Positions 1-64,000 of a stretch of 64,000 bases of DNA are shown piece after piece (the stretch's first letter is position 1; each line of letters opens with the position of its first letter). The stretch lies in NCBI GenBank assembly GCA_040754335.1, contig JBFMCV010000004.1:124001-188000 (forward strand). The letters run 5' to 3'. A program made the position numbers and the translations under genes. The stretch comes from Thermodesulfobacteriota bacterium (GTDB lineage Bacteria > Desulfobacterota_D > UBA1144 > Nemesobacterales > UBA2774). The notes beneath the pieces are model-generated. The model searched no databases, was not told the DNA's origin, and worked only from the letters and a program-made list of their open reading frames with translations.

Positions 1-141
1 AAGAAATCGGAGACGCATAAAGCTACGGTAGTCGGAGACACGGTCGGCGATCCGTTCAAGGACACGGCGGGCCCGTCAATCCACGTGCTCATTAAGCTTC
101 TCTCGACGATTACGCTCGTGCTTGCTCCGTTGTTTATCTAA
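1..141 (+). CDS. hppA: Membrane-bound pyrophosphatase, C-terminal end (partial)
   Basis: Only the last 46 residues lie in the window; the reading frame is open from base 1 to a TAA at 139-141. The peptide contains [15 protein letters not shown] followed by a hydrophobic segment, which is the highly conserved C-terminal signature of ion-translocating membrane pyrophosphatases. These enzymes hydrolyse pyrophosphate to pump H+ or Na+ across the inner membrane. Whether it is the K+-dependent type cannot be told from this fragment. The next gene starts 33 bases downstream on the same strand. Confidence 0.9.
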
Positions 142-174
142 TTTTTAGAGAGTATTATTCAGGAGGCTCCCTCG

Positions 175-1617
175 ATGCTGAAGCAGCTCCTGAAACGAAA
201 AAATATAAGCCAGATAACCCTTGAAGCGGACGACGAGCACCACGGTCTCAGACGTGTGCTCGGTCCGCTCGATCTGGTGAGCCTCGGCATCGGGATCATA
301 ATCGGCGCCGGCATCTTTGTCGTAACGGGCCAGGCTGCGGCGCAGTACGCAGGGCCCGCGATATCGATCTCGTTCGTTCTTTCGGGATTCGGCTGCGTAC
401 TGGCGGGCTTGTGCTACGCCGAAATGGCCTCGATGATCCCCGTCTCCGGAAGCGCATATACCTATGCGTATGCAACGCTTGGGCAGTTTATTGCGTGGGT
501 GATCGGATGGGACCTGGTCCTCGAATACCTCTTCGCCAGCTCGACCGTATCCGTAGGCTGGTCGGGATATGTTGTCAGCTTCCTCAACGACTTCGGCATA
601 ATGATTCCCGAGATTCTGTCGAAAGCGCCGCTGGCGCATGACCCTCGCGCCGGATGGGCCCTCACCGGCGCCGTAATCAATCTGCCTGCGATCATCATAG
701 TGCTAGCAATGATGACGCTCCTCATTATAGGCATAAGGGAATCAGCCGCGGCCAACAGTATAATCGTAATAATCAAGCTCACCGTACTCCTTGTGTTTAT
801 CGGCATAGGTTTTTTTTATATAAACCGTGAGAACTGGCAGCCCTTCATACCGCCCAACGACGGAGCGTTCGGTCATTTCGGCTGGAGCGGGGTGTTGAGA
901 GGGGCGGGCGTTATTTTCTTCGCGTACATCGGCTTCGACGCCGTTTCGACGGCGGCGCAGGAGACGCGCAACCCCCAGCGAAGCATTCCCATCGGCATAC
1001 TCGGGTCTCTCATTGTCGCGACGGTTTTATATATACTGGTATCGCTGGTTCTGACAGGCGTCGTGAAGTACACGAACCTGAACGTGCCTGACCCGATTGC
1101 GGTTGCGGTCAACATGATGGGCGAAAAGCTCTACTGGCTCCGTCCTTTGATCAAAATAGGCGCGATCGCGGGTCTCACATCCGTGATCCTCGTTCTCCTA
1201 TTCGGACAGACGAGAATATTCTATTCAATGGCGAGGGACAGGATGCTGCCGGGACGCTTTGCCGCGATACATCCTATATTCAGGACGCCGGTGTTCACGA
1301 CGGTACTTACGGGCATAGCCGCTTCATTTTTCGCGGGGATATTTCCCCTGAGTGTTTTAGGAGAGCTCGTCTCGATAGGAACGCTGTTCGCCTTTGTTAT
1401 AGTCTGCACAGGGGTGCTCGTCCTACGGTATGCCGATCCTGAACTGCCGAGGCCGTTCAAGGTGCCTTTCTTTCCCGTTATCCCGGCGCTTGGCGCGGCC
1501 GTGAGCTTCCTTCAGATGGCGGCCCTTCCCATGGATACGTGGCTGAGGCTCATTATCTGGATGGCGATCGGTCTACTGATCTATTTCCTGTACTCCCGTA
1601 AGCGGGCTCAAGTCTGA
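175..1617 (+). CDS. APC-family amino acid permease
   Basis: A 480-residue inner-membrane protein with about twelve hydrophobic segments, the usual size and topology of amino acid/polyamine/organocation transporters. The first segment carries GIGIIIGAGIFV (residues 38-49), the substrate-backbone binding signature of the superfamily; the overall pattern is closest to the cationic amino acid transporter (CAT/YfnA-like) branch. The start is supported by AGGAGG at 161-166, eight bases before the ATG. It may be read through from the pyrophosphatase gene just upstream. The substrate cannot be deduced. Confidence 0.88.
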   Translation: MLKQLLKRKNISQITLEADDEHHGLRRVLGPLDLVSLGIGIIIGAGIFVVTGQAAAQYAGPAISISFVLSGFGCVLAGLCYAEMASMIPVSGSAYTYAYATLGQFIAWVIGWDLVLEYLFASSTVSVGWSGYVVSFLNDFGIMIPEILSKAPLAHDPRAGWALTGAVINLPAIIIVLAMMTLLIIGIRESAAANSIIVIIKLTVLLVFIGIGFFYINRENWQPFIPPNDGAFGHFGWSGVLRGAGVIFFAYIGFDAVSTAAQETRNPQRSIPIGILGSLIVATVLYILVSLVLTGVVKYTNLNVPDPIAVAVNMMGEKLYWLRPLIKIGAIAGLTSVILVLLFGQTRIFYSMARDRMLPGRFAAIHPIFRTPVFTTVLTGIAASFFAGIFPLSVLGELVSIGTLFAFVIVCTGVLVLRYADPELPRPFKVPFFPVIPALGAAVSFLQMAALPMDTWLRLIIWMAIGLLIYFLYSRKRAQV

Positions 1618-1689
1618 CATTTCTGTAAATGTTAAATAACTCAGGGCTGGAATTTTTCTGGATAACGTGTAATGAAGGGGGTTTGTATT

Positions 1690-1764
1690 TCCCGACATTC
1701 ACAGAATCCGGCGGCGGGTGAGCACCCGCGGGCATACGGTCCTATTCACCGACTCTGCTCAACC
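1690..1764 (+). repeat. Swapped-hairpin element, copy 1
   Basis: Left flank CCCGACATTCACAGAATCC, then a hairpin GCGGGTG-AG-CACCCGC at 1714-1729, then a right flank GGGCATACGG with a CCGACTCTGCTCAA tail. The left flank recurs at 3894, 38230 and 46061 and the right flank at 1893, 38264, 46098 and 59844, while the hairpin sequence differs between copies. Confidence 0.65.
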
Positions 1765-1806
1765 ATACCCGTTCGCCCTGAGCCTGTCGAAGGGTTGAAC
1801 GGGTAT
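1765..1806. repeat. Hairpin with CTGAGCCTGTCGAAGG core
   Basis: Perfect 10-base arms ATACCCGTTC (1765-1774) and GAACGGGTAT (1797-1806) enclose the core CCCTGAGCCTGTCGAAGGG. The same core recurs at 59905-59922 and, degraded, at 38203-38215 and 46255-46270. This core belongs to a type of dispersed intergenic repeat seen in many environmental bacterial genomes. Confidence 0.7.
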
Positions 1807-1824
1807 AACTCCCGTAGGTCTGGG

Positions 1825-1865
1825 GGGGAATTGATAGATTTTAGCCGTAATAAGATATTTTAGCC
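1825..1865 (+). repeat. AT-rich module shared by islands A and B, copy 1
   Basis: The stretch GGAATTGATAGATTTTAGCC plus the following TAATAAGATATTTTAGC is nearly repeated at 4051-4093. Both copies sit upstream of a CTTCTTTTC/GAAAAGAAG inverted repeat, so the two islands share an extended ordered block and not one word alone. Confidence 0.6.
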
Positions 1866-1924
1866 AGGATTCTGTGCGCGTGAGCACCCGCAGGCAAATG
1901 ATCTTAACCACCGCTTCCGCTCAA
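1866..1924 (+). repeat. Swapped-hairpin element, copy 2
   Basis: Core GCGTGAGCACCCGC followed by AGGCAAATGATC and CCGCTTCCGCTCAA aligns with the hairpin and right flank of copy 1. The left arm is imperfect here, so the hairpin is weaker, and the left flank is not recognisable. Confidence 0.55.
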
Positions 1925-1926
1925 TT

Positions 1927-1970
1927 TTACGATTGTTAGATTTGCGCCTGCAGCCACATAACAATCGTAA
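1927..1970. repeat. Perfect 12-bp inverted repeat
   Basis: TTACGATTGTTA (1927-1938) and TAACAATCGTAA (1959-1970) are exact reverse complements around a 20-base loop that contains CTGCAG. No T-run follows on either strand, so it is not a textbook terminator. It is found once in the window. Confidence 0.7.
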
Positions 1971-1987
1971 GACACACTACGTGTGTG

Positions 1988-2011
1988 CTTCTTTTCATCA
2001 AGGAAAAGAAG
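1988..2011. repeat. CTTCTTTTC/GAAAAGAAG inverted repeat, copy 1
   Basis: Nine-base perfect arms around the loop ATCAAG. An identical 24-base copy is at 4121-4144, and about 30 bases downstream of each copy remain similar (GCTTTCTT... versus CCTTTCTT...). Confidence 0.7.
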
Positions 2012-2141
2012 AGAAATATATCGCTTTCTTATGTATTCCGATGGGACTACTTTTGTCCACGAATTACTTGAGATCTACAATTACCCCTGGCGATTAAACT
2101 ACGGTTGGAAAATAGAGTTTCGCGGGTAAACCTATAAAGTA

Positions 2142-2648
2142 ATGGATTACGTGATTTTCGCATTATACCTTCTCGTCTCTCTCGCCGGTCTCGTATCTCT
2201 CATATTCGGTTTCCCCGGCACTTTCATAATACTGGGCGGATCAGTGCTCTACGGGTGGTACGGCGGTTTTCAGGAGGTAACGGTCAGGATAATCGTAATT
2301 TTGGTAGTCCTCGCCCTGGCCGGGGAGCTTATCGAGTTCCTCCTGGGCATACTGGGTTCGAAGAAGTACGAATCGAGCAACAGGGCCATCGTGGGATCTA
2401 TAGTCTTCGGCATCATAGGCGCTATAATGGGCGCCCCTTTCTTTTTCGGCATAGGGGCTGTCATAGGGGCTTTCGCCGGCGCATTTGCCGGGGCTATACT
2501 GATGGAGCTCTCGCAGGGAAAAAAGATGGACGAGGCTTTGAAATCAGGGTGGGGGGCGTTCATAGGCAGGGTCGCCGGTACCATATCGAAGGGCGCGGTC
2601 GGGATTGCGATGATAGCTATAACCGTTCTGGCCGTTCTCAATAATTAA
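2142..2648 (+). CDS. DUF456 family membrane protein
   Basis: A 168-residue, very hydrophobic protein of unknown function. Its N-terminus (two hydrophobic segments around FGFPGTFIILGG) and the glycine/alanine-rich helices at roughly residues 80-130 match the DUF456 family, small integral membrane proteins often containing glycine-zipper-like repeats. No good ribosome binding site precedes the ATG; a TATAAA at 2133-2138 lies only four bases upstream. It sits alone between repeat island A and pheS, so context says nothing about function. Confidence 0.75.
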   Translation: MDYVIFALYLLVSLAGLVSLIFGFPGTFIILGGSVLYGWYGGFQEVTVRIIVILVVLALAGELIEFLLGILGSKKYESSNRAIVGSIVFGIIGAIMGAPFFFGIGAVIGAFAGAFAGAILMELSQGKKMDEALKSGWGAFIGRVAGTISKGAVGIAMIAITVLAVLNN

Positions 2649-2804
2649 TCCGTTTCTTCCGTTGCTATTGCATCTGATCCGTCCGGGGTTGACGATTTTA
2701 TGGCAATCCGGTCATGTCTTTCCAATTCATTCGCGGGAGTAGATGTAAATTCTCGTTGTGGTAGATTATTCACCGGATTTCGATGAATCTGCCGGGGTGT
2801 ATCG

Positions 2805-3824
2805 ATGATAGAAACGCTCGAAGACGTTAAAAAGCAGGCCGAAGCCGAGTTGAGTTCCGTGAACGACGAGGTGTCGCTGCAGAACCTGAAGGCCAAATTC
2901 GTCGGCAGGAAGGGCGTGATAACGGAGATACTCAAGGGGATGAAGGACATACCCGACTCCGACCGCCCGCGCATGGGGAAGCTCATCAACGAGACCAAGA
3001 CGTTTGTCGAGGAGCTCATCGAGCGGAGGCTCGACACGATAAGGGAGGAGAAGAAGAGGCGCTCTCTCGACGAAGAGAGGATAGACGTCACGCTGCCGGG
3101 AAGGGGCATGCTCATAGGAGCGAGGCACCCTATAACTCAGGTCATGGAGGAAATTACGACCATATTCGAGAGGATGGGGTTCGAGGTCGCCGAAGGTCCT
3201 GAAGTCGAGACGGACTATTACAATTTCGAAGCGCTCAATATCCCAAAGAACCACCCGGCGCGCGACATGCAGGATACGTTCTACATATCGGACGAAATAG
3301 TATTGAGGACTCATACCTCACCCGTTCAGATACGCGTCATGGAGAAGCGTAAGCCGCCCGTGAAGGTTATCGCCCCCGGAAAGGTCTACAGGTGCGACAG
3401 CGACATATCGCACACCCCGATGTTCCACCAGATAGAGGGCCTGCTCGTCGACGAAGGCGTCACGTTCGGAGACTTGAAGGGGGTGCTCACCGAATTCGTA
3501 AGGCTCGTGTTCGGAGAAGGCGTCGGGGTGAGGTTCAGGCCGAGCTTCTTCCCGTTCACGGAGCCGAGCGCCGAGGTTGACATCGCGTGCCTGATATGCG
3601 GGGGGAAAGGCTGCAGGGTATGCAAGAATTCGGGCTGGCTCGAGATACTCGGCTGCGGCATGGTCGACCCCGAGGTATTCAAGAGCGTGGGATACGACCC
3701 TGAGAAGTATTCGGGCTTCGCCTTCGGCATGGGGATAGAAAGGATAACCATGCTTAAGTACGGCATCAACGACATAAGGCTCTTCTTCGAGAACGACCTC
3801 CGCTTCCTGAAACAATTCACCTGA
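2805..3824 (+). CDS. pheS: Phenylalanine--tRNA ligase subunit alpha
   Basis: A 339-residue protein of normal length. PheS charges tRNA-Phe as an alpha2beta2 heterotetramer with PheT. Visible features are the N-terminal coiled-coil arm (residues 1-90), the class II core with RTHTSPVQ (168-175), the motif 2 region GKVYRCDSD with MFHQIEG, motif 3 GMGIERITML near residue 311, and a CxxCxxxxCxxC cluster just before the final part of the core, as in many PheS proteins. The usual partner pheT does not follow: the next 460 bases are repeat island B and then dcd. The beta subunit must be encoded elsewhere. Confidence 0.95.
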   Translation: MIETLEDVKKQAEAELSSVNDEVSLQNLKAKFVGRKGVITEILKGMKDIPDSDRPRMGKLINETKTFVEELIERRLDTIREEKKRRSLDEERIDVTLPGRGMLIGARHPITQVMEEITTIFERMGFEVAEGPEVETDYYNFEALNIPKNHPARDMQDTFYISDEIVLRTHTSPVQIRVMEKRKPPVKVIAPGKVYRCDSDISHTPMFHQIEGLLVDEGVTFGDLKGVLTEFVRLVFGEGVGVRFRPSFFPFTEPSAEVDIACLICGGKGCRVCKNSGWLEILGCGMVDPEVFKSVGYDPEKYSGFAFGMGIERITMLKYGINDIRLFFENDLRFLKQFT

Positions 3825-4287
3825 TCGTGCTCTCAGCATCTTGGAAACGGTGATATCGAGGCACAGCTGAGAAATCTAATTTTTGTCTTTTCCTTTCCCG
3901 ACATTACAGAATTTGCGTTAAGAAAATAGATTATTAAGGCGTGAAAATCGTTCAGGGGACGATTCCGAGCTAGTGAGGAATCGGACGCCCTCGCTTATGG
4001 GCAACAATGTAAATTAAATCGGCACATATATAAGCTACTACGCTGCTTATGGGAGGAATTGAACGATTTTAGCCTTAATATGATATTTTTAGCAAATTAT
4101 GTTCAGTCGGATGATTTTTGCTTCTTTTCATCAAGGAAAAGAAGAGAAAATAATTGCCTTTCTTTGTCTATTCGACTAGCGCATAGCCAAGTACGGCAGT
4201 TTCCTCCCCCGATTGAGTAACATCCCCGCCTGTGGTAATATGCTTTTCCTCTAAGCATAATAATCCATATAATTTAGGAGCAAGGAA
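3825..4287. repeat. Repeat island B
   Basis: No gene is seen. It contains a GAGAAATCTA fragment (3867-3878) related to copies in islands C, D and E; the left flank of the swapped-hairpin element without its hairpin (3894-3917); a hairpin with arms CGATTCC (3960-3966) and GGAATCG (3977-3983); the AT-rich module (4051-4093); and the CTTCTTTTC inverted repeat (4121-4144). The last 100 bases lead into dcd and may hold its promoter. Confidence 0.7.
4051..4144 (+). repeat. AT-rich module plus CTTCTTTTC inverted repeat, copy 2
   Basis: Matches 1825-2011 in content and order, but without the swapped-hairpin element and the 12-bp hairpin that lie between the two modules in island A. The inverted repeat occupies 4121-4144 with loop ATCAAG. 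Confidence 0.6.
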
Positions 4288-4842
4288 ATGGGAGTTAAAT
4301 CTGACACCTGGATAAGGAAAATGGCAAAGGAGCATAGCATGATAGACCCTTTCGTCGACGGGCAGGTGAGGGAAGGGGCGATCTCATACGGCCTCTCCGC
4401 CTACGGCTATGACATCAGGGTAAGCGACGAGTTCAAGGTCTTCACGAACGTCTACAACACCGTGGTCGATCCGAAGCGGTTCAACGATAAATCGTTCGTC
4501 GAGATCACTTCGGACGTCTGCATAATTCCGCCCAATTCTTTCGCTCTTGCAAGGACGGTCGAGTACTTTAAAATTCCGAGGAGCACCATTACGCTCTGCG
4601 TCGGGAAGTCCACGTACGCCAGGTGCGGGATCATAGTGAACGTCACGCCGTTTGAGCCGGAATGGGAGGGATTCGTCACTCTCGAGATATCGAACACGAC
4701 CCCGCTGCCGGCGAAAATATACGCAAACGAGGGCATTGCCCAGGTGTTGTTTTTCGAGGCCGACGATATGTGTGAGGTTTCCTACGCCGACAAGAAGGGG
4801 AAGTATCAGAAGCAGGTGGGGATCACCCCGCCCAAGGTGTGA
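4288..4842 (+). CDS. dcd: dCTP deaminase
   Basis: A 184-residue protein of the trimeric dCTP deaminase/dUTPase fold, which makes dUTP from dCTP as a precursor for dTMP. Catalytic positions are visible: GKSTYARCG (106-114, Ser108 and Arg112 equivalents of the E. coli active site), the phosphate-binding SAYGYDIR near residue 38, and Glu133 in TLEISN as the likely general base. AGGAG at 4276-4280 supports the ATG. Whether it is monofunctional or a bifunctional deaminase-dUTPase cannot be told by eye. Confidence 0.9.
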
Positions 4843-4951
4843 GCGGAGCGCACGGAATACCCCGTCCTGACTCGAAAAATTGGAGCTCCCGGTTTGGCAC
4901 GCCCCGGTTCAGGGATTACTTCGATAAATATACTAAAACCCCTTGATTTTA

Positions 4952-4980
4952 TTTCCATTTTTTGCCCGTCATGGTATACT
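4952..4980 (+). promoter_or_regulatory. Candidate sigma-70 promoter of gyrB
   Basis: TTTCCA (4952-4957), a 17-base spacer and TATACT (4975-4980) lie 50 bases before the gyrB start. A second TATACT at 4929-4934 lacks a matching -35 box. Confidence 0.4.
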
Positions 4981-5023
4981 ATTAACTCAATAATTTCCCC
5001 CCTGCAGGCATGTTCGGAGGTAG

Positions 5024-7498
<2,475 letters not shown>

Positions 7499-7520
7499 GC
7501 GGTCGGTCCGCAAGCCAGTA

Positions 7521-7895
7521 ATGAGTAAGATGCCCGAGTCTGTAAAGCACGTAAATCAAATCCCGGTGGAAAAGGTGAGTGCCGGGAGTAATACGTACCG
7601 CCAGGTGCTTATAGGTCCTGACGAAGGGCCGAACTTCGCCATGAGGCGCTTCATAATGGAGCCCGGCGGAGGCATCCCCGCTCACACCAACACTGTCGAG
7701 CACGAGCAATATGTGCTCCGCGGCCGCGCGAGGATAGGCATAGGCGATAATGTCTACGAGGTCAAGGCCGAGGACATTCTCTACATCCCCGCTGGCGTCC
7801 CCCACTGGTACGAGGTGCTGGGCGATGAGAACTTCGAGTTCCTCTGCATGGTCCCCAACCGGGACGACGTGTTAAAATTAGTCGTAAGCGACTGA
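7521..7895 (+). CDS. Cupin-domain protein
   Basis: A small single-domain beta-barrel protein. Cupin motif 1 is visible as PAHTNTVEHEQYVL (metal ligands His, His, Glu) and motif 2 as ILYIPAGVPHW with the fourth ligand His. Such proteins bind a metal and act as isomerases, dioxygenases or sensors; the substrate is unknown. The frame is open from an ATG at 7491 that overlaps the gyrB end, but neither start has a good ribosome site; I prefer the ATG at 7521 (124 residues) because it avoids an unconserved-looking N-terminus. It is probably cotranscribed with gyrB. Confidence 0.75.
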   Translation: MSKMPESVKHVNQIPVEKVSAGSNTYRQVLIGPDEGPNFAMRRFIMEPGGGIPAHTNTVEHEQYVLRGRARIGIGDNVYEVKAEDILYIPAGVPHWYEVLGDENFEFLCMVPNRDDVLKLVVSD

Positions 7896-7957
7896 TGTCC
7901 TTCCTGTATCCGCACTTCTTCGATTGCATTCAGAAGTGATAAATCAACAGGGACAGG

Positions 7958-9025
7958 TTATGCCTTGAAGTAGCCGTAGTTCTGGAGCACCAGGATGGCG
8001 ATGCTGATTATTATCAGGTTCGCGACGGCTATGGGGAATAGCACCTTCCATCCGAGGTTCATCACCTGGTCGTACCTGAATCTCGGAAGTGTGAACCTCA
8101 CCCAAATGAAGAAGAATAGGAACGTCAGAACCTTACCTATGAAGACGAGCGGGGGGAGGTACCAGTATTTATCTATGTCTATCCCGAACCAGCCGCCGAA
8201 CGGCAGCGGATACCACCCGCCGAAGAAGAGCGCCACGACGAGGCACGATACGACTATCATGTGCGTATATTCGGCCATGAAGAACATTGCGAACTTCATG
8301 CTGCTGTACTCCGTGTGATAGCCGGCGACTATCTCGGGCTCGGCTTCGGGCATGTCGAAGGGGAGCCTGTTCGTCTCGGCAAAAGCCGCCGTCAGAAATA
8401 CTATGCATCCCAGTATCTGCGGGAAAGCGAACCAGTATTTCGATTGGGCCTCGATAATGTCTTCCAGTCTCAGCGACCCCGTCCACGCGATCACGCCTAC
8501 TATGGAAAGCCCCATCGCCAGCTCGTAGCTTATCATCTGCGCCGCGCCCCGGAGACCGCCGAGGAAAGAGTACTTGCTGTTGGATGCCCATCCGCCGAGC
8601 ACCACGCCGTAAACGCTGAGGGACCCTATGGCGAGGACGTACAGTATGCCGACGTTGAGGTCCGCTATCTGGAGCCTTACGAATATCGGCTCGCTCAGGA
8701 GTCCGAAGAGGGTCGTATTGAATCCCTTGCCTATGGGTACTACGGCTAGCGCGATGAGCGCAGTGATGAGGGCGAAAGCGGGCGCCACTATAAAAAACGG
8801 CTTGTTCGCGTGGCTCGGTATTATGTCTTCCTTGAAAATGAACTTCACCCCGTCCGCGAGCGGCTGGAGGAAGCCGAACGGCCCCACGCGGTTAGGGCCG
8901 AGCCTGTCCTGTATGAAGGCGCTCACCCTCCGTTCGGCGAGCGTGAGGTACGCGACGAGCGTAAGGACGACGAAGAATACGAGTGCGATTTTTACGAGCG
9001 TTATCCCGAGTTCGACCCAAACCAT
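7958..9025 (-). CDS. nuoH: NADH-quinone oxidoreductase subunit H
   Basis: A 355-residue membrane subunit of respiratory complex I. It sits at the junction of the hydrophilic and membrane arms and helps form the quinone tunnel. Signature stretches are present: AERRVSAFIQDRLGPNRVG near the N-terminus and ETNRLPFDMPEAEPEIVAG with the acidic quinone-channel loop. Eight membrane segments are predictable. It follows nuoG by 11 bases on the minus strand, the normal G-H order, but no other nuo gene is present, so the remainder of complex I must be elsewhere. Confidence 0.95.
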   Translation of the reverse strand: MVWVELGITLVKIALVFFVVLTLVAYLTLAERRVSAFIQDRLGPNRVGPFGFLQPLADGVKFIFKEDIIPSHANKPFFIVAPAFALITALIALAVVPIGKGFNTTLFGLLSEPIFVRLQIADLNVGILYVLAIGSLSVYGVVLGGWASNSKYSFLGGLRGAAQMISYELAMGLSIVGVIAWTGSLRLEDIIEAQSKYWFAFPQILGCIVFLTAAFAETNRLPFDMPEAEPEIVAGYHTEYSSMKFAMFFMAEYTHMIVVSCLVVALFFGGWYPLPFGGWFGIDIDKYWYLPPLVFIGKVLTFLFFFIWVRFTLPRFRYDQVMNLGWKVLFPIAVANLIIISIAILVLQNYGYFKA

Positions 9026-9036
9026 GTTTATTCCGT

Positions 9037-10653
9037 TTATTCTGTAAAAGCGGCGTGTCCGGCCCTTTCCGCGCCGAGCATGCCTATGTTCTCGTAGTTA
9101 ATTCCGCTGTAAGAGGGCACGTGCCCCGCAATTTCGAGCATTATATCGGATGGCTTCCGGAACTCGAGGCTTTCGGCCTCGATAGCCGCGCCTACGAGGG
9201 ACAGTATCTCCCAATCGGGCTTCGCGGTCCCGGGAGGGGGTATAGTCTGCCTCACCCTCTGCACCCTTCCCCTGTCGTTGGTGAACGTCCCTTCTTTCTC
9301 ATAAGGGCTCGCGCCCGGAAGTATCACGTGGGCGAGCCTTACCGTCTCGGTGAGCTTGTAGTCCTCCGCTATGAGCAGCGTGAGACCGGCGAGCGCTTCC
9401 TTTAGCCTCGCGTGCTGATCCGGCGCTCCGAATCTGAAGAGGTCTTCGCCCACCGCGTAGAGTATTTTTACCTGGCCGTCTGTTATGGCGTTTATTAGTT
9501 CTTCTATTCTCTCGGGTCCTGACAGGATCCCCATGTCCTTAACCCCTGCGCTGTTCGGATAGGGGTCGGAGCTTATAAGCCCGTAGAGCTTGGGAGCGCT
9601 CGAATCGCCTGTGTTTGAATATACCCTCTCGGTTTTAAGAACAGCTCCCAGCTTCTTCAACAGATACAATTCTTCGTTCGTGAGTAATGGTGAGGCCAGT
9701 ATCGCAATCGGGTTGGGAGACATCTCCTTCGCTCTCATGAGTCCCGAAGAAGCGAGCTCAATCGCGTCCGCCCAGTCCGTAATCTCGAATCCCTCTCCCT
9801 TTCTTACGATCGGGTCTTTGAGACGTACCCCCCCCTCCTGAACCTCCCTGAAGCCGTATCTCCCCCTGTCGCATATCCAGTATTCGTTCACGTCCATGTT
9901 TATACGGGGCCTTACCCTCGATACCTTACCCTTCCTCGGGTCTGCGCCGACCGTTATATTGCATCCGTTGCTGCATAGCGCGCATACGCTGTCGGTGAAT
10001 TTCCAGTACCACACCCTCTCCTCGTGGAGGTTGTCCTTGTTGAGGAGAGCGCCGACTGGGCACAGGTCGGTGACGTTCCCCGAAAGCTCGTTGTCGAGGT
10101 TCTTCCCCGGGAATACGACAATCTTTTTTCTGAACCCCCTGCCGTCGAACCCGAGCTCCCCGGTCTTCGTGATTTCGTCCGTGAATCTGACGCACCTCGT
10201 GCACATGATGCAGCGGTTGGGGTCGTAGAGTATCCTGTCGCTGAGGTAGTATTTCCTCCTTACCTTCTTTTCTTCGGGCCCTTCGAACCTGCTGTAACCG
10301 GGCCCGTGCTTCATAGTCGTGAGCTGGAGCGGGCATTCTCCTCCCTTGTCGCATATGGGACAGTCGAGCGGGTGGTTGATGAGCGTGAACTCTACCGTGG
10401 CCTTCCTCGCCTTTACCGCCTTCTCGGTATTGGTTTTGACTATGAGGCCCTCTCTCACGAAGGTGTTGCATGCGGGCATGACCTTCGGCACGCCCTCCAC
10501 CTCGACGAGGCACTGCCTGCACTGGGCGACCACGCTCAGGGCCGGGTGGTAGCAAAAATGAGGGACGTCTATTCCGAGGCGGGAAGCCGCCTGTATAAGA
10601 TTGAGGCCCTCTTCGACCTCCACTTCGATTCCGTCTATCGTGAGCTTGGGCAT
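9037..10653 (-). CDS. nuoG: NADH-quinone oxidoreductase subunit G (short form)
   Basis: The 538-residue Fe-S subunit of complex I. In order: a 2Fe-2S ferredoxin domain (Cys34, Cys45, Cys48, Cys62), the His-Cys3 4Fe-4S site (HPLDCPICDKGGEC), the CIMCTRC cluster with its distant cysteine in DLCPVGAL, and a Cys4 site CALCSNGC that opens the molybdopterin-oxidoreductase-like domain. That last domain is short compared with the 700-900 residues of many NuoG proteins and is unlikely to bind a molybdenum cofactor. It is the first gene of a two-gene unit with nuoH. Confidence 0.93.
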   Translation of the reverse strand: MPKLTIDGIEVEVEEGLNLIQAASRLGIDVPHFCYHPALSVVAQCRQCLVEVEGVPKVMPACNTFVREGLIVKTNTEKAVKARKATVEFTLINHPLDCPICDKGGECPLQLTTMKHGPGYSRFEGPEEKKVRRKYYLSDRILYDPNRCIMCTRCVRFTDEITKTGELGFDGRGFRKKIVVFPGKNLDNELSGNVTDLCPVGALLNKDNLHEERVWYWKFTDSVCALCSNGCNITVGADPRKGKVSRVRPRINMDVNEYWICDRGRYGFREVQEGGVRLKDPIVRKGEGFEITDWADAIELASSGLMRAKEMSPNPIAILASPLLTNEELYLLKKLGAVLKTERVYSNTGDSSAPKLYGLISSDPYPNSAGVKDMGILSGPERIEELINAITDGQVKILYAVGEDLFRFGAPDQHARLKEALAGLTLLIAEDYKLTETVRLAHVILPGASPYEKEGTFTNDRGRVQRVRQTIPPPGTAKPDWEILSLVGAAIEAESLEFRKPSDIMLEIAGHVPSYSGINYENIGMLGAERAGHAAFTE

Positions 10654-10876
10654 AGGAAATTCGGTTAAGCGAGAGTCGGGAAAATATTATCTGACCGCGG
10701 GTGCCTTAGCAAGTTATGCGGGGATAGTCGTGTATTGCCGCCGTACCGGTTTTACAGTGCCTGCAAGGGAGTTTATGCGGTCTCGGTGAGGGGTTACGGC
10801 ATTCCGGACGTCCGAATCTTGAGCCTGATAAGCGGAGTGCGCGTATCTTCCTTATCCCGGCCGCGGGGGCATGTGT

Positions 10877-10882
10877 TATAAT
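10877..10882 (+). promoter_or_regulatory. Candidate -10 box of the tamB-like gene
   Basis: A perfect TATAAT ends only 14 bases before the ATG at 10897, and no ribosome binding site lies between. A good -35 box is not visible. If this is the promoter, the transcript would be nearly leaderless. Confidence 0.35.
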
Positions 10883-10896
10883 TCACGGCATAGGCT

Positions 10897-13800
10897 ATGC
10901 GTTCGAAAGTCCTAAAACCTATAGTCGTATTCCTTCTGTTACTCCTCTTATTATCAGCAATAGTCATTCTTATAATCCAGACCCATTACTTCAGGCAGTT
11001 CGTCAAGATCACAACCAACGCCATAGTAACCACCCTCACGGCGCAGAACTTCACGATCGGAAGAATCGAAGGGAACTTCCTTAAGGGGATCACTCTCAAA
11101 AACGTATCGCTCGACATCGGGAAAGAGAACTTCATCGACTGTGACGAGATATACATCGATTACTCCCTTCCGGTTATTCTCGACGGCTCGATGCTCTTCA
11201 GCAAGGTGATCCCTCTCCATGTAGTCAGGGTGACGGGGGTCCGGATAAACCTCGTTCATCACAAGGACGATACGTGGAATTTCCAGGAGCTTCAGAAATT
11301 GATGGTAAAAGAAAAAAAACCGAATCCCGACTGGAACATCTTCGTTCAGAACGGCTTTATACGGGACGCGAAGATGACGATACTCGACGAGTCGAGGGGG
11401 GAAAGCTCGATCTTTGAATTATCTAACGCGGACCTGTCGATGAACCTGTTTAAAATAGCGGACAAAGCCGAGTTCGACGTCAGGGACGCCCGCCTGATCG
11501 TGGCCTACGAGAGCATGGACTTCGAAAAGCTGCATTTTGAAAACATAAAAGGGAAGGCGGTTTATTCGAACAAAATACTGCCTGACAGGCTGGAGGTCCT
11601 GGACGTCGTATTCAATTATATGGGGGCGACCGTCGCCGGAAAGGGCGCCATAAACGATATGATGAATCCCCGGTTTTATCTCTGGGGGACGATAAGCGGG
11701 ATCGATCTCGCAGGTGCTGGGGAACTCAGCGTCGAGCTCGACGCGCACGGGAATTCCGCCAAGTGGAAGGACCTGCACGCATCCGGGAAGCTGAAGCTCA
11801 GGGACTCGTCGCTCATGGAAATCCCTGTCAGCGGCGGAATCGGTTCGGTAGAGGTCGAGAACAAGCACGTTGTGATTAAGAAAGGGAATCTGAGCGCAGA
11901 TTTCGGAGAAGCTTCTTTCGAGGGAGCGATCGACCTCAACGAGATACGCAACAGGGGGAAGGATAACACTCTGGATATCGACCTCGGCCTCGGGTCTCTC
12001 AAGGTTCCGCGCCTCCTCGAGTTAGTTGAGAAAAAAAACGGGCCCCTTCCTGCGAACATTAACCGTAACATAGACGCCGTGATCGACTCCAAGCTGAAAA
12101 TAACCGCAGCATGGAGCAGGGGCAGGGAAACGACGACCGGTCTCGACATAAAGGAGATGAGCCTCACGGGAGGCGGCGTGGGAGAGGTCAGGCTCAAGGG
12201 TCCCCTCACCATTTCGGGCTCCGGGATAGAATACGACCTCGACGCCGGCTTCCTGAAGACGAATTTTGCGCCCCTGTTTAACGATCAGAGGTACGCGAGC
12301 GATTTCAACTCTAACCTAAAAGTAAAGGGGTCGATGAGCGCTGCCGGGGTTTTCCCCAATGGATTCGAGGCGGCGGTCACCGGGGAGGCGGCTCCTTCGA
12401 AGGTATTCGATATAAATCTCAGAAGGGGAGTCATAGACGCCGCGTACAACGGGACATCGGTCGCGATCAGATCGCTCGTACTCGAATCAGATCCCTTGAG
12501 CGTGAGCGCTTCGGGCGGCCTGGGGGGCGGCGGGAGCGGCATTAAATACGACCTCAACATAAAGAATCTGAATTTTCTCACAAAGCTTGCGCCGGCTTAT
12601 CACCTCGGAGGGAGTCTCGGGCTTACCGGATACATCAAGGGGGATTTCAAGAACCCGAGGATCGTAGCCAGCGCCAGGGGCTCGGATTTAATATACGAGG
12701 AAAAAGGGTTGAGAGTAAAGAAGGTCGAGCTCAGCGCCGACAGCGGTCTCGATATCAACGACCTCGGGCTCACGGCGGGAGGAGAGGCTAAGGGAATAGA
12801 CCTGCGGGGACGGGAAATCCAGGTCGTAAATTTCAAGGCCGCAAGCAGGGGCAGCCGGATAGACGGTGAGTTCGATATACAGGAAACGACCAAGAGAAAA
12901 TATTCATTCGATTTTAAGCTCGACGGGCTTGGAGGAAGCGAGGCGAGGCTCGACCTCGGCGGTGTCGAAATGAATTTTGAAAACGCTGTCTTTAAAAACC
13001 GGAGGCCTATCTCGATATCTCTCGCGAAGGATAAAGTGAGAGTGAGCTCTTTTAACCTTTATCACAAGGAGAATTTCGTCGTCGGGGATGTTACGTTCGG
13101 TTTCGACGGGAGCATAGACGGGTCGGTGAAGCTCGAGAAGCTGAGCCTGCTCGACGCCTCCGAGCTCCTCGACGTCGATTTCCCCGTAAAGGGCCAGATG
13201 TCGGGGGAAATAAGAATCGGGTCGTCGCTCAGGCATCCCGACCTCAGGGCCGGTATTACGGCGAAGGACCTCGAATATATGAAGTTCAGAAGCGACCAGC
13301 TCACGCTCTCGCTCCTCTACTCCGGCGACAAACTGGGACTCGATCTCAGGATCACCGACAATAAGGAGGAGATACTGTCCGCAGTAGCCGACGCGACAAT
13401 AAATTTCGACCCCGCGAATATGGAGAAGAGCGTCGGGCAAGCGTCCTATAGAGCGGTAATAAAGTCAAAAGGGGTCGATATAAGCCCCGTCTCCGCATTC
13501 AACGAGGAGATTCAGCAGTTAGACGGCAAGCTCCTGGTAGATATGGTTGCCGAGGGGACGGGAGAGGACCCCAACGTTTCCGGCAGGCTCGAGTTGAGGG
13601 ATCTAACGATGAAGGTGCTCGCTCTCAGGAACAAGATACATATAGACAACGCCGTCATGGACATGTCGGGTAAATACGGCACCCTCCGCCCGGTCAAGAT
13701 CGATACAGGCGAGGGGGAAGGTGTATTCGAGGGCAGGGTGGATTTCCGCGACCTTTCCTACACCGGAAAGGGGACAATGTCCGGCATGCTGATGAAGAGT

Positions 13801-14787
13801 TACCCTGCCGACGTCACCGCAAACCTCGACGGAGAACTGGAGATAGAAGGGAAATTCCTCAATGCGTTCATAAAGGGTGATATCACGGCCAGGAACCTGG
13901 AAATAATGGTTCCGGAAAAGCCCCTCAAGGAGATCGAGAGCATAAAGTTTATAGACGAGCGCGACTCGGATAAGGATGAGTTCATTTTCACGGGCGAGAA
14001 AAAAGAGGATTTTGTCGAAGAGTTCATCGCGCTCGATCTCGGTCTCGACATACCCGGGGACTCCTGGGTCAAGGGGGGAGGGGCGAACATCGAGGTCGAA
14101 GGGAAACTCGACATCGATAAGAACTACAAGGAGCCCTACTTCATCACGGGGAATATAGACGTTATCAGGGGCGACTATCAGTTCATGGGCAGGTTCTTCG
14201 AGATCGAGAACGGCACCGTGAGTTTCAGGGGCAAGAAGATCATCGACCCGTTCCTAGACCTGCGGGCGACGTACGAGGTGGCGAGCGTGGAGGTGTTCAT
14301 TAACGTCACCGGAACCGCCGAAAAGCCCAGGATACAGCTATCGAGCGACCCCCCGCTCGACGAGAACGAGATCGTCTCGTACCTCGTGTTCGGCACCTCC
14401 TCCGACAAGCTCGGTACGGACGAGAGGGTGGAGTTCCAGGAAAAAGCGGGAGAGGTGCTGGGAACGATGGCTGTCGGCGAGCTGAGGAACGCGATCGGCG
14501 ACGATCTGGCGATCGACGTGATGACGATCAAGGGCGGCCAGACCGGGTTCAGGGATACGCACCTCGAGATAGGCAAATACCTTACCGACGACCTCTACGT
14601 GGGATACGAGCGGCTTTCTTACGAAAGGTATTTCTACGAGCGTTATTTCTTCAGCCCCGGTCTACCTTCTTCGACGGTCACCGCCAACAGGGCCGTAATC
14701 GAGTACAGGGTGTTCGATTTCCTTACGCTCGAGAGCGAGATAGGGGAGGAGGCGGGGGCGGACGTCTTTTTCAATTTCGACTACTGA
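10897..14787 (+). CDS. tamB: TamB-like translocation and assembly module protein
   Basis: A 1296-residue periplasm-spanning protein with an N-terminal membrane anchor (residues 6-26) followed by a long series of beta-strand repeats. The AsmA/TamB family forms a hydrophobic groove thought to carry phospholipid to the outer membrane. The C-terminal domain is the conserved part, with NGTVSFRGKKIIDPFLDLRA, VSYLVFG and a final aromatic residue after NFDY. No BamA/TamA-like gene adjoins it. The ATG lacks a ribosome site. It converges on the aminotransferase gene with 54 bases between stops and no terminator. Confidence 0.85.
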   Translation: MRSKVLKPIVVFLLLLLLLSAIVILIIQTHYFRQFVKITTNAIVTTLTAQNFTIGRIEGNFLKGITLKNVSLDIGKENFIDCDEIYIDYSLPVILDGSMLFSKVIPLHVVRVTGVRINLVHHKDDTWNFQELQKLMVKEKKPNPDWNIFVQNGFIRDAKMTILDESRGESSIFELSNADLSMNLFKIADKAEFDVRDARLIVAYESMDFEKLHFENIKGKAVYSNKILPDRLEVLDVVFNYMGATVAGKGAINDMMNPRFYLWGTISGIDLAGAGELSVELDAHGNSAKWKDLHASGKLKLRDSSLMEIPVSGGIGSVEVENKHVVIKKGNLSADFGEASFEGAIDLNEIRNRGKDNTLDIDLGLGSLKVPRLLELVEKKNGPLPANINRNIDAVIDSKLKITAAWSRGRETTTGLDIKEMSLTGGGVGEVRLKGPLTISGSGIEYDLDAGFLKTNFAPLFNDQRYASDFNSNLKVKGSMSAAGVFPNGFEAAVTGEAAPSKVFDINLRRGVIDAAYNGTSVAIRSLVLESDPLSVSASGGLGGGGSGIKYDLNIKNLNFLTKLAPAYHLGGSLGLTGYIKGDFKNPRIVASARGSDLIYEEKGLRVKKVELSADSGLDINDLGLTAGGEAKGIDLRGREIQVVNFKAASRGSRIDGEFDIQETTKRKYSFDFKLDGLGGSEARLDLGGVEMNFENAVFKNRRPISISLAKDKVRVSSFNLYHKENFVVGDVTFGFDGSIDGSVKLEKLSLLDASELLDVDFPVKGQMSGEIRIGSSLRHPDLRAGITAKDLEYMKFRSDQLTLSLLYSGDKLGLDLRITDNKEEILSAVADATINFDPANMEKSVGQASYRAVIKSKGVDISPVSAFNEEIQQLDGKLLVDMVAEGTGEDPNVSGRLELRDLTMKVLALRNKIHIDNAVMDMSGKYGTLRPVKIDTGEGEGVFEGRVDFRDLSYTGKGTMSGMLMKSYPADVTANLDGELEIEGKFLNAFIKGDITARNLEIMVPEKPLKEIESIKFIDERDSDKDEFIFTGEKKEDFVEEFIALDLGLDIPGDSWVKGGGANIEVEGKLDIDKNYKEPYFITGNIDVIRGDYQFMGRFFEIENGTVSFRGKKIIDPFLDLRATYEVASVEVFINVTGTAEKPRIQLSSDPPLDENEIVSYLVFGTSSDKLGTDERVEFQEKAGEVLGTMAVGELRNAIGDDLAIDVMTIKGGQTGFRDTHLEIGKYLTDDLYVGYERLSYERYFYERYFFSPGLPSSTVTANRAVIEYRVFDFLTLESEIGEEAGADVFFNFDY

Positions 14788-14841
14788 CAGTTTTATTCCA
14801 CGACCTCTCACAATTAAACACTGAGTCAACCGTACGGCGTT

Positions 14842-16029
14842 TCAGTAGCTGTTGAGGAATTTCCTTATCCCCCTCACCGCCTGCATGATCCGTTTCTCGT
14901 TCTCGACGAGCGCGAAACGGAGGTGTCCCTCGCCGTAGTTTCCGAAGCCTATGCCCGGAGAGACGGCCACTTTCGCCTTCTCTATGAGGAGCTTCGAGAA
15001 CTCGAGAGATCCCATGCTCTTGAATTCGTCCGGTATCTCGGCCCATACGAACATGGTCCCCTTCGGCTTGGGTATCTCCCACCCCGCCTTTGCGAGCCCG
15101 TCCACGAGCTTGTCCCTTCTCGACTTGTAGAGTTTTCTTATATCCTCGACGCAGTCCTGGGGGCCGCTCAGCGCCGCGATCGCCGCCACCTGTATGGGAG
15201 TGAATATTCCGTAGTCCATATAGCTCTTTATACGCTTGAGTGCGGACACTATCCTCGCGTTCCCCACCATGAACCCCACCCTCCATCCGGGCATGTTATA
15301 GCTCTTCGAAAGCGAGTAGAATTCGACGCCTATCTCCTGGGCGCCCGGCACCTGCAGGAAGCTCGGTGCCTTGTAGCCGTCGAAACACAGCTCCGCGTAT
15401 GCCAGATCATGCACGACGATCAGCCCCGCCTCCCGCGCGAGCTCGTAGATGTCCTTGAAAAAACCGAGATCGACCACAGCCGTGGTCGGGTTATTGGGGA
15501 AGGAGATCATCAGCACTTTCGGTTTAGGCCAGGTCTCCTTGACCGCCTTCTCAATGCCGTCGAGTATGTTTGAGTCCCTCGTAAACGGCACGCTGTGCAC
15601 GTCCCCTCTCGAAATAATGACGGAATAGATGTGTATAGGGTAGGACGGGTTAGGCACAATGACGGTGTCCCCGGGGGAAAGTATGGAGAGCATCAGGTGG
15701 CATATCCCTTCCTTCGAGCCTATGGTGGTCACTACTTCCGTGTCGGGGTCGAGCTCGACGTCGTAGTTCTTTTTATACCACGCGGCGACGGCTCTCCGCA
15801 GTTTCGGTATTCCTGCCGAAGCCGAGTACCTGTGGGCCCTCGGATCCTTCGCTGCCTCTATAAGTTTTTTCACTATATGATCGGGAGTCGCCTGGTCGGG
15901 GTTCCCCATCCCGAGGTCGATTATATCGTCCCCGCGTGCTCTCGCTTTCGATTTAAGCTCGTTTACAATGCTGAATACGTAGGGCGGAAGCCTTCTTATT
16001 AAAGAGAATTCTTCTGGTATATGCTGCAT
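14842..16029 (-). CDS. Class I/II aminotransferase (AlaC/LL-DAP aminotransferase-like)
   Basis: A 395-residue PLP enzyme of fold type I. Visible are [10 protein letters not shown] (substrate loop), FPNNPTTA, Asp208 in HDLAY that contacts the pyridine nitrogen, and the Schiff-base Lys242 in [15 protein letters not shown]. Overall similarity is to alanine-glutamate transaminase AlaC and to LL-diaminopimelate aminotransferase; sequence alone does not separate them. AAAGGA seven bases before the ATG supports the start. If it were an LL-DAP aminotransferase, the product would normally be epimerised by DapF, and a DapF homologue with altered active site lies 1.3 kb away. Confidence 0.85.
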
Positions 16030-16124
16030 TCAAGGTCCTTTTTCATTTTCAGTTAATTTTATTCGAATCCTTGACAATCTCAAGAAAATTAAGCGAAAAT
16101 AGTAAAAAACCGGAATTATGGGTC

Positions 16125-16523
16125 ATGAATAAAAATATAGGCCTATACTCTATATTGCTGCTGGTTTTGTTTGCCGTGCCTTTAGTTTGCGCCCAGGAAG
16201 TCCGTCAGTACGGAAACGCTTCCTGGTACGCCAGTTCTTTCCACGGCAGGAAGACCGCAAGCGGCGAATGTTATGACAAGGACGAATTTACCGGCGCCCA
16301 CAGGGAGCTCCCCTTCGGGACGCTGGTGAGAGTCAGGAACTTAAATAACGGGAAAGAGGTAATAGTGAGGGTGAATGACAGAGGGCCGTTTATAAAGAGT
16401 CGTATAATCGACCTCTCGCGGGCTGCGGCTATTACGCTCGGGATCCTTAACATCGGCACGGCGAGGGTCAGCCTCGAAGTGATCTCGCTGCCGGTGAGCG
16501 CCGACCCGGGCTCCGCGTCGTAG
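16125..16523 (+). CDS. rlpA: RlpA-like double-psi beta-barrel protein
   Basis: A 132-residue secreted protein: a signal peptide (residues 1-23, cleavage likely after VCA) followed by one RlpA double-psi beta-barrel domain with GNASWYASSFHGRKTASGE and the conserved VNDRGPF. RlpA proteins are lytic transglycosylases or peptidoglycan-binding proteins of the septum. It lacks a SPOR domain, unlike its neighbour. The frame is open back to 16071, but that codon is part of a TTGACA word that looks like a -35 box, and the signal peptide begins properly at 16125. Confidence 0.85.
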   Translation: MNKNIGLYSILLLVLFAVPLVCAQEVRQYGNASWYASSFHGRKTASGECYDKDEFTGAHRELPFGTLVRVRNLNNGKEVIVRVNDRGPFIKSRIIDLSRAAAITLGILNIGTARVSLEVISLPVSADPGSAS

Positions 16524-16570
16524 GCGGGGTTCTTCCCTGAGCCCGACCCCTGTCGTCAATTGTCGAGAGC

Positions 16571-17245
16571 ATGAATAATAGATTACTTCTATTATTGTTG
16601 ATCCTCCCCATCGTTTTTTCATGCGCAAAAAAAAGTGTAGAGTCGACCCGCACGCCGCGGGAAGAAGCTCCATCGGGCGGTTATTTCGGTGAGGGCTCGA
16701 CGCAGACGGGCGTCGCCTCGTGGTACGGGATAGAAGAGCACAATAACCACGCGGCTAATGGCGAGCGTTTCAGCAAGTACGCGTACACGGCAGCCCATAA
16801 GAGCCTACCTATGGGTACGGTCGTCAGGGTTACGAACATGGAGAACGGCAGGGACGTTATAGTGAAGATAAACGACAGGGGCCCCTTCGTAGGGGGCCGC
16901 ATAATAGACCTCTCCTATACGGCGGCGCAGTCGATAGGAATGGTCGAGGAAGGCACGGTACAGGTCAAGGTCGAGGTTATATCGACACCATCCACGAGAG
17001 GGGGGAGCTATTTTCAGCCCCTCTACACGGTGCAGGTGGCGTCGTTCGCGGACAAGGGCAATGCGCTTTCCCTCAAGCGCTCGCTCGACGGCGACTATGA
17101 CGACGTAAGGATAGAGTCGATCGAGGTGAGCGGCGATAGTTACTGGAGGGTGAGGGTCGGGCGGTTCGAAGATAAGCAGGACGCCGACGAGACCGCTTCC
17201 AGGCTAAGGACCGACGGGCATTACGGTAGAGTAATAATGGAATAA
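16571..17245 (+). CDS. rlpA: RlpA lipoprotein with SPOR domain
   Basis: A 224-residue lipoprotein: signal peptide with lipobox VFSC (lipidated Cys18), RlpA double-psi beta-barrel (about residues 45-140, VASWYGIEEHNNHAANGE and INDRGPF), and a C-terminal SPOR domain (YTVQVASFADKGNA to the end) that binds glycan strands stripped of stem peptides at division sites. This is the canonical RlpA layout. It lies 47 bases after the shorter paralogue, so the pair probably arose by duplication. Confidence 0.9.
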   Translation: MNNRLLLLLLILPIVFSCAKKSVESTRTPREEAPSGGYFGEGSTQTGVASWYGIEEHNNHAANGERFSKYAYTAAHKSLPMGTVVRVTNMENGRDVIVKINDRGPFVGGRIIDLSYTAAQSIGMVEEGTVQVKVEVISTPSTRGGSYFQPLYTVQVASFADKGNALSLKRSLDGDYDDVRIESIEVSGDSYWRVRVGRFEDKQDADETASRLRTDGHYGRVIME

Positions 17246-17315
17246 TTTTATACTATCCTACTCAGATCGATTCGGGGTTTTATTAAGGACTGGCTCAACA
17301 TGAGTAGTTGTGTAT

Positions 17316-17321
17316 TATAAT
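17316..17321 (+). promoter_or_regulatory. Candidate -10 box of the dapF homologue
   Basis: Perfect TATAAT 39 bases before the ATG at 17361; the best upstream match is TCAACA (17295-17300) with a short 15-base spacer. Confidence 0.35.
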
Positions 17322-17360
17322 GAGCGCTATTCGGATGTTGGGTATGGAGAAGCTTCGCCT

Positions 17361-18230
17361 ATGAACGAATTCGTAAAATCACACGGCCTCGGTAACGACT
17401 ATTTCGTCCTCGACGCCTCACGGATCTCTTTCGGGCTCACCCCAGCGGTTATAAGGCTCCTCTGCGACAGGAACTACGGGATAGGGTCTGACGGCATACT
17501 TCTCCTCGTCCCGTCGGCCCGGGCCGACTTCGGGTTGAGGATACTCAACCCGGACGGCAGCGAAGCGGAGAAGAGCGGGAACGGGCTCAGGATATTCGCC
17601 AAGTATCTTTACGAGCACGGCCACACCGAAAGGAAGGAATTCAGGATCGACACGCCCGGCGGAGTGGTCACGGCCGAGCTCGAGGTAAGCGGCGGGAGGG
17701 TCCCGTTCGTCACCGTGGAGATGGGCACCGCGACTTTCGACAGCGGACTTATCCCCGTAAAGGGGGACGAGAGAGAGGTAGTGAACGAGGAGATGAGGAT
17801 AGAGGGCGAGGTGCTCAGGTTCACTGCAGTCTCCGTCGGGAACCCTCACTGCGTCGTATTCGCGGAGAACCTCGATGAAGGATACACGAAGCTCGTGGGG
17901 CCGTTGATCGAGACCGCGGAGCTGTTCCCCAGCCGCACGAACGTCCAGTTCGCGAAGGTCGTCTCGAGGGACAGGGTCGAGATAATGATATGGGAGCGGG
18001 GGGCGGGCTGGACTCTCGCCTCAGGGAGCAGCTCGTGCGCAGTCGCCGCGGCGTGCGTGAAGAACGGCCTTACGGACAGGACAGTGACGGTATCCATGCC
18101 GGGCGGCGAGCTCGATATAGAAATAAGGGAAGATTGGTCTATAAAAATGAAGGGAGCGGTCGAAGAGGTCGCTTACGGCACGCTGAGCGACGATTTGATC
18201 GAAAGGATAAAATCCCTGGGAGCGGAATGA
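17361..18230 (+). CDS. dapF: Diaminopimelate epimerase homologue lacking both catalytic cysteines
   Basis: A 289-residue protein of the DapF/PhzF fold. Family motifs are intact: HGLGNDYFVLD (8-18), GSDGILLL (42-49), NPDGSEAE (63-70), GNPHCVVF (160-167) and WERGAGWTLA (211-220). In DapF the two-base mechanism uses a Cys in CGNG and another in CGTGA. Here the first reads KSGNG (Ser72, codon AGC) and the second ASGSSS (Ser221, codon TCA), so both acid/base thiols are replaced by serine. Length and all other motifs are normal, so this is not a decayed gene. It may be a modified epimerase or have another activity. GGAG lies 11 bases before the chosen ATG; the longer frame from 17310 adds unconserved residues. 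Confidence 0.85.
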   Translation: MNEFVKSHGLGNDYFVLDASRISFGLTPAVIRLLCDRNYGIGSDGILLLVPSARADFGLRILNPDGSEAEKSGNGLRIFAKYLYEHGHTERKEFRIDTPGGVVTAELEVSGGRVPFVTVEMGTATFDSGLIPVKGDEREVVNEEMRIEGEVLRFTAVSVGNPHCVVFAENLDEGYTKLVGPLIETAELFPSRTNVQFAKVVSRDRVEIMIWERGAGWTLASGSSSCAVAAACVKNGLTDRTVTVSMPGGELDIEIREDWSIKMKGAVEEVAYGTLSDDLIERIKSLGAE

Positions 18231-18283
18231 TCGACCGAGCTCCGTTATACGTATATTCCGCACGCCTGAGTAATTGATTCCGG

Positions 18284-18289
18284 TATACT
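18284..18289 (+). promoter_or_regulatory. Candidate -10 box of the amidohydrolase gene
   Basis: TATACT ends 10 bases before the ATG at 18300 and there is no ribosome binding site, a leaderless-type arrangement. No clear -35 box. Confidence 0.3.
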
Positions 18290-18299
18290 CGAACTCGTC

Positions 18300-19550
18300 A
18301 TGGGAAAGCTGATACTGACCGCCGAAACGGTGGTGCCCGTTTCATCAAAACCTCTCAGAAACGCTTCCGTATTTATATCCGGCGGCAAGATCAGGGATGT
18401 CGGTAAATCGGGAGCCCTCAGGAAAAAATACAAGGGCGCTCAGGAGATGGACCTCGGGAAGGGGATATTGCTGCCGGGCTTCGTCAATGCCCATACGCAT
18501 CTCGAGCTCGGATGGATATTCGGGAGGCTCCGCAGCTTCAGCGGCTTCACCGGCTGGCTCGGGCAGATCATAAAGGAAAAAAGGGCGGGCGTCGCAAGCG
18601 GCGGGATCGTCAGGTCCGCGGTGGAGGGGATAAGGGCGAACATCCTGTCGGGAGTTACGACAGTAGGGGAGATATCCTCGTACGGCGGCCTGGACAAGCC
18701 GCTCCTCAAAGGCTCGGGGCTGAGGACGGTTCTCTTCAGAGAAGTGCTCGACAGCAATGAAGACAAGACGGATTTCTCCTCTCTCGAAAAAGGGACGCTC
18801 TTCGAGGAAAGACTCTTCCTTCATTCCCCTTATTCGTGCAGTCCGGGAGTGCTGAAAAAAGCCCTCAGGTATTACAGGAAGAACGGCGTACCGCTCGGCA
18901 TCCACCTCGCCGAGAGTGCCGATGAGGTGAGGTTCGTGAGGGGCGAGGAAAACAGCATAGAAAAGAAGATATTCCCGCTTATAAAAAAGACTCCGTTTAA
19001 AAGGCCGTCGGCGGAAACGCCTGTCTCGTATCTCGGGAAAGCAGGGCTCCTCCACGGCGTGAAGATTACGCTCGTACACATGGTGCAGGTGAGCGGCGAA
19101 GAAGCGCGTCAGCTCCGCGATATGGACGCGACCGTAGTACTTTGCCCGAGGAGCAATTTTTTTCTTCAGGTCGGCGCCCCGCCGGTGAAGGAATACGCGG
19201 AGTTTAACAGGATCGGCATAGGGACAGACGGACTCTCCAGCAACTACAACCTCGACTTTTTTGAAGAGATGAGGTTCCTTCACCTGCTCATGTCCGCATC
19301 TCAGGGCCGGCGCGCCGCCTTTGTCACGGTATATGCCGCGACGCTCGGGGGGGCAAAAGCCCTTTATATCGAGGACAAGACCGGCAGCATCGAGACCGGT
19401 AAGGAGGCTGATCTGATATTCCTCGGCAACAGGGCCGGAACGGGCGACCCTTACCTCTCGGTCATATCGTCGTCCGCGCGGGACGTCGGGATGGTCATGG
19501 TCCGCGGCGAGATCATCCATACCGGCGATGACAAGCTTTCGAAAAGATAG
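18300..19550 (+). CDS. Amidohydrolase-family deaminase (possible aminodeoxyfutalosine deaminase)
   Basis: A 416-residue TIM-barrel metal hydrolase of the TRZ/ATZ/cytosine-deaminase group. Metal ligands are visible: His65 and His67 in NAHTHLE, His202 in IHLAES, His260 in LVHMVQV and Asp310 in GTDGLSSN. The two flanking beta-strand segments (residues 1-55 and about 375-416) form the usual small composite domain. Because mqnA and mqnD are encoded 7 kb away, aminodeoxyfutalosine deaminase (MqnX), which belongs to this family, is a reasonable guess; guanine, cytosine or chlorohydrolase-like substrates are alternatives. The next gene begins 12 bases downstream. Confidence 0.82.
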   Translation: MGKLILTAETVVPVSSKPLRNASVFISGGKIRDVGKSGALRKKYKGAQEMDLGKGILLPGFVNAHTHLELGWIFGRLRSFSGFTGWLGQIIKEKRAGVASGGIVRSAVEGIRANILSGVTTVGEISSYGGLDKPLLKGSGLRTVLFREVLDSNEDKTDFSSLEKGTLFEERLFLHSPYSCSPGVLKKALRYYRKNGVPLGIHLAESADEVRFVRGEENSIEKKIFPLIKKTPFKRPSAETPVSYLGKAGLLHGVKITLVHMVQVSGEEARQLRDMDATVVLCPRSNFFLQVGAPPVKEYAEFNRIGIGTDGLSSNYNLDFFEEMRFLHLLMSASQGRRAAFVTVYAATLGGAKALYIEDKTGSIETGKEADLIFLGNRAGTGDPYLSVISSSARDVGMVMVRGEIIHTGDDKLSKR

Positions 19551-19562
19551 AAGGAGCCCGGC

Positions 19563-20600
19563 ATGATCGACAAAATCTTCGTTTACGGGACGCTTCTCCG
19601 CGGCGAGGAGAGAGGCTGCTACATGCGGGGCTGCAGGCTCTCCCGTATACTCGAAGTCCCGGGCAGGCTTTACGATACCGGACGGGGTTACCCGGCCGCA
19701 TTATTCGGCGATGAATCGGACTCATCGGTGTCGGGCGAGCTCTATATCATGGAGGACCCGCATTCCAAGATCGAAGAGCTCGACAGGGTCGAGGGTACCG
19801 AGTCTGGTCTCTTTAAGAGATCGAACATACAGCGCTCCGGTATCGAATTCTTCTGCTACGAAGCGGGGCCTCAGCTGAATGGTTCTGCGAACGAGTCAAG
19901 CAGGATTCCGGGCGGGAGCTGGAGGACGCATTCCTCGCTCGCGTTCACTGATCCTGTTGATTTCGCCATCCGGTTCGAGACGCACATAAAAAACAGCTAC
20001 AAGGAGTATCCCGGCGGGGACACGGACGGAATGCATTATATCAGGGGAAGCGTCCCAGTCTTCGTCACGGCTCCCCACGCGACCGCGCACGTGCGCCTGG
20101 GAAAGCTGAAGAGGCAGGAATTCTATACCGGCGCGCTCGCCGTGCTCCTTCATTCGGTGACGGGGTGCCATGCCCTCTACACTGACAGGCTCTCTCCGGT
20201 CGATCCAAATTACTCGGACGAATCCCCGTTTAAAGGAAAGCTCGCTCAGATAGCGGAAAGGAGCGGAATAGAATTCCTGATCGATCTCCACGGGACGGGT
20301 TCGGAGAGGTCCGCGGACGTTTTTCCGGGCGTCGGCGGAAATCACGAGTTCCTGAACGGTAAGCTTGGCACACTTAACGAACTTGCCTCCGCGGCTGAAT
20401 CAAAGGGCATCATTTTAGGCTCTCCGGACGTCTTCCCCGCGTCGAGACAGTTGACGGTAACGAGGTATTCTGCGGTTAAGCTCGGAGTGCCGTCGATGCA
20501 GCTCGAAATAAACCAGCGCCTGAGACAGCCCGAGAGCGCGCCTTCTGATTTCGTGAGGCTCGTCGGTTTTCTCAGGGATTTTATCGGACGCCTTTCCTGA
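19563..20600 (+). CDS. Gamma-glutamylcyclotransferase fused to N-formylglutamate-amidohydrolase-like domain
   Basis: A 345-residue two-domain protein. Residues 1-100 are a gamma-glutamylcyclotransferase (AIG2-like) domain with VYGTLLRG (7-14) and Glu78 in LDRVEG as the candidate general base. Residues about 160-345 look like the zinc-carboxypeptidase-fold N-formylglutamate amidohydrolase/succinylglutamate desuccinylase group: VTAPHATAH (168-176), IDLHGTG (240-246) and LEIN (314-317) would supply His/Asp/His/Glu metal and catalytic residues. AAGGAG precedes the ATG. It is probably cotranscribed with the amidohydrolase. Its 3' end overlaps the convergent dehydrogenase gene by 20 bases. The second-domain assignment is by motif only. 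Confidence 0.75.
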   Translation: MIDKIFVYGTLLRGEERGCYMRGCRLSRILEVPGRLYDTGRGYPAALFGDESDSSVSGELYIMEDPHSKIEELDRVEGTESGLFKRSNIQRSGIEFFCYEAGPQLNGSANESSRIPGGSWRTHSSLAFTDPVDFAIRFETHIKNSYKEYPGGDTDGMHYIRGSVPVFVTAPHATAHVRLGKLKRQEFYTGALAVLLHSVTGCHALYTDRLSPVDPNYSDESPFKGKLAQIAERSGIEFLIDLHGTGSERSADVFPGVGGNHEFLNGKLGTLNELASAAESKGIILGSPDVFPASRQLTVTRYSAVKLGVPSMQLEINQRLRQPESAPSDFVRLVGFLRDFIGRLS

Positions 20601-23478
20601 TCCTGCCCGCCAGCACCTCGGCGATATGTTTGACCTTCCTTCCGGTGAAGTGCTCTATCTGATGCCTGCACGATACGCCCGAGACCGCGATGACAGTCTC
20701 CGGGGCGGCATTTCTAACGGCAGGGAACAGGCGGTCTTCGCCTATTGTCTTCGATATATCGTAATGCTCGCTCTCGTATCCGAAGCTCCCGGCCATCCCG
20801 CAGCACCCGGCCCCGCTCTCTTGGGCCCTGCATCCGGACGCGGCGAGCATTCCCAACGGAGCCGCCAGCCCGGCGAGCGACCTCTCGTGACAGTGCCCGT
20901 GATAGAGGATATTCTGCGCGTCCCCGCTCCATTCAATATTCAGACCCCTCTCCCTCTGCACGCGGTTAAGGAACTCGCTCAGCATGAACGAATTCTCTGC
21001 CAGCGACCGTGCGTCATCATTTCCGGGCAGGAGGTCCATGTACTCGTCCCTGAAAGTGAGTATGCAGCTCGGCTCGGTTCCGACGACGGGGATACCTTCC
21101 CTGGTGAACGGCGCGAGGGTGGAGACGTTCTTCCGCGCCCTTTCCCTCGCTTCTTCTATCATCCCCTTGCTCAGCATAGGCCTACCGCAGCATACCCTTT
21201 CGCGTACTAGAATGACTTCGAAGCCGGCGGCTTCCAGAAGCTCGACAGACGACTTCCCAACCTCGGGGTGATAATACGTGACCCACGTGTCGTGGAAGAA
21301 GACGATTTTCCTCCCCGGCGCTCCGGCGCGTTTTGTCCTGCCGTAGAACCATTCCGTAAAGCTTTTTGAGGATAACCTGGGCAGTGTGCGCGCGCGATGA
21401 ATACCGAGGCGTGATAGCAGCAGTCCCGTCACCGGATTTCCCAGGAGCGCATTCGAGAGCGCGGGTGCTAGCGAGGCTATGCGGCTCGCCCCGTGGATGT
21501 CCGAGAAGAAACGGTCCCTCAAGCTCATGCCGTGCCTCTCGTGGTAATGTGAAAGGAACTCGGTCTTCATCTTGGCAGCGTCCACCTTCGAGGGACATTC
21601 TGTCTTGCATGCCTTGCACGATATGCAGAGATCGAAGACGCCGTACATGTCCTCCCCGGCGAGCGAATCCCTCCCGAGCGCGCCCGAGAGCACCGCCCTC
21701 AGCGCGTTCGCGCGCGCCCTCGTCGTATCCCTCTCGTCCCGCGTCGCCATGTATGAGGGGCACATAATCCCCTCGCCGAGCTTCCTGCAGACTCCCTGGC
21801 CGTTGCACATCCCGACCGCCTCCGGAAAGCCGCGGTCCCGGGACCAGTCGAGCTTAGTCCGGATTTCATAGGGTTCTTTCCTGTCCCCGTACCTCAGGTT
21901 CTCAAGAGGGCTTCCCGGGTCGACGACCTTGCCCGGATTGAACATGCCCGCGGGATCGAACGCGGCCTTGAGCTCCCTCATTGCGCCGTATAACGCGGGG
22001 CCGAAGAGCCTCTCGTTCAAGTAGCTCCTCTGTATGCCGTCCCCGTGCTCGCCGCTCATCACGCCGCCGTATCTCAGCGCAAGCTCGAATGCGCCGTCCA
22101 TGAGTTCCTTCATCGTGAGCACGCCGCTTTCGGTTTTCAGGTTCACGAGGGGCCTTATGTGAAGACAGCCCGCGCTCGCGTGCCCGTAAAACCCCGCTGT
22201 CGTCCCGAGGCTCTTGATCAATTCAGAAACGTCGCTAACATATTCGGGGAGCCTCTCGACCGGCACCGACACGTCCTCTATGCACGGAATCGGCTTGTGC
22301 TCGTCCCTCCTGCTCATCATTATCCCTAACCCCGCGCGCCTGACTCCCCATACATTCGCCTGCTCCTCCCTGCCTAGGGCGAAATTAATGCCGCACCCCG
22401 TGCCCTTTTCCCTGAGCGAAGCGGCAAGACCTTCCGCTTTCTTTTTAACTTCGTCTTCGCTCGTCCCGTAAAACTCGACGGCGAGAAGCGCCTCGGGCTC
22501 GCCTTCGACGAATGAGAGCATCGAGCTATACCCCGCGTGTGCCCTCGTCAGGCTTATGAGCATCGAGTCTATAAGCTCGATCGCCGAAGGGCCGTGTTCG
22601 AGAATCCCGGGGACCGTCTCCATTGCCGCAATTATGCTCGCGAACTGGAGTATGACGAGCCCTGTGAAAGCGGGCCCGGGCACCAGCCTGAGTGTGAATT
22701 CGGTCGCCACCCCGAGAGTGCCTTCCGAGCCCGCGAGGAGCCTCGCAGGGTTGAAGGGGGATTCCAGGAGATAATTGAGACTGTATCCAGATGCCCTTCT
22801 CCAGTGTCTGGGGAAATCGCGCTTTATAGCATCTCTGTATTTCTCACGGAGGGCGGCGAGATTATTGAAGAGCGCCCCCGCGGGCCCGTTCTCCTTCGCG
22901 CGCGCCCTGAGCCCGTCTTCGCTCAGCGTGCCGAGCTCGACGGAACTCCCGCCGCTGATAATTCTCGCGCCTTCGACATTGTCCCCCGCCATGCCGTAGA
23001 GTATAGAATGCGCCCCTGTGGCGTTATTCCCGACGGCTCCCCCCGCGGTCGCGATCCTCACTGTGGACGGATCGGGTCCGAACATGAGACCTGAGGGTCT
23101 GAGCCTCCTGTTCAGCTGCTCCAAATAAATACCCGTCTGGACGCGGGCGGTTCCGGCTTCGGAGTCTATCTCGATGACGCCGTTCATGTATTTCGAGAAA
23201 TCTATTACGAGCGCGTGGCCCACGGCCTGCCCTGCGAGGCTCGTGCCTCCGCCCCTCGGAAGTATAGCGACGCCTAGTTTGCCGGCCGTTTCTATTGCTG
23301 CCGATACGTCCTCCTCCGTCCGGGGTATCACTACTCCCACGGGCTCGATCTCGTAGTTGCTCGCGTCCGTGCTGTAGAGCGTCCTGCTTAATTTATCAAA
23401 ACGCACTTCGCCCTTTATTCTTCGTTTAAGCAAGACTTCGAGCTCTTCACGTATGATGTACTCGGCGGCGTCATGCAT
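20581..23478 (-). CDS. FAD-linked oxidase fused to Fe-S (GlpC/CCG-type) domain, YdiJ-like
   Basis: A 965-residue 2-hydroxyacid dehydrogenase-type flavoprotein. The N-terminal half is an FAD-binding PCMH domain (LPRGGGTSLAGQ, GGAVGNNATGAHS) with the FAD-oxidase C-terminal domain (YGHASAGCLHIRP, SGEHGDGI). The C-terminal half has two 4Fe-4S sites (CNGQGVC...CPSY and CISCKACKTECP) and two CCG motifs (VCCGRPML, GCCGMAGSFG) as in heterodisulfide-reductase B and GlpC. This one-chain layout is that of E. coli YdiJ (D-2-hydroxyglutarate dehydrogenase) and related D-lactate/glycolate dehydrogenases that feed electrons to quinone. The substrate is uncertain. Confidence 0.87.
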   Translation of the reverse strand: MHDAAEYIIREELEVLLKRRIKGEVRFDKLSRTLYSTDASNYEIEPVGVVIPRTEEDVSAAIETAGKLGVAILPRGGGTSLAGQAVGHALVIDFSKYMNGVIEIDSEAGTARVQTGIYLEQLNRRLRPSGLMFGPDPSTVRIATAGGAVGNNATGAHSILYGMAGDNVEGARIISGGSSVELGTLSEDGLRARAKENGPAGALFNNLAALREKYRDAIKRDFPRHWRRASGYSLNYLLESPFNPARLLAGSEGTLGVATEFTLRLVPGPAFTGLVILQFASIIAAMETVPGILEHGPSAIELIDSMLISLTRAHAGYSSMLSFVEGEPEALLAVEFYGTSEDEVKKKAEGLAASLREKGTGCGINFALGREEQANVWGVRRAGLGIMMSRRDEHKPIPCIEDVSVPVERLPEYVSDVSELIKSLGTTAGFYGHASAGCLHIRPLVNLKTESGVLTMKELMDGAFELALRYGGVMSGEHGDGIQRSYLNERLFGPALYGAMRELKAAFDPAGMFNPGKVVDPGSPLENLRYGDRKEPYEIRTKLDWSRDRGFPEAVGMCNGQGVCRKLGEGIMCPSYMATRDERDTTRARANALRAVLSGALGRDSLAGEDMYGVFDLCISCKACKTECPSKVDAAKMKTEFLSHYHERHGMSLRDRFFSDIHGASRIASLAPALSNALLGNPVTGLLLSRLGIHRARTLPRLSSKSFTEWFYGRTKRAGAPGRKIVFFHDTWVTYYHPEVGKSSVELLEAAGFEVILVRERVCCGRPMLSKGMIEEARERARKNVSTLAPFTREGIPVVGTEPSCILTFRDEYMDLLPGNDDARSLAENSFMLSEFLNRVQRERGLNIEWSGDAQNILYHGHCHERSLAGLAAPLGMLAASGCRAQESGAGCCGMAGSFGYESEHYDISKTIGEDRLFPAVRNAAPETVIAVSGVSCRHQIEHFTGRKVKHIAEVLAGRIRKGVR

Positions 23479-23604
23479 ATGCCGGATTAGTATAACCCGG
23501 CGGCTGGTGAAATATACAGTTACCTCAGGCGGGTTATGCGCGGGCCGGGGCTCCCGGCATTACAGACTTTAATAAAATACTGGTATCATAAACTGATTTT
23601 TTCA

Positions 23605-23627
23605 GCGCGCGGCTGTAACACGCGCGC
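23605..23627. promoter_or_regulatory. GC-rich hairpin upstream of cofC
   Basis: Arms GCGCGCG (23605-23611) and CGCGCGC (23621-23627) around a 9-base loop, 30 bases before the cofC start. TGTAAC occurs in the loop and again just after. There is no T-run, so it is not an obvious terminator; it could affect cofC translation. Confidence 0.35.
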
Positions 23628-23656
23628 CGTCTGTAACCCGGCACACAAAGGCTGAT

Positions 23657-24310
23657 ATGCGGTTTGGAATCGTTCCCGTAAAAGACCTATCGAAGGCGAA
23701 GGAAAGACTGTCGTCGCTGCTGCCTCAGGACGCAAGGACGGACCTCGCCTATGCTATGCTCGAGGACGTGCTCACGGCGCTTAAGGGATCGAAGCTCCTC
23801 GACAGGATTTTTATCGTCACCATGGACAGGAAGGCGATACGGATCGCAGGGGATATGGGGATAGAGGTCATAGAGGAAACGGAGCAGAAAGGCGAGAGCG
23901 ACTCCGTCGACCGGGCGTCACGTATATGCAAGGAAATGGGAGCCGGCTCCGTGCTCGTTATTCCGGGGGACGCCCCGCTTATAAAATCAGAGGACATAGA
24001 TTTCATTGCGGAAAAGGAATCGGACCCTCCCTGCGTAATACTCGTCCCTGCCCGGGACAGGATGGGCACGAACGCCATACTCCGGAACCCGCCCGACGCG
24101 ATCCCATCACGTTTCGGTCACGACAGCTTCAGGAAGCACACGGAGGAGGCCCGGAAGAGGGGCATACGGATCGAATATTACGAGAACGCAAGGGTAGGGC
24201 TCGACGTTGATCACCCGGACGATCTGAAGCTGTTCGCTTCCGAAAAGAGCGACACGAAAACCTACGAGCTTCTCTTGAGTAAAAAAATCCTCGGCAAGGT
24301 CAGGGGATGA
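23657..24310 (+). CDS. cofC: 2-phospho-L-lactate guanylyltransferase (F420 biosynthesis)
   Basis: A 217-residue nucleotidyltransferase of the CofC family, which activates 2-phospholactate (or phosphoenolpyruvate in some bacteria) with GTP at the start of the F420 side-chain pathway. Family features are the N-terminal IVPVKDLSKAKERL, the metal-binding VIPGDAPL, MGTNAILRNPP and the C-terminal GLDVDHPDDL. Other cof/fbi genes are not in the window. An LLM-type oxidoreductase at 44775 is a possible F420 user. The stop lies 25 bases from the end of a convergent aldehyde dehydrogenase gene. Confidence 0.88.
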   Translation: MRFGIVPVKDLSKAKERLSSLLPQDARTDLAYAMLEDVLTALKGSKLLDRIFIVTMDRKAIRIAGDMGIEVIEETEQKGESDSVDRASRICKEMGAGSVLVIPGDAPLIKSEDIDFIAEKESDPPCVILVPARDRMGTNAILRNPPDAIPSRFGHDSFRKHTEEARKRGIRIEYYENARVGLDVDHPDDLKLFASEKSDTKTYELLLSKKILGKVRG

Positions 24311-24335
24311 TCGACCGCGGCTTTATACGGTCTCA

Positions 24336-25769
24336 TTAGTAATTCAGGTTGACTACGAGCAGCTTTAATTCGGTCATCTCCTCGATCGCGTAACGCACTC
24401 CCTCACGTCCCGTGCCCGAGTCCTTGACCCCCCCGTAAGGCATGTTCTCGACCCTGAAGCTCGGGTAGTCATTCACCACGACCCCTCCGACGTCGAGCGC
24501 GCCGTATGCCTTGAACGCTTTCTTCATGTCCTTCGTGAAGACCCCCGCCTGTAGCCCGTAACGCGAGTCGTTCACGGCTTTAAGCGCCTCGTCGAAGTCC
24601 CTATACCTCTCCACGTGCACCACAGGCCCGAACACCTCGCTCTTGCTGACGTCGCATCCGGGGGGCACGCCGGTCAGAACCGTGGGCTCGATGAGAGAGC
24701 CGTCCCTGTTCCCGCCCGTGAGCAGCTTCGCCCCTTTGCCTATCGCGTCATCTATCCATTCCATTATCCTGTCAGCCGATCCGGTATCGATAACGGGGCC
24801 CACGTCCGTGTCTTCGAGCATGGGGTCGCCGAGCCTGAGCTTTTTCGTCTCATCTATGAATTTGCTCATGAATTTATCGAACGTCTTCTCGTGCACGTAC
24901 ATCCTCTGGACGGATATGCAGCTCTGCCCGGCCTGGTAAAACGCTCCCCATGCGTTCCTGCCCGCGGCGAAATCGAGGTCGGGCGGGTCTTCGTCAATGA
25001 TAGTCGCCGCGTTCCCGCCCAGCTCGAGTGTGACCTTCTTCTTCGGGTATTTCTTCTTGAGCTCCCACCCTATGGCGTCGCTCCCCGTGAACGAGACCTT
25101 CTTCACCCTCTCGTCGTCTATTACTGCCTCTATCTCCGCGCCCGGCACGGGCAGTATATTGAGAAGCCCTTCTGGTAGCTCTGCTTCCAGGACGATCTCT
25201 CCGAGCATGAGCGCCGAAAGCGGGGTCTGGGATGCGGGCTTCAGTATCATCGCGTTCCCCGAGGCTATGGACGGCGCGACCTTGTGGGCGACGAGGTTGA
25301 GTGGAAAGTTGAAAGGGGATATCCCGACGACTGCGCCTAAAGGAAACCTTCTCGCGATCCCGAACATTTTTTCGTTCCCGGGCGCGATGTCTATGGGGAC
25401 GAGCTCGCCTTCGTTGAACCTGTTCGCCTCCTCTGCGGCTACGGAGAACGTTACTACGGCGCGGCCCACCTCGACCCTCGCGGTCTTGAGAGGTTTCCCT
25501 CCTTCAAGTACTAGGATCCTCGCGAATTCCTCCTCTCTTGCGGCGATCCCGTCCGCGATCTTCCTCAGTATGCGGCTCCGCTCATGGCTCGGGCTCTCTC
25601 TCCATTTCTCGTACGCGCTCTCCGCGAATCCTATGGACTCAAGAGCCTTAGCACGCTCGGGAACGTTTATCACTCCCGCGACCTCACCGTTGTAGGGGCT
25701 TTTTATTTCCTTTTTCTTCCCGCTCTTTACCCATTTCCCGTTAAGGAGGTAACCGAATTCCTTAGACAT
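24336..25769 (-). CDS. NAD(P)-dependent aldehyde dehydrogenase
   Basis: A 477-residue ALDH-superfamily enzyme of normal length. The Rossmann signature is SPFNFPLNL, the catalytic Glu lies in TLELGGNAA and the nucleophilic Cys in QAGQSCISVQ. Its branch looks like succinate-semialdehyde/lactaldehyde/phosphonoacetaldehyde dehydrogenases. In methanogens a lactaldehyde dehydrogenase of this superfamily (CofA) supplies lactate for F420; the convergent neighbour cofC makes that worth noting, but the genes cannot share a transcript. AGGAGAGGTG supports the ATG, and TATAAT on the minus strand at 25801-25806 may be its -10 box. Confidence 0.87.
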   Translation of the reverse strand: MSKEFGYLLNGKWVKSGKKKEIKSPYNGEVAGVINVPERAKALESIGFAESAYEKWRESPSHERSRILRKIADGIAAREEEFARILVLEGGKPLKTARVEVGRAVVTFSVAAEEANRFNEGELVPIDIAPGNEKMFGIARRFPLGAVVGISPFNFPLNLVAHKVAPSIASGNAMILKPASQTPLSALMLGEIVLEAELPEGLLNILPVPGAEIEAVIDDERVKKVSFTGSDAIGWELKKKYPKKKVTLELGGNAATIIDEDPPDLDFAAGRNAWGAFYQAGQSCISVQRMYVHEKTFDKFMSKFIDETKKLRLGDPMLEDTDVGPVIDTGSADRIMEWIDDAIGKGAKLLTGGNRDGSLIEPTVLTGVPPGCDVSKSEVFGPVVHVERYRDFDEALKAVNDSRYGLQAGVFTKDMKKAFKAYGALDVGGVVVNDYPSFRVENMPYGGVKDSGTGREGVRYAIEEMTELKLLVVNLNY

Positions 25770-25886
25770 TACACCTCTCCTGTGTCGAATGTTATCGATT
25801 ATTATAAGGCTTATTTAAAGCTTACTCTATTTCGGCCGGGAATATTTACGGTGGCTGGTATCAGGAGGAGATGACGTGCCCGGATT

Positions 25887-26720
25887 CTAGATTTCGAGTA
25901 TATCGAGCTTCGGCTCTTCCTTGATTATCCCTTTATCGTACGCCTTATTGAAAAGAAATTCGAGCGCGGCCTTTCCTTTCCCGCCGAGGTCCCGGGTGTA
26001 CTCGTTGACGTACATGAGCACGAACTTCTCGCCAACGTCCTCGCCTATTCCCCTTCCGTATTTCATCGCGTATCCGAGGGCTTCTTTCTTGTGGGCGAGC
26101 CCGTACTCTATGCTTTCCCTGTGCACCCTGAGGACCTCTCTCTCGAGCTCCTCTCCCATGTCCCGCCTTACGACGTTGAGACCGAGAGGGAGAGGAAGCG
26201 TGGTGTCTACTTGCCACAGCTCGCCCAGATCGAGCACGAGCTCGAGGCCGTAGTCCCTGTATGTAAGCTGTCCCTCGTGGATGATGAGCCCTGTCTCTAT
26301 ATCGCCCTTTGCCACCGCGGGCATGATCTCGTCGAATGGCATTTCGACCGGGACAAATCCGTCCGCATAGATGCTCAGGAGAAGGAACGCGGTCGTGAGC
26401 TTACCGGGAACCCCGATCTCCTTGCCGTGGAGGTCGTCAACCGGCACGCTCGATACCACGATAGGGCCGTACCCTTCCCCCATGCTCGCGCCGCAGGACA
26501 TGATCCTGTAATCGTCCTGTACTTTCAGGTATCCGTGCGCCGAGATCGCGGTCGTTTCGAGCTCTTTATTGAGCGCGCGCTTGTTAAGCGATTGAATGTC
26601 CTCTATCACGTGCTCGAAATCGATTTTGTCCGATGTCACTTTCCCCGAGGCAATGCCGTAGAACATGAAAGCGTCGTCGGGGTCGGGGCTGTGTCCGAGT
26701 CTCATCTTTATCTTGCTCAA
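25887..26720 (-). CDS. mqnD: 1,4-dihydroxy-6-naphthoate synthase (futalosine pathway)
   Basis: MqnD converts cyclic dehypoxanthinyl futalosine into 1,4-dihydroxy-6-naphthoate on the alternative menaquinone route. The protein has the periplasmic-binding-like fold with HSPDPDDAFMFYG near the N-terminus, TTAISAHGY and the substrate-pocket GLIIHEGQ. I place the start at a TTG (26720, 277 residues) because GGAGG lies eight bases before it. The frame also opens with an ATG at 26741, directly after the mqnA stop, but that start has no ribosome site. It is coupled to mqnA. Confidence 0.9.
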   Translation of the reverse strand: MSKIKMRLGHSPDPDDAFMFYGIASGKVTSDKIDFEHVIEDIQSLNKRALNKELETTAISAHGYLKVQDDYRIMSCGASMGEGYGPIVVSSVPVDDLHGKEIGVPGKLTTAFLLLSIYADGFVPVEMPFDEIMPAVAKGDIETGLIIHEGQLTYRDYGLELVLDLGELWQVDTTLPLPLGLNVVRRDMGEELEREVLRVHRESIEYGLAHKKEALGYAMKYGRGIGEDVGEKFVLMYVNEYTRDLGGKGKAALEFLFNKAYDKGIIKEEPKLDILEI

Positions 26721-26741
26721 TCTCTCTACCTCCGATTTCAT

Positions 26742-27539
26742 CTACTCTGAATGGATTTTTATCCGGGAAATTTTTTCAGCCCCGCCCAGGCGGGAGAGGT
26801 ATTCGCTGTATCGGCGTATACCCTCAAGCTCCTTTTCTCCGAGGTCGTACTTTATCCTCTCGGTCAGGTATCGATAGCATACTGATTCGTCGAGTCCCGT
26901 CCTCGCCGCTTCATTTTTTGCAATTTCTCTCACAATGCCGATCCCGTAGTCCTTGGATTCGTGAAGCGCCCCCAGGTTCCTCCCCAGCTCAACCCCCTCG
27001 TTCACGGCGAAGACGGCGTACACGAACGGGAGACCCGTTTCTTCAGTCCATATCTCTCCGAGGTCGTAGACATTGAAACCCTCGGGAGGGTGACAGGTGG
27101 TTTCGAGGCCCGTGTCGCCGATTATCATTCCCGCATCGACGTCATTCAGGAAACCCTCCTCCGCGGCTCTGGGCAGGTAGACGGGCGACAGGTTGTGGAA
27201 CGTCTCCAGTATAATCTTCAGAAGCGCGGTCGAGCTCTGGGACCTCCTGTCGACGGCGACGCTTTTAATATCCGTGATCGCGCCCCTGGATAAGAGCACC
27301 ACGCTGTCCACCTTCCCGTACGACGAGATCGAGATTCCCGGTACGGCGGAGTATGTGTTCTTCCTGAGGAATTCTGCGACGGGGATGAGACCCAGGTCTA
27401 TCTCCTTTCTCGAAAGCAGGAGCGACAGCTCGGAAGGGGGCGTGAGCGTTATTTGGAAGTCGTGCTCTACGCTGCCGTTCTCTAAAGCGAACGTGAGCGG
27501 TTTCGCATTCATGAAACATACAGAGCCCAGTTTAATCAC
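26742..27539 (-). CDS. mqnA: Chorismate dehydratase (futalosine pathway)
   Basis: MqnA dehydrates chorismate to 3-enolpyruvylbenzoate, the first step of futalosine-type menaquinone synthesis. The 265-residue protein has the family N-terminus KLGSVCFMNAKPLTFAL, the SRKEIDLGLIPVAEF loop and a bilobed binding-protein fold. The start is GTG (27537-27539) with AAAGGTG just upstream. It is the first gene of the mqnA-mqnD pair; mqnE, mqnC and mqnB are not in the window. Confidence 0.92.
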   Translation of the reverse strand: MIKLGSVCFMNAKPLTFALENGSVEHDFQITLTPPSELSLLLSRKEIDLGLIPVAEFLRKNTYSAVPGISISSYGKVDSVVLLSRGAITDIKSVAVDRRSQSSTALLKIILETFHNLSPVYLPRAAEEGFLNDVDAGMIIGDTGLETTCHPPEGFNVYDLGEIWTEETGLPFVYAVFAVNEGVELGRNLGALHESKDYGIGIVREIAKNEAARTGLDESVCYRYLTERIKYDLGEKELEGIRRYSEYLSRLGGAEKISRIKIHSE

Positions 27540-27639
27540 ATTGCACCTTTACAGTTTCATTCTTATTCCATATAAGGGAATGATCTTGAGGGGTAAAGCT
27601 GTTTTATTAGGACAATAAGATTACCCGAACCTATCAGGA

Positions 27640-28689
27640 TTAAAATGTGCTCAAATCCCCCTGCCATCTCCGGGGGAGGAATATCCTTTCATACATGCTG
27701 ATCGCGTAGGAATCCGTCATGCCCGCAATAAAATCGCAGACCGTGCGCTCTATGGTTTCCCCTTCCCTCACGCCCTTCGTGTAATACCTCCTCAGCTCGC
27801 CCTCGTTTTCGCAGAAATACCGGTAAAGCTCCCGTATTACCTTATGGGCCTTGAGGAAGTTGTTCTTTATCTTTTCGTTCATATAGACGGTATTAAAAAG
27901 ATAGCCCCGGAGCTCGACCATCGCCTGCTCTACCTCCGCGCTCGCCGCCACCTTCTCGCCTTTGTATTTGAGGGTTTCCGTGATTATGTCGGTGACCATC
28001 CTGTTTATCCTTTCGGAATTCGTCCTGCCGAGCGTATCGACGCACTGCCGGGGCACGTCGTCGATGGTTATGATCCCTGCCCTTATCGCGTCGTCGAGGT
28101 CGTGGTTCGCGTAAGCGACGAGGTCTGACAGCCTCACGACCTGTCCTTCGAGCGTCTCCGGGCGGTATTTCGGATTATCGACCGCACCCATGCCCTTCGA
28201 ATGCTTGGCTATGCCGTCCCTCACCTCGTACGTCAGGTTGAGGCCCTTCCCGCCCTTCTCGAGAACGTCCACTACCCTCAGGCTGTGAATAACGTGCTTG
28301 AACCCGCCCGGATAAATCTCGTTTAGCGCCGCCTCCCCCGCGTGTCCGAAGGGCGTATGGCCGAGGTCGTGCCCGAGCGCTATAGCCTCCGTGAGGTCTT
28401 CGTTCAGCCTCAGTGCCTTCGATATCGTCCTCGCTATCTGGGACACCTCTATCACGTGCGTGAGCCTTGTCCTGTAGTGGTCGTCAGTCGGGGAAAGAAA
28501 CACCTGCGTCTTGTGCTTCATCCTCCGGAACGCTTTTGAGTGGATTATCCTGTCCCTGTCCCTCTGGTAGTCGGTCCTTATGGAGCACGGCTCCTCGGCC
28601 ACCATCCTCCCCTTCGACTGAGCGCTGAGGGCGGCGTAAGGAGAAAGGATTTGCCTCTCTATCTCTTCCGACTGTTCTCTTATGTTCAT
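27640..28689 (-). CDS. dgt: Deoxyguanosinetriphosphate triphosphohydrolase-like HD protein
   Basis: A 349-residue HD-superfamily dNTP triphosphohydrolase that splits dNTPs into nucleoside and tripolyphosphate. Metal ligands are visible: His78 in TRLTHVIEV, His107-Asp108 in ALGHDLGHTPFGHAGE, and a later Asp in SDLVAYANHDLDDA. DYQRDRDRIIHSKAFRRMKHKTQVF at the N-terminus, here cited by its ends DYQRDRDR and KHKTQVF, is typical of the Dgt/SAMHD1-like group. It starts 14 bases after the hisF stop and is likely the last gene of that transcription unit. Confidence 0.9.
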   Translation of the reverse strand: MNIREQSEEIERQILSPYAALSAQSKGRMVAEEPCSIRTDYQRDRDRIIHSKAFRRMKHKTQVFLSPTDDHYRTRLTHVIEVSQIARTISKALRLNEDLTEAIALGHDLGHTPFGHAGEAALNEIYPGGFKHVIHSLRVVDVLEKGGKGLNLTYEVRDGIAKHSKGMGAVDNPKYRPETLEGQVVRLSDLVAYANHDLDDAIRAGIITIDDVPRQCVDTLGRTNSERINRMVTDIITETLKYKGEKVAASAEVEQAMVELRGYLFNTVYMNEKIKNNFLKAHKVIRELYRYFCENEGELRRYYTKGVREGETIERTVCDFIAGMTDSYAISMYERIFLPRRWQGDLSTF

Positions 28690-28703
28690 TCGGTTACCCA
28701 GCC

Positions 28704-29462
28704 TCAGAGCCTCACAGATATGCCCTTCGAGCCCATATGCTCCTTCGCCTCTCTTATGGAATGCTCGCCGTAGTGGAATATGGATGCGACGAGCACGGCG
28801 TCCGCCTCCCCGTCCCTGACGCCGTCCGACAGGTGGTCGAGGCTTCCCGCGCCTCCCGAAGCGATAACCGGTATCGAGACTGCCCTCGATACGGCCCTCG
28901 TGAGCTCTATGTCGTAGCCCGATTTAGTCCCGTCCTTGTCCATGCTCGTGAGGAGTATCTCACCCGCGCCGTTTTCCTCCATCTTCTTCGCCCACTCGAT
29001 AGCGTCTATTCCCGTAGGGTTCCTCCCGCCGTGCGTATAGACCTCCCATTTTCCTTCCGAGACGCGCCTCGCGTCTATCGCAACGACGATGCACTGGCTC
29101 CCGAACCTCTCTGAAGCCCTCTTCACGAAATCTGGGTCTTTTACTGCGGCTGTGTTTATAGATACCTTGTCGGCCCCGGCGAGCAGGAGCTGCCTCACGT
29201 CCTCTATAGTCCTCACACCCCCTCCCACAGTAAGCGGTACGAAAACCTCCGCCGCTGTCCTCTCGACGACGTCTACCATCGTTTTCCTCTCCTCGTGCGA
29301 AGCCGTTATGTCAAGGAAGCAGATTTCGTCCGCCCCCTCGTCGCTGTATTTCTTCGCGATCTCGACCGGGTCGCCCGCGTCCCTGAGGTTTACGAAATTA
29401 ACGCCTTTCACGACCCTCCCGTCCTTGACGTCGAGGCACGGAATTATTCTCTTCGACAGCAT
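28704..29462 (-). CDS. hisF: Imidazole glycerol phosphate synthase subunit HisF
   Basis: The 252-residue cyclase subunit of imidazole-glycerol-phosphate synthase, a TIM barrel that uses ammonia from HisH to form IGP and AICAR in histidine synthesis. Catalytic Asp residues are in [14 protein letters not shown] and SMDKDGT; phosphate-binding GGG and ASGGAG are present. Its ATG overlaps the hisA stop by one base, so the two are translationally coupled. hisH, the glutaminase partner, is not in the window. Confidence 0.95.
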
Positions 29463-30184
29463 TAGGAGTACCTTTCTATGGCGTCCGTAAGATTAATAGT
29501 GCCTGTGTAGATCGACTTCCCCAGTATCACGCCGTAGAGCCCGATACTTTCGAGCGGCTTCAGCTTTTCGAGGTCATCTGTCGTGGCGATGCCGCCCGAA
29601 GCGATGACCGGGAGAGGAGAAGATTCTATGAATTTCTTAGCCGCTTCGATATTGATTCCCTCCATCGTCCCGTCCCTGTCGATGTTCGTGTTGAGTATCA
29701 TCGAGACCCCTGCATCCTCGAGCCTGCGGAGCACATCTCCGGTATCCGCCTCTATGACCTCTTTCCAGCCCTTTACGGCAATCTTGCCGTTTTTGGTGTC
29801 TATTCCCACGGCGATACACCCTGGGAACTCTCCGCACGCCTGTCTAAGGAATAGGTCGTCCGAAAAAGCGGCTGTCCCCAGTATCACTCTTTTTACACCG
29901 AGGCCGAAATATTTCCTGACTGTCTCTATGTTCCTTATGCCTCCCCCCGCCTGAACCGGGCACGAGACCTGAGAGGCGATCTCCCTGACGACGTCCATGT
30001 TCTGCGGCTCTCCGGTAAACGCCCCGTCGAGGTCGACTACGTGTATCCATTCCGCCCCGCTTTCTTCCCACCTCCGTGCTATCTCCCCGGGGTTTTCCGA
30101 AAACACCGTTTCAGTCCCTTCCTCTCCCTTAAAGAGCCTAACGCATCTCCCGTCCTTGAGGTCTATCGCCGGTATGATGTGCAT
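29462..30184 (-). CDS. hisA: ProFAR isomerase HisA
   Basis: The 240-residue HisA TIM barrel catalyses the Amadori rearrangement of ProFAR to PRFAR in histidine synthesis. Catalytic Asp in [14 protein letters not shown] and in [10 protein letters not shown], plus phosphate-binding AGGGIR and ASGGIA, are visible. GGAG seven bases before the ATG supports the start, which abuts the stop of the preceding secreted-protein gene. It is paralogous to, and coupled with, hisF. Confidence 0.95.
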
Positions 30185-30862
30185 TCAATTCTCCAGGAGG
30201 TACTGGCTGAACTCAAGAGCTGTCTCGCGGGCCCCCTCTTTCGCAAGCTCGTCGGAGGTGATCCACTTCGCGCCCCTTTTGAAGAACTTCCCGATCTCGT
30301 AGACGTTTTCGAGGAGCGGCTTCTGAGTCTCCTTGAAGTACGATTCCCATAATACTCGTCCGTCCCGCGTATCGAGCACCTCGACGCTGAACGTGACGGC
30401 GGCGGGAGATTCCACCCCTATGGCGGACCCCTCCCTCTCCGTGTATTCGGAAATCGCTCCCGTCATCACGGCGTCGACGCCCAGGCTCTTGCCCGCAGCG
30501 ACGGCCTGCTCCCTGTAAGACAATTTAGGATTGTCAGCCTTTGTGCTCAGGAATTCCGACTCGGATTTTTGTAGCGGGATTATTTCTATTCTCATTAGCT
30601 CGGCCGTGAGGGCTTCATACAAGTTGATAGTAAGATACCGCTCCTTCTCCTCAACGGTCTCTTCGGGCATCGATTCCGATAGAGAGGCTTTCGACGTGAA
30701 CGGTATCAGGGCGAGGGATTTGATCCTGTCCCGCAGGCGCGCGTGGGGCGCTTCTGTCTCCTCGTTCTGCGCGAATGCGGAGGATAACAGGCCGGAATCA
30801 AAGAAGATTGCAGATAATATTATAAGCGCGGAGAGAAGGAGGAAATTTCTTGTCGGTTTCAT
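30185..30862 (-). CDS. Exported TolB-N/CsgG-like protein of unknown function
   Basis: A 225-residue protein with a signal peptide (about residues 1-32, ending AFA) and no membrane segment afterwards. The mature part has SLALIPFTSK, a stretch NLYEALTAELMRIEIIPLQ and AAGKSLGVDAVMTGAISEY followed by a beta strand pair ending DTRDGRVLWE, a pattern shared by the CsgG/TolB-N-like nucleotide-free alpha/beta fold often found in envelope lipoproteins; no lipobox is present. It is the first gene before hisA-hisF-dgt, an unrelated grouping. Function unknown. Confidence 0.7.
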   Translation of the reverse strand: MKPTRNFLLLSALIILSAIFFDSGLLSSAFAQNEETEAPHARLRDRIKSLALIPFTSKASLSESMPEETVEEKERYLTINLYEALTAELMRIEIIPLQKSESEFLSTKADNPKLSYREQAVAAGKSLGVDAVMTGAISEYTEREGSAIGVESPAAVTFSVEVLDTRDGRVLWESYFKETQKPLLENVYEIGKFFKRGAKWITSDELAKEGARETALEFSQYLLEN

Positions 30863-30926
30863 CTGTTAATAAATATACAGGAATATAGGATTAGTGGAAG
30901 CGGTGCGGGCGGCCTGTTCCTGCAAT

Positions 30927-30954
30927 TTGAATTATCCGCTGCTTTAAACATAAT
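30927..30954 (+). promoter_or_regulatory. Candidate promoter of the EVE gene (leaderless type)
   Basis: TTGAAT (30927-30932), 16-base spacer and CATAAT (30949-30954). The ATG is only seven bases after the -10 box, where transcription would start, and no ribosome binding site is present. Confidence 0.45.
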
Positions 30955-30961
30955 TAACCCC

Positions 30962-31375
30962 ATGAGCTACTGGCTCGTTAAATCGGAGCCTTCTACCTAT
31001 TCGTGGGACGACCTCGTCAAGGACGGCGGGACGCGATGGGACGGGGTCAGGAACTATCAGGCGAGGAATAACCTCGGAGCCATGAAGAAGGGCGACCTCG
31101 TGCTCTACTATCACAGCGGTGCTGCGCCCGGGATTGTCGGAATCGCCAGGGTCGTCAGGGAGTCCTATCGGGACCCGACCGCGGACGACGAGAGATGGGT
31201 CGCCGTCGACATAGAACCGGTCAAGCCTTTAAAGAGACCCGTATCGCTCGACGGTATCAAAAAGGAAAAGCGGCTCGGGAACATTTCGCTCATCAGACAG
31301 GGCCGTCTATCCGTCATGCCCGTTACGAAGGATGAATACGACGTCATTCTCGGCATGGGGTCGGTAAAGAAATAG
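30962..31375 (+). CDS. EVE-domain protein
   Basis: A 137-residue stand-alone EVE domain, the PUA-like fold of human thymocyte nuclear protein 1 that recognises modified cytosine in DNA or RNA. Signature features are MSYWLVKSEPSTYSWDDL at the N-terminus, WDGVRNYQARNNL, and DLVLYYHSG. Stand-alone bacterial EVE proteins are common and their role is not settled. It is divergent from the secreted-protein/his cluster; meaB follows 30 bases downstream. Confidence 0.9.
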   Translation: MSYWLVKSEPSTYSWDDLVKDGGTRWDGVRNYQARNNLGAMKKGDLVLYYHSGAAPGIVGIARVVRESYRDPTADDERWVAVDIEPVKPLKRPVSLDGIKKEKRLGNISLIRQGRLSVMPVTKDEYDVILGMGSVKK

Positions 31376-31405
31376 CCGTTTTGACAATCCGCCACCTCCC
31401 CATTA

Positions 31406-32383
31406 ATGTATCTCCCGATGACTCTCTCCGATTACGAATCCGGTCTCATAGACAAGATGCTGAGCGGGGACCGCGCCTCTCTCGCCCGTCTCATATCGAT
31501 CGCCGAGAGCAGGCATAAATCCCTACCCGAGATACTTATGCGCCTGGCTCCCGCCATGCGCGAACCCTACATAATAGGCATAACCGGCCCGCCCGGGGCG
31601 GGCAAAAGCACGATCACGAACAGGCTCATCCGCTCCTACAGGGATATGGATAAAAAGGTCGGGGTGCTCGCGGTCGACCCGTCGAGCCCCTTCACCGGTG
31701 GGGCCATTCTCGGGGACAGGATACGGATGCACGACCACGCGATGGACGACGGCGTGTTCATAAGGAGCATAAGCACGAGGGGGACGCACGGCGGGTTGTC
31801 CAGGGCCACGGTCGAGATAACGAAGCTCTACGGGGCGTACGGCATGGATTACGTCATCATAGAGACAGTCGGCGTGGGGCAGACCGAGCTCGACATCGTG
31901 GGCGTTGCGGATACCGTACTCGTGGTGCTCGTCCCTGAAGCGGGTGACTCGGTCCAGACGATGAAGGCCGGCCTCATGGAGATAGCCGACGTCTTCATCG
32001 TAAACAAGGCGGACAGGGAAGGGGCTGCGCTTATCGCGGCCGAGATCAAGCAGGTCGTGTCCCTCAGGAGGGCAGGCGGCTGGACCCCGTCCGTGCTACT
32101 CACGAGCGCGCTCAGCGGCGAAGGGATAGAAGGTATAATCGAGGCGGTCGAAAAACACAGGGATTATCTCTCCGGGAGCGGTAAGCTGATAACGAAGAAA
32201 GAGAAAAGGATCGAGGAGGAGTTTTCCGAGATAGTAAGGGGGCTCGTCGACGAGGAGATCGCCCGCAAGCTCGGAGACCCTGAGATAAAGAAGATTTACG
32301 ACCGCGTAAAAAGCGGGGAAATAGACCCCTACGAAGGCGCCGTGCTCGTCGTCTCGAAAATCATCTGTAGTGCAACCCTATAA
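31406..32383 (+). CDS. meaB: Methylmalonyl-CoA mutase-associated GTPase MeaB
   Basis: A 325-residue SIMIBI-class G protein that guards adenosylcobalamin loading of methylmalonyl-CoA mutase. The Walker A GPPGAGKST (61-69), VDPSSPFTGGAILGDRIRM, the ETVGVGQTE switch and NKAD for guanine specificity are visible. An ATG at 31418 (residue 5) is an equally possible start; a TTGACA at 31381-31386 with TAATGT at 31404-31409 might be a promoter that would favour it. The mutase itself is not in the window; the epimerase gene mce is at 37441. Confidence 0.93.
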   Translation: MYLPMTLSDYESGLIDKMLSGDRASLARLISIAESRHKSLPEILMRLAPAMREPYIIGITGPPGAGKSTITNRLIRSYRDMDKKVGVLAVDPSSPFTGGAILGDRIRMHDHAMDDGVFIRSISTRGTHGGLSRATVEITKLYGAYGMDYVIIETVGVGQTELDIVGVADTVLVVLVPEAGDSVQTMKAGLMEIADVFIVNKADREGAALIAAEIKQVVSLRRAGGWTPSVLLTSALSGEGIEGIIEAVEKHRDYLSGSGKLITKKEKRIEEEFSEIVRGLVDEEIARKLGDPEIKKIYDRVKSGEIDPYEGAVLVVSKIICSATL

Positions 32384-32478
32384 TTTACATCAGCCTGTCA
32401 AAGCTCCGGGCTCGATAAACGCCCGTCCCGTCTGCCCATGTCTTATAACGGCTCTCACGGAATGGTATCATAATCACT

Positions 32479-33180
32479 ATGCTTGAGTCCTTTATCCCCC
32501 TGTCCCTTTTCTTCGTCTTCCTTCTCGCCTCAGGCGCTTCGGGTAACGGCCGTTATGCCGGGAAGCGCTGGGACATGGTCGAGAGCCAGATAATTGCCCG
32601 GGGCATAAGGAACACCGCTGTCATTCAGGCGATGCTCAATGTACCGCGCCATGAGTTCGTGCCCGAGGAGATGAGGGACGAGGCGTATAACGACAACCCC
32701 ATACCCGTGGGCATGGGGCAGACTATATCTCAGCCATACATCGTCGCGCTCATGACCGAGCTCCTGAACCCCGCGCGGGGCATGAAGATACTGGAAGTGG
32801 GCACGGGCTCCGGCTATCAGTCCGCGGTGCTCGCCGAAACCGGGTGCGACCTCTACACGATAGAGATCGTCGAGAGCCTGGCGCAGAAGGCGCGCCTCGT
32901 TCTGGAAAAAATAGGATATTCCAACATCGCTTACAAAATTGGTGACGGATACCAGGGGTGGGAGGAGCACGCCCCGTTCGACGGCATTATAGTGACGGCT
33001 GCCCCCGGGCACGTGCCCGCTAAGCTACTCGATCAGCTCAAGGTAAACGGAAGAATGGTCATTCCTGTAGGCGGCGACAGCCAGGAGCTTCAGCTTATCG
33101 AAAAGACCGATACCGGGATTACGAAGAAGAGAATAACCGCTGTCCGCTTCGTCCCCATGACGGGCAGGTCGGAATCCTGA
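32479..33180 (+). CDS. pcm: Protein-L-isoaspartate O-methyltransferase with signal peptide
   Basis: A 233-residue SAM-dependent enzyme that repairs isoaspartyl residues in aged proteins. Core motifs are PRHEFVP, IPVGMGQTISQPYIVALMTE and the SAM-binding EVGTGSGYQSAVLA. Residues 1-23 (MLESFIPLSLFFVFLLASGA and on) form a hydrophobic leader that looks like a signal peptide, absent from the E. coli enzyme, so this protein may act in the periplasm. No lipobox is clear. The start has no ribosome site, but the leader is in frame and hydrophobic from the first ATG, and the next Met would delete only the leader. Confidence 0.88.
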   Translation: MLESFIPLSLFFVFLLASGASGNGRYAGKRWDMVESQIIARGIRNTAVIQAMLNVPRHEFVPEEMRDEAYNDNPIPVGMGQTISQPYIVALMTELLNPARGMKILEVGTGSGYQSAVLAETGCDLYTIEIVESLAQKARLVLEKIGYSNIAYKIGDGYQGWEEHAPFDGIIVTAAPGHVPAKLLDQLKVNGRMVIPVGGDSQELQLIEKTDTGITKKRITAVRFVPMTGRSES

Positions 33181-33218
33181 GAGTGCTATGCCCGGCCTTT
33201 CTGCTTAGTAAAACAACC

Positions 33219-34220
33219 TTATATGTCCAGGCTCACGTAATCCCCGAGCTCTATCTGCCTTGAGCTCTCCGTGATTATGCCTGTCGAGCAGCCCTCCTTG
33301 ACCTCGAGCACGACGATCTTCCCTATCAGCGAGCCGGGGATTATTACGTCCTTGTGTGCGTCGGGGTCGTGGGCCTTACGGGGCTGCGTATAGATCGAGA
33401 ATACGTTTCCGGGCACGACGTTGTTCACTTCGCCCGCGTCTATGTAAACGATGTCTCCCTTGCCGCTAAGCTCCGTATTGTTCTTCGTCTCTACTATGAA
33501 CCCGTCCACCCTACGGGTGCCCTTCCTCAGAATCACCTCTTTTACGAACGGCTCCTGGGGCCTTACCTTGGCTCCGCGCGTTATCTCGAGGTATGACGAG
33601 GTTATTACCGCAGTCGATTTCCTCTTGCCGAGTATCTCCAGGAGCTCGAGCTCGCCTTCTATCTGCACCTTATACCCGATCCTCTGTCCCGTTATCGGAT
33701 GCAGCACGGGCTTGGATGACCGGAATATAGTGAACTTGTCGCCTACGCCCGCTCCGTTCTTGGAGCCTACGTTCGTAAACACTATGTCCCCCGTGCCGAG
33801 GAGTATCTTGGGCGGCTCCGATGTCAGTATGGTGCCCATGTGCTCCCATTCGCCGGGCGTTATGAACCCTTCCGTTCCGCCCCGCGAGTAATAGTAGACA
33901 GGCGGCGGCGGCTCGATGTCCTCGAACGATACCTTGTGCGCCTTGGGCTCGACCTTTACAACCGGGATGTCGGGCTGCTGGGCTTTTAGCGCGATTACGT
34001 CCCCGGGGTATATGAGGTTCGGGTTGTCTATGTAGGGGTTTATCTCCCACAGCCTCGGCCAGAAGAGAGGGTTGCCGAAGAACCGCCCGGAGATCTTCCA
34101 GAGGGAATCCCCCGGCTCCACTACATAAATCGTCGTCCCGTCCTTGGGGGGCGGCAGGCTGCCCTGCGCCAAGGCGATGCCGGTCAGTAGAAAAATTGCC
34201 AATAGTGTTCTTAAATACAT
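33219..34220 (-). CDS. Secreted LysM-domain protein
   Basis: A 333-residue protein with a signal peptide (residues 1-18, ending ALA) and one LysM domain near residues 29-80 (YVVEPGDSLWKISGRFFGN, then NPNLIYPGDVIAL), which binds peptidoglycan N-acetylglucosamine. The remaining 250 residues are beta-rich and resemble the long C-terminal part of deltaproteobacterial LysM proteins; no enzyme motif is visible. GGAGG ten bases before the ATG supports the start. It is divergent from the RNase G gene. Confidence 0.85.
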   Translation of the reverse strand: MYLRTLLAIFLLTGIALAQGSLPPPKDGTTIYVVEPGDSLWKISGRFFGNPLFWPRLWEINPYIDNPNLIYPGDVIALKAQQPDIPVVKVEPKAHKVSFEDIEPPPPVYYYSRGGTEGFITPGEWEHMGTILTSEPPKILLGTGDIVFTNVGSKNGAGVGDKFTIFRSSKPVLHPITGQRIGYKVQIEGELELLEILGKRKSTAVITSSYLEITRGAKVRPQEPFVKEVILRKGTRRVDGFIVETKNNTELSGKGDIVYIDAGEVNNVVPGNVFSIYTQPRKAHDPDAHKDVIIPGSLIGKIVVLEVKEGCSTGIITESSRQIELGDYVSLDI

Positions 34221-34360
34221 CCCGTCAATCCTCCGTTAAGATAAGGAATCCGGCCGGGCCGGCTCCGTTCTTAATGCACTATTCAGATTTTACACCCATT
34301 TGGGATAAATTGAAAGTATTATTATATTCTTTTAGGCTTTCATATAGAGAACTTATAGAC

Positions 34361-34366
34361 TATACT
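34361..34366 (+). promoter_or_regulatory. Candidate -10 box of rng
   Basis: TATACT 47 bases before the RNase G start; no strong -35 box at the right distance. Confidence 0.3.
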
Positions 34367-34413
34367 TAAGAACGCTTGTAAAGTTTGGACAATGTCGGCC
34401 CGCGTTTGGCCCT

Positions 34414-35901
34414 ATGGACAACAGGATACTGATAAATATCACGTTCAATGAAACGAGGGTCGCCGTCATGGAAAACGGCGTCGTCGCGGAGCTTTACATC
34501 GAGCGAAAGTCCGCGCCGCGTATAGTGGGGAACATATACAAGGGCATCGTCGGGAAGGTCGTGCCGGGTATGCAGGCGGCTTTCATAGATATCGGCCTCG
34601 GGAAATCGGGCTTCATATCCGTCGAGGACGTGCACGAGGATTCTCTCTACGAATACTTCCTCGACGGCGGAAGCGAATCCCAGCAGTCGAGAAAACACGA
34701 CAGGGGGCTCATCCAGGACATACTCCGCGAAGGACAGCACGTCCTCGTCCAGGTGCTTAAGGAGTCGGTCGGAGGGAAAGGGGCGAAGCTGTCGTCCAAT
34801 ATCGGGATACCCGGCAAGTACTCCGTCCTTCTGGGCACGACCGATATAGTCGGGATATCCAGAAAGATAGAGGACCCGGCCGAAAGGGAAAGACTCGCGG
34901 AGATCATAAGGAGGATTAAGCCCGAAGGGAAAGGTATTATCGCGAGGACGGCCAGCGTAGGCGTCAGCGCGGATGAGATAGAGCAGGATATACAGGATCT
35001 GCTCCGTCTCTGGGAGGACATAAGGAAGAGAAGCGAAGAACAGAAAGCGCCGAGTCTCCTTTACGAAGAGCCCAGGCTCTATATTAAAGCGGTGCGGGAT
35101 TTCGTCTCGACCGAATACAACAGGATCGTCGTCGACTCCGAGCCCGTGTATCAGGAGGTCACGGCTTACCTCAGGCGCAATTTCCCCGACGCCTCCGTAA
35201 GCGTCGAGCTGTATCAGGACCCGGAGCCCCTGTTCTCGAGGTACGGCGTCGAGAGCGAGATAAGAAAGATATTCAATAAAAAGGTCTGGCTTAAATCAGG
35301 GGGCCATATAATAATCGAGGAGGCCGAGGGACTCACCGTCGTCGACGTGAATACCGGCAGGTATCAGAGCGGAAAGAGCCAGGAGGAGACCATATATACG
35401 CTTAACCTCGAGGCGGCCGCGGAGATAGTGAGACAGATAAGGCTCAGGAACCTTGTGGGCATAGTGGTGGTCGATTTCATAGACATAAAAAACCGGCAGC
35501 TCCGCGACCAGATATACGAGGCTTTCGTCGAGGCGCTGAAGCAGGACAGGGCGCGGTCCGCTGTTCTCGAGATGTCCCCCTTCGGGGTTATACAGATGAC
35601 GCGCCAGCGCGTTAGGGAGAGCTTGCTCACCGAGCTTGCGGAGCCGTGTCCCTACTGCGAGGGCTCGGGCTATCTCAAATCCAAGGACACGATCAGTTAC
35701 GAAATAATAAGGGAAATAAAGAGCAGGATCGTAAAGCCTTTCGTAAAGAGGATAGAAGTCCAGGCGAGCGCGAAAGTCATACACAGGCTTAAAGAGTTCG
35801 AGCACGAAAACCTGAAGCGCCTCGAGAAGGAGCACGGCGTCGCGATCGCGTATAAACCCGTCGAGGGGCGCATAGGCAGGTTCGAGGTCATAGCAGACTG
35901 A
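34414..35901 (+). CDS. rng: Ribonuclease G (Rne/Rng family)
   Basis: A 495-residue endoribonuclease acting in 16S rRNA 5' maturation and mRNA decay. It shows the N-terminal S1-domain region (NIYKGIVGKVVPGMQAAFID), the DNase I-like catalytic part with VVDVNTGRYQ and VVDFIDIK (Mg2+-binding Asp residues), and the CPYCEGSG zinc-link motif. Its length and the lack of a long C-terminal scaffold mark it as RNase G-type, not RNase E. It is monocistronic by position. Confidence 0.95.
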   Translation: MDNRILINITFNETRVAVMENGVVAELYIERKSAPRIVGNIYKGIVGKVVPGMQAAFIDIGLGKSGFISVEDVHEDSLYEYFLDGGSESQQSRKHDRGLIQDILREGQHVLVQVLKESVGGKGAKLSSNIGIPGKYSVLLGTTDIVGISRKIEDPAERERLAEIIRRIKPEGKGIIARTASVGVSADEIEQDIQDLLRLWEDIRKRSEEQKAPSLLYEEPRLYIKAVRDFVSTEYNRIVVDSEPVYQEVTAYLRRNFPDASVSVELYQDPEPLFSRYGVESEIRKIFNKKVWLKSGGHIIIEEAEGLTVVDVNTGRYQSGKSQEETIYTLNLEAAAEIVRQIRLRNLVGIVVVDFIDIKNRQLRDQIYEAFVEALKQDRARSAVLEMSPFGVIQMTRQRVRESLLTELAEPCPYCEGSGYLKSKDTISYEIIREIKSRIVKPFVKRIEVQASAKVIHRLKEFEHENLKRLEKEHGVAIAYKPVEGRIGRFEVIAD

Positions 35902-35997
35902 AGGGCTGGCTATTACCTGGAACACGGCTGTCACAATTCTCAAATTCGGCGCTATTATTAGTTAATAGTTGGATTCGAGCGCAGGGTAGGTTCGCTT

Positions 35998-36759
35998 ATG
36001 ACTCGTGCACTAAAATACCCGCTTATAATAGCCCTGATATTCCTCCTTGGCTGCGGGGGAGAGGACGGGGGCGAATCCGTAACAACGGATGAGTCCGCTC
36101 CTGAAGTTGCGGATGAGCCCGTTACGGAGACGGAGGACGTCCCTGAGGAAGAACCCGCCGACGCCGGGTACTCCCAACCTTCTCTGCCTTCCCTGGGGGA
36201 GATAAAATCCGTGAAAATTAACACTCTGTCCGCTAACCCGAGGGACGGGTTTCTGGCCGTAATAGAGTATGACGGTGAGGACATAGGGGGGACGGGTTTT
36301 ATTTATGACTGGAAGCTCAACGGGAACGATATAACGGGCGCGAGCGAAGAGAAGCTCGAATGGAGGGACGGCTTCAAAAAAGGCGATACGATAACTTTGA
36401 GCGTCACGCCCTACAACGACCTCGGCGCCGGCGCGTTGTCTGCCGAGGGGAGCATCACGATACCCAACTCGCCCCCTGTCATTACGTCCGAGCCTGATGC
36501 GTCCTTTGAGGAAGGGAGGTTCAGTTACATCGTGGAAGCCCGGGACCCGGACGGCGATCCCATCGATTTCAGCCTCAGGAGCGCACCACGCGGTATGACG
36601 ATAGAGCCCGCGGCGGGCCTCATTCTCTGGGAGTACGGTGAAAAGGACGCGGGCGATTATAAAGTGACCGTAATAGTCACGGACTCGGAAGGGGCTGAGT
36701 CCCGGCAGGAGCTGACTTTATCCATACACCCGCAGCAGGATTCCGGAGCCGTCGAATAG
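35998..36759 (+). CDS. Putative lipoprotein with Ig/cadherin-like domain
   Basis: A 253-residue lipoprotein: signal peptide with lipobox LLGC (Cys19), an acidic low-complexity linker (residues 20-60, many Glu/Asp/Pro) and two beta-sandwich domains. The second (about 155-245, EARDPDGDPIDFSL and ITSEPDASFEEGRFSYIV) matches the dystroglycan/cadherin-like 'putative Ig' fold common in extracellular bacterial proteins. Probably anchored in the outer or inner membrane facing the periplasm. Function unknown. Confidence 0.75.
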   Translation: MTRALKYPLIIALIFLLGCGGEDGGESVTTDESAPEVADEPVTETEDVPEEEPADAGYSQPSLPSLGEIKSVKINTLSANPRDGFLAVIEYDGEDIGGTGFIYDWKLNGNDITGASEEKLEWRDGFKKGDTITLSVTPYNDLGAGALSAEGSITIPNSPPVITSEPDASFEEGRFSYIVEARDPDGDPIDFSLRSAPRGMTIEPAAGLILWEYGEKDAGDYKVTVIVTDSEGAESRQELTLSIHPQQDSGAVE

Positions 36760-36914
36760 CATGTCAATCGGACCCGGCGCGCCCGCTATTGTTAGCAATC
36801 CATGAAATTGTTACACAGCTCTATAAAACACAGGTATATTTTATTTTGTTACGGGTCGTAATTTGTCCCGGTCAAATAATTCAGGTCGGATACGTAGTTA
36901 TAGCGGGTGACGTC

Positions 36915-37337
36915 ATGAGAAGGTCGTTTCAGGCGGGAATGTTCATAGAAAAGAAGATAGAGACGAAAGCGGAAATGGCTGCTTCCCGGTTCCACGAAAA
37001 TTCCCCGCGCGTGCTCTCGAGCCCTTCTCTCATTACCTTCATGCAGACGACTTGCGCCGACCTCATGGCCCCGTTCCTCGACCCGACCGAGATGGTCGTG
37101 AGCGTGAGGATGGAGATGAACCATCTGGCCTCGACCCCGATCGGATCGACTATAACCGTAAGGGCCGAGATCGACAGGATAGAGGCCAACAAGGTATATT
37201 TCAAGATCGATGCATACGACGAGGTCGAGAAGATCGCTACGGGTTACAACGATATGTTCATCATCAACGAAGAGAGGTTCGAAAGGGGTATCAGAAGGAA
37301 GCTCGGAGCGGATTCGCAGAAGGCGCAGTCCATGTAA
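36915..37337 (+). CDS. Hotdog-fold thioesterase (fluoroacetyl-CoA-thioesterase-like)
   Basis: A 140-residue hotdog protein. The ordered pieces SPRVLSSPSLITFMQTTCADL and MNHLASTPIGSTITVRAEI (each quoted in part) match the family that includes fluoroacetyl-CoA thioesterase FlK and many uncharacterised acyl-CoA thioesterases. The frame extends upstream to 36789, but that segment is unlike the family and I start at the ATG at 36915, preceded by GGGTGA. It lies 103 bases before mce; a shared acyl-CoA context is possible. Confidence 0.82.
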   Translation: MRRSFQAGMFIEKKIETKAEMAASRFHENSPRVLSSPSLITFMQTTCADLMAPFLDPTEMVVSVRMEMNHLASTPIGSTITVRAEIDRIEANKVYFKIDAYDEVEKIATGYNDMFIINEERFERGIRRKLGADSQKAQSM

Positions 37338-37440
37338 CGGCTCACTTCGCTTATATTCGTTGTGAGCTGTTTACTTTCAAATTTTCCCGGCATAAGTAAA
37401 ATCCCCCCTGTATTTCAATAACACGGACGGAGCGTAAATC

Positions 37441-37863
37441 ATGGCTAAGGGCGTATTGGAAAATTTGTATCACGTGGCGATCGCGGTCAGGGACATCGGC
37501 GAGGCGGAGAAGCTGTACGAGAAGGCGCTCGGTCTCAGGGTCGGGCACAGGGAGGTGGTGGAGGACCAGAAGGTGAAGACGACCATGCTCGTACCCGAAA
37601 AGGGCGGCGCCGCGGTGGAGCTCCTGGAGCCCCTGAGCGAAGACTCCCCGATCTCGAAGTTCCTCGACAAGAGGGGCGAGGGCATTCATCACATCTGCTT
37701 CCTCGTGGACGATATAGAGGCCGCACTCGAAAGGCTGAAGCGCGAGGGCGTGAAGCTCATAGACGAATCTCCCCGTCCCGGCGCATACAATTCGAGGGTC
37801 GCGTTCATACACCCGAAGGCGATGAACGGAGTGCTGATAGAGCTCGCCGAGATCGAGAAATAA
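37441..37863 (+). CDS. mce: Methylmalonyl-CoA epimerase
   Basis: A 140-residue vicinal-oxygen-chelate protein. It interconverts (2R)- and (2S)-methylmalonyl-CoA on the propionyl-CoA/succinyl-CoA route. Metal ligands are visible in NLYHVAIAV (His), HHICFLVDD (His) and LIELAE (Glu) near the C-terminus. GGAG eight bases before the ATG supports the start. meaB 5 kb upstream serves the same pathway. Confidence 0.92.
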   Translation: MAKGVLENLYHVAIAVRDIGEAEKLYEKALGLRVGHREVVEDQKVKTTMLVPEKGGAAVELLEPLSEDSPISKFLDKRGEGIHHICFLVDDIEAALERLKREGVKLIDESPRPGAYNSRVAFIHPKAMNGVLIELAEIEK

Positions 37864-38291
37864 CACTTAACCAAGATGTGATCAATCAACGTCGTTGTGA
37901 AGTTTAATCAAATTCTATTAGTGAGAAATCTATTTTTCTTTTAATTTCCTGCTAAGAAAAAGGGGAGCAATTCCAACAAATCGGAGGGATTGTTCGGAGA
38001 TGATTAAATAGAGAGGGCTGTCTTAATCGAAGCTACAACTTTGACGAACCAGATGAGGGGGGGGTTAGTTTCAATCCATTTGTCCTACATATTATATCCC
38101 TCCCCCTGGAGGGGGGAGGGCTAGGGTGGGGGTGTCACCTTTCATTCATTCAATCAAACCGGTACGTGCAGCTTGTCCGGCGCAGTCTCGACGAAGCCGG
38201 AAGTCTGTCGAAGGGTGTAGCTTTTACATGACATTACCAAATCGGCGACAGCTGAGCACCCGTGGGTATGCGATTCTCAGCGCCGATTCCG
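37864..38291. repeat. Repeat island C
   Basis: No gene. Contents: GTGAGAAATCTAT fragment (37921-37933); a G/C-rich palindrome with arms CCCTCCCCC and GGGGGAGGG (38098-38120) followed by CTAGGGTGGGGGTG; a decayed CTGTCGAAGGG core (38203-38215); and swapped-hairpin element copy 4 (38230-38295), which ends inside the stop codon of the convergent transporter gene. Confidence 0.7.
38098..38120. repeat. CCCTCCCCC/GGGGGAGGG palindrome
   Basis: Nine-base arms with a TGGA(G) loop. The same family, with arms CCCTCTCCC/GGGAGAGGG, is at 59936-59959, and a half copy is at 39761-39777. Both full copies are followed by TAGGGTGRGGG. Confidence 0.65.
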
Positions 38292-38295
38292 CTAG
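38230..38295 (+). repeat. Swapped-hairpin element, copy 4
   Basis: GACATTACCAAATCGGCG flank, central ACAGCTGAGCACCCGT and right flank GGGTATGCGATTCTCAG with CCGATTCCGCTAGA tail. The tail runs through the TAG stop (38292-38294) of the minus-strand transporter, so the element forms the very end of that gene. Confidence 0.6.
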
Positions 38296-39632
38296 AAGAA
38301 AAAGTAACTGACGAGCGTAATTATGATCCCGCACGCTATGTCGATATAGAGTCCCGCTTTTATCATGCTACTCTGGCGGATCTTCTCGGTCCCGTATACG
38401 AGAGCGTTAGGAGGCGTGCCCACCGGCAGCATGAAGCCGCACGATGCGGCTATCCCCACGCTGAGCGCGATCGCCTCGGGCGAATGCTGCATCGTCTCCT
38501 GTCCGAGAACGAGGAATATGGGGACCATTATGGCTGCGGTCGCCGTGTTGCTCGCGAACTCCGAGAGCAGGATAACGAACAGCACCGAACCGAGTGTTAG
38601 CGGGAACGCGCCGTGTATCGAAAGGCGGTCCCTCACGAGATCGGCGAGGTATTTGCTCGCACCCGTCTCTGAAAGCACTGCGCTCAACACGATTCCCCCT
38701 CCGAACAGAAGCAGCACCCCCCAGTCGGTGAACCTTTCTATCTCTTTCCACTTTATAGTGCCCGATACTACGAGCATGAAGATCGCCATTATGGCCACGA
38801 TGGAATCGAATTCCTTCTCAATTCCAAGCCGTGAGGATACAGGGCCGCTGAATATCCAGAGCGCGACCGTTACGCCGAAAATTGCTGCGAGCTTGTACGT
38901 GTTTTTATCTATAGTGATCTGAGTGAGCGCCCCTCCCCGGGAAACTCCTTCCTCAGGCAGCTTTGGCTTTAGCGTGAGATAAAGGACGAATACCATTACA
39001 GGCAGAAGGATAACCACGAATGGTACGCCCACCTGGAGCCAGTCCCTGAAATCCATCCCCAGGTTGGCTGCCGTGATCGCGTTGGGCGGGCTTCCCACTA
39101 TCGTCCCGATGCCCCCGATGCTCGCGGCGTACGCGACTCCCAGAAGTATGAATTCCTCGGTCGATGCCGTGCTCTCTTTCAGGTTGGCTATGAGACCGAG
39201 CGCTACGGGAAGCATGATGGCTGTCGTAGCGGTGTTGCTTATCCACATGCTTATGAGAGCGGTGGAAGCGAATAGTCCCAGCACCGAGAGTAGAGAATTC
39301 GCCCCCGCGGCCCTCATGATATATCCGGCGATGAGCCGGTCGAGGCTGTGTTTATGGAGGGCGGCTGCCAGGGCAAAGCCTCCCAAAAAGAGAAATATGA
39401 CAGGGTTTGCGAAATGGCTGAGCGCTTCCTTTACGTCGAATATGCCCGTGAGTACGGCCAGAATAGGCACGAGCAGGGCGGTTACCGTTATCGGCAGGGC
39501 CTCTGTGAACCATAGCGCCGCTATGAAAACCAGGATCGAAAGGCCCTTCAGTATGCCCTTGTCGACGGGCAAGAAAAAATATACGGCAAGCGATACAATA
39601 CCGCTTGTCAGGATTATCAGGTTTTTATTCAT
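38292..39632 (-). CDS. DASS/SLC13-family Na+-coupled anion transporter
   Basis: A 446-residue inner-membrane protein with about eleven membrane segments. Both SNT motifs that bind Na+ and the substrate carboxylate in divalent-anion:Na+ symporters are present (WISNTATTA and FASNTATAA). Family members import C4-dicarboxylates, citrate, sulfate or phosphate; the substrate here is unknown. Its stop codon is contributed by a dispersed repeat element. It stands alone between two repeat islands. Confidence 0.88.
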   Translation of the reverse strand: MNKNLIILTSGIVSLAVYFFLPVDKGILKGLSILVFIAALWFTEALPITVTALLVPILAVLTGIFDVKEALSHFANPVIFLFLGGFALAAALHKHSLDRLIAGYIMRAAGANSLLSVLGLFASTALISMWISNTATTAIMLPVALGLIANLKESTASTEEFILLGVAYAASIGGIGTIVGSPPNAITAANLGMDFRDWLQVGVPFVVILLPVMVFVLYLTLKPKLPEEGVSRGGALTQITIDKNTYKLAAIFGVTVALWIFSGPVSSRLGIEKEFDSIVAIMAIFMLVVSGTIKWKEIERFTDWGVLLLFGGGIVLSAVLSETGASKYLADLVRDRLSIHGAFPLTLGSVLFVILLSEFASNTATAAIMVPIFLVLGQETMQHSPEAIALSVGIAASCGFMLPVGTPPNALVYGTEKIRQSSMIKAGLYIDIACGIIITLVSYFFF

Positions 39633-40187
39633 CGGAGTGTCGGTGTCAAATGCGGGAGAATCCTGCCTCGGTTGCCTGATAATTTTTCGCTCGATGAGAC
39701 ATGATTAAATCTACTTCAATCTTTGCATTAACGATAGACCTTTCCACATTCTTTTAATCCCTTCCCCCTTGAGGGACGATTGCGATGGACAAGAGCAATC
39801 GGTCGCTCTCTCAATACAGCCAGCAATATAAATTAATAAAGCTCGTCATCAGCTGAGTTAAATTAAGGTTAAGGTGGGGTTGTCATTTCGACCACTGCTT
39901 CGAGCAAGCGAGAAGTAGGATGCCCTCGGCTGATTGCACATTTACTTCTCAAACTGCATCCGGGTAGTAGAACATAAAACGGGAGAAATCTATCTCTTGC
40001 TTTTATTTAATTCCCTCCTTAGAAAAAGGAAGGTTAGGGAGGATTTTTCTTTAATCTGTCATGCTGAACCCTGAATCAAGTTCAGGGCAGGCTCGTTTCA
40101 GCATCTCGTAGCTTAAATCGGTAAGAGCTGCTTCCCTTCGACTTTGCACAGGATGGACTAGGCTCAATCTTGCCATTCGGGAAAAAC
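39633..40187. repeat. Repeat island D
   Basis: No gene. Contents: a half copy of the CCCTTCCCCC...GAGGG palindrome (39761-39777); a segment CTTCGAGCAAGCGAGAAG near 39899-39918 followed by GGATGCCCTCGGCTGATTGC, similar to 3961-4000 in island B; GGGAGAAATCTATC (39981-39994); and a nested hairpin (40061-40104). Confidence 0.65.
40061..40104. repeat. Nested inverted repeat (ATGCTGAA type)
   Basis: Outer arms ATGCTGAA (40061-40068) and TTCAGCAT (40097-40104), inner arms CCCTGAA (40069-40075) and TTCAGGG (40081-40087). The GTCATGCTGAA...TTCAGCATCTC type is a dispersed intergenic element in many environmental genomes. Confidence 0.7.
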
Positions 40188-40583
40188 CTATACCTCCCTA
40201 ATTTTCTCAAGCACCCAGAGTTTCTTCCCCGTCCATCTCCCCCAGCCGGGGACCAGGAGCAGATACCTGCCTTTGAATCTCTCGCCCGACGCTTTTATTA
40301 CGAGTTTTATACTGTTAACCGCTTCCGTCTCGTATACACCCTCGTCCCATATCTCGAGCGGTCCGCTGCCCCAGCTGTCCCCGGCCGTATGTTGATTGCC
40401 CGCGTCCTGCCGGAAACCGGCAGGACCCCTCTCTTCTATGACGATCCTCTTTTCCCTGTATTTGCCGGGGATTTTTTTAGGGACGATCCAATGCCTTGCC
40501 TCACCTTTATTTTCGAGGATGAGGTCATAGTGTTTATTCGGGCTCTTGTGCCTGAAGACGACGAACCTAGACATTCCTTTCAT
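40188..40583 (-). CDS. Stand-alone LigD 3'-phosphoesterase-like protein
   Basis: A 131-residue protein matching the phosphoesterase domain otherwise found at the N-terminus of the DNA-repair ligase LigD: FVVFRHKSPNKHYDLILE, HWIVPKKIPG, KRIVIEE and IWDEGVYE correspond to the domain's FVVQKHxATxLHYDxRLE, WAVPKG and WDxGxxE landmarks. That domain removes 3'-phosphate and ribonucleoside ends before joining. No ligase, polymerase or Ku gene is adjacent. Its start overlaps the coaX end by 17 bases, so it is probably cotranscribed with coaX. Second possible start ATG at 40572-40574. Confidence 0.78.
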   Translation of the reverse strand: MKGMSRFVVFRHKSPNKHYDLILENKGEARHWIVPKKIPGKYREKRIVIEERGPAGFRQDAGNQHTAGDSWGSGPLEIWDEGVYETEAVNSIKLVIKASGERFKGRYLLLVPGWGRWTGKKLWVLEKIREV

Positions 40584-41331
40584 GGATAAGTTTCAGCCCG
40601 CGGAGAGTGAGGAATTCGTCTACCTCCTCTATAGTCCTGCTTTCTGGCGCTATCAGGCCGGCCACTCCTCCGGTCGCTATGACGCGGGGCTCTGTTTTCA
40701 TTTCCGATTTTATCTTCGTAACGACTCCGTCGACGAGTCCCGCGTATCCGTGTATGAGCCCCGACTGAATGCTCTCAACTGTTGTCTTCCCGATTATGTT
40801 CTCGGGCTTTGCGATCTCCACCCTCGGCAGCTTGGACGCTTCCCGGTAAAGGGCCTCCGCCGAGATCATGAGCCCGGGCGTGATGACTCCCCCCATGTAT
40901 TCCCCCTTGTCCGACACGCAGTCGAAAGTCGTAGCCGTTCCGAAGTCGACCACTATCACCGCGCTCCTGTATTTATCGTAAGCCGCCACCCCGTTCACTA
41001 TCCTGTCTGCGCCTACTTCCTTGGGGTTATGATAGAGTATGGGCATTCCCGTCTTTACGCCGGGGCTCACGACGACGGGGTTCACGTCGAAATACGTCTT
41101 GACTGCGCTCGATACCGTCGACTGTATCGTCGGCACCACGCAGGAGATTACAGCCCCGTCTATCGAATCCGGGTCGATGTCCCTTATCTTCATCAGCTCC
41201 CTGAACAATATGCCGTATTCGTCCGATGTCTTGGATTTGTCGGTGCCTATCCTCCAGTGGCACATTATCCTGCCGCCGTCGAAGACGCCGAAGACAATAT
41301 TCGTATTCCCTATATCGACCGCGAGGACCAT
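40567..41331 (-). CDS. coaX: Type III pantothenate kinase
   Basis: A 254-residue ASKHA-fold kinase that phosphorylates pantothenate at the start of CoA synthesis. VLAVDIGNTNIVFGVFDG is the phosphate-binding N-terminus, GADRIVNGVAA and VVDFGTATTFD the central motifs, and VIATGGVAGL the adenosine end. GGAG seven bases before the ATG supports the start. birA, its frequent partner, is absent here. Confidence 0.94.
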   Translation of the reverse strand: MVLAVDIGNTNIVFGVFDGGRIMCHWRIGTDKSKTSDEYGILFRELMKIRDIDPDSIDGAVISCVVPTIQSTVSSAVKTYFDVNPVVVSPGVKTGMPILYHNPKEVGADRIVNGVAAYDKYRSAVIVVDFGTATTFDCVSDKGEYMGGVITPGLMISAEALYREASKLPRVEIAKPENIIGKTTVESIQSGLIHGYAGLVDGVVTKIKSEMKTEPRVIATGGVAGLIAPESRTIEEVDEFLTLRGLKLIHERNV

Positions 41332-41410
41332 TCTTCTTCTCCGGATCCTACAAGTAAAACCGCATTATTTTTTATTTCAAGCGGGAGGGCGAGCCTGACC
41401 GCGTACTCTT

Positions 41411-43669
41411 CTACTTTAGACCCCACTTTCTCCTGAGCGACCACTCGGAGAATAATAACCCCATTATCAGCATAAAGAATAAAGGGTTGTCCCAGAGGAG
41501 GACGGTTTTATATCCGGTTATCGTTTTCTTGCGGGAGTTTTCGATGTCGAGTCCCTCCGGGTCGTCGCGGGTCGTTATATACTTTCCGCCGGTCGCCCCG
41601 GCTATGGATTTAAGGAGCTTCAGGTTTGTGGTTACTCCCCTTAATTCGTCCCCGGGCGGCTCTACTATAAAAGACGCTTCCGAGGTCTGCGAGTCGGAAA
41701 AATCAGCGCCGTCATCGGGACTGGCGGCGATACCGTATATGCCAGGTTCGGTAAGCATGATTTTTGCCGCGAGCCTCTGCCGCGAGTCCCTTTCGGGCTC
41801 GATCTCGGCTGAGGTTCCGTCGGGCAGGGTCAGCCGGGTCTTTACGCGCCCTTCCCCGGATCCGTCCCCGCTCAGGTCCCATATGCCGACTTCGGCATTT
41901 TCTCCCGGGCTGTATACGGCTTTGTCCGTCTCGACCCTTATGTCCTTCAATTCCGGGTCGTTGACGAACCAGAGGAAGAGCCTGTTCCAGAATTTTTCAT
42001 AGAGAGGCGAAACGTCCCCCTCGCTTCCGTAAACGAAATTCCATCTCCAGGACGAGTCGGATAGGAAAGTGGCGGCCTTGCCTGTCCCGACATTGGCTAC
42101 GGCGAGTATCGGCTCCCCTTCCGGCGAGACCAGGAGCGGGACTGCGTCGGGGCTCATTCCCTCGACCATGTTGAAGCCTTCGAGCTCGGGCATGGCGTTC
42201 CACAGCTTCTCGTTCGCCTCCCTGTCGGGCACTATCCTCATTATCGGGTGGTTCTTACCCGCGGAAGTCAGCTTGGGCCGGAACACCTCGCCGCTGATCG
42301 TGTCGGTAAGCGTGCGCGCCATGTAACCGAGCTCAACGGGCAGTATTTCCGAGATGGGCGTCCTTCCGTAATTGCCGCTGTCGAAGCTCTTGTTGCCGCC
42401 TATCATCAGGAACGCCCCGCCGTCGTTCATCACGTAGTCCCTGATGCTCCTCAGGTGGAAACCGAAGATTCCGTAAGGCTGGAAGTTGAAGTTCTGAAAT
42501 ATCACTACGTCGAATGTCGGGAGCTCGTTTCCGAATATCTCGTTCACGGGGAAAGGAATGAGGCTGAGCTCGTTCTCAGTCGCGAAAACGAGGTCCGAAG
42601 GGTCGCGCAAAATGAAAAACGAAACGAGGTCTATGTTCGGGTTCCTCTTGAGCGCCTTCCTCAGGAACCTCACGTCCCATGAAGGGCTGCCCGCTACGTG
42701 GAGGACCCGTATCTTGTTTATTATTACGTCGGTGTAGAAGGACTTCCGGTTGTTCTCGGGCACGAGCTCGTCTGTCAAGACAGGTATGGATACGGTATAT
42801 ATCTTTCTCCCGAGCGTTATGGGATTGATTTCGAACTCGGCTTCGCCTTGCTTCGTGTTGGGATCGATGTAGACCTCTTTAATGGAGACGAGCTTGTCTC
42901 CTTCGTAAAGCGACACGGGGATTCTCATCCCGGCGGGCCCGCCCGACTTCACTGCGGCGCTTATCGAATAGGGGTATCTCAGGAACGAGACTTCGTTCGA
43001 ACTGATCTTGTCTATCCAGATGTCGTCGGTCGCGTCTTCGGTGAGGGCGCCGGCCGTGTTGATCCTGAAATCCGCTTTTCCGAGTGCTTCATCGAAGGCG
43101 GCATCCGGGGACTGCCGGCTCCCCCCGCCGTCCGATATGATGAGCGCTTCGTCGAGCTCTCCGCGACTCTGCTTTTCGGCGAGCTCGTCGAGGAGCTTGC
43201 CCAGGTTCGTGTGCTTGCCCGTGGGTTTCTGCTTCAGTATGGATTCCTGCGAGGAAGGCTTCAGGGTCTCGTCGAAGGTGTAGTAATCGAGCAAAAAATT
43301 CTGCCCGAGCCGTGTAAAGAAATCGGCGTTATTGCCGAAAAATCCCCTCACCGATTCGATTCTGCTCCCGCCGTCGTGCCCGCCCGCAAGGTTCATGCTC
43401 CAGGACCCGTCCACGACCACAGCGAGGGTCTTCTTTTCTTCCTTGTAGCTCTCTTCCTTGAGAGCCGGGTTCGTCAGTATGAATATAACGGTAATGAAAG
43501 CAATCGCGTGGAGCGAGGCCAGGACGATCCTTCTTTTCGAGCTCTTCAGATGCCTCGAGCTCCTGAGCGAGCCATAGACCACTATCGTGAATAAAATCAG
43601 TATCAGGGCGATTTCCGCAAGCCCCGGCGGGTTGAGTAGAGCGAATTTGCTTACCGCTGAATCCATCAC
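41411..43669 (-). CDS. Membrane protein with VWA and glutamine-amidotransferase-like domains
   Basis: A 752-residue inner-membrane protein. Two N-terminal membrane segments (about 17-35 and 49-66) are followed by a von Willebrand A-type domain with a MIDAS-like VVVDGSWSMN and later ALIISDGGG, then a class-I-glutamine-amidotransferase-like domain (LMIGGNKSFDSGNYG region) without an evident catalytic Cys, beta-sandwich segments and one C-terminal membrane helix. This architecture recurs in operons with MoxR ATPase and BatA-type proteins, but none of those is adjacent here. Function unknown. Confidence 0.78.
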   Translation of the reverse strand: MMDSAVSKFALLNPPGLAEIALILILFTIVVYGSLRSSRHLKSSKRRIVLASLHAIAFITVIFILTNPALKEESYKEEKKTLAVVVDGSWSMNLAGGHDGGSRIESVRGFFGNNADFFTRLGQNFLLDYYTFDETLKPSSQESILKQKPTGKHTNLGKLLDELAEKQSRGELDEALIISDGGGSRQSPDAAFDEALGKADFRINTAGALTEDATDDIWIDKISSNEVSFLRYPYSISAAVKSGGPAGMRIPVSLYEGDKLVSIKEVYIDPNTKQGEAEFEINPITLGRKIYTVSIPVLTDELVPENNRKSFYTDVIINKIRVLHVAGSPSWDVRFLRKALKRNPNIDLVSFFILRDPSDLVFATENELSLIPFPVNEIFGNELPTFDVVIFQNFNFQPYGIFGFHLRSIRDYVMNDGGAFLMIGGNKSFDSGNYGRTPISEILPVELGYMARTLTDTISGEVFRPKLTSAGKNHPIMRIVPDREANEKLWNAMPELEGFNMVEGMSPDAVPLLVSPEGEPILAVANVGTGKAATFLSDSSWRWNFVYGSEGDVSPLYEKFWNRLFLWFVNDPELKDIRVETDKAVYSPGENAEVGIWDLSGDGSGEGRVKTRLTLPDGTSAEIEPERDSRQRLAAKIMLTEPGIYGIAASPDDGADFSDSQTSEASFIVEPPGDELRGVTTNLKLLKSIAGATGGKYITTRDDPEGLDIENSRKKTITGYKTVLLWDNPLFFMLIMGLLFSEWSLRRKWGLK

Positions 43670-43708
43670 ATTAAATTTACCACACGACTACCCCGTTTTC
43701 AGAGCGGA

Positions 43709-44668
43709 CTAGAATACAAGGAGCTTCCCCTCCTTCATTATGAGCTCGCCGTCGACCGCGACCGTGGGCTTCATGACTACACCGTCGAGGTGGCTCGCCA
43801 CCCTCACCGTGCCGCCCATGCTCTTGTTGTCTCCGAATGCGATGTGTATAGTTCCTATGGCCTTTTCGTCCTCGAGCACACTCCCCGTGATGAGCGCCAT
43901 GTCGTGCGTCCCTATGCCGAGTTCGGCAAGGTTGAACGCGGGCTTGCCGAACGGGGTCATGATAGAAAGCAGCTTCTCCGCCCCGCGCCCGCCCGTGATC
44001 TCTGTCGCGAACCCGTCCTCCACCTTCACCCTTATCACCTCGCCGACGAGCTTGCCTACCCCTGCCATAGAGCCGTCGAATACGACTACCCCGCTCGACC
44101 TCCCTTCGAGGGGCGCTACGTAAGCCTCCCCCGCGGGGAGGTTGCTGAAGTCCCCCGGATTGTGGTTGAGCCCCGTATCCGCGTGCCCCTCCCTCCCTTC
44201 GACGACGAGATTTATGTCTGTGCCTTTCTCGGTCGTGATCCTCACGTTTGAGCCGCTGCTTATTATATCGGCGAGCTTGTTACTCCTCTCCGCGATGAGC
44301 CCGTAGTCGGCGTTCAACGTCCTCACCATCGAGTCTTCCGTTATCCCCGGGAGCGTCGCTATCCTCGCCCCTGCCTTGCTGGCGCTCCTCCTCGATTCCG
44401 TGTGACTGAGAGATTTCTCTGTTGGTATGAGCACCGCGTCAAAGAGCTTCATAAATTCACCCACCGGCCCGGGCGGCTCTTCCCCGTTCGACTTCCTGGG
44501 TATTATCTCCGTGATGACCGCCTCCGCCCCCAGGCTCTTCGCCGCCTCCCAGAGCGCGTACCCGATTTTTCTTAACGGCTCGTCCGTGATGATGAGCACG
44601 TTCTCGCCGCGCTTTACCGCCATACAGTCTCTCACCGCGATCATCGCCGCGCTCTTGAGTTTATCCAT
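43709..44668 (-). CDS. M29-family aminopeptidase
   Basis: A 319-residue metalloprotease-like protein of the thermophilic aminopeptidase family (M29, AmpS/PepS). Metal-ligand candidates are the Glu in NLPAGEAYVAP, the Glu in NLAELGIG, the His in TIHIAFGDN and the Asp in SHLDGVV. It is shorter than the about 370-410 residues of AmpS, lacking part of the N-terminal domain. GGAGGAG before the ATG supports the start. It is divergent from the LLM oxidoreductase. Confidence 0.82.
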   Translation of the reverse strand: MDKLKSAAMIAVRDCMAVKRGENVLIITDEPLRKIGYALWEAAKSLGAEAVITEIIPRKSNGEEPPGPVGEFMKLFDAVLIPTEKSLSHTESRRSASKAGARIATLPGITEDSMVRTLNADYGLIAERSNKLADIISSGSNVRITTEKGTDINLVVEGREGHADTGLNHNPGDFSNLPAGEAYVAPLEGRSSGVVVFDGSMAGVGKLVGEVIRVKVEDGFATEITGGRGAEKLLSIMTPFGKPAFNLAELGIGTHDMALITGSVLEDEKAIGTIHIAFGDNKSMGGTVRVASHLDGVVMKPTVAVDGELIMKEGKLLVF

Positions 44669-44714
44669 CTCTCTTTTCTCCTCCGTCGTTTGTCGTGCGT
44701 GAAAAATCCGATAT

Positions 44715-44720
44715 TATAAT
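44715..44720 (+). promoter_or_regulatory. Candidate -10 box of the LLM oxidoreductase gene
   Basis: TATAAT 54 bases before the ATG at 44775, with TTGTCG (44690-44695) 19 bases upstream as a weak -35. It touches the ATG at 44721, which argues that the true start is the later one. Confidence 0.4.
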
Positions 44721-44774
44721 ATGCCCATCCTGCATAGCCCTGCAAATCCTGGCGCTGTATGGAGAGGAGTGAGA

Positions 44775-45776
44775 ATGCCTGATCTCGGCCTCGTGGCCCC
44801 TTACTGGAGCGACCTCAAAACGGAAGAGCTCGTCGAAACGGCGAGGCTCGCGGAAGAGCTCGGCTATCATTCCATATGGGTGCCCGAGATGTGGGGTAGG
44901 GACGCCTTCTCGATCCTCGGCCTCATAGCGGTTAATACGAAGAGGATAAAGCTCGCGACAGGGATAATCCCTGTCTACAGCAGAAGCCCCGCCGTCATCG
45001 CCCAGACGGCTGCAACGCTCGACGAGCTCTCGGGCGGACGCATGATGCTCGGCCTCGGGACGAGCGGCCCTGCCGTGATAGAGAACTGGCACGGCGTCCG
45101 TTTCGAGAAGCCGCTTCAGAGGACGAAGGAGTACGTCGAAATAATTAAAATGATCCTTAGCGGAGGCCGCGTCGACTACGAAGGCGAGATATTCTCTCTC
45201 AAGGGATTCAGGCTCCAGTTCAAGCCTTTGAGGAGCGATATCCCGGTTCTGGTCGCTGCGATCGGCCCCAGGAACATTCGCCTCGCGGGCGAGTGCGCAG
45301 ACGGATGGATACCGTTCCTCATACCCAAAGAGGGTTTGAGGGATACCGGGGAGAACCTCCGGGAAGGGGCTCTCTCTTCCGGCAGGGAGGGGGATAGAAT
45401 CATCGTCTGTCCCTACGTTACCGCTTCGGTTTCGGAGAATGCCGATACCGCAAAAAGCGCCGTGAGAGAGCACATCGCCTATTACATCGGGGGCATGGGG
45501 ACTTTCTACTTCAATACCGTGTGCAGGTACGGGTTCGGGGACGAAGCCGCTGCGATCAAGAGCGCGTGGGACGGAGGAAAGAAGAGCGCGGCGGTGGAGG
45601 CGGTGAGCGAAAGGATGCTCGATTCGCTTTCCGTCTCGGGCTCGCCCGCGCACGGGAGGGCTATGATTGCCGATTATTACAAAGAAGGCGCCGACGTTCC
45701 GGTTCTCGTCTTCCCGCCCAAAGCCTCGCGTGAAATTGTGAGAGAGTCCATCATAAGCCTCGCCCCGGGGGCTTAG
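44775..45776 (+). CDS. LLM-class flavin/F420-dependent oxidoreductase
   Basis: A luciferase-like monooxygenase-fold protein of 333 residues. LGYHSIWVPEMWGRDAF, ATGIIPVYSRSP, GRMMLGLGTSGP and GFRLQFKP are landmarks of the F420-dependent branch (coenzyme F420-dependent reductases/dehydrogenases), as is the barrel order. cofC at 23657 makes F420 use plausible, but FMN cannot be excluded by eye. The ATG at 44775 has GGAGAGGAG just upstream and lies behind a good -10 box; the upstream ATG at 44721 does not. Confidence 0.87.
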   Translation: MPDLGLVAPYWSDLKTEELVETARLAEELGYHSIWVPEMWGRDAFSILGLIAVNTKRIKLATGIIPVYSRSPAVIAQTAATLDELSGGRMMLGLGTSGPAVIENWHGVRFEKPLQRTKEYVEIIKMILSGGRVDYEGEIFSLKGFRLQFKPLRSDIPVLVAAIGPRNIRLAGECADGWIPFLIPKEGLRDTGENLREGALSSGREGDRIIVCPYVTASVSENADTAKSAVREHIAYYIGGMGTFYFNTVCRYGFGDEAAAIKSAWDGGKKSAAVEAVSERMLDSLSVSGSPAHGRAMIADYYKEGADVPVLVFPPKASREIVRESIISLAPGA

Positions 45777-46300
45777 TATTCGAGGGGTGAATTTAGCATT
45801 TTGTCATTCCCGAAATTTTTTATCGGGAATCTTATCTTTTTCTGTCTTTGCGAGGGAGCGTATTATGCGACCGCGGCAATCCCGTTTTTTTCTCATCTGT
45901 CATTTCGAGCCGCAGGTGAGAAATCTATCGTTGTCTTGCTGAACTACGGCTCTGAACAAGTGCAAGAACCGGACGCCATAGGAAGAATGCAACGTGTAAA
46001 TTGTTCCTCGGATATTTTTTGGTTAACCCAAAATATTCAGCATCTCGTTTTTGCCATTTCTCCGACATTCACAGTATCGGCGGCACACAATGTGTGCGCA
46101 TATACGATTCTTCCGAATCTCCTCTGCCTAACCTGCAAGTGAACCCACCCGTTCGTCCTGCTTGTCCGGCGAAGCTTTCTTGTCGGTTGAATCTCGGCAC
46201 GTCGCCCGGAGGCTATGAGCCGTAGGGGGAATAGCTGAGTCCGAGGCGAAGACGGAAGCTTGTCGAAGGACGCCGGTCTTCGATCCGCATGAGGCACCCC
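45777..46300. repeat. Repeat island E
   Basis: No gene. Contents: a reverse-orientation copy of the GCGAGG...CGGCAATC repeat (45848-45881); a CATTTCGAGC...GTGAGAAATCTATC unit (45901-45929); swapped-hairpin element copy 3 (46061-46133); GTTCGTCCTGCTTGTCCGG (46151-46169) and GAAGCTTGTCGAAGGA (46255-46270), both variants of the CTGTCGAAGG family. Confidence 0.7.
46061..46133 (+). repeat. Swapped-hairpin element, copy 3
   Basis: Left flank TCCGACATTCACAGTATCGG, nearly identical to copy 1, then hairpin GCACACA-A-TGTGTGC (46083-46097), then GCATATACGATTCTTCC and CTCTGCCTAACC. The hairpin has no sequence in common with that of copy 1 although both flanks match. Confidence 0.65.
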
Positions 46301-47509
46301 TCAGCAGCTTATAAAATCTTTCAGGACTCCGCCGTTGCTGAGCTGTCTCAGCTTCTTGAGAGCGCGTCTCTCGATCTGCCTTATGCGCTCCCGGGTCAGG
46401 CTGTACCTGTTCCCGATCTCGTCGAGCGTGTAGGACTCGTCGTATCCTATGCCGAACCTCATCCTGAGTATGTCCTCCTCCCTGTCTGTGAGGTTCGAGA
46501 GCGCTTCCTCGATCTTTTCTGTCATGGAGACTTTTGCGAGGAGCGTGTCGGTCGCGGGCCTGGTATCGGGAATAAAGTCTATGAAGCTGTTCTTGGCCTC
46601 TCCGTTGTTCGGGTTCACGGCGTCGAGATAGACTATATTTGTGGAAGTGGCTTTGATCACCTTGTTGACTTTCTTTACGCTGAGTCCGGCTTCCTGCGCT
46701 ATGTTCTCTATGTCCGGGTTCTCGCCGTTCTCGTGCCTGAGCATGTTGGCCGTCCTCGTAATTTTATTCGCCTGCTCGAGCACGCGCACGGGGATCCTTA
46801 TCACCCTCGTCTGGTCGAATAGCGAGCGCGTTATGCTCTGGATTATCCACCACGAGGCGTAAGTCGAAAACCTGTAGCCCTTCGACGGGTCGAATTTCTC
46901 GACAGCTTTAATAAGCCCGATATTGCCTTCCTGTATTATGTCCGCGAGCGGGAGTCCTCTTCCCATATAGTTCTTCGCTATGCTTATCACGAGCCTGAGG
47001 TTCGATTTAATGAACTTGTCCTTGTTGTATATCTCTTTGTTCCTGTACGCCCTCAGGAGCGCGGACATCCTGTTAAGGGTCATCTTTAAAGAAACGTGAG
47101 TCCCGCCGGTTTTGCCGCGCCGCTTCGGGCTCTTGCCGTTCTGTCGGCAATCGCAGACCTTCTGCACTTTAACTTTGCCGCTCAGTTTCTCCGTAAGCTC
47201 GTTTATGTAGGCTTCGAGCTTGCGGGCCCTCGCGTTATATTTTTTTATCTTGGTCGCTATTCGGAGTTCATCTGTTGCGGTTAGAAGCGATTCCGTCCCC
47301 ACTTCTCTGAAATACGATTGGAGGAGCTTGTAGTCCTCGTCTGGGATCACCCTTTGTTTCCCGTTGCTTTTCCCAGTGGTTGTTACGCTCATGATATTCT
47401 GCTCGTAAGCGTAATCACCCGGCATCGATTTCTGACTGCCGAAATCATGGTTGCCCATCAAACCGCCCGTCATTAAAGCATGAGATGATTCTTTGATGTT
47501 CCGACCCAT
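46301..47509 (-). CDS. Sigma-70 family RNA polymerase sigma factor (group 1/2)
   Basis: A 402-residue sigma factor. Region 1.2 (LQSYFREVGTESLLTATDE), region 2 (IIQEGNIGLIKAVEKFDP, FSTYASWWI), region 3 and region 4 with DEIGNRYSLTRERIRQIE are complete, as in RpoD/RpoS. It lacks the acidic region 1.1 of a housekeeping RpoD and has a basic spacer with two cysteines (CDCRQNGKSPKRRGK, about residues 118-132) between regions 1.2 and 2.1. A general-stress or second-principal sigma factor is the best guess. CGGAGG eight bases before the ATG at 47509 confirms the unconserved N-terminal extension. Confidence 0.9.
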   Translation of the reverse strand: MGRNIKESSHALMTGGLMGNHDFGSQKSMPGDYAYEQNIMSVTTTGKSNGKQRVIPDEDYKLLQSYFREVGTESLLTATDELRIATKIKKYNARARKLEAYINELTEKLSGKVKVQKVCDCRQNGKSPKRRGKTGGTHVSLKMTLNRMSALLRAYRNKEIYNKDKFIKSNLRLVISIAKNYMGRGLPLADIIQEGNIGLIKAVEKFDPSKGYRFSTYASWWIIQSITRSLFDQTRVIRIPVRVLEQANKITRTANMLRHENGENPDIENIAQEAGLSVKKVNKVIKATSTNIVYLDAVNPNNGEAKNSFIDFIPDTRPATDTLLAKVSMTEKIEEALSNLTDREEDILRMRFGIGYDESYTLDEIGNRYSLTRERIRQIERRALKKLRQLSNGGVLKDFISC

Positions 47510-47955
47510 TTGAATATCCTCCGATTTTTTAATCCTCGGACTGTTTCAGATGCAATGTTCATGCCATAAAATAAATATTTAATACAATAGCCCGTGATCA
47601 TTAATTAATCTCATCCACGGCCGGGTGCCGGCTTCCCCGGCTGCGTCTCCGGCTAATGACAAAAAATGTCATTGTGCGGATATTCGGCCGGAAATTGAAC
47701 GCAAAAAGTGTTGGCGGCGGTTACCAAAAATATTACGCCTTCCGCCTCGATTCGGTCTGCCGGCGGACATAAGGCGATCGTCCGCGTGCTCCGCCGTGAG
47801 CGGAATAAGAGATCTCTACAGGGCGGTCCGTACTGCATAACGGGTATATAAGGTTTATTGACAACACCTTCGATTAAAGTAAATATTAGCGGGGTCGGTA
47901 GGAAAACCACCGGGAATTTTTCTATCGAAAAAATTATTTCGCGGGGGCGTATCGG
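47510..47955. promoter_or_regulatory. 446-bp divergent control region between sigma factor and epimerase genes
   Basis: No gene is convincing. It contains a 7-bp-arm inverted repeat AATGACA/TGTCATT around five A's (47655-47673), which could be an operator about 145 bases before the sigma gene, several CCGGC-rich direct repeats (47625-47655), and a likely promoter for the epimerase gene (47858-47887). None of the repeat-island modules occurs here. Confidence 0.5.
47858..47887 (+). promoter_or_regulatory. Candidate sigma-70 promoter of the epimerase gene
   Basis: Perfect -35 TTGACA (47858-47863) and AATATT (47882-47887) 18 bases later, about 70 bases before the ATG. Confidence 0.45.
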
Positions 47956-48894
47956 ATGAAAATTCTTCTAACGGGCGGCGCCGGCTTTATCGGCTCCTGG
48001 GTTGCCGAAGCATATATTAAGGAAGGACACGAAGTACATATACTCGATGACCTCTCGACCGGGAGGATGGAGAACATTCCCGAGGGAGCGTCTTTCACGA
48101 AGTGCGACATAAGGGATGAAGACGCCGTGCGCGCGGCTTTTACCCAATTCCGCCCGGATGCGGTAAACCACCACGCGGCCCAGATCGACGTGAGGAAATC
48201 GGTCGAGGACCCCGCGTACGACGCATCGGTTAACATAATCGGGACGATCCGCCTCCTCGAATCCTCCATCAGGAACGGCGTAAAGAAGTTCATATTCGCA
48301 TCGACCGGGGGGGCGATTTACGGCGAGCCCGCCAACATTCCTGCCGATGAAAAGACACCGCCGATGCCGATCTCCCCGTACGGCACGTCGAAATACGCTG
48401 TCGAGAAATACCTCGAGTATTACAGGTACATATATTCACTTGATTACGTCGCGCTCAGATACGCGAACGTCTACGGACCGAGACAGAACCCGCACGGAGA
48501 GGCGGGGGTGATCGCCATATTCTGCAGCCGCATTCTTTCGGGACAGCCCTGCGTCGTGTTCGGGGACGGCAATCAGACGAGAGACTACGTCTATGCGGGA
48601 GACGTCGCAGGCGCAAACCTCTGCGCCCTTTCGTCTCCCTCCGGGAGCTACAACATAGGCACGCAGATCGAGACTTCGGTGAACGGTCTCATAACCGAGC
48701 TCGAAGCCGCCTCGGGAATAAATTTCCCGGTTAACTATGCGGACGCGCGGCCTGGAGAGGTCGGCAGGATAAGCCTCGACGTGAGGCTCGCGGGCAGGGT
48801 CCTCGGCTGGGCGCCGAGCGTCTTTCTTGCCAAGGGCATAAAAAATACCTGGGAGTGGTTCAAGGCCGGCCGCTCCGGAACGGATAAAAATTAA
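47956..48894 (+). CDS. NAD-dependent nucleotide-sugar epimerase (UDP-glucose 4-epimerase-like)
   Basis: A 312-residue extended short-chain dehydrogenase. The NAD-binding GGAGFIGSW is at residues 7-15, the catalytic pair in YGTSKYAVEKY, and the FASTGGAIYGEP strand supplies the catalytic Ser/Thr position. The layout matches bacterial UDP-glucose/UDP-N-acetylglucosamine 4-epimerases. The substrate is uncertain; no glycan cluster surrounds it. A good promoter precedes it. Confidence 0.87.
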   Translation: MKILLTGGAGFIGSWVAEAYIKEGHEVHILDDLSTGRMENIPEGASFTKCDIRDEDAVRAAFTQFRPDAVNHHAAQIDVRKSVEDPAYDASVNIIGTIRLLESSIRNGVKKFIFASTGGAIYGEPANIPADEKTPPMPISPYGTSKYAVEKYLEYYRYIYSLDYVALRYANVYGPRQNPHGEAGVIAIFCSRILSGQPCVVFGDGNQTRDYVYAGDVAGANLCALSSPSGSYNIGTQIETSVNGLITELEAASGINFPVNYADARPGEVGRISLDVRLAGRVLGWAPSVFLAKGIKNTWEWFKAGRSGTDKN

Positions 48895-49006
48895 GAGACG
48901 TCCGGGTGTCCCGGTTGCAGGCGTACGAGGAAGTCACCGGAGCCCCCGCGGCCGATTGCGAAACCGGGCTCTTAGTGTATCCTTAAACACCTCGGAGGTT
49001 AAATTA

Positions 49007-49198
49007 ATGAAGAAGAAAGAAGATTTTCTCTACGACGTGAGGGTTGCCAACAGGCATATCAGAGAAGGCGTGATCACGAAAAAAGACTACGACAAGTATT
49101 TAAGCAGCCTTCCCGACGTCGAAGACAAGAGCGAGCCTCTCATAATCGAGGATGAGAATGAAGAGGGCCGGGCGGAGACCGGGCGTGAAGAGGAATGA
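49007..49198 (+). CDS. Small conserved-looking acidic protein
   Basis: A 63-residue soluble protein. CGGAGG eight bases before the ATG is one of the best ribosome sites in the window, which supports a real gene; the frame extends upstream to 48956 without support. The first 35 residues (DVRVANRHIREGVITKKDYDKYL is the central part, quoted here as ANRHIREG and KKDYDKYL) read like a helix-turn-helix of charged residues, the last 25 are strongly acidic. No family recognised with confidence. Its stop overlaps or abuts the next gene. Confidence 0.6.
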   Translation: MKKKEDFLYDVRVANRHIREGVITKKDYDKYLSSLPDVEDKSEPLIIEDENEEGRAETGREEE

Positions 49199-49203
49199 AT
49201 TCG

Positions 49204-49413
49204 ATGAAATGGGACTATAAGGTAATTTCTGTAGACAAGCTTTTTCAGGGCAGCGAAGACCACGATATAGCGGTATCCAAAGAAGCCGCAATGGCCAGAA
49301 GGAACAAGGTAGGTCACGGCATGGAAAACACGCTTAACGAGCTCGGAGAGGAGTCCTGGGAGCTCGTCGCGATAGCCGGGGATTTCGGAATTTTCAAAAA
49401 ACCTAAAAATTAA
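49204..49413 (+). CDS. DUF4177-like small protein
   Basis: A 69-residue protein. MKWDYKVISVD at the start and LNELGEESWELVAIAGDFGIFKK at the end, here noted by WDYKV and ESWELV, match the DUF4177 family of small beta-sheet proteins of unknown function. An in-frame ATG at 49195 would give an ATGA overlap with the previous stop, but GAGG is better spaced for 49204. The pair is translationally coupled. Confidence 0.68.
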   Translation: MKWDYKVISVDKLFQGSEDHDIAVSKEAAMARRNKVGHGMENTLNELGEESWELVAIAGDFGIFKKPKN

Positions 49414-49443
49414 GATATGTGGCCGCTTCGTCCGCGGACCGTC

Positions 49444-50976
49444 TCATTCCCATTCGATCGTGCTCGGGGGCTTGGTCGATATATCGTACACGACCCGGTT
49501 GACGCCCCTCACCTCATTGATAATGCGGACCGATATTTTTTCGAGCAGGTCGTAAGGTATGCGCGCCCATTTGGCCGTCATTCCGTCCAGGCTCGTTACC
49601 GCCCGGAGAGCGATTACGTTCTCGTACGTCCTCTCGTCACCCATCACGCCTACGGTCTTGACGGGCACGAATACGCAGAACGCCTGCCATATGTCGTCGT
49701 AGACCCCGCCCTTTTTTATCTCTTCGATGAATATTCTGTCGGCCTGCCTCAGTATACCGAGCCTCTCCTCGTCGATCTCTCCTATGATCCTGATGGCGAG
49801 CCCCGGCCCCGGGAACGGATGGCGGCCGAGTATCTCGTCCGGCACACCGAGCTCGCGGCCCACTTCCCTCACCTCGTCCTTGAACAGCTCTCTCAGCGGC
49901 TCGATCAGCTCGAGGTTCATCTTTTCCGGGAGCCCGCCCACGTTATGGTGGGACTTGATTGTCGCCGACGGGCCCTTCACGCTGACGCTTTCTATCACGT
50001 CCGGATATAGTGTCCCCTGCGCGAGGAAGCGGGCGTCCTTGATCTTGGACGCCTCCTCATCGAAAACGTTCACGAACTCCTCGCCGATGATCTTTCTCTT
50101 CTTCTCGGGGTCGGTAACGCCGCGGAGCCTTCTCAGGAACCTCTCGCTCGCGTCCACGTGCACCAGGTTGAGGCCCATGTGTCTGAACGACTCAACTACA
50201 TCCTCCGCTTCGTTCAGTCTCAGGAGCCCCGTATCCACGAATATGCAGCGGAGCCTGTCCCATATGGCGCGCTGTATGATTACCGCGGCGACGGCGGAGT
50301 CCACTCCGCCGGACAGGCCGCATATGACTGTCGCGTTCCCCGCCTTTTGCCTTATATCCTTTATCGCGGTCTCGACGAAGGACTTGGGAGTCCACTCCCC
50401 CTTGCAGCCTGCGATCTTGAATAAAAAGTTCGATAATATTTCCCTGCCGAATTTCGTGTGGACGACCTCCGGGTGGAACTGGGTCCCGTAGATTTTCATC
50501 TCACGGTTCTTCATGGCCGCCCTCGGTGAGTTCTCGCTCTCCGCAATGGATTCGAAGCCGGGCGGCAATTCGAGCACGCGGTCTCCGTGAGACATCCAGA
50601 TGTCGCTCTTGTCCGGGATCCCGCTCAGGAGGTCGAACCCGTCCGTTATCGTGAGAGTCGCAGGACCGAACTCCCGCACCTTCGACCGCTCGACGATCCC
50701 GCCCAGGAGCTGCGCCGCGAGCTGCATCCCGTAGCATATTCCGAGGATCGGTATTCCGAGCTCGAAAAGACCCTTGTCCACGGTCGGGGAGTTATCGTCC
50801 CAGACGCTCGCCGGGCCCCCGGACAGTATCACGGCCTTAGGTTCCGTTCTCTCTATTTCTTCGAGCGGCGTGCCGTAGGGCTTTATCTCCGAATACACGC
50901 CCAGCTCCCTTATCCTGCGGGCGATCAACTGCGTATACTGGGAGCCGAAATCGAGTACTAGAATAGTTTCACGCAT
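49444..50976 (-). CDS. guaA: GMP synthase (glutamine-hydrolysing)
   Basis: A 510-residue two-domain enzyme converting XMP to GMP. The class I glutaminase domain has Cys81 in GICYGMQ and the His/Glu of QFHPEV; the ATP-pyrophosphatase domain has [11 protein letters not shown]; the C-terminal dimerisation domain ends in KPPSTIEWE, the usual terminus. It lies 71 bases downstream of guaB on the minus strand, the two consecutive steps from IMP. Confidence 0.96.
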
Positions 50977-51047
50977 ATTGCCTGTAGTAGTGCATTATCG
51001 TTTCCGGGATTGGTGCGACGGTAAATAATGAGCTTCGGACCGGCGAA

Positions 51048-52523
51048 TTATTCGATCCTGTAATTGGGCGCCTCTTTCGTGATTATTACGTCGTGGACGT
51101 GGCCTTCTCTGAGTCCCGCGTTGGTGACCTTTATAAACTTCCCGTTGCTCCTGAGGTCATCTACTGTCCCGCACCCGGTATACCCCATGCCGGCCCTGAG
51201 CCCGCCGATGAGCTGATAGACTGTGCCGCCTATCGGCCCCCTGTAAGGTATCCGCCCCTCTATCCCCTCGGGCACGAGCTTTGAATCTATCATGTCGTCG
51301 CCCAGGTTCTGCGCGTACCTGTCCTTGCTGCCCTTCTTCATGGCCTCGATCGAACCCATTCCCCTGTATACCTTGTACGTCCTGCCCTGAAACAGTATGA
51401 CCTCGCCCGGGGCCTCGTCCGTCCCCGCGAACAGGTTCCCTATCATCACCGAATGGGCGCCTGCCGCGATAGCCTTGACTATATCGCCCGAGTATTTTAT
51501 CCCCCCGTCGGCGATTACCGGTATTCCGTGGAGCTCGGCTACCCGCGTGACGTCCTGTATCGCCGAAACTTGCGGAACTCCGATGCCAGCTATAACGCGG
51601 GTAGTGCATATGGAGCCCGGTCCTACGCCTACCTTCACGCCGTCGGCGCCTGCCTTGATGACAGCGTCTGCGCCTTCCCCCGTTCCGATGTTCCCGGCGA
51701 TCAGGTCTACCTTGGGGAAATTCGACTTCGTGGATTCTACCGCGTCTATAACCCTCTTCGAATGGCCGTGGGCCGTGTCTATCACGATCACGTCGCACCC
51801 GACCCCGATCAGCGCTTCTATCCTTTCTTCCCTGTCGGGCCCGACGCCTACGGCTGCCCCGCACCTGAGCCTTCCCATGAGGTCCTTGGACGCCGTCGGA
51901 TATTTCTCTATCTTCTCTATGTCCTTCATCGTAATAAGCCCGCGGAGCCTGAACTCCTTGTCGACAACCGGGAGCTTCTCTATTTTGTATTTGTGGAGGA
52001 GTTCCTTCGCCTCTTCGAGCGTGGTCCCTTCGCCCACCGTTATTAGCCTCTTCTTGGGGGTCATGATCTGCTCGACCCTGAATTCGAGATTTTTCTCGAA
52101 CCGCAGGTCCCTGAAGGTAATAATTCCCAGGAGCGTATCGTCTTCCTTCGTGACCGGGAGGCCCGTGATGTTCTGCTTGAGCATTATTTCGAGGGCGGCC
52201 CTGACCTTGTGCTTGGGCCTTACGGTGAGGGGGTTCACTATCATTCCGCTCTCGTACTTTTTAACTCTCTTGACTTCCGCGGCCTGGTCCTGAATGTCCA
52301 GGTTCCTGTGTATTATCCCGATACCGCCTTCCTGGGCCATGGCTATAGCGGTGCTCGATTCAGTGACCGTATCCATGGCGGCGCTGATGAGCGGTATGTT
52401 GAGCTTGATATTCCGGGTGAGCCGGGTGGATACGTCGACCTCGTTCGGCAGTATCTCCGAATAGGCCGGCACTAAAAGAACGTCATCGAAAGTTAGACAT
52501 TCTTCCACGTTTTCAACGCGCAT
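51048..52523 (-). CDS. guaB: IMP dehydrogenase
   Basis: A 491-residue TIM barrel with two inserted CBS domains (about residues 95-205). It oxidises IMP to XMP, the committing step of GMP synthesis. The catalytic Cys lies in [13 protein letters not shown], the IMP loop in [10 protein letters not shown] and the flap in [14 protein letters not shown] before the ATG supports the start, 14 bases after the stop of a small upstream gene. Confidence 0.96.
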
Positions 52524-52537
52524 AAAAATTTTCCTTT

Positions 52538-52909
52538 TTACCTTTTGGATGCAGCTCTTCTGGAAGCGGTCTTTACCGGAGCTTTCTTCTTCCTGCTCGC
52601 CGCGGGCGGGGCTTTTTTCTCTTCCGCTACGGCTATAAGTCTTGCCGGCGTTTTAACGATCTCTATTATCTTCTTTCTCATTTCCGGCAGCGTCACGCCG
52701 AGCTCTATCTCGATTTCCTGGTCTTTTTCTCCAAGGTTTATGAATACGGGCAGCACGCCTACGTAAGTCTTGGCATCGACCCTCTCGAACCCTAGGGCCT
52801 TGAGTAATTTTTTAGGGAGGGCGGGGAATTCGAGAGTCGCGATTTCCGCCGTTTCCTGAGGCAGGAGGCCGTCCTGACTTACACTGATCTTTAGACGGGT
52901 CGATTTCAT
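52538..52909 (-). CDS. Small protein with lysine/alanine-rich tail
   Basis: A 123-residue protein of unknown function. The first 95 residues look like a compact alpha/beta domain ([28 protein letters not shown]); the last 30 are Lys/Ala/Arg-rich ([17 protein letters not shown]), resembling histone-H1-like tails and suggesting nucleic-acid contact. The ATG at 52909 has AAGGTGAGG upstream; a GTG at 52921 is possible but worse. It precedes guaB by 14 bases and is probably cotranscribed with guaB-guaA. Confidence 0.65.
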
Positions 52910-53116
52910 ATATTCCCTCACCTTGCGGAGATGATAAACATCCCTTCCGTGTTTGATAAATGCTTAATTATACGCCCAACTTGAATTTCTGTTTTTCCCA
53001 GAAATCAGACTGAAAGGTAAAGCCCTCTTATCCGCTATTAAGCTAATTATTGTAATTGATTCTGGAAGATTTATCAAGCGGAAGACGGCTCCGGAGCCGT
53101 GCCGCTCGATTATTCA

Positions 53117-53138
53117 GGGCGGTCTTTACACCCCGCCC
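53117..53138 (-). terminator. Possible terminator hairpin after the zinc-ribbon gene
   Basis: On the minus strand, two bases after the stop codon, arms GGGCGG and CCGCCC enclose a 10-base loop. There is no T-run, so efficiency as an intrinsic terminator is doubtful. A perfect 16-base palindrome (ACGGCTCC/GGAGCCGT) follows at 53085-53100. Confidence 0.35.
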
Positions 53139-53140
53139 GC

Positions 53141-54406
53141 TCACTCATAACCGGCGACCTCGAGGTCATATTTGAGGCCGAGCATCCTCCCTGAAGCCGG
53201 GAATACGGTGTAAAACGGAATGGACTCCCCAGGCTGTATGTTCGAATTGAGCCCGGCGAGCTTCTCGGCGTTGTAAAAATCTACATCGCCTGACCTCTTT
53301 TTGAGTTTGAGCAGCGTGTCCTGGAGCGGAGATACCCTGAGTTCGTTTTCGGTGAAGGTATTGCCGGCATATACGACGTTATCATAAACGATCTGCCCTT
53401 CCGATATAAATTCACTCCTGATTTTTATGTAACTGACCGGGTGTTCGGATTCATTCGTAACGGTTCCTGATACGACGTACATAGGTCCGTTCCTCGTATC
53501 GAGCCATTTACCCCCGTGCGCGGTTATCATGATATCGTGTTTCAGAGACCCGGTTATGCCGACGGGGACGAGCGAGCTCACCAGCCTTTCTATCCTGTCG
53601 GCGCTCTCCTTGGGGATAATTCCTGTATTCGAGAGGATGATATAAGAAGCCCCGACTATCACGGCAAATACGATCAGCGTGAGGAGCGTGTATGCCGCTC
53701 TCGCAAAAAAACCGCCCCCCTGTCTCTCTCTCGTCGGATGGATCCTGAACGTGTCGCGATACGAGGGGCCGGGCGCGCTCCGGTAGCTCCCGGCCGCGTG
53801 CGCGCTCCCGGCGAGGACGTCCATGTCCACGCTCAGGTTCTCGGGGGAATGTCTCACATACGCCCTTTCCTTTGGCCGGGTTTCCTCCCCGACGGTATCC
53901 GACACCGCCACGACGTGGGTCGCCTCGTCCTTCATTATCATGAGCTCGTCGTCAGTACCTTCGTCTTCGAACATCCTGGGGACCCTGCTGACGGCGTCGA
54001 CCGGCTCTTCGTTTATCCTGAGACTCTCCCAGTTAAAATCCGATTCCTGTCTTTTCGTGTCCCGGTGATCTTCTATCCTGAAGTCGTCAGTGGTCCTTTC
54101 GGTCTTGCTGATGTTTACGAATTCCTCCCAGTTCCCCTCGTCTCTGGGCGCCGGTTCCGCATCACGAACGCCTTCGTGTTCGTTACTCCCGCCGTTGTGC
54201 ATCTCTTTTTCCGCTGTTTTAGTTCCCTCGCTGTTTATCGGATACCTGAATTCGAAACCTTCTACTGCCTCTCCGCCGAAGCTGTCTTCCATCCGGACGA
54301 GTGTGATGTGACCGCACTCGGGGCATCTGACATCGCTCCCTGCGGGCCTGATGCCGCCCTCGTCTGGATCGAAATTTTTCCCGCACTTTTCGCACTGAAT
54401 TGTCAC
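53141..54406 (-). CDS. Zinc-ribbon, single-pass membrane protein with DUF3426 domain
   Basis: A 421-residue protein. An N-terminal MJ0042-type zinc ribbon (CEKCGKNF at 5-12 and CPECGHI) is followed by a long disordered acidic stretch (about 45-220), one membrane helix (about 230-255, YTLLTLIVFAVIVGASYIIL) and a periplasmic DUF3426 beta domain (MYVVSGTVTNESEHPVSYIK is its start). This architecture is typical of myxobacterial and deltaproteobacterial 'zinc-ribbon domain' proteins of unknown function. The start is GTG (54404-54406). Confidence 0.82.
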   Translation of the reverse strand: MTIQCEKCGKNFDPDEGGIRPAGSDVRCPECGHITLVRMEDSFGGEAVEGFEFRYPINSEGTKTAEKEMHNGGSNEHEGVRDAEPAPRDEGNWEEFVNISKTERTTDDFRIEDHRDTKRQESDFNWESLRINEEPVDAVSRVPRMFEDEGTDDELMIMKDEATHVVAVSDTVGEETRPKERAYVRHSPENLSVDMDVLAGSAHAAGSYRSAPGPSYRDTFRIHPTRERQGGGFFARAAYTLLTLIVFAVIVGASYIILSNTGIIPKESADRIERLVSSLVPVGITGSLKHDIMITAHGGKWLDTRNGPMYVVSGTVTNESEHPVSYIKIRSEFISEGQIVYDNVVYAGNTFTENELRVSPLQDTLLKLKKRSGDVDFYNAEKLAGLNSNIQPGESIPFYTVFPASGRMLGLKYDLEVAGYE

Positions 54407-54625
54407 GGCCTGCCCTTTGCTTATATATTTCTAATGATATGAACTCGTTACATTGTAAAAACTAATGCTATCTTTACCAAAGTCAATACATGGAAATATT
54501 GATTGTTATTTCCAGATACCCGCCCACCCCGGGGTCCTGTGAAAGTCGGTGTATACACTGTCAATTATGCTATCCTCTAAAATTATATCTAATATGTGAT
54601 ATCCGTTTTTAACCCGGTTCAATTT

Positions 54626-55618
54626 ATGCGTTCACTCTTTCTCTGCATTCTTGCCGTCCCGATAATCACTCCCGCCTTGGCGGGCTCCCCTGACGAAGGT
54701 GCGTTGGAGAGGGCCCAGTTTCACATGGGGACTTACGCCCGCGTGCTCATTTACGGCGGGACAAATGCGGACGCCGATGCCGCCTTTTTAAAGATAAAGA
54801 AGCTCGACGCCCTGCTCTCCGATTATGATCCCGGCAGCGAGATATCGGAAATAAACGGAATGGCCGGGAAGGGCACTCTCAAGGTCAGCCCGGAGGTTCT
54901 GGAAGTGCTGAAACAGGCCATCTACGTCGCCGGGGAGACGGACGGCGCATTCGACCCTACGATCGGCGCTCTGACTATCGGCGTTTATCGGTTCGGGCGG
55001 GAAGGAGCCGGGGTCCCGACCGACGAAGAGGTGCGGAGAGCGAAATCCCTTGTCAATTACCGGGAGCTCCTGATTACGGGAGAAGAAGTCTATCTTGAAA
55101 GAGAAGGCATGAAGCTCGACCTTGGCGGGATTGGCAAGGGGTATGCCGTCGAAAAAGCTGTCCGTGAGCTTAAGCAAAGGGGAATTAAAAGGGGCATGGT
55201 CTCGCTCTCGGGCGACATCAAGGTTTTCGGCAACGATATAGAGATAGGGATTCGTGATCCGAAACGAGAAGGGACTATAGCTTCGTTTCATACGGGCACT
55301 CACGAGCTCGCCATATCGACGAGCGGGGGATACGAGAGGGTCATAGACCCTATGGGGAAGGTCTATCACCATCTCCTCGTCCCCGCTTCCGGGAAGCCCG
55401 GCAGGGATTTCCTTTCCGTCACGGTAGTTCTCGAGGGGGACAGCGCTCTGGCCGATGCCTTCGCTACGGCTCTTTTCGTAATGGGGAAAGACAAATCCGT
55501 CGAGTTTTTAAAAAAGCATCCCGAGATCGGGGTCTTCGCCGTCATGCCTGATCGCGAAGTCTACTGCAACGAAAGCATGAAAAGACTTGTCCGGGGTTTA
55601 AGATGCGATGATAATTGA
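54626..55618 (+). CDS. apbE: ApbE-like FAD:protein FMN transferase
   Basis: A 330-residue exported protein (signal peptide residues 1-20, ending ALA). ApbE attaches FMN to Thr of membrane proteins such as NqrC/RnfG. Landmarks are MGTYARVLIYG, DGAFDPTIGAL, LDLGGIGKGYAVE, STSGGYER and the metal-binding DAFATALFVMG (277-287). The usual HxIDPxTG motif reads HLLVPASG (249-256), replacing the conserved Asp by Val. A GTG at 54596 is in frame but gives a poorer leader. No obvious NqrC/RnfG substrate is in the window. Confidence 0.83.
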   Translation: MRSLFLCILAVPIITPALAGSPDEGALERAQFHMGTYARVLIYGGTNADADAAFLKIKKLDALLSDYDPGSEISEINGMAGKGTLKVSPEVLEVLKQAIYVAGETDGAFDPTIGALTIGVYRFGREGAGVPTDEEVRRAKSLVNYRELLITGEEVYLEREGMKLDLGGIGKGYAVEKAVRELKQRGIKRGMVSLSGDIKVFGNDIEIGIRDPKREGTIASFHTGTHELAISTSGGYERVIDPMGKVYHHLLVPASGKPGRDFLSVTVVLEGDSALADAFATALFVMGKDKSVEFLKKHPEIGVFAVMPDREVYCNESMKRLVRGLRCDDN

Positions 55619-55720
55619 AAAACGAGCCTTCCCTCTCCCTTTCCGCCATGTTCCCGGCGGACGGATGCCGTGGGATAAAGGCGTGTCCCGACTGGATTTT
55701 ACGGCGCGCTCAACTCTAAT

Positions 55721-55748
55721 TTGACAAAACAGGGCTGTCGCTTATATT
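55721..55748 (+). promoter_or_regulatory. Sigma-70 promoter of the ribBA operon
   Basis: TTGACA (55721-55726), 16-base spacer and TATATT (55743-55748), giving a leader of about 60 bases. No RFN/FMN-riboswitch-like conserved GGCAGGG or CCGGCGG words are seen in that leader. Confidence 0.6.
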
Positions 55749-55816
55749 GTAAGTCGGATAACCTTGGTAAAAACATAAGCGATTTCAATTATTTCAGGGT
55801 TGAGGTAGAAGAAAAC

Positions 55817-57025
55817 ATGCCAATCAGTTCCATAGAAGAAGCCCTTTCAGATATCAAAAGCGGCAAAATGGTCATACTCGTCGATGACAAGGACAGGGAG
55901 AACGAGGGCGACCTCGTCGTCGCTGCCGAGTACGCGACTCCCGAAACCATAAATTTCATGGCCAAGAACGGCAGGGGTCTCATCTGCCTCGCGCTCACCA
56001 AGGAGAATGCGGACCGCATAGGCCTCCAGCCCATCAAGCCCGAATACAACCCCGTCCCTCAATACACGGCGTTTACCATCTCGATCGACGCCAGCCACGG
56101 CATAACGACCGGTATCTCGGCATACGACAGGGCCTCCACCATACGCTACGCCATATCCGACGATTCAAAGGCTGAGGATTTCATACGCCCCGGACACGTA
56201 TTCCCCCTCATATGCAGGAAGGGAGGAGTGCTCGTCAGGGCGGGGCATACGGAGGGATCAGTCGACATAGCACGCATGGCGGGGCTCAAGCCCGCCGCCG
56301 TGATATGCGAGATAATGAACGATGACGGGGATATGGCAAGACTTCCCGACCTTGAAAAATTCGCGGAAACGCACGATATAAAGATTGCCTCGATTGCAGA
56401 CTTGATCAGCTACCGTCTGAGGGCCGAGAGCCTCGTGAGGAGGGCGGCTTCCGCCATAATCCCGACCGAGTACGGCGAGTTTCAGATCATCGTATACGAG
56501 AGCGACATCGACCCCCAGCACCATGTCGCGTTCGTCAAGGGCGTAATAGACCCCGAAAAGGACGTGCTCGTCAGGGTGCATTCCGAATGCCTCACGAGCG
56601 ATGTTTTCGGCTCGCTCAGGTGCGACTGCGGGTCCCAGATAAGGCAGGCCATGAAGATTATCAACGACGAGGGTACGGGTGTTATACTTTACATGAGACA
56701 GGAAGGGCGGGGCATCGGCCTCATTAACAAGATAAAGGCCTACGCTCTCCAGGACGACGGATTCGACACCGTCGAGGCGAACGAGGTTCTGGGTTTCAAG
56801 CCCGACCTCAGGGACTACGGCATAGGGGCGCAGATACTCCTAGACCTGGGCGTCAGGAACATGAAGCTCCTTACCAACAACCCGAAGAAGATAAAGGGGC
56901 TCGAAGGGTTCGGACTCCAGATAGTCGAGCGTGTGCCCATAGAGATACCGCCCAACGGAAGGAACTCGTCGTATCTCAAGGTCAAGAAAGACAAGCTCGG
57001 ACACCTTCTTTCGATGGTCGACTGA
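55817..57025 (+). CDS. ribBA: Bifunctional DHBP synthase / GTP cyclohydrolase II
   Basis: A 402-residue fusion supplying both branches of riboflavin synthesis. The N-terminal DHBP synthase has DDKDRENEGDLV (residues 22-33) and TGISAYDRA; the C-terminal GTP cyclohydrolase II has the zinc cysteines in ECLTSDVFGSLRCDCG and the nucleophilic site QEGRGIGL. I start at the ATG at 55817, with GAGG upstream, because the longer frame from 55721 begins at the -35 box. First gene of a five-gene operon. Confidence 0.95.
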   Translation: MPISSIEEALSDIKSGKMVILVDDKDRENEGDLVVAAEYATPETINFMAKNGRGLICLALTKENADRIGLQPIKPEYNPVPQYTAFTISIDASHGITTGISAYDRASTIRYAISDDSKAEDFIRPGHVFPLICRKGGVLVRAGHTEGSVDIARMAGLKPAAVICEIMNDDGDMARLPDLEKFAETHDIKIASIADLISYRLRAESLVRRAASAIIPTEYGEFQIIVYESDIDPQHHVAFVKGVIDPEKDVLVRVHSECLTSDVFGSLRCDCGSQIRQAMKIINDEGTGVILYMRQEGRGIGLINKIKAYALQDDGFDTVEANEVLGFKPDLRDYGIGAQILLDLGVRNMKLLTNNPKKIKGLEGFGLQIVERVPIEIPPNGRNSSYLKVKKDKLGHLLSMVD

Positions 57026-57038
57026 AGAGGAGATAAAA

Positions 57039-57515
57039 ATGCCTAAAAAATACGAGGGGAACCTCGACGCCAAGGGGCTGAGGTTTGCGGTCGTGGTCAG
57101 CAGGTTCAACGATTTCATAACCGAAAGGCTCGTGAGCGGCGCTCTCGACGTGCTGTACAGGCATAACGCCTCGGATGAAGATATAGACCTCATCAGGGTC
57201 CCCGGATCGTACGAGCTCCTCTACGCGGTAAAGAAAGCGGCCGAGAGGAAGAAGTACAACGCGATAATCGTACTCGGGGCTATTATCAGGGGTGAAACCC
57301 CGCATTTCGATTACCTCTCGTCCACGGTGACTTCGACGATAGCCACGATAAGCCTCGGAATGGACGTCCCTGTCGCCTCGGGCGTTCTCACGACCGAAAC
57401 GGTCCAGCAGGCGATAGAAAGGGCGGGGTCCAAGGCCGGGAACCGCGGAGCCGAGGCCGCTTATTCGGCGATCGAGATGGCTAATCTCACTAAAATTCTT
57501 TCCCGAAAAGGGTAG
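57039..57515 (+). CDS. ribH: 6,7-dimethyl-8-ribityllumazine synthase
   Basis: A 158-residue lumazine synthase that condenses the ribBA product DHBP with the pyrimidine intermediate. VVVSRFNDFITERLVSGA, VPGSYELLYAVKKAA and VLGAIIRGETPHFDY contain the substrate-site residues. AGGAG supports the ATG 13 bases after ribBA. Riboflavin synthase and ribD are not in the window. Confidence 0.95.
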   Translation: MPKKYEGNLDAKGLRFAVVVSRFNDFITERLVSGALDVLYRHNASDEDIDLIRVPGSYELLYAVKKAAERKKYNAIIVLGAIIRGETPHFDYLSSTVTSTIATISLGMDVPVASGVLTTETVQQAIERAGSKAGNRGAEAAYSAIEMANLTKILSRKG

Positions 57516-57526
57516 ATGTCTTCCAG

Positions 57527-57967
57527 ATGGGTATAAGGAGACGCGCGAGGGAACTAGCGCTCCAGTTCCTCTATCAATACGATGCGTTGACCGAGTCTTC
57601 AGGCGAGCCCCCCTCGCCCGAAGAGCAGCTTGCTCTATTCTGGGAGAGGAGCGATTCGCCGGTACCGGATGATATGAAAGAATTTTCTTCCGTTCTCATA
57701 CTCGGCGCCTGCAAGAACATCACGCACATCGATGATATCATCGGCAGGTTCTCGGAACACTGGAGGCTTTCGAGGATGTCGAAAATAGACAGGAACATAC
57801 TCCGCCTTTCGATATACGAGCTCCTTTATTTGAGCGGCATCCCCCCCGCCGTTACCATAAACGAAGCGGTCGAGCTCGGGAAAAGGTTCGGCACCGAGGA
57901 ATCTGGCTCTTTTATAAACGGGATACTCGATAAGATCAGGATCGCACGGGACAAAGGTGAGCTGTAA
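57527..57967 (+). CDS. nusB: Transcription antitermination protein NusB
   Basis: A 146-residue all-helical protein that, with NusE, binds boxA RNA in rRNA antitermination. RRRARELALQFLYQYDAL at the N-terminus and RNILRLSIYELLYLSGIPPAVTINEAVELGK, noted by ILRLSIYELLY and INEAVELGK, are the family signature. Adjacency to ribH is common in bacteria. Its stop abuts the trpD ATG. Confidence 0.94.
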   Translation: MGIRRRARELALQFLYQYDALTESSGEPPSPEEQLALFWERSDSPVPDDMKEFSSVLILGACKNITHIDDIIGRFSEHWRLSRMSKIDRNILRLSIYELLYLSGIPPAVTINEAVELGKRFGTEESGSFINGILDKIRIARDKGEL

Positions 57968-58987
57968 ATGATAAAAGAAGCGATAGCTAAAGTCGTAGAG
58001 AGGATCGACCTCGAAGAGCACGAGATGTCCGAAGTCGTCGAGATGATGATGGAAGGTGAAACAACCCCTTCCCAGATCTCGGCCTTCCTCGTCGCTCTCA
58101 GGATGAAAGGCGAATCGGTCGCGGAAATAACAGGGGCAGCAAAGGTAATGCTGGACAAGGCGACCAGGATAAATTCGAGGCACGAGGTATTAGTCGACCT
58201 CTGCGGGACTGGAGGGGACAGGCAGGGCACTTTCAATGTCTCGACCGCGGCGGCATTTGTTGTCGCGGGCGCGGGCGTGCCTGTCGCCAAGCACGGGAAC
58301 CGCTCTGTGTCGAGCTACGTGGGAAGCGCCGACGTCCTCGAAGCCCTGGGAGTCGATATAAACTATTCTCCGGAGGTCGCGCGGAATTGTCTCGACGAGA
58401 CAGGTATAGTTTTTCTATTCGCCCCGCTTTACCATCCCGCCATGAAGAACGTCGCCGGACCCAGGAAAGAGATAGGCGTGAGAACGATATTCAACATCCT
58501 GGGCCCCATCGCGAACCCGGCGGGGGTCAGGCATCAGGTCGTGGGCGTTTATTCGGAAATGCTTCTCGACCCCATGGTAAAGGTGCTCCGCAACCTCGGC
58601 CATAAGAGCGCCATGGTCGTTCACGGATCTGACTCGATGGACGAGATAACGGTCACGGGCAAGTCGGTAATAGCCGAGCTCAGGGACGGAATGGTGAGGA
58701 AATATCAGCTCGACCCCTCTGATCTCGGCATAAAGAGATGGAGCGCAGGCGATCTCAAGGGCGGCCGCACGGCGAAGGAGAACGCGCGTATCCTCAAGTC
58801 GATACTCAAAGGCGAAGAGAGAGAAGCAAAGAGGGACATAGTTTTAATAAACGCTGCAGCCGCGATCTATGTGTCCGAGACGAGCCCCGACATGAAGGAA
58901 GCGCTCGAGAGGGCCGTCGATTCCATAGATTCCGGGAAGGCTCTCTCGAAGCTGGACGGGCTCGTGAAGTTCACTAAAAATAAATGA
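57968..58987 (+). CDS. trpD: Anthranilate phosphoribosyltransferase
   Basis: A 339-residue type III phosphoribosyltransferase transferring ribose-phosphate to anthranilate in tryptophan synthesis. The diagnostic CGTGGD (in LVDLCGTGGDRQGTFNVST), KHGNRSVSS and the anthranilate-binding NPAGVRHQVVGVY are present. The ATG directly follows the nusB stop, with AAAGGTGAG inside nusB as its ribosome site, and its stop overlaps trpC by four bases. Confidence 0.95.
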   Translation: MIKEAIAKVVERIDLEEHEMSEVVEMMMEGETTPSQISAFLVALRMKGESVAEITGAAKVMLDKATRINSRHEVLVDLCGTGGDRQGTFNVSTAAAFVVAGAGVPVAKHGNRSVSSYVGSADVLEALGVDINYSPEVARNCLDETGIVFLFAPLYHPAMKNVAGPRKEIGVRTIFNILGPIANPAGVRHQVVGVYSEMLLDPMVKVLRNLGHKSAMVVHGSDSMDEITVTGKSVIAELRDGMVRKYQLDPSDLGIKRWSAGDLKGGRTAKENARILKSILKGEEREAKRDIVLINAAAAIYVSETSPDMKEALERAVDSIDSGKALSKLDGLVKFTKNK

Positions 58988-59793
58988 CGGTATCGCTTGC
59001 GGATATGATTCTCGACAGAATTCTTGAAAACAAGAGGTCGGAAGTAAAAAAGTCGAAGGAGACGCGCACGCTCGCATCGATCGAGCGCGAGCTTAACGGC
59101 GCGCTTCCGGCCCGTGATTTTTATAAGGCCCTCGTCGACGGTGCCCGCATCAGGATAATCGCCGAGGTAAAAAAGGCATCGCCTTCCAAGGGGGTATTGA
59201 GGGGAGACTTCGATCCCGTGAAGATCGCGCTCGGCTACGAGAAAGGAGGCGCTGCGGCTTTGTCGGTCCTCACGGACGAGAAATTCTTTATGGGGAGCCT
59301 CTCGTATCTTCGGGCGATCGGAGAGGCAGTCGATATCCCTCTCCTGAGGAAGGACTTCATCATCGACCCCTATCAGGTCTACGAGGCGAGGCTTTACGGG
59401 GCGGACGCCGTCCTCCTCATCGTCTCGGCCCTTGCACAGGACGAGCTTAAGGAGCTGCTCGGCCTCGCTCACTCTCTCGGCATGAACGCTGTCGTGGAGG
59501 TTCACGACGAGAGGGAGTTGGATATGGCGCTTGACGCCGGGAGCAGGATAATCGGAATAAACAACCGGGATTTGAGGACGTTCGAGGTCGACCTCGGAGT
59601 TTCCGCCAGGCTCTCGCGGAATATACCTGAAGGAGTGATTGCTATCGCCGAAAGCGGGATAAGCTCGCGCGATGATATAAAGAAGCTCATGGCGCAAGGC
59701 GTCCGTGTTTTCCTCATAGGCGAGACGTTCATGAAGGCTGCCGACCCCGGCCTTGAATTAAAGAACCTCCTCTCGTCCCTTCAATCTTCCTAA
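58984..59793 (+). CDS. trpC: Indole-3-glycerol phosphate synthase
   Basis: A 269-residue TIM barrel forming indole-glycerol-phosphate. Catalytic residues are visible in AEVKKASPSKG (Lys, Glu), LLRKDFI (Lys), NNRDLRTF and AESGISSRDD. ATGA overlap with trpD. It is the last gene of the ribBA-ribH-nusB-trpD-trpC operon; trpE, trpG, trpF, trpA and trpB are elsewhere. Confidence 0.95.
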   Translation: MTVSLADMILDRILENKRSEVKKSKETRTLASIERELNGALPARDFYKALVDGARIRIIAEVKKASPSKGVLRGDFDPVKIALGYEKGGAAALSVLTDEKFFMGSLSYLRAIGEAVDIPLLRKDFIIDPYQVYEARLYGADAVLLIVSALAQDELKELLGLAHSLGMNAVVEVHDERELDMALDAGSRIIGINNRDLRTFEVDLGVSARLSRNIPEGVIAIAESGISSRDDIKKLMAQGVRVFLIGETFMKAADPGLELKNLLSSLQSS

Positions 59794-59815
59794 TCCATCA
59801 GCTGTTCGTCTTTCG

Positions 59816-59876
59816 CACACGCTGTGTGGCGCAGAACCTGCGCTCGTATACGATTCTCCTGTACCTCTTCTGCATA
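59816..59876 (+). repeat. Swapped-hairpin element, copy 5 (double hairpin)
   Basis: Hairpin CACAC-GCT-GTGTG (59816-59828) is followed directly by GCGCAG-AAC-CTGCGC (59829-59843), then the right flank TCGTATACGATTCTCC with CTCTTCTGCATAA. The flank matches copy 3; the adjacent hairpin is new. The usual left flank is missing and trpC ends 22 bases upstream. Confidence 0.6.
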
Positions 59877-60365
59877 AATCAGCAACGAAGCACAACCCGT
59901 TCGTCCTGAGCCTGTCGAAGGGTACAGTTTTTATTCCCTCTCCCCACTGAGGGAGAGGGATAGGGTGAGGGGGTATATCGGTATTTTGTCTCCCTTAATT
60001 ACTTTTCTGAGCAACGGTTCTGAGCAAGTAACGGATTCGAACGAGTAACAGTTGCGAACGAGTGAGCAATTGGTCACAGCTGGCTGATTGCAACGATGCT
60101 TATGCCTGGGAACACCCTGACGAAGCCAATACAATCCGGACTCTTCAGGCTGAATACGCAGACATTTATGTGCATGGGATGATCTATCGAAGTCAAAATA
60201 AACTGGTCTCTGACGGCTGAGTGCACAAACCTTTTTTGCTCTCCGCACTATTGAATCAGAAGCCAAATTAGCAAGAAACGGACGCCATTGGCTGAATCCA
60301 ATGATCTAACTATTCTTTGCATATTCATTTATCAAGCCGAAATATTCAGGGTCTCGTCTTTTTCA

Positions 60366-60403
60366 TGAGATTGCCGCGGCTCCTTTGGAGCCTCGCAATG
60401 ACA
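60366..60403 (-). repeat. GCAATC/GCGAGG dispersed repeat
   Basis: TGAGATTGCCGCGG, a GGCTCC-TTT-GGAGCC hairpin, then CTCGCAATGACA. An inverted, diverged copy is at 45848-45881 in island E. This word pair is common in intergenic repeats of environmental genomes. Confidence 0.65.
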
Positions 60404-60612
60404 GGTAAAGAAAAGATCGCGCCAAGCCTGTCCTGAGCAAGGTCGAAGTAATGGCACTCCTACTGAAACGAGTCATAACTCCGTAGGAGCGGCTTCCAGC
60501 CGCGATTCCTTTCATCACCTCCTTCTGCCGTCTGTGTGGTTCTTGAGTAAAGTGTAAACGCAACCAAAAAATATCCTATCATTCGGCCCCATCCGATATA
60601 TAGTTTTATAAA

Positions 60613-60936
60613 ATGCCACAGGGTAAGAAAAGGAAAAATCCCGTACTCGCGCTCGTGCTTTCGGGTTTGCTTCCGGGACTCGGGCAGCTATACAACAACC
60701 AGATACCGAAGGGGCTTGTCTTCTTTGCGCTCAACATCGTCCTCAGCTTTTTTTCTTACGAACCTTTTGTCTACTTTCTGAAATCCTGGGGGTCGTTTCA
60801 GGATACGCCTCCCGATATGTCTCAGCTCCTCAAACTGCTTATTTACTCCGCGGCGGCGACCGTAATACTGATAGCGGCCATGATCGACGCTAAGAAGAGC
60901 GCTGATAAAATAAATGACCTGAGTGTGGCGACCTGA
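60613..60936 (+). CDS. Small membrane protein (TM2/DUF5683-like)
   Basis: A 107-residue protein with three hydrophobic segments. The N-terminal KRKNPVLALVLSGLLPGLGQLYNNQIPKG region, noted by SGLLPGLGQLYN, matches the small 'TM2-like' or DUF5683-like family whose GLGQxYxG turn joins two membrane helices. Function unknown. TATATA nine bases before the ATG and no ribosome site again hint at a short leader. Confidence 0.7.
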   Translation: MPQGKKRKNPVLALVLSGLLPGLGQLYNNQIPKGLVFFALNIVLSFFSYEPFVYFLKSWGSFQDTPPDMSQLLKLLIYSAAATVILIAAMIDAKKSADKINDLSVAT

Positions 60937-60971
60937 CCGGTTTTTTTTCTTTATATTATGCCGGCTGCGTC

Positions 60972-61001
60972 TTGACAATCATTCTCTTACGAGATTATTA
61001 T
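60972..61001 (+). promoter_or_regulatory. Sigma-70 promoter of the efflux operon
   Basis: Perfect TTGACA (60972-60977), 18-base spacer and TATTAT (60996-61001), about 75 bases before the TolC-family gene. No repressor gene is adjacent. Confidence 0.6.
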
Positions 61002-61077
61002 TTCGTGTAGTTTCTTGGTGCTTTTTCAACGGAGCGCGGGAGCTTAAACCGCCTTACACCTTAATCCTTCTGATCTG

Positions 61078-62598
61078 ATGTGGAGATTCGATTTGCCAAG
61101 CTCGAAATCTGTGATTCTGTATGCCATCATCATTTTATCCGCACTGGTTCTCTCCTGCTCTCACGGCCTTCCCGAATTAAACCCCTACAAGGAAGCGTCC
61201 TCCGCCCCCGGGGTGGAATGGAAGCCATCCGAAAAGGAGTTACGTGAATCGTTTCAGCTCGAAGAATTGCCGGCAATACCTGAGGACCTGAAATCCGATT
61301 CCGGGAACCTCGACCTCTCACAGCTCGTGGACGTCGCGCTTATAAACAACCCTACCACGCAGGTGGCATGGGAGGACGCGAGGGCAGCCGCAGCCGCCTG
61401 GGCTGAATCGAGGGGTCTCTACTACCCGCATATTGGAGGTACTGCTAAATACGCTTATGCCAAAGGAGGCGGATCGTCGGTTGGGACCGATCCCTATCAG
61501 GAGCAGTACGGCAATGTCGGTCTTACCCTCAATTATCTTCTTTTTGATTTCGGGGGACGCGAAGCAGAGATCGACGCCGCCCGCCTTGCGCTTATTAACG
61601 CGAACTGGAACCAGAACCAGGCGATCCAGAACGTGCTTCAGGCCGTAGCAGTGTCTTTTTACAACTACATAGGCAGCAAGGCGCTTGTAATAGCGGACGA
61701 AGCGAGTCTTGAGGACGCCAGGACGAGCCTCGACGCCGCCAAGCTAAGGCTCGAGGCTGGCGTTGGCACTCTTCCCGACGTGCTCCAGGCCCAGGCGCAA
61801 ATGGCCCAGGTCGAGCTCGATCTCGTCGACGCGAAGGGGAACGTGGAGATAAATCGCGGTTTGCTCGCGACCTCTGTGGGCTGGCCTGCGAACACCGTAT
61901 TCGACGTGGACGGCGATCTGAGCGAGCTGCCCGTCGCTGCGATAAGCGATAATGTCGACAACCTCATAGCGCTCGCGATGAAGAACAGGCCGGACCTGGC
62001 AGCGGTCCAGGCGACGGTCAGACGCAGGGAAGCGTTGTTATGGGAAGCCAAATCCCAGTTTTTCCCCGAAATCTCCGCCACTGCCCAGCTCCTCAGATGG
62101 TGGGTGAGGCCGGAAGGGGAAGACAACGAGTTCTTCACGAACTATCTGGTGGGGCTTCAGCTTCAGATGCCGATATTCCAGGGATTTCAGATTTTGAACT
62201 CCGTACGCAGAGCTAAAGCACAGCTCGAATCCGCGCGCGCCGCGCTCGAGCTCCAGGAGCAGATCGTCATAAACGAGGTCTGGAATTCTTATTACACTTT
62301 TACCACGGCCGTCCAGTCGCTCCAGGCGGCCGACAGTCTCGTCGCGAGCGCCGAGGAGTCCTATAACGCTTCGCTTGCCCGTTTTAAGGCGGGCGTAGGC
62401 GATATCGTGGAGCTTCTCAATGCTCAGGCCACGCTAGCTCAGGCGAGGGCGGAGCAGGTACAGTCAAAAACGGACATATTCACGTCTTACGCCGATCTAA
62501 TAAATGCGATCGGCACGGATCTTCCGACCCCGGGCATGCCCGAGGAGCTGAGCCCGGCTGAAGAAGGAGGTAATAATCAGGATGATGAATCGAAATAG
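61078..62598 (+). CDS. TolC-family outer-membrane efflux lipoprotein
   Basis: A 506-residue outer-membrane channel of the TolC/NodT type. A signal peptide with lipobox LVLSC (Cys27) precedes two tandem outer-membrane-efflux repeats rich in long Ala-containing helices (for example LRLEAGVGTLPDVLQAQAQ and ARFKAGVGDIVELLNAQATL, the paired helix turns). It exports substrate delivered by the adaptor and pump encoded next. Placing the channel first in the operon is less usual than adaptor-pump-channel. Confidence 0.9.
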   Translation: MWRFDLPSSKSVILYAIIILSALVLSCSHGLPELNPYKEASSAPGVEWKPSEKELRESFQLEELPAIPEDLKSDSGNLDLSQLVDVALINNPTTQVAWEDARAAAAAWAESRGLYYPHIGGTAKYAYAKGGGSSVGTDPYQEQYGNVGLTLNYLLFDFGGREAEIDAARLALINANWNQNQAIQNVLQAVAVSFYNYIGSKALVIADEASLEDARTSLDAAKLRLEAGVGTLPDVLQAQAQMAQVELDLVDAKGNVEINRGLLATSVGWPANTVFDVDGDLSELPVAAISDNVDNLIALAMKNRPDLAAVQATVRRREALLWEAKSQFFPEISATAQLLRWWVRPEGEDNEFFTNYLVGLQLQMPIFQGFQILNSVRRAKAQLESARAALELQEQIVINEVWNSYYTFTTAVQSLQAADSLVASAEESYNASLARFKAGVGDIVELLNAQATLAQARAEQVQSKTDIFTSYADLINAIGTDLPTPGMPEELSPAEEGGNNQDDESK

Positions 62599-63766
62599 AT
62601 CGATACCGGCCCGCCCGGATTTATTAAAAGCAGCGTCGCTTCTCACGCTCCTGGTTTTCATCCTTACGGGGTGCGGCAAGGATGAGAAGAAAGCCCCTCC
62701 CGCTATGCCGGTTATAGTGGCTGAAGTGAAGTCCGAGACTGTTCCCCTTTATCTCGAGTACGTCGGGACCACCCAATCCATTCAGACTGTCGACATCAAT
62801 GCGAGGGTCGAAGGGTTTCTCGTCAAGAGGGCGTTCAAGGACGGCGCCGATCTTGAGGAAGGGGACCTGCTGTTTGTTATAGACACCAGGCCGTTCGAGG
62901 CCTCTCTCCAGCAGGCCCAGGCCCAGCTTGCCGAGGACAGGGCCGCCCTCGCATATGCCGAAGAACAGGTGAGGCGCTATAAGCCCATAGTGGAAAAGGA
63001 ATACATCACGCAGGATACATACGACGGCTATGTAACGAAAGCCGCCGAGGCGAGGGCCGCGGTGGAGGCCGACATGGCCAACGTTACGCAGGCGAAGCTC
63101 AACCTGAGCTACTGTACTATGTATGCGCCTTTCGACGGGCGCATCGGGAGGAGGTACGTGGACGTCGGCAACCTGGTCGGCGCAGCGGGCGCTCCCACGA
63201 AGCTCGCCACCATGGTCCAGCTTGACCCGATGTACGTATATTTCAGCGTCGCCGAGCGCGACATACCCCAGATATTCGAGGAGCACAGCAAGAACGACCT
63301 GACTGTAAGCATCGTGCTGCCCGACGAAAGCAAGCATCCGGAGGACGGCACGATCGATTTCATCAACAACGAGGTCGACGTCAATACGGGGACTATGGAG
63401 ATGAGGGCTGTAGTTCCTAACAGCTCCAAGACCATGCTCCCGGGGCAGTTCGTAAAGGTCCAGCTTCTCCTCAAGGAACAGCCTGGCGCGCTTCTTGTTC
63501 CGCAGCAGGCGATAGGCGAGTTCCAGGGACAGCAATACGTGTACGTCGTCGGCCCCGACAACAAGGTCGAATACAGGAACGTTACGACCGGCTCCGAGTA
63601 CAAGGAGCTCGTCGTTGTCGAGGCCGGGGTCAAAGCGGGAGAAAAGGTCATAACGGAAGGCCTTCAGAAGGTCAAGCCCGGCATGACCGTCGTGCCCGAG
63701 ACCGCTTCCCGGAAATCTCAGGAATCCTCTCCCCACCCTTCGCCACCTGGGGAAAAGGACAAATAA
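62582..63766 (+). CDS. RND efflux periplasmic adaptor lipoprotein
   Basis: A 394-residue membrane-fusion protein (AcrA/MexA type): lipobox LTGC (Cys31), lipoyl half-motifs around VDINARVEGFL and LSYCTMYAPFDGRIG, a coiled-coil hairpin (about 100-150), beta-barrel and membrane-proximal domains. It links the inner-membrane pump to the TolC protein. It overlaps the previous gene by 17 bases with AAGGAGG upstream. The last 20 residues are Ser/Pro/Lys-rich. Confidence 0.93.
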   Translation: MMNRNRSIPARPDLLKAASLLTLLVFILTGCGKDEKKAPPAMPVIVAEVKSETVPLYLEYVGTTQSIQTVDINARVEGFLVKRAFKDGADLEEGDLLFVIDTRPFEASLQQAQAQLAEDRAALAYAEEQVRRYKPIVEKEYITQDTYDGYVTKAAEARAAVEADMANVTQAKLNLSYCTMYAPFDGRIGRRYVDVGNLVGAAGAPTKLATMVQLDPMYVYFSVAERDIPQIFEEHSKNDLTVSIVLPDESKHPEDGTIDFINNEVDVNTGTMEMRAVVPNSSKTMLPGQFVKVQLLLKEQPGALLVPQQAIGEFQGQQYVYVVGPDNKVEYRNVTTGSEYKELVVVEAGVKAGEKVITEGLQKVKPGMTVVPETASRKSQESSPHPSPPGEKDK

Positions 63767-63802
63767 TACAGGGTTCTTTGCAATCATTTAAGGAGATCTG
63801 TT

Positions 63803-64000
63803 TTGGTTGATTTTTTTATACAGCGTCCAGTTCTGGCCACAGTAGTCGCAATATTGATAACACTCGTCGGCGCTATTTCCATACCCATACTGCCGGTTGC
63901 TCAGTTCCCCGACATCGCCCCCCCGACCGTCAACGTTTCGGCGACTTACACGGGCGCGAGCGCCGAGGTCGTTGAGACGACAGTCACCGACCCTATAGAA
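63803..64000 (+). CDS. RND efflux pump permease, N-terminal part (runs off the window)
   Basis: The first 66 codons of an AcrB/HAE1-type proton-driven pump: FFIQRPVLATVVAILITLVG, IPILPVAQFPDIAPPTVNV and TYTGASAEVVETTV are the conserved start of this family. The start is TTG at 63803 with AGGAG seven bases upstream. The remaining roughly 970 residues lie beyond base 64000. Third gene of the TolC-adaptor-pump operon. Confidence 0.92.
   Translation, partial: MVDFFIQRPVLATVVAILITLVGAISIPILPVAQFPDIAPPTVNVSATYTGASAEVVETTVTDPIE

What the first reader, a model, noticed from the sequence alone, without database searches (positions are those of the whole stretch)
17361..18230. DapF homologue with both catalytic cysteines replaced by serine
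Seen: KSGNG (Ser72) and ASGSSS (Ser221) where DapF has Cys in CGNG and CGTGA; every other family motif is intact. Known: DapF uses a Cys thiolate/thiol pair, and in the wider proline-racemase-like fold exchange of one Cys is linked to changed chemistry (for example trans-3-hydroxyproline dehydratase with Thr). Inference: the enzyme may not be a normal DAP epimerase. Such Ser/Ser sequences may already exist in databases under the dapF name, but their activity is not known to me.
Basis: partly seen in the sequence, partly recalled or inferred. Interest (0 to 1): 0.55.

Follow-up and report, generated by a model that had tools for sequence, protein, structure and literature searches.

The report
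Cysteine-free DapF used by whole phyla
A cell-wall and lysine enzyme (DapF) that is known to work with two cysteines has serines in both places in this bacterium and in large groups of mostly uncultured bacteria where it appears to be the only copy, so it probably does the same job with a chemistry that has not been tested.

Summary
In detail: the DapF at 17361-18230 has Ser72 and Ser221 where the family has its catalytic cysteines. It is no one-off. Ser/Ser was read in 54 of 54 Dadabacteria genomes with a hit (57 searched), 67 of 83 in the phylum of a Rokubacteria locus, 39 of 40 in the phylum of locus L012, 4 of 392 Planctomycetota and 2 of 395 Bacteroidota genomes. These proteins form one clade (support 100/100); other substitutions, notably Lys71 and Ser224, are fixed with the serines. 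In Dadabacteria it is the only DapF hit, beside DapL, LysA and a DAP-type MurE, without DAP dehydrogenase; in other phyla its gene sits by dapL, lysA or ddl. The DAP-binding residues are intact. So it is most probably the working LL-/meso-DAP epimerase; another substrate or reaction is unlikely. The oddity is the catalysis: Cys-to-Ser mutants of a relative keep under 0.1% activity. I infer serines acting as the acid/base pair, helped by Lys71, Ser224 and helix dipoles; untested. Precedents are a Ser/Cys hydroxyproline epimerase and a Ser/Thr dehydratase. The papers searched describe no Ser/Ser DapF.

The parts
17361..18230 (+). Ser/Ser diaminopimelate epimerase (dapF), 289 aa
   Evidence: TIGR00652 242.7 bits, PF01678 190 bits; only TIGR00652 match at E <= 0.001 in the genome; AlphaFold2 model pLDDT 92.2 matches DapF structures at Z 27-37
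17571..17573 (+). Lys71, clade-specific residue before the first catalytic position (Met in most canonical DapF read)
   Evidence: Lys in 165 of 165 clade rows, Met 81 and Leu 2 of 83 canonical rows
17574..17576 (+). Ser72 in place of the first catalytic Cys (Cys75 in Anabaena DapF)
   Evidence: in distinct frames of the clade AGY codons 109, TCN codons 55
18021..18023 (+). Ser221 in place of the second catalytic Cys (Cys224 in Anabaena DapF)
   Evidence: all 160 codons read are TCN
18030..18032 (+). Ser224, in place of the Gly whose backbone NH lies by the second thiolate (Gly227 Anabaena)
   Evidence: Ser in 165 of 165 clade rows, Gly in 84 of 84 canonical rows; role of Gly227 from PMC12039745 passages
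17547..17549 (+). Asn63, DAP-binding residue (Asn66 Anabaena)
   Evidence: Asn in 164 of 165 clade rows, Tyr in one; role from PMC12039745 passages
17841..17849 (+). Asn161-Pro162-His163: DAP-binding Asn (Asn164 Anabaena) and a conserved His
   Evidence: Asn161 165 of 165, His163 164 of 165 clade rows, one X
17940..17942 (+). Asn194, DAP-binding residue (Asn197 Anabaena)
   Evidence: 165 of 165 clade rows
17994..17999 (+). Glu212-Arg213, bind the distal end of DAP (Glu215-Arg216 Anabaena)
   Evidence: each 165 of 165 clade rows; role from PMC12039745 passages

Best explanation
The gene encodes the working LL-/meso-diaminopimelate epimerase of this Dadabacterium, a member of one DapF clade in which the thiolate/thiol pair has been replaced by two serines. 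LL-DAP made by DapL is bound as in ordinary DapF (distal end held by Asn63, Asn161, Asn194, Glu212 and Arg213), and its alpha-proton is moved between Ser72 on one face and Ser221 on the other. I infer that the serines act as the acid/base pair: each sits at the start of a helix, Ser72 with the invariant Lys71 beside it and Ser221 with the invariant Ser224 three residues on, which would lower the cost of an alkoxide or relay the proton. Shown by calls: sequence, predicted fold, clade, sole hit, pathway genes and gene neighbours. Inferred: the epimerase activity. Inferred and least certain: that the serines themselves carry the proton, and what Lys71 and Ser224 do.
For: Sole copy: 54 of 57 Dadabacteria genomes have exactly one TIGR00652 match, 54 of 54 read as Ser/Ser, among them all 14 genomes of 0.8-1.1 Mb in family f8. 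Need for it: DapL over cut-off in 43 of 57, own genome included; LysA in 55 of 57; MurE in 50 of 57, DNPR in 20 of 20 loci read; DAP dehydrogenase in 0 of 57. Alternation: in the phylum of G065, of 83 genomes with a match 67 carry Ser/Ser and 16 only a low-scoring one, 15 of these read as Cys/Cys and the last a fragment with the second Cys; one genome (G076) has both kinds, one (G159) two Ser/Ser copies. Context: dapL and a lysA-like gene flank it in L013; dapL follows it in L254; a ddl match lies upstream on the same strand in 18 of 20 loci of G067's phylum. Binding residues kept. One clade, 100/100 without 13 signature columns. Precedent: an active 4-hydroxyproline epimerase with a Ser/Cys pair (PMC4113996, passages).
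Against: No activity is measured. Cys-to-Ser mutants of the DapF-like racemase PddB keep less than 0.1% activity, and its authors cite the same kind of faint remnant for M. tuberculosis DapF (PMC8225329, passages). An unrelated DAP epimerase in these genomes cannot be excluded. In the window the gene lies by menaquinone-type genes, not lysine genes. The lysA-like gene in L013 scores just under its cut-off (291.3 against 297.9). DapL is over cut-off in only 11 of 22 Ser/Ser genomes given from G065's phylum and 1 of 15 from G067's (12 more at 557-588 bits, cut-off 593.25). Three of 57 Dadabacteria genomes have no DapF match, one of them 92% complete. No atomic distances were available to test the Lys71 idea.
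Confidence: 0.75

Rival explanations
1. It is a re-purposed paralogue: the serines mark a different reaction, such as elimination/dehydration, or racemisation of another amino acid.
For: In the wider fold a Ser/Thr pair goes with dehydration (PMC4113996, passages); a protein predicted as DapF turned out to be a histidine racemase (PMC11602996, abstract and passages); genome G069 carries both a Cys/Cys and a Ser/Ser copy, and so does G076.
Against: It is the only match in the family in nearly all Ser/Ser genomes searched, the DAP distal-end contacts are kept, and gene neighbours in other phyla are dapL, lysA-like and ddl genes.
Confidence: 0.1
2. It is still a DAP epimerase, but a cysteine elsewhere (Cys35 or Cys164) supplies the thiol.
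For: Cys35 in 165 of 165 and Cys164 in 163 of 165 clade rows.
Against: Both are also frequent in canonical rows (53 and 26 of 83), so neither is new to the clade; Cys164 stands three residues after Asn161, whose Anabaena equivalent contacts the distal end of DAP, not the reacting carbon.
Confidence: 0.08
3. It is an inactive or barely active leftover kept for a structural or regulatory role, while another enzyme makes meso-DAP.
For: Loss of both known catalytic groups; E. coli DapF also forms a complex with RppH (titles of 6d13 and 6vck).
Against: Coordinated, fixed substitutions across several phyla; present in 14 of 14 small f8 genomes; no dehydrogenase bypass over cut-off in 57 genomes.
Confidence: 0.06

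Closest known systems
Diaminopimelate epimerase DapF (TIGR00652; solved enzymes of Haemophilus, Anabaena, Bacillus anthracis, E. coli and others)
   Same: Predicted fold (Z 27-37), family score, DAP-binding residues, pathway position and, in some phyla, gene neighbours.
   Different: Both catalytic cysteines are serine; Lys instead of Met before the first; Ser instead of Gly three residues after the second; a separate clade.
4-hydroxyproline 2-epimerase with a Ser/Cys pair (Agrobacterium vitis; Ser93 with Cys255 in the text, Cys236 in the legend, which also differ on the accession)
   Same: A serine is one of the two acid/base residues in the same wider fold, with epimerase activity (PMC4113996, passages).
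   Different: Only one of the pair is serine; another family and substrate.
[quoted passage not shown]
   Same: No catalytic cysteine; serine as the catalytic residue (PMC4113996, passages).
   Different: Dehydration, not epimerisation; the Thr is described as in a non-catalytic orientation.
Aspartate/glutamate racemases with Cys/Thr (EcL-DER, MMP0739)
   Same: A hydroxyl residue replaces one catalytic Cys (PMC8142540, passages).
   Different: One Cys remains; EcL-DER is one-directional and MMP0739 is predicted to be; another superfamily (recalled).

Membership tests
DapF (TIGR00652) | Family profile score over curated cut-off | tested here: met
   242.7 bits against 114.65
DapF (TIGR00652) | Two-domain DapF fold | tested here: met
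   Predicted model pLDDT 92.2; Z 37.1, 1.6 A over 271 residues to P. aeruginosa DapF
DapF (TIGR00652) | Residues that bind the distal amino acid of DAP (Asn66, Asn164, Asn197, Glu215, Arg216 in Anabaena) | tested here: met
   Equivalents Asn63, Asn161, Asn194, Glu212, Arg213 kept in 164-165 of 165 clade rows; roles from PMC12039745 passages; equivalence by equal spacing to the catalytic residues
DapF (TIGR00652) | Catalytic Cys/Cys thiolate-thiol pair | tested here: not met
   Ser72 and Ser221 in the window; Cys in both places in 82 canonical rows
DapF (TIGR00652) | Genome context that needs an LL- to meso-DAP step (DapL, LysA, meso-DAP-type MurE, no Ddh, no second DapF) | tested here: met
   that DNPR marks meso-DAP ligases is recalled
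DapF (TIGR00652) | Interconversion of LL- and meso-DAP | not testable with these tools
   needs a biochemical assay
Proline racemase family (PF05544) | Pfam profile over gathering score | tested here: not met
   22.4 bits against 27
Bifunctional DapF/glutamate racemase (NF038284) | Curated cut-off | tested here: not met
   62.8 bits against 350

The most novel reading that the evidence does not exclude
A cofactor-free amino-acid epimerase without catalytic cysteine: Ser72 and Ser221 do the two-sided proton transfer, with invariant Lys71 making a Ser-Lys device on one face and Ser224 assisting on the other. I know of no amino-acid racemase or epimerase with such a pair, and it would be immune to oxidation and thiol poisons at its active site.
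Probability: 0.4. Interest if true: 0.78.

Novelty: new variant of a known kind. Interest (0 to 1): 0.6.

Why it matters
Cofactor-free amino-acid racemases are explained by a cysteine pair tuned to pull off a proton of pKa about 29 (PMC12039745, start of abstract), and a Cys-to-Ser change nearly kills a studied relative. A natural DapF with serine on both faces, used as the only copy by whole bacterial lineages, would show that the thiol is not essential and offers a ready comparison of how. It also bears on annotation (rules that demand Cys would call these proteins inactive), on inhibitors aimed at the thiol, and possibly on oxidation resistance: C. glutamicum DapF loses activity with H2O2 and can form a disulfide between its two catalytic cysteines (PMC5296763, passages).

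Tried and rejected
Second DapF in the genome: searched, none at E <= 0.001 (a second first-look candidate did not reach it). Bypass by DAP dehydrogenase: none over cut-off in 57 genomes; five genomes have weak partial N-terminal matches.

One-serine intermediates: a pattern showed MSGNG in L163 and L164, which looked like Ser/Cys. That stretch is at the start of the frame; both catalytic columns are Cys. L199 looked like ASGNA by the same pattern and is Cys/Cys. No Ser/Cys or Cys/Ser row was found among 254 rows; one row is Gly/Cys (L024).

Menaquinone role: the pair dapF-amidohydrolase recurs in other Dadabacteria loci (judged there by eye from the first residues), but other phyla have other neighbours, and I know of no epimerisation step in the futalosine route.

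Residue 217 as a marker: variable in both groups.

Plasmid search: 117 records, all under 60% identity; sequences not read. Distances for Lys71: the coordinates of the model were not in the script box. Paper searches that listed no description of a Ser/Ser DapF; the library lacks most subscription journals and I saw listings and passages, no whole paper. The H. influenzae mutant kinetics (Koo and Blanchard 1999) are recalled and were seen only as a citation.

Counts after removal of identical rows: 254 rows, 97 rows under 75% identity in the trees; rows under 220 residues were left out of the trees.

Full report
What is there. The frame 17361-18230 (+) encodes 289 aa with Ser72 in KSGNG and Ser221 in ASGSSS. 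It is a clear DapF by profile (TIGR00652 242.7 bits, cut-off 114.65), by sequence to solved DapF (best 9mro, E 1.5e-59) and by predicted fold (pLDDT 92.2; Z 27-37 to DapF chains). A longer frame starts at GTG 17310, but the aligned relatives begin at or near the ATG used here.

Where it comes from. The nearest named relatives (91% identity) are Candidatus Dadabacteria records. The own genome has one DapF-family match, this one. Of 57 genomes of the phylum, 54 have one match each and three have none (92, 74 and 77% complete). All 54 were read as Ser/Ser: 30 in loci, 18 in loci, and six in L001-L006, whose genomes show the same places and scores.

How far it goes. With a profile of ten Ser/Ser proteins (A1) I searched four other phyla. 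Phylum of G065 (the genome of L010, a Rokubacteria record): 95 genomes, 83 with matches, 67 with best scores of 252-493 bits and 16 with 70-141; the 67 were all read and are Ser/Ser (G072 shows only the Ser221 half); of the 16, 15 were read as Cys/Cys and the last, a fragment, shows the second Cys. Phylum of G067 (L012; records titled HR32 and Armatimonadota): 43 genomes, 40 with matches, 39 read as Ser/Ser (G575 shows only the Ser72 half), the last a 51-residue fragment. Phylum of G069 (L015, Sedimentisphaerales): 392 genomes, 4 Ser/Ser, then a score gap from 355 to 295 bits; 26 of the lower ones read, all Cys/Cys. Phylum of G068 (L013, Bacteroidales): 395 genomes, 2 Ser/Ser, next score 242; 28 lower ones read, all Cys/Cys. 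Genomes with more than one Ser/Ser copy or with another kind besides: G069 (second copy Cys/Cys), G076 (Cys/Cys too), G159 (two Ser/Ser), G220 (three matches, only the best read).

One origin. On a tree of 97 rows under 75% identity (44 Ser/Ser, 52 Cys/Cys, one Gly/Cys) the Ser/Ser rows are one side of one branch, support 100, and 100/100 when 13 signature columns including the two serines are left out (its bootstrap had not fully settled). The root is not inferred, but in the drawn tree the branch joins inside canonical rows, so one change from Cys/Cys is the simple reading. Single Planctomycetota and Bacteroidota genomes among Cys/Cys relatives suggest later transfers, or binning errors in those assemblies (inference).

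A re-tooled site, not decay. Clade against canonical rows with a letter (rows sorted by residues 72 and 221): Lys71 165/165 against 0/83 (Met 81, Leu 2); Ile78 166/166 against 0/83; Gln196 165/165 against 0/83; Ser224 165/165 against 0/84 (Gly 84); Ile210 163/165 against 0/83; Phe126 167/167, canonical Leu 37 of 84 and loosely aligned there. Ser72 is written with AGY codons 109 times and TCN 55 times, Ser221 always with TCN (160), over distinct frames; moving between the two codon families passes through a non-serine codon unless two bases change together, so Ser72 looks held by selection (inference). In Anabaena DapF the Gly in the place of Ser224 has its backbone NH by the second sulphur, and no basic residue lies within 4 A of either sulphur (PMC12039745, passages); here a Lys stands next to Ser72 in every clade row with a letter there. 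In C. glutamicum DapF the Met before the first cysteine lies in the moving loop that carries it (PMC5296763, passages).

Why it should be the DAP epimerase. The contacts to the distal half of DAP are kept (roles). DapL, which yields LL-DAP, is over its cut-off in the own genome and in 43 of 57 Dadabacteria; LysA in 55; MurE in 50, with DNPR in 20 of 20 loci read, own genome included (that this motif marks meso-DAP ligases is recalled). DAP dehydrogenase, the known bypass, is over cut-off in none. Something should turn LL-DAP into meso-DAP, and the only DapF match is this one, also in the 14 genomes of 0.8-1.1 Mb. Outside Dadabacteria: L013 has dapL (TIGR03542 627.7 bits, cut-off 364.7) divergent from dapF, then a lysA-like gene (291.3, cut-off 297.9); L254 has dapF followed by another type of dapL (NF004937 671.1, cut-off 585); in G067's phylum the gene upstream in L259 is a D-Ala-D-Ala ligase (NF002378 339.2, cut-off 243), and 18 of 20 loci have a tblastn match to it upstream on the same strand, estimated gap 36-571 bases (locus L211 is short, L218 has none); L257 has dapB about 5 kb away (246.7, cut-off 122). 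Among Cys/Cys genomes of G065's phylum, 11 loci have a lysA match beside the canonical gene, and in 12 of 14 genomes given to DapL lies on the same contig within about 5 kb (positions), so both kinds of DapF keep similar company in different lineages.

Results that do not fit neatly. Of 56 genomes given to the DapL search, 24 passed the cut-off: 11 of 22 Ser/Ser genomes of G065's phylum, 12 of 14 Cys/Cys ones, 1 of 15 of G067's phylum (12 more at 557-588 bits), none of the last five (G068 has a DapL of the other, plant type). How the Ser/Ser genomes without DapL make DAP was not found out. In the window itself the neighbours are menaquinone-type genes.

How it may work. The reaction needs a base and an acid on opposite faces. 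Canonical enzymes use a thiolate and a thiol. Cys-to-Ser changes in PddB leave under 0.1% activity (PMC8225329, passages), so plain replacement is not enough. But an epimerase with a Ser/Cys pair and a dehydratase with Ser90/Thr256 in the proline-racemase family are active (PMC4113996, passages), so serine can serve in this fold. I infer that the clade's fixed Lys71 and Ser224 are the compensation. No distances could be measured.

Novelty. Seven paper searches listed no Ser/Ser DapF; the library is open-licence only. I file it as a new variant of a known kind: by context it works as DapF, it fails one defining feature (the Cys pair), and its activity is unmeasured.

Noticed in passing
18300-19550, 25887-27539: Menaquinone-type genes near dapF: an aminofutalosine-deaminase-like amidohydrolase directly after it (NF006269 202.1 bits, under the cut-off of 320) and two PF02621 (menaquinone biosynthesis) proteins further on; the dapF-amidohydrolase pair recurs in other Dadabacteria loci.
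   Followed up: partly
23657-25769: CofC (2-phospho-L-lactate guanylyltransferase, over cut-off) next to a gene like lactaldehyde dehydrogenase (under cut-off), which hints at coenzyme F420 synthesis.
   Followed up: no
20581-23478: 965-aa fusion of a FAD-linked (GlcD/YdiJ-like) dehydrogenase with an iron-sulphur, CCG-domain half like GlpC.
   Followed up: no
19563-20600: 345-aa protein: gamma-glutamylcyclotransferase-like N-terminal part (residues 5-121) followed by about 220 residues without a Pfam match.
   Followed up: no
16071-17245: Two RlpA-type (DPBB) genes in tandem, the second with a SPOR domain.
   Followed up: no
L161 (genome G076): A genome of the Rokubacteria locus's phylum with both a Ser/Ser DapF (L142) and a distant Cys/Cys DapF inside a 721-aa open frame.
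   Followed up: no
L024: A DapF-like frame from a Firmicutes record with Gly in place of the first catalytic Cys and Cys kept in the second.
   Followed up: no
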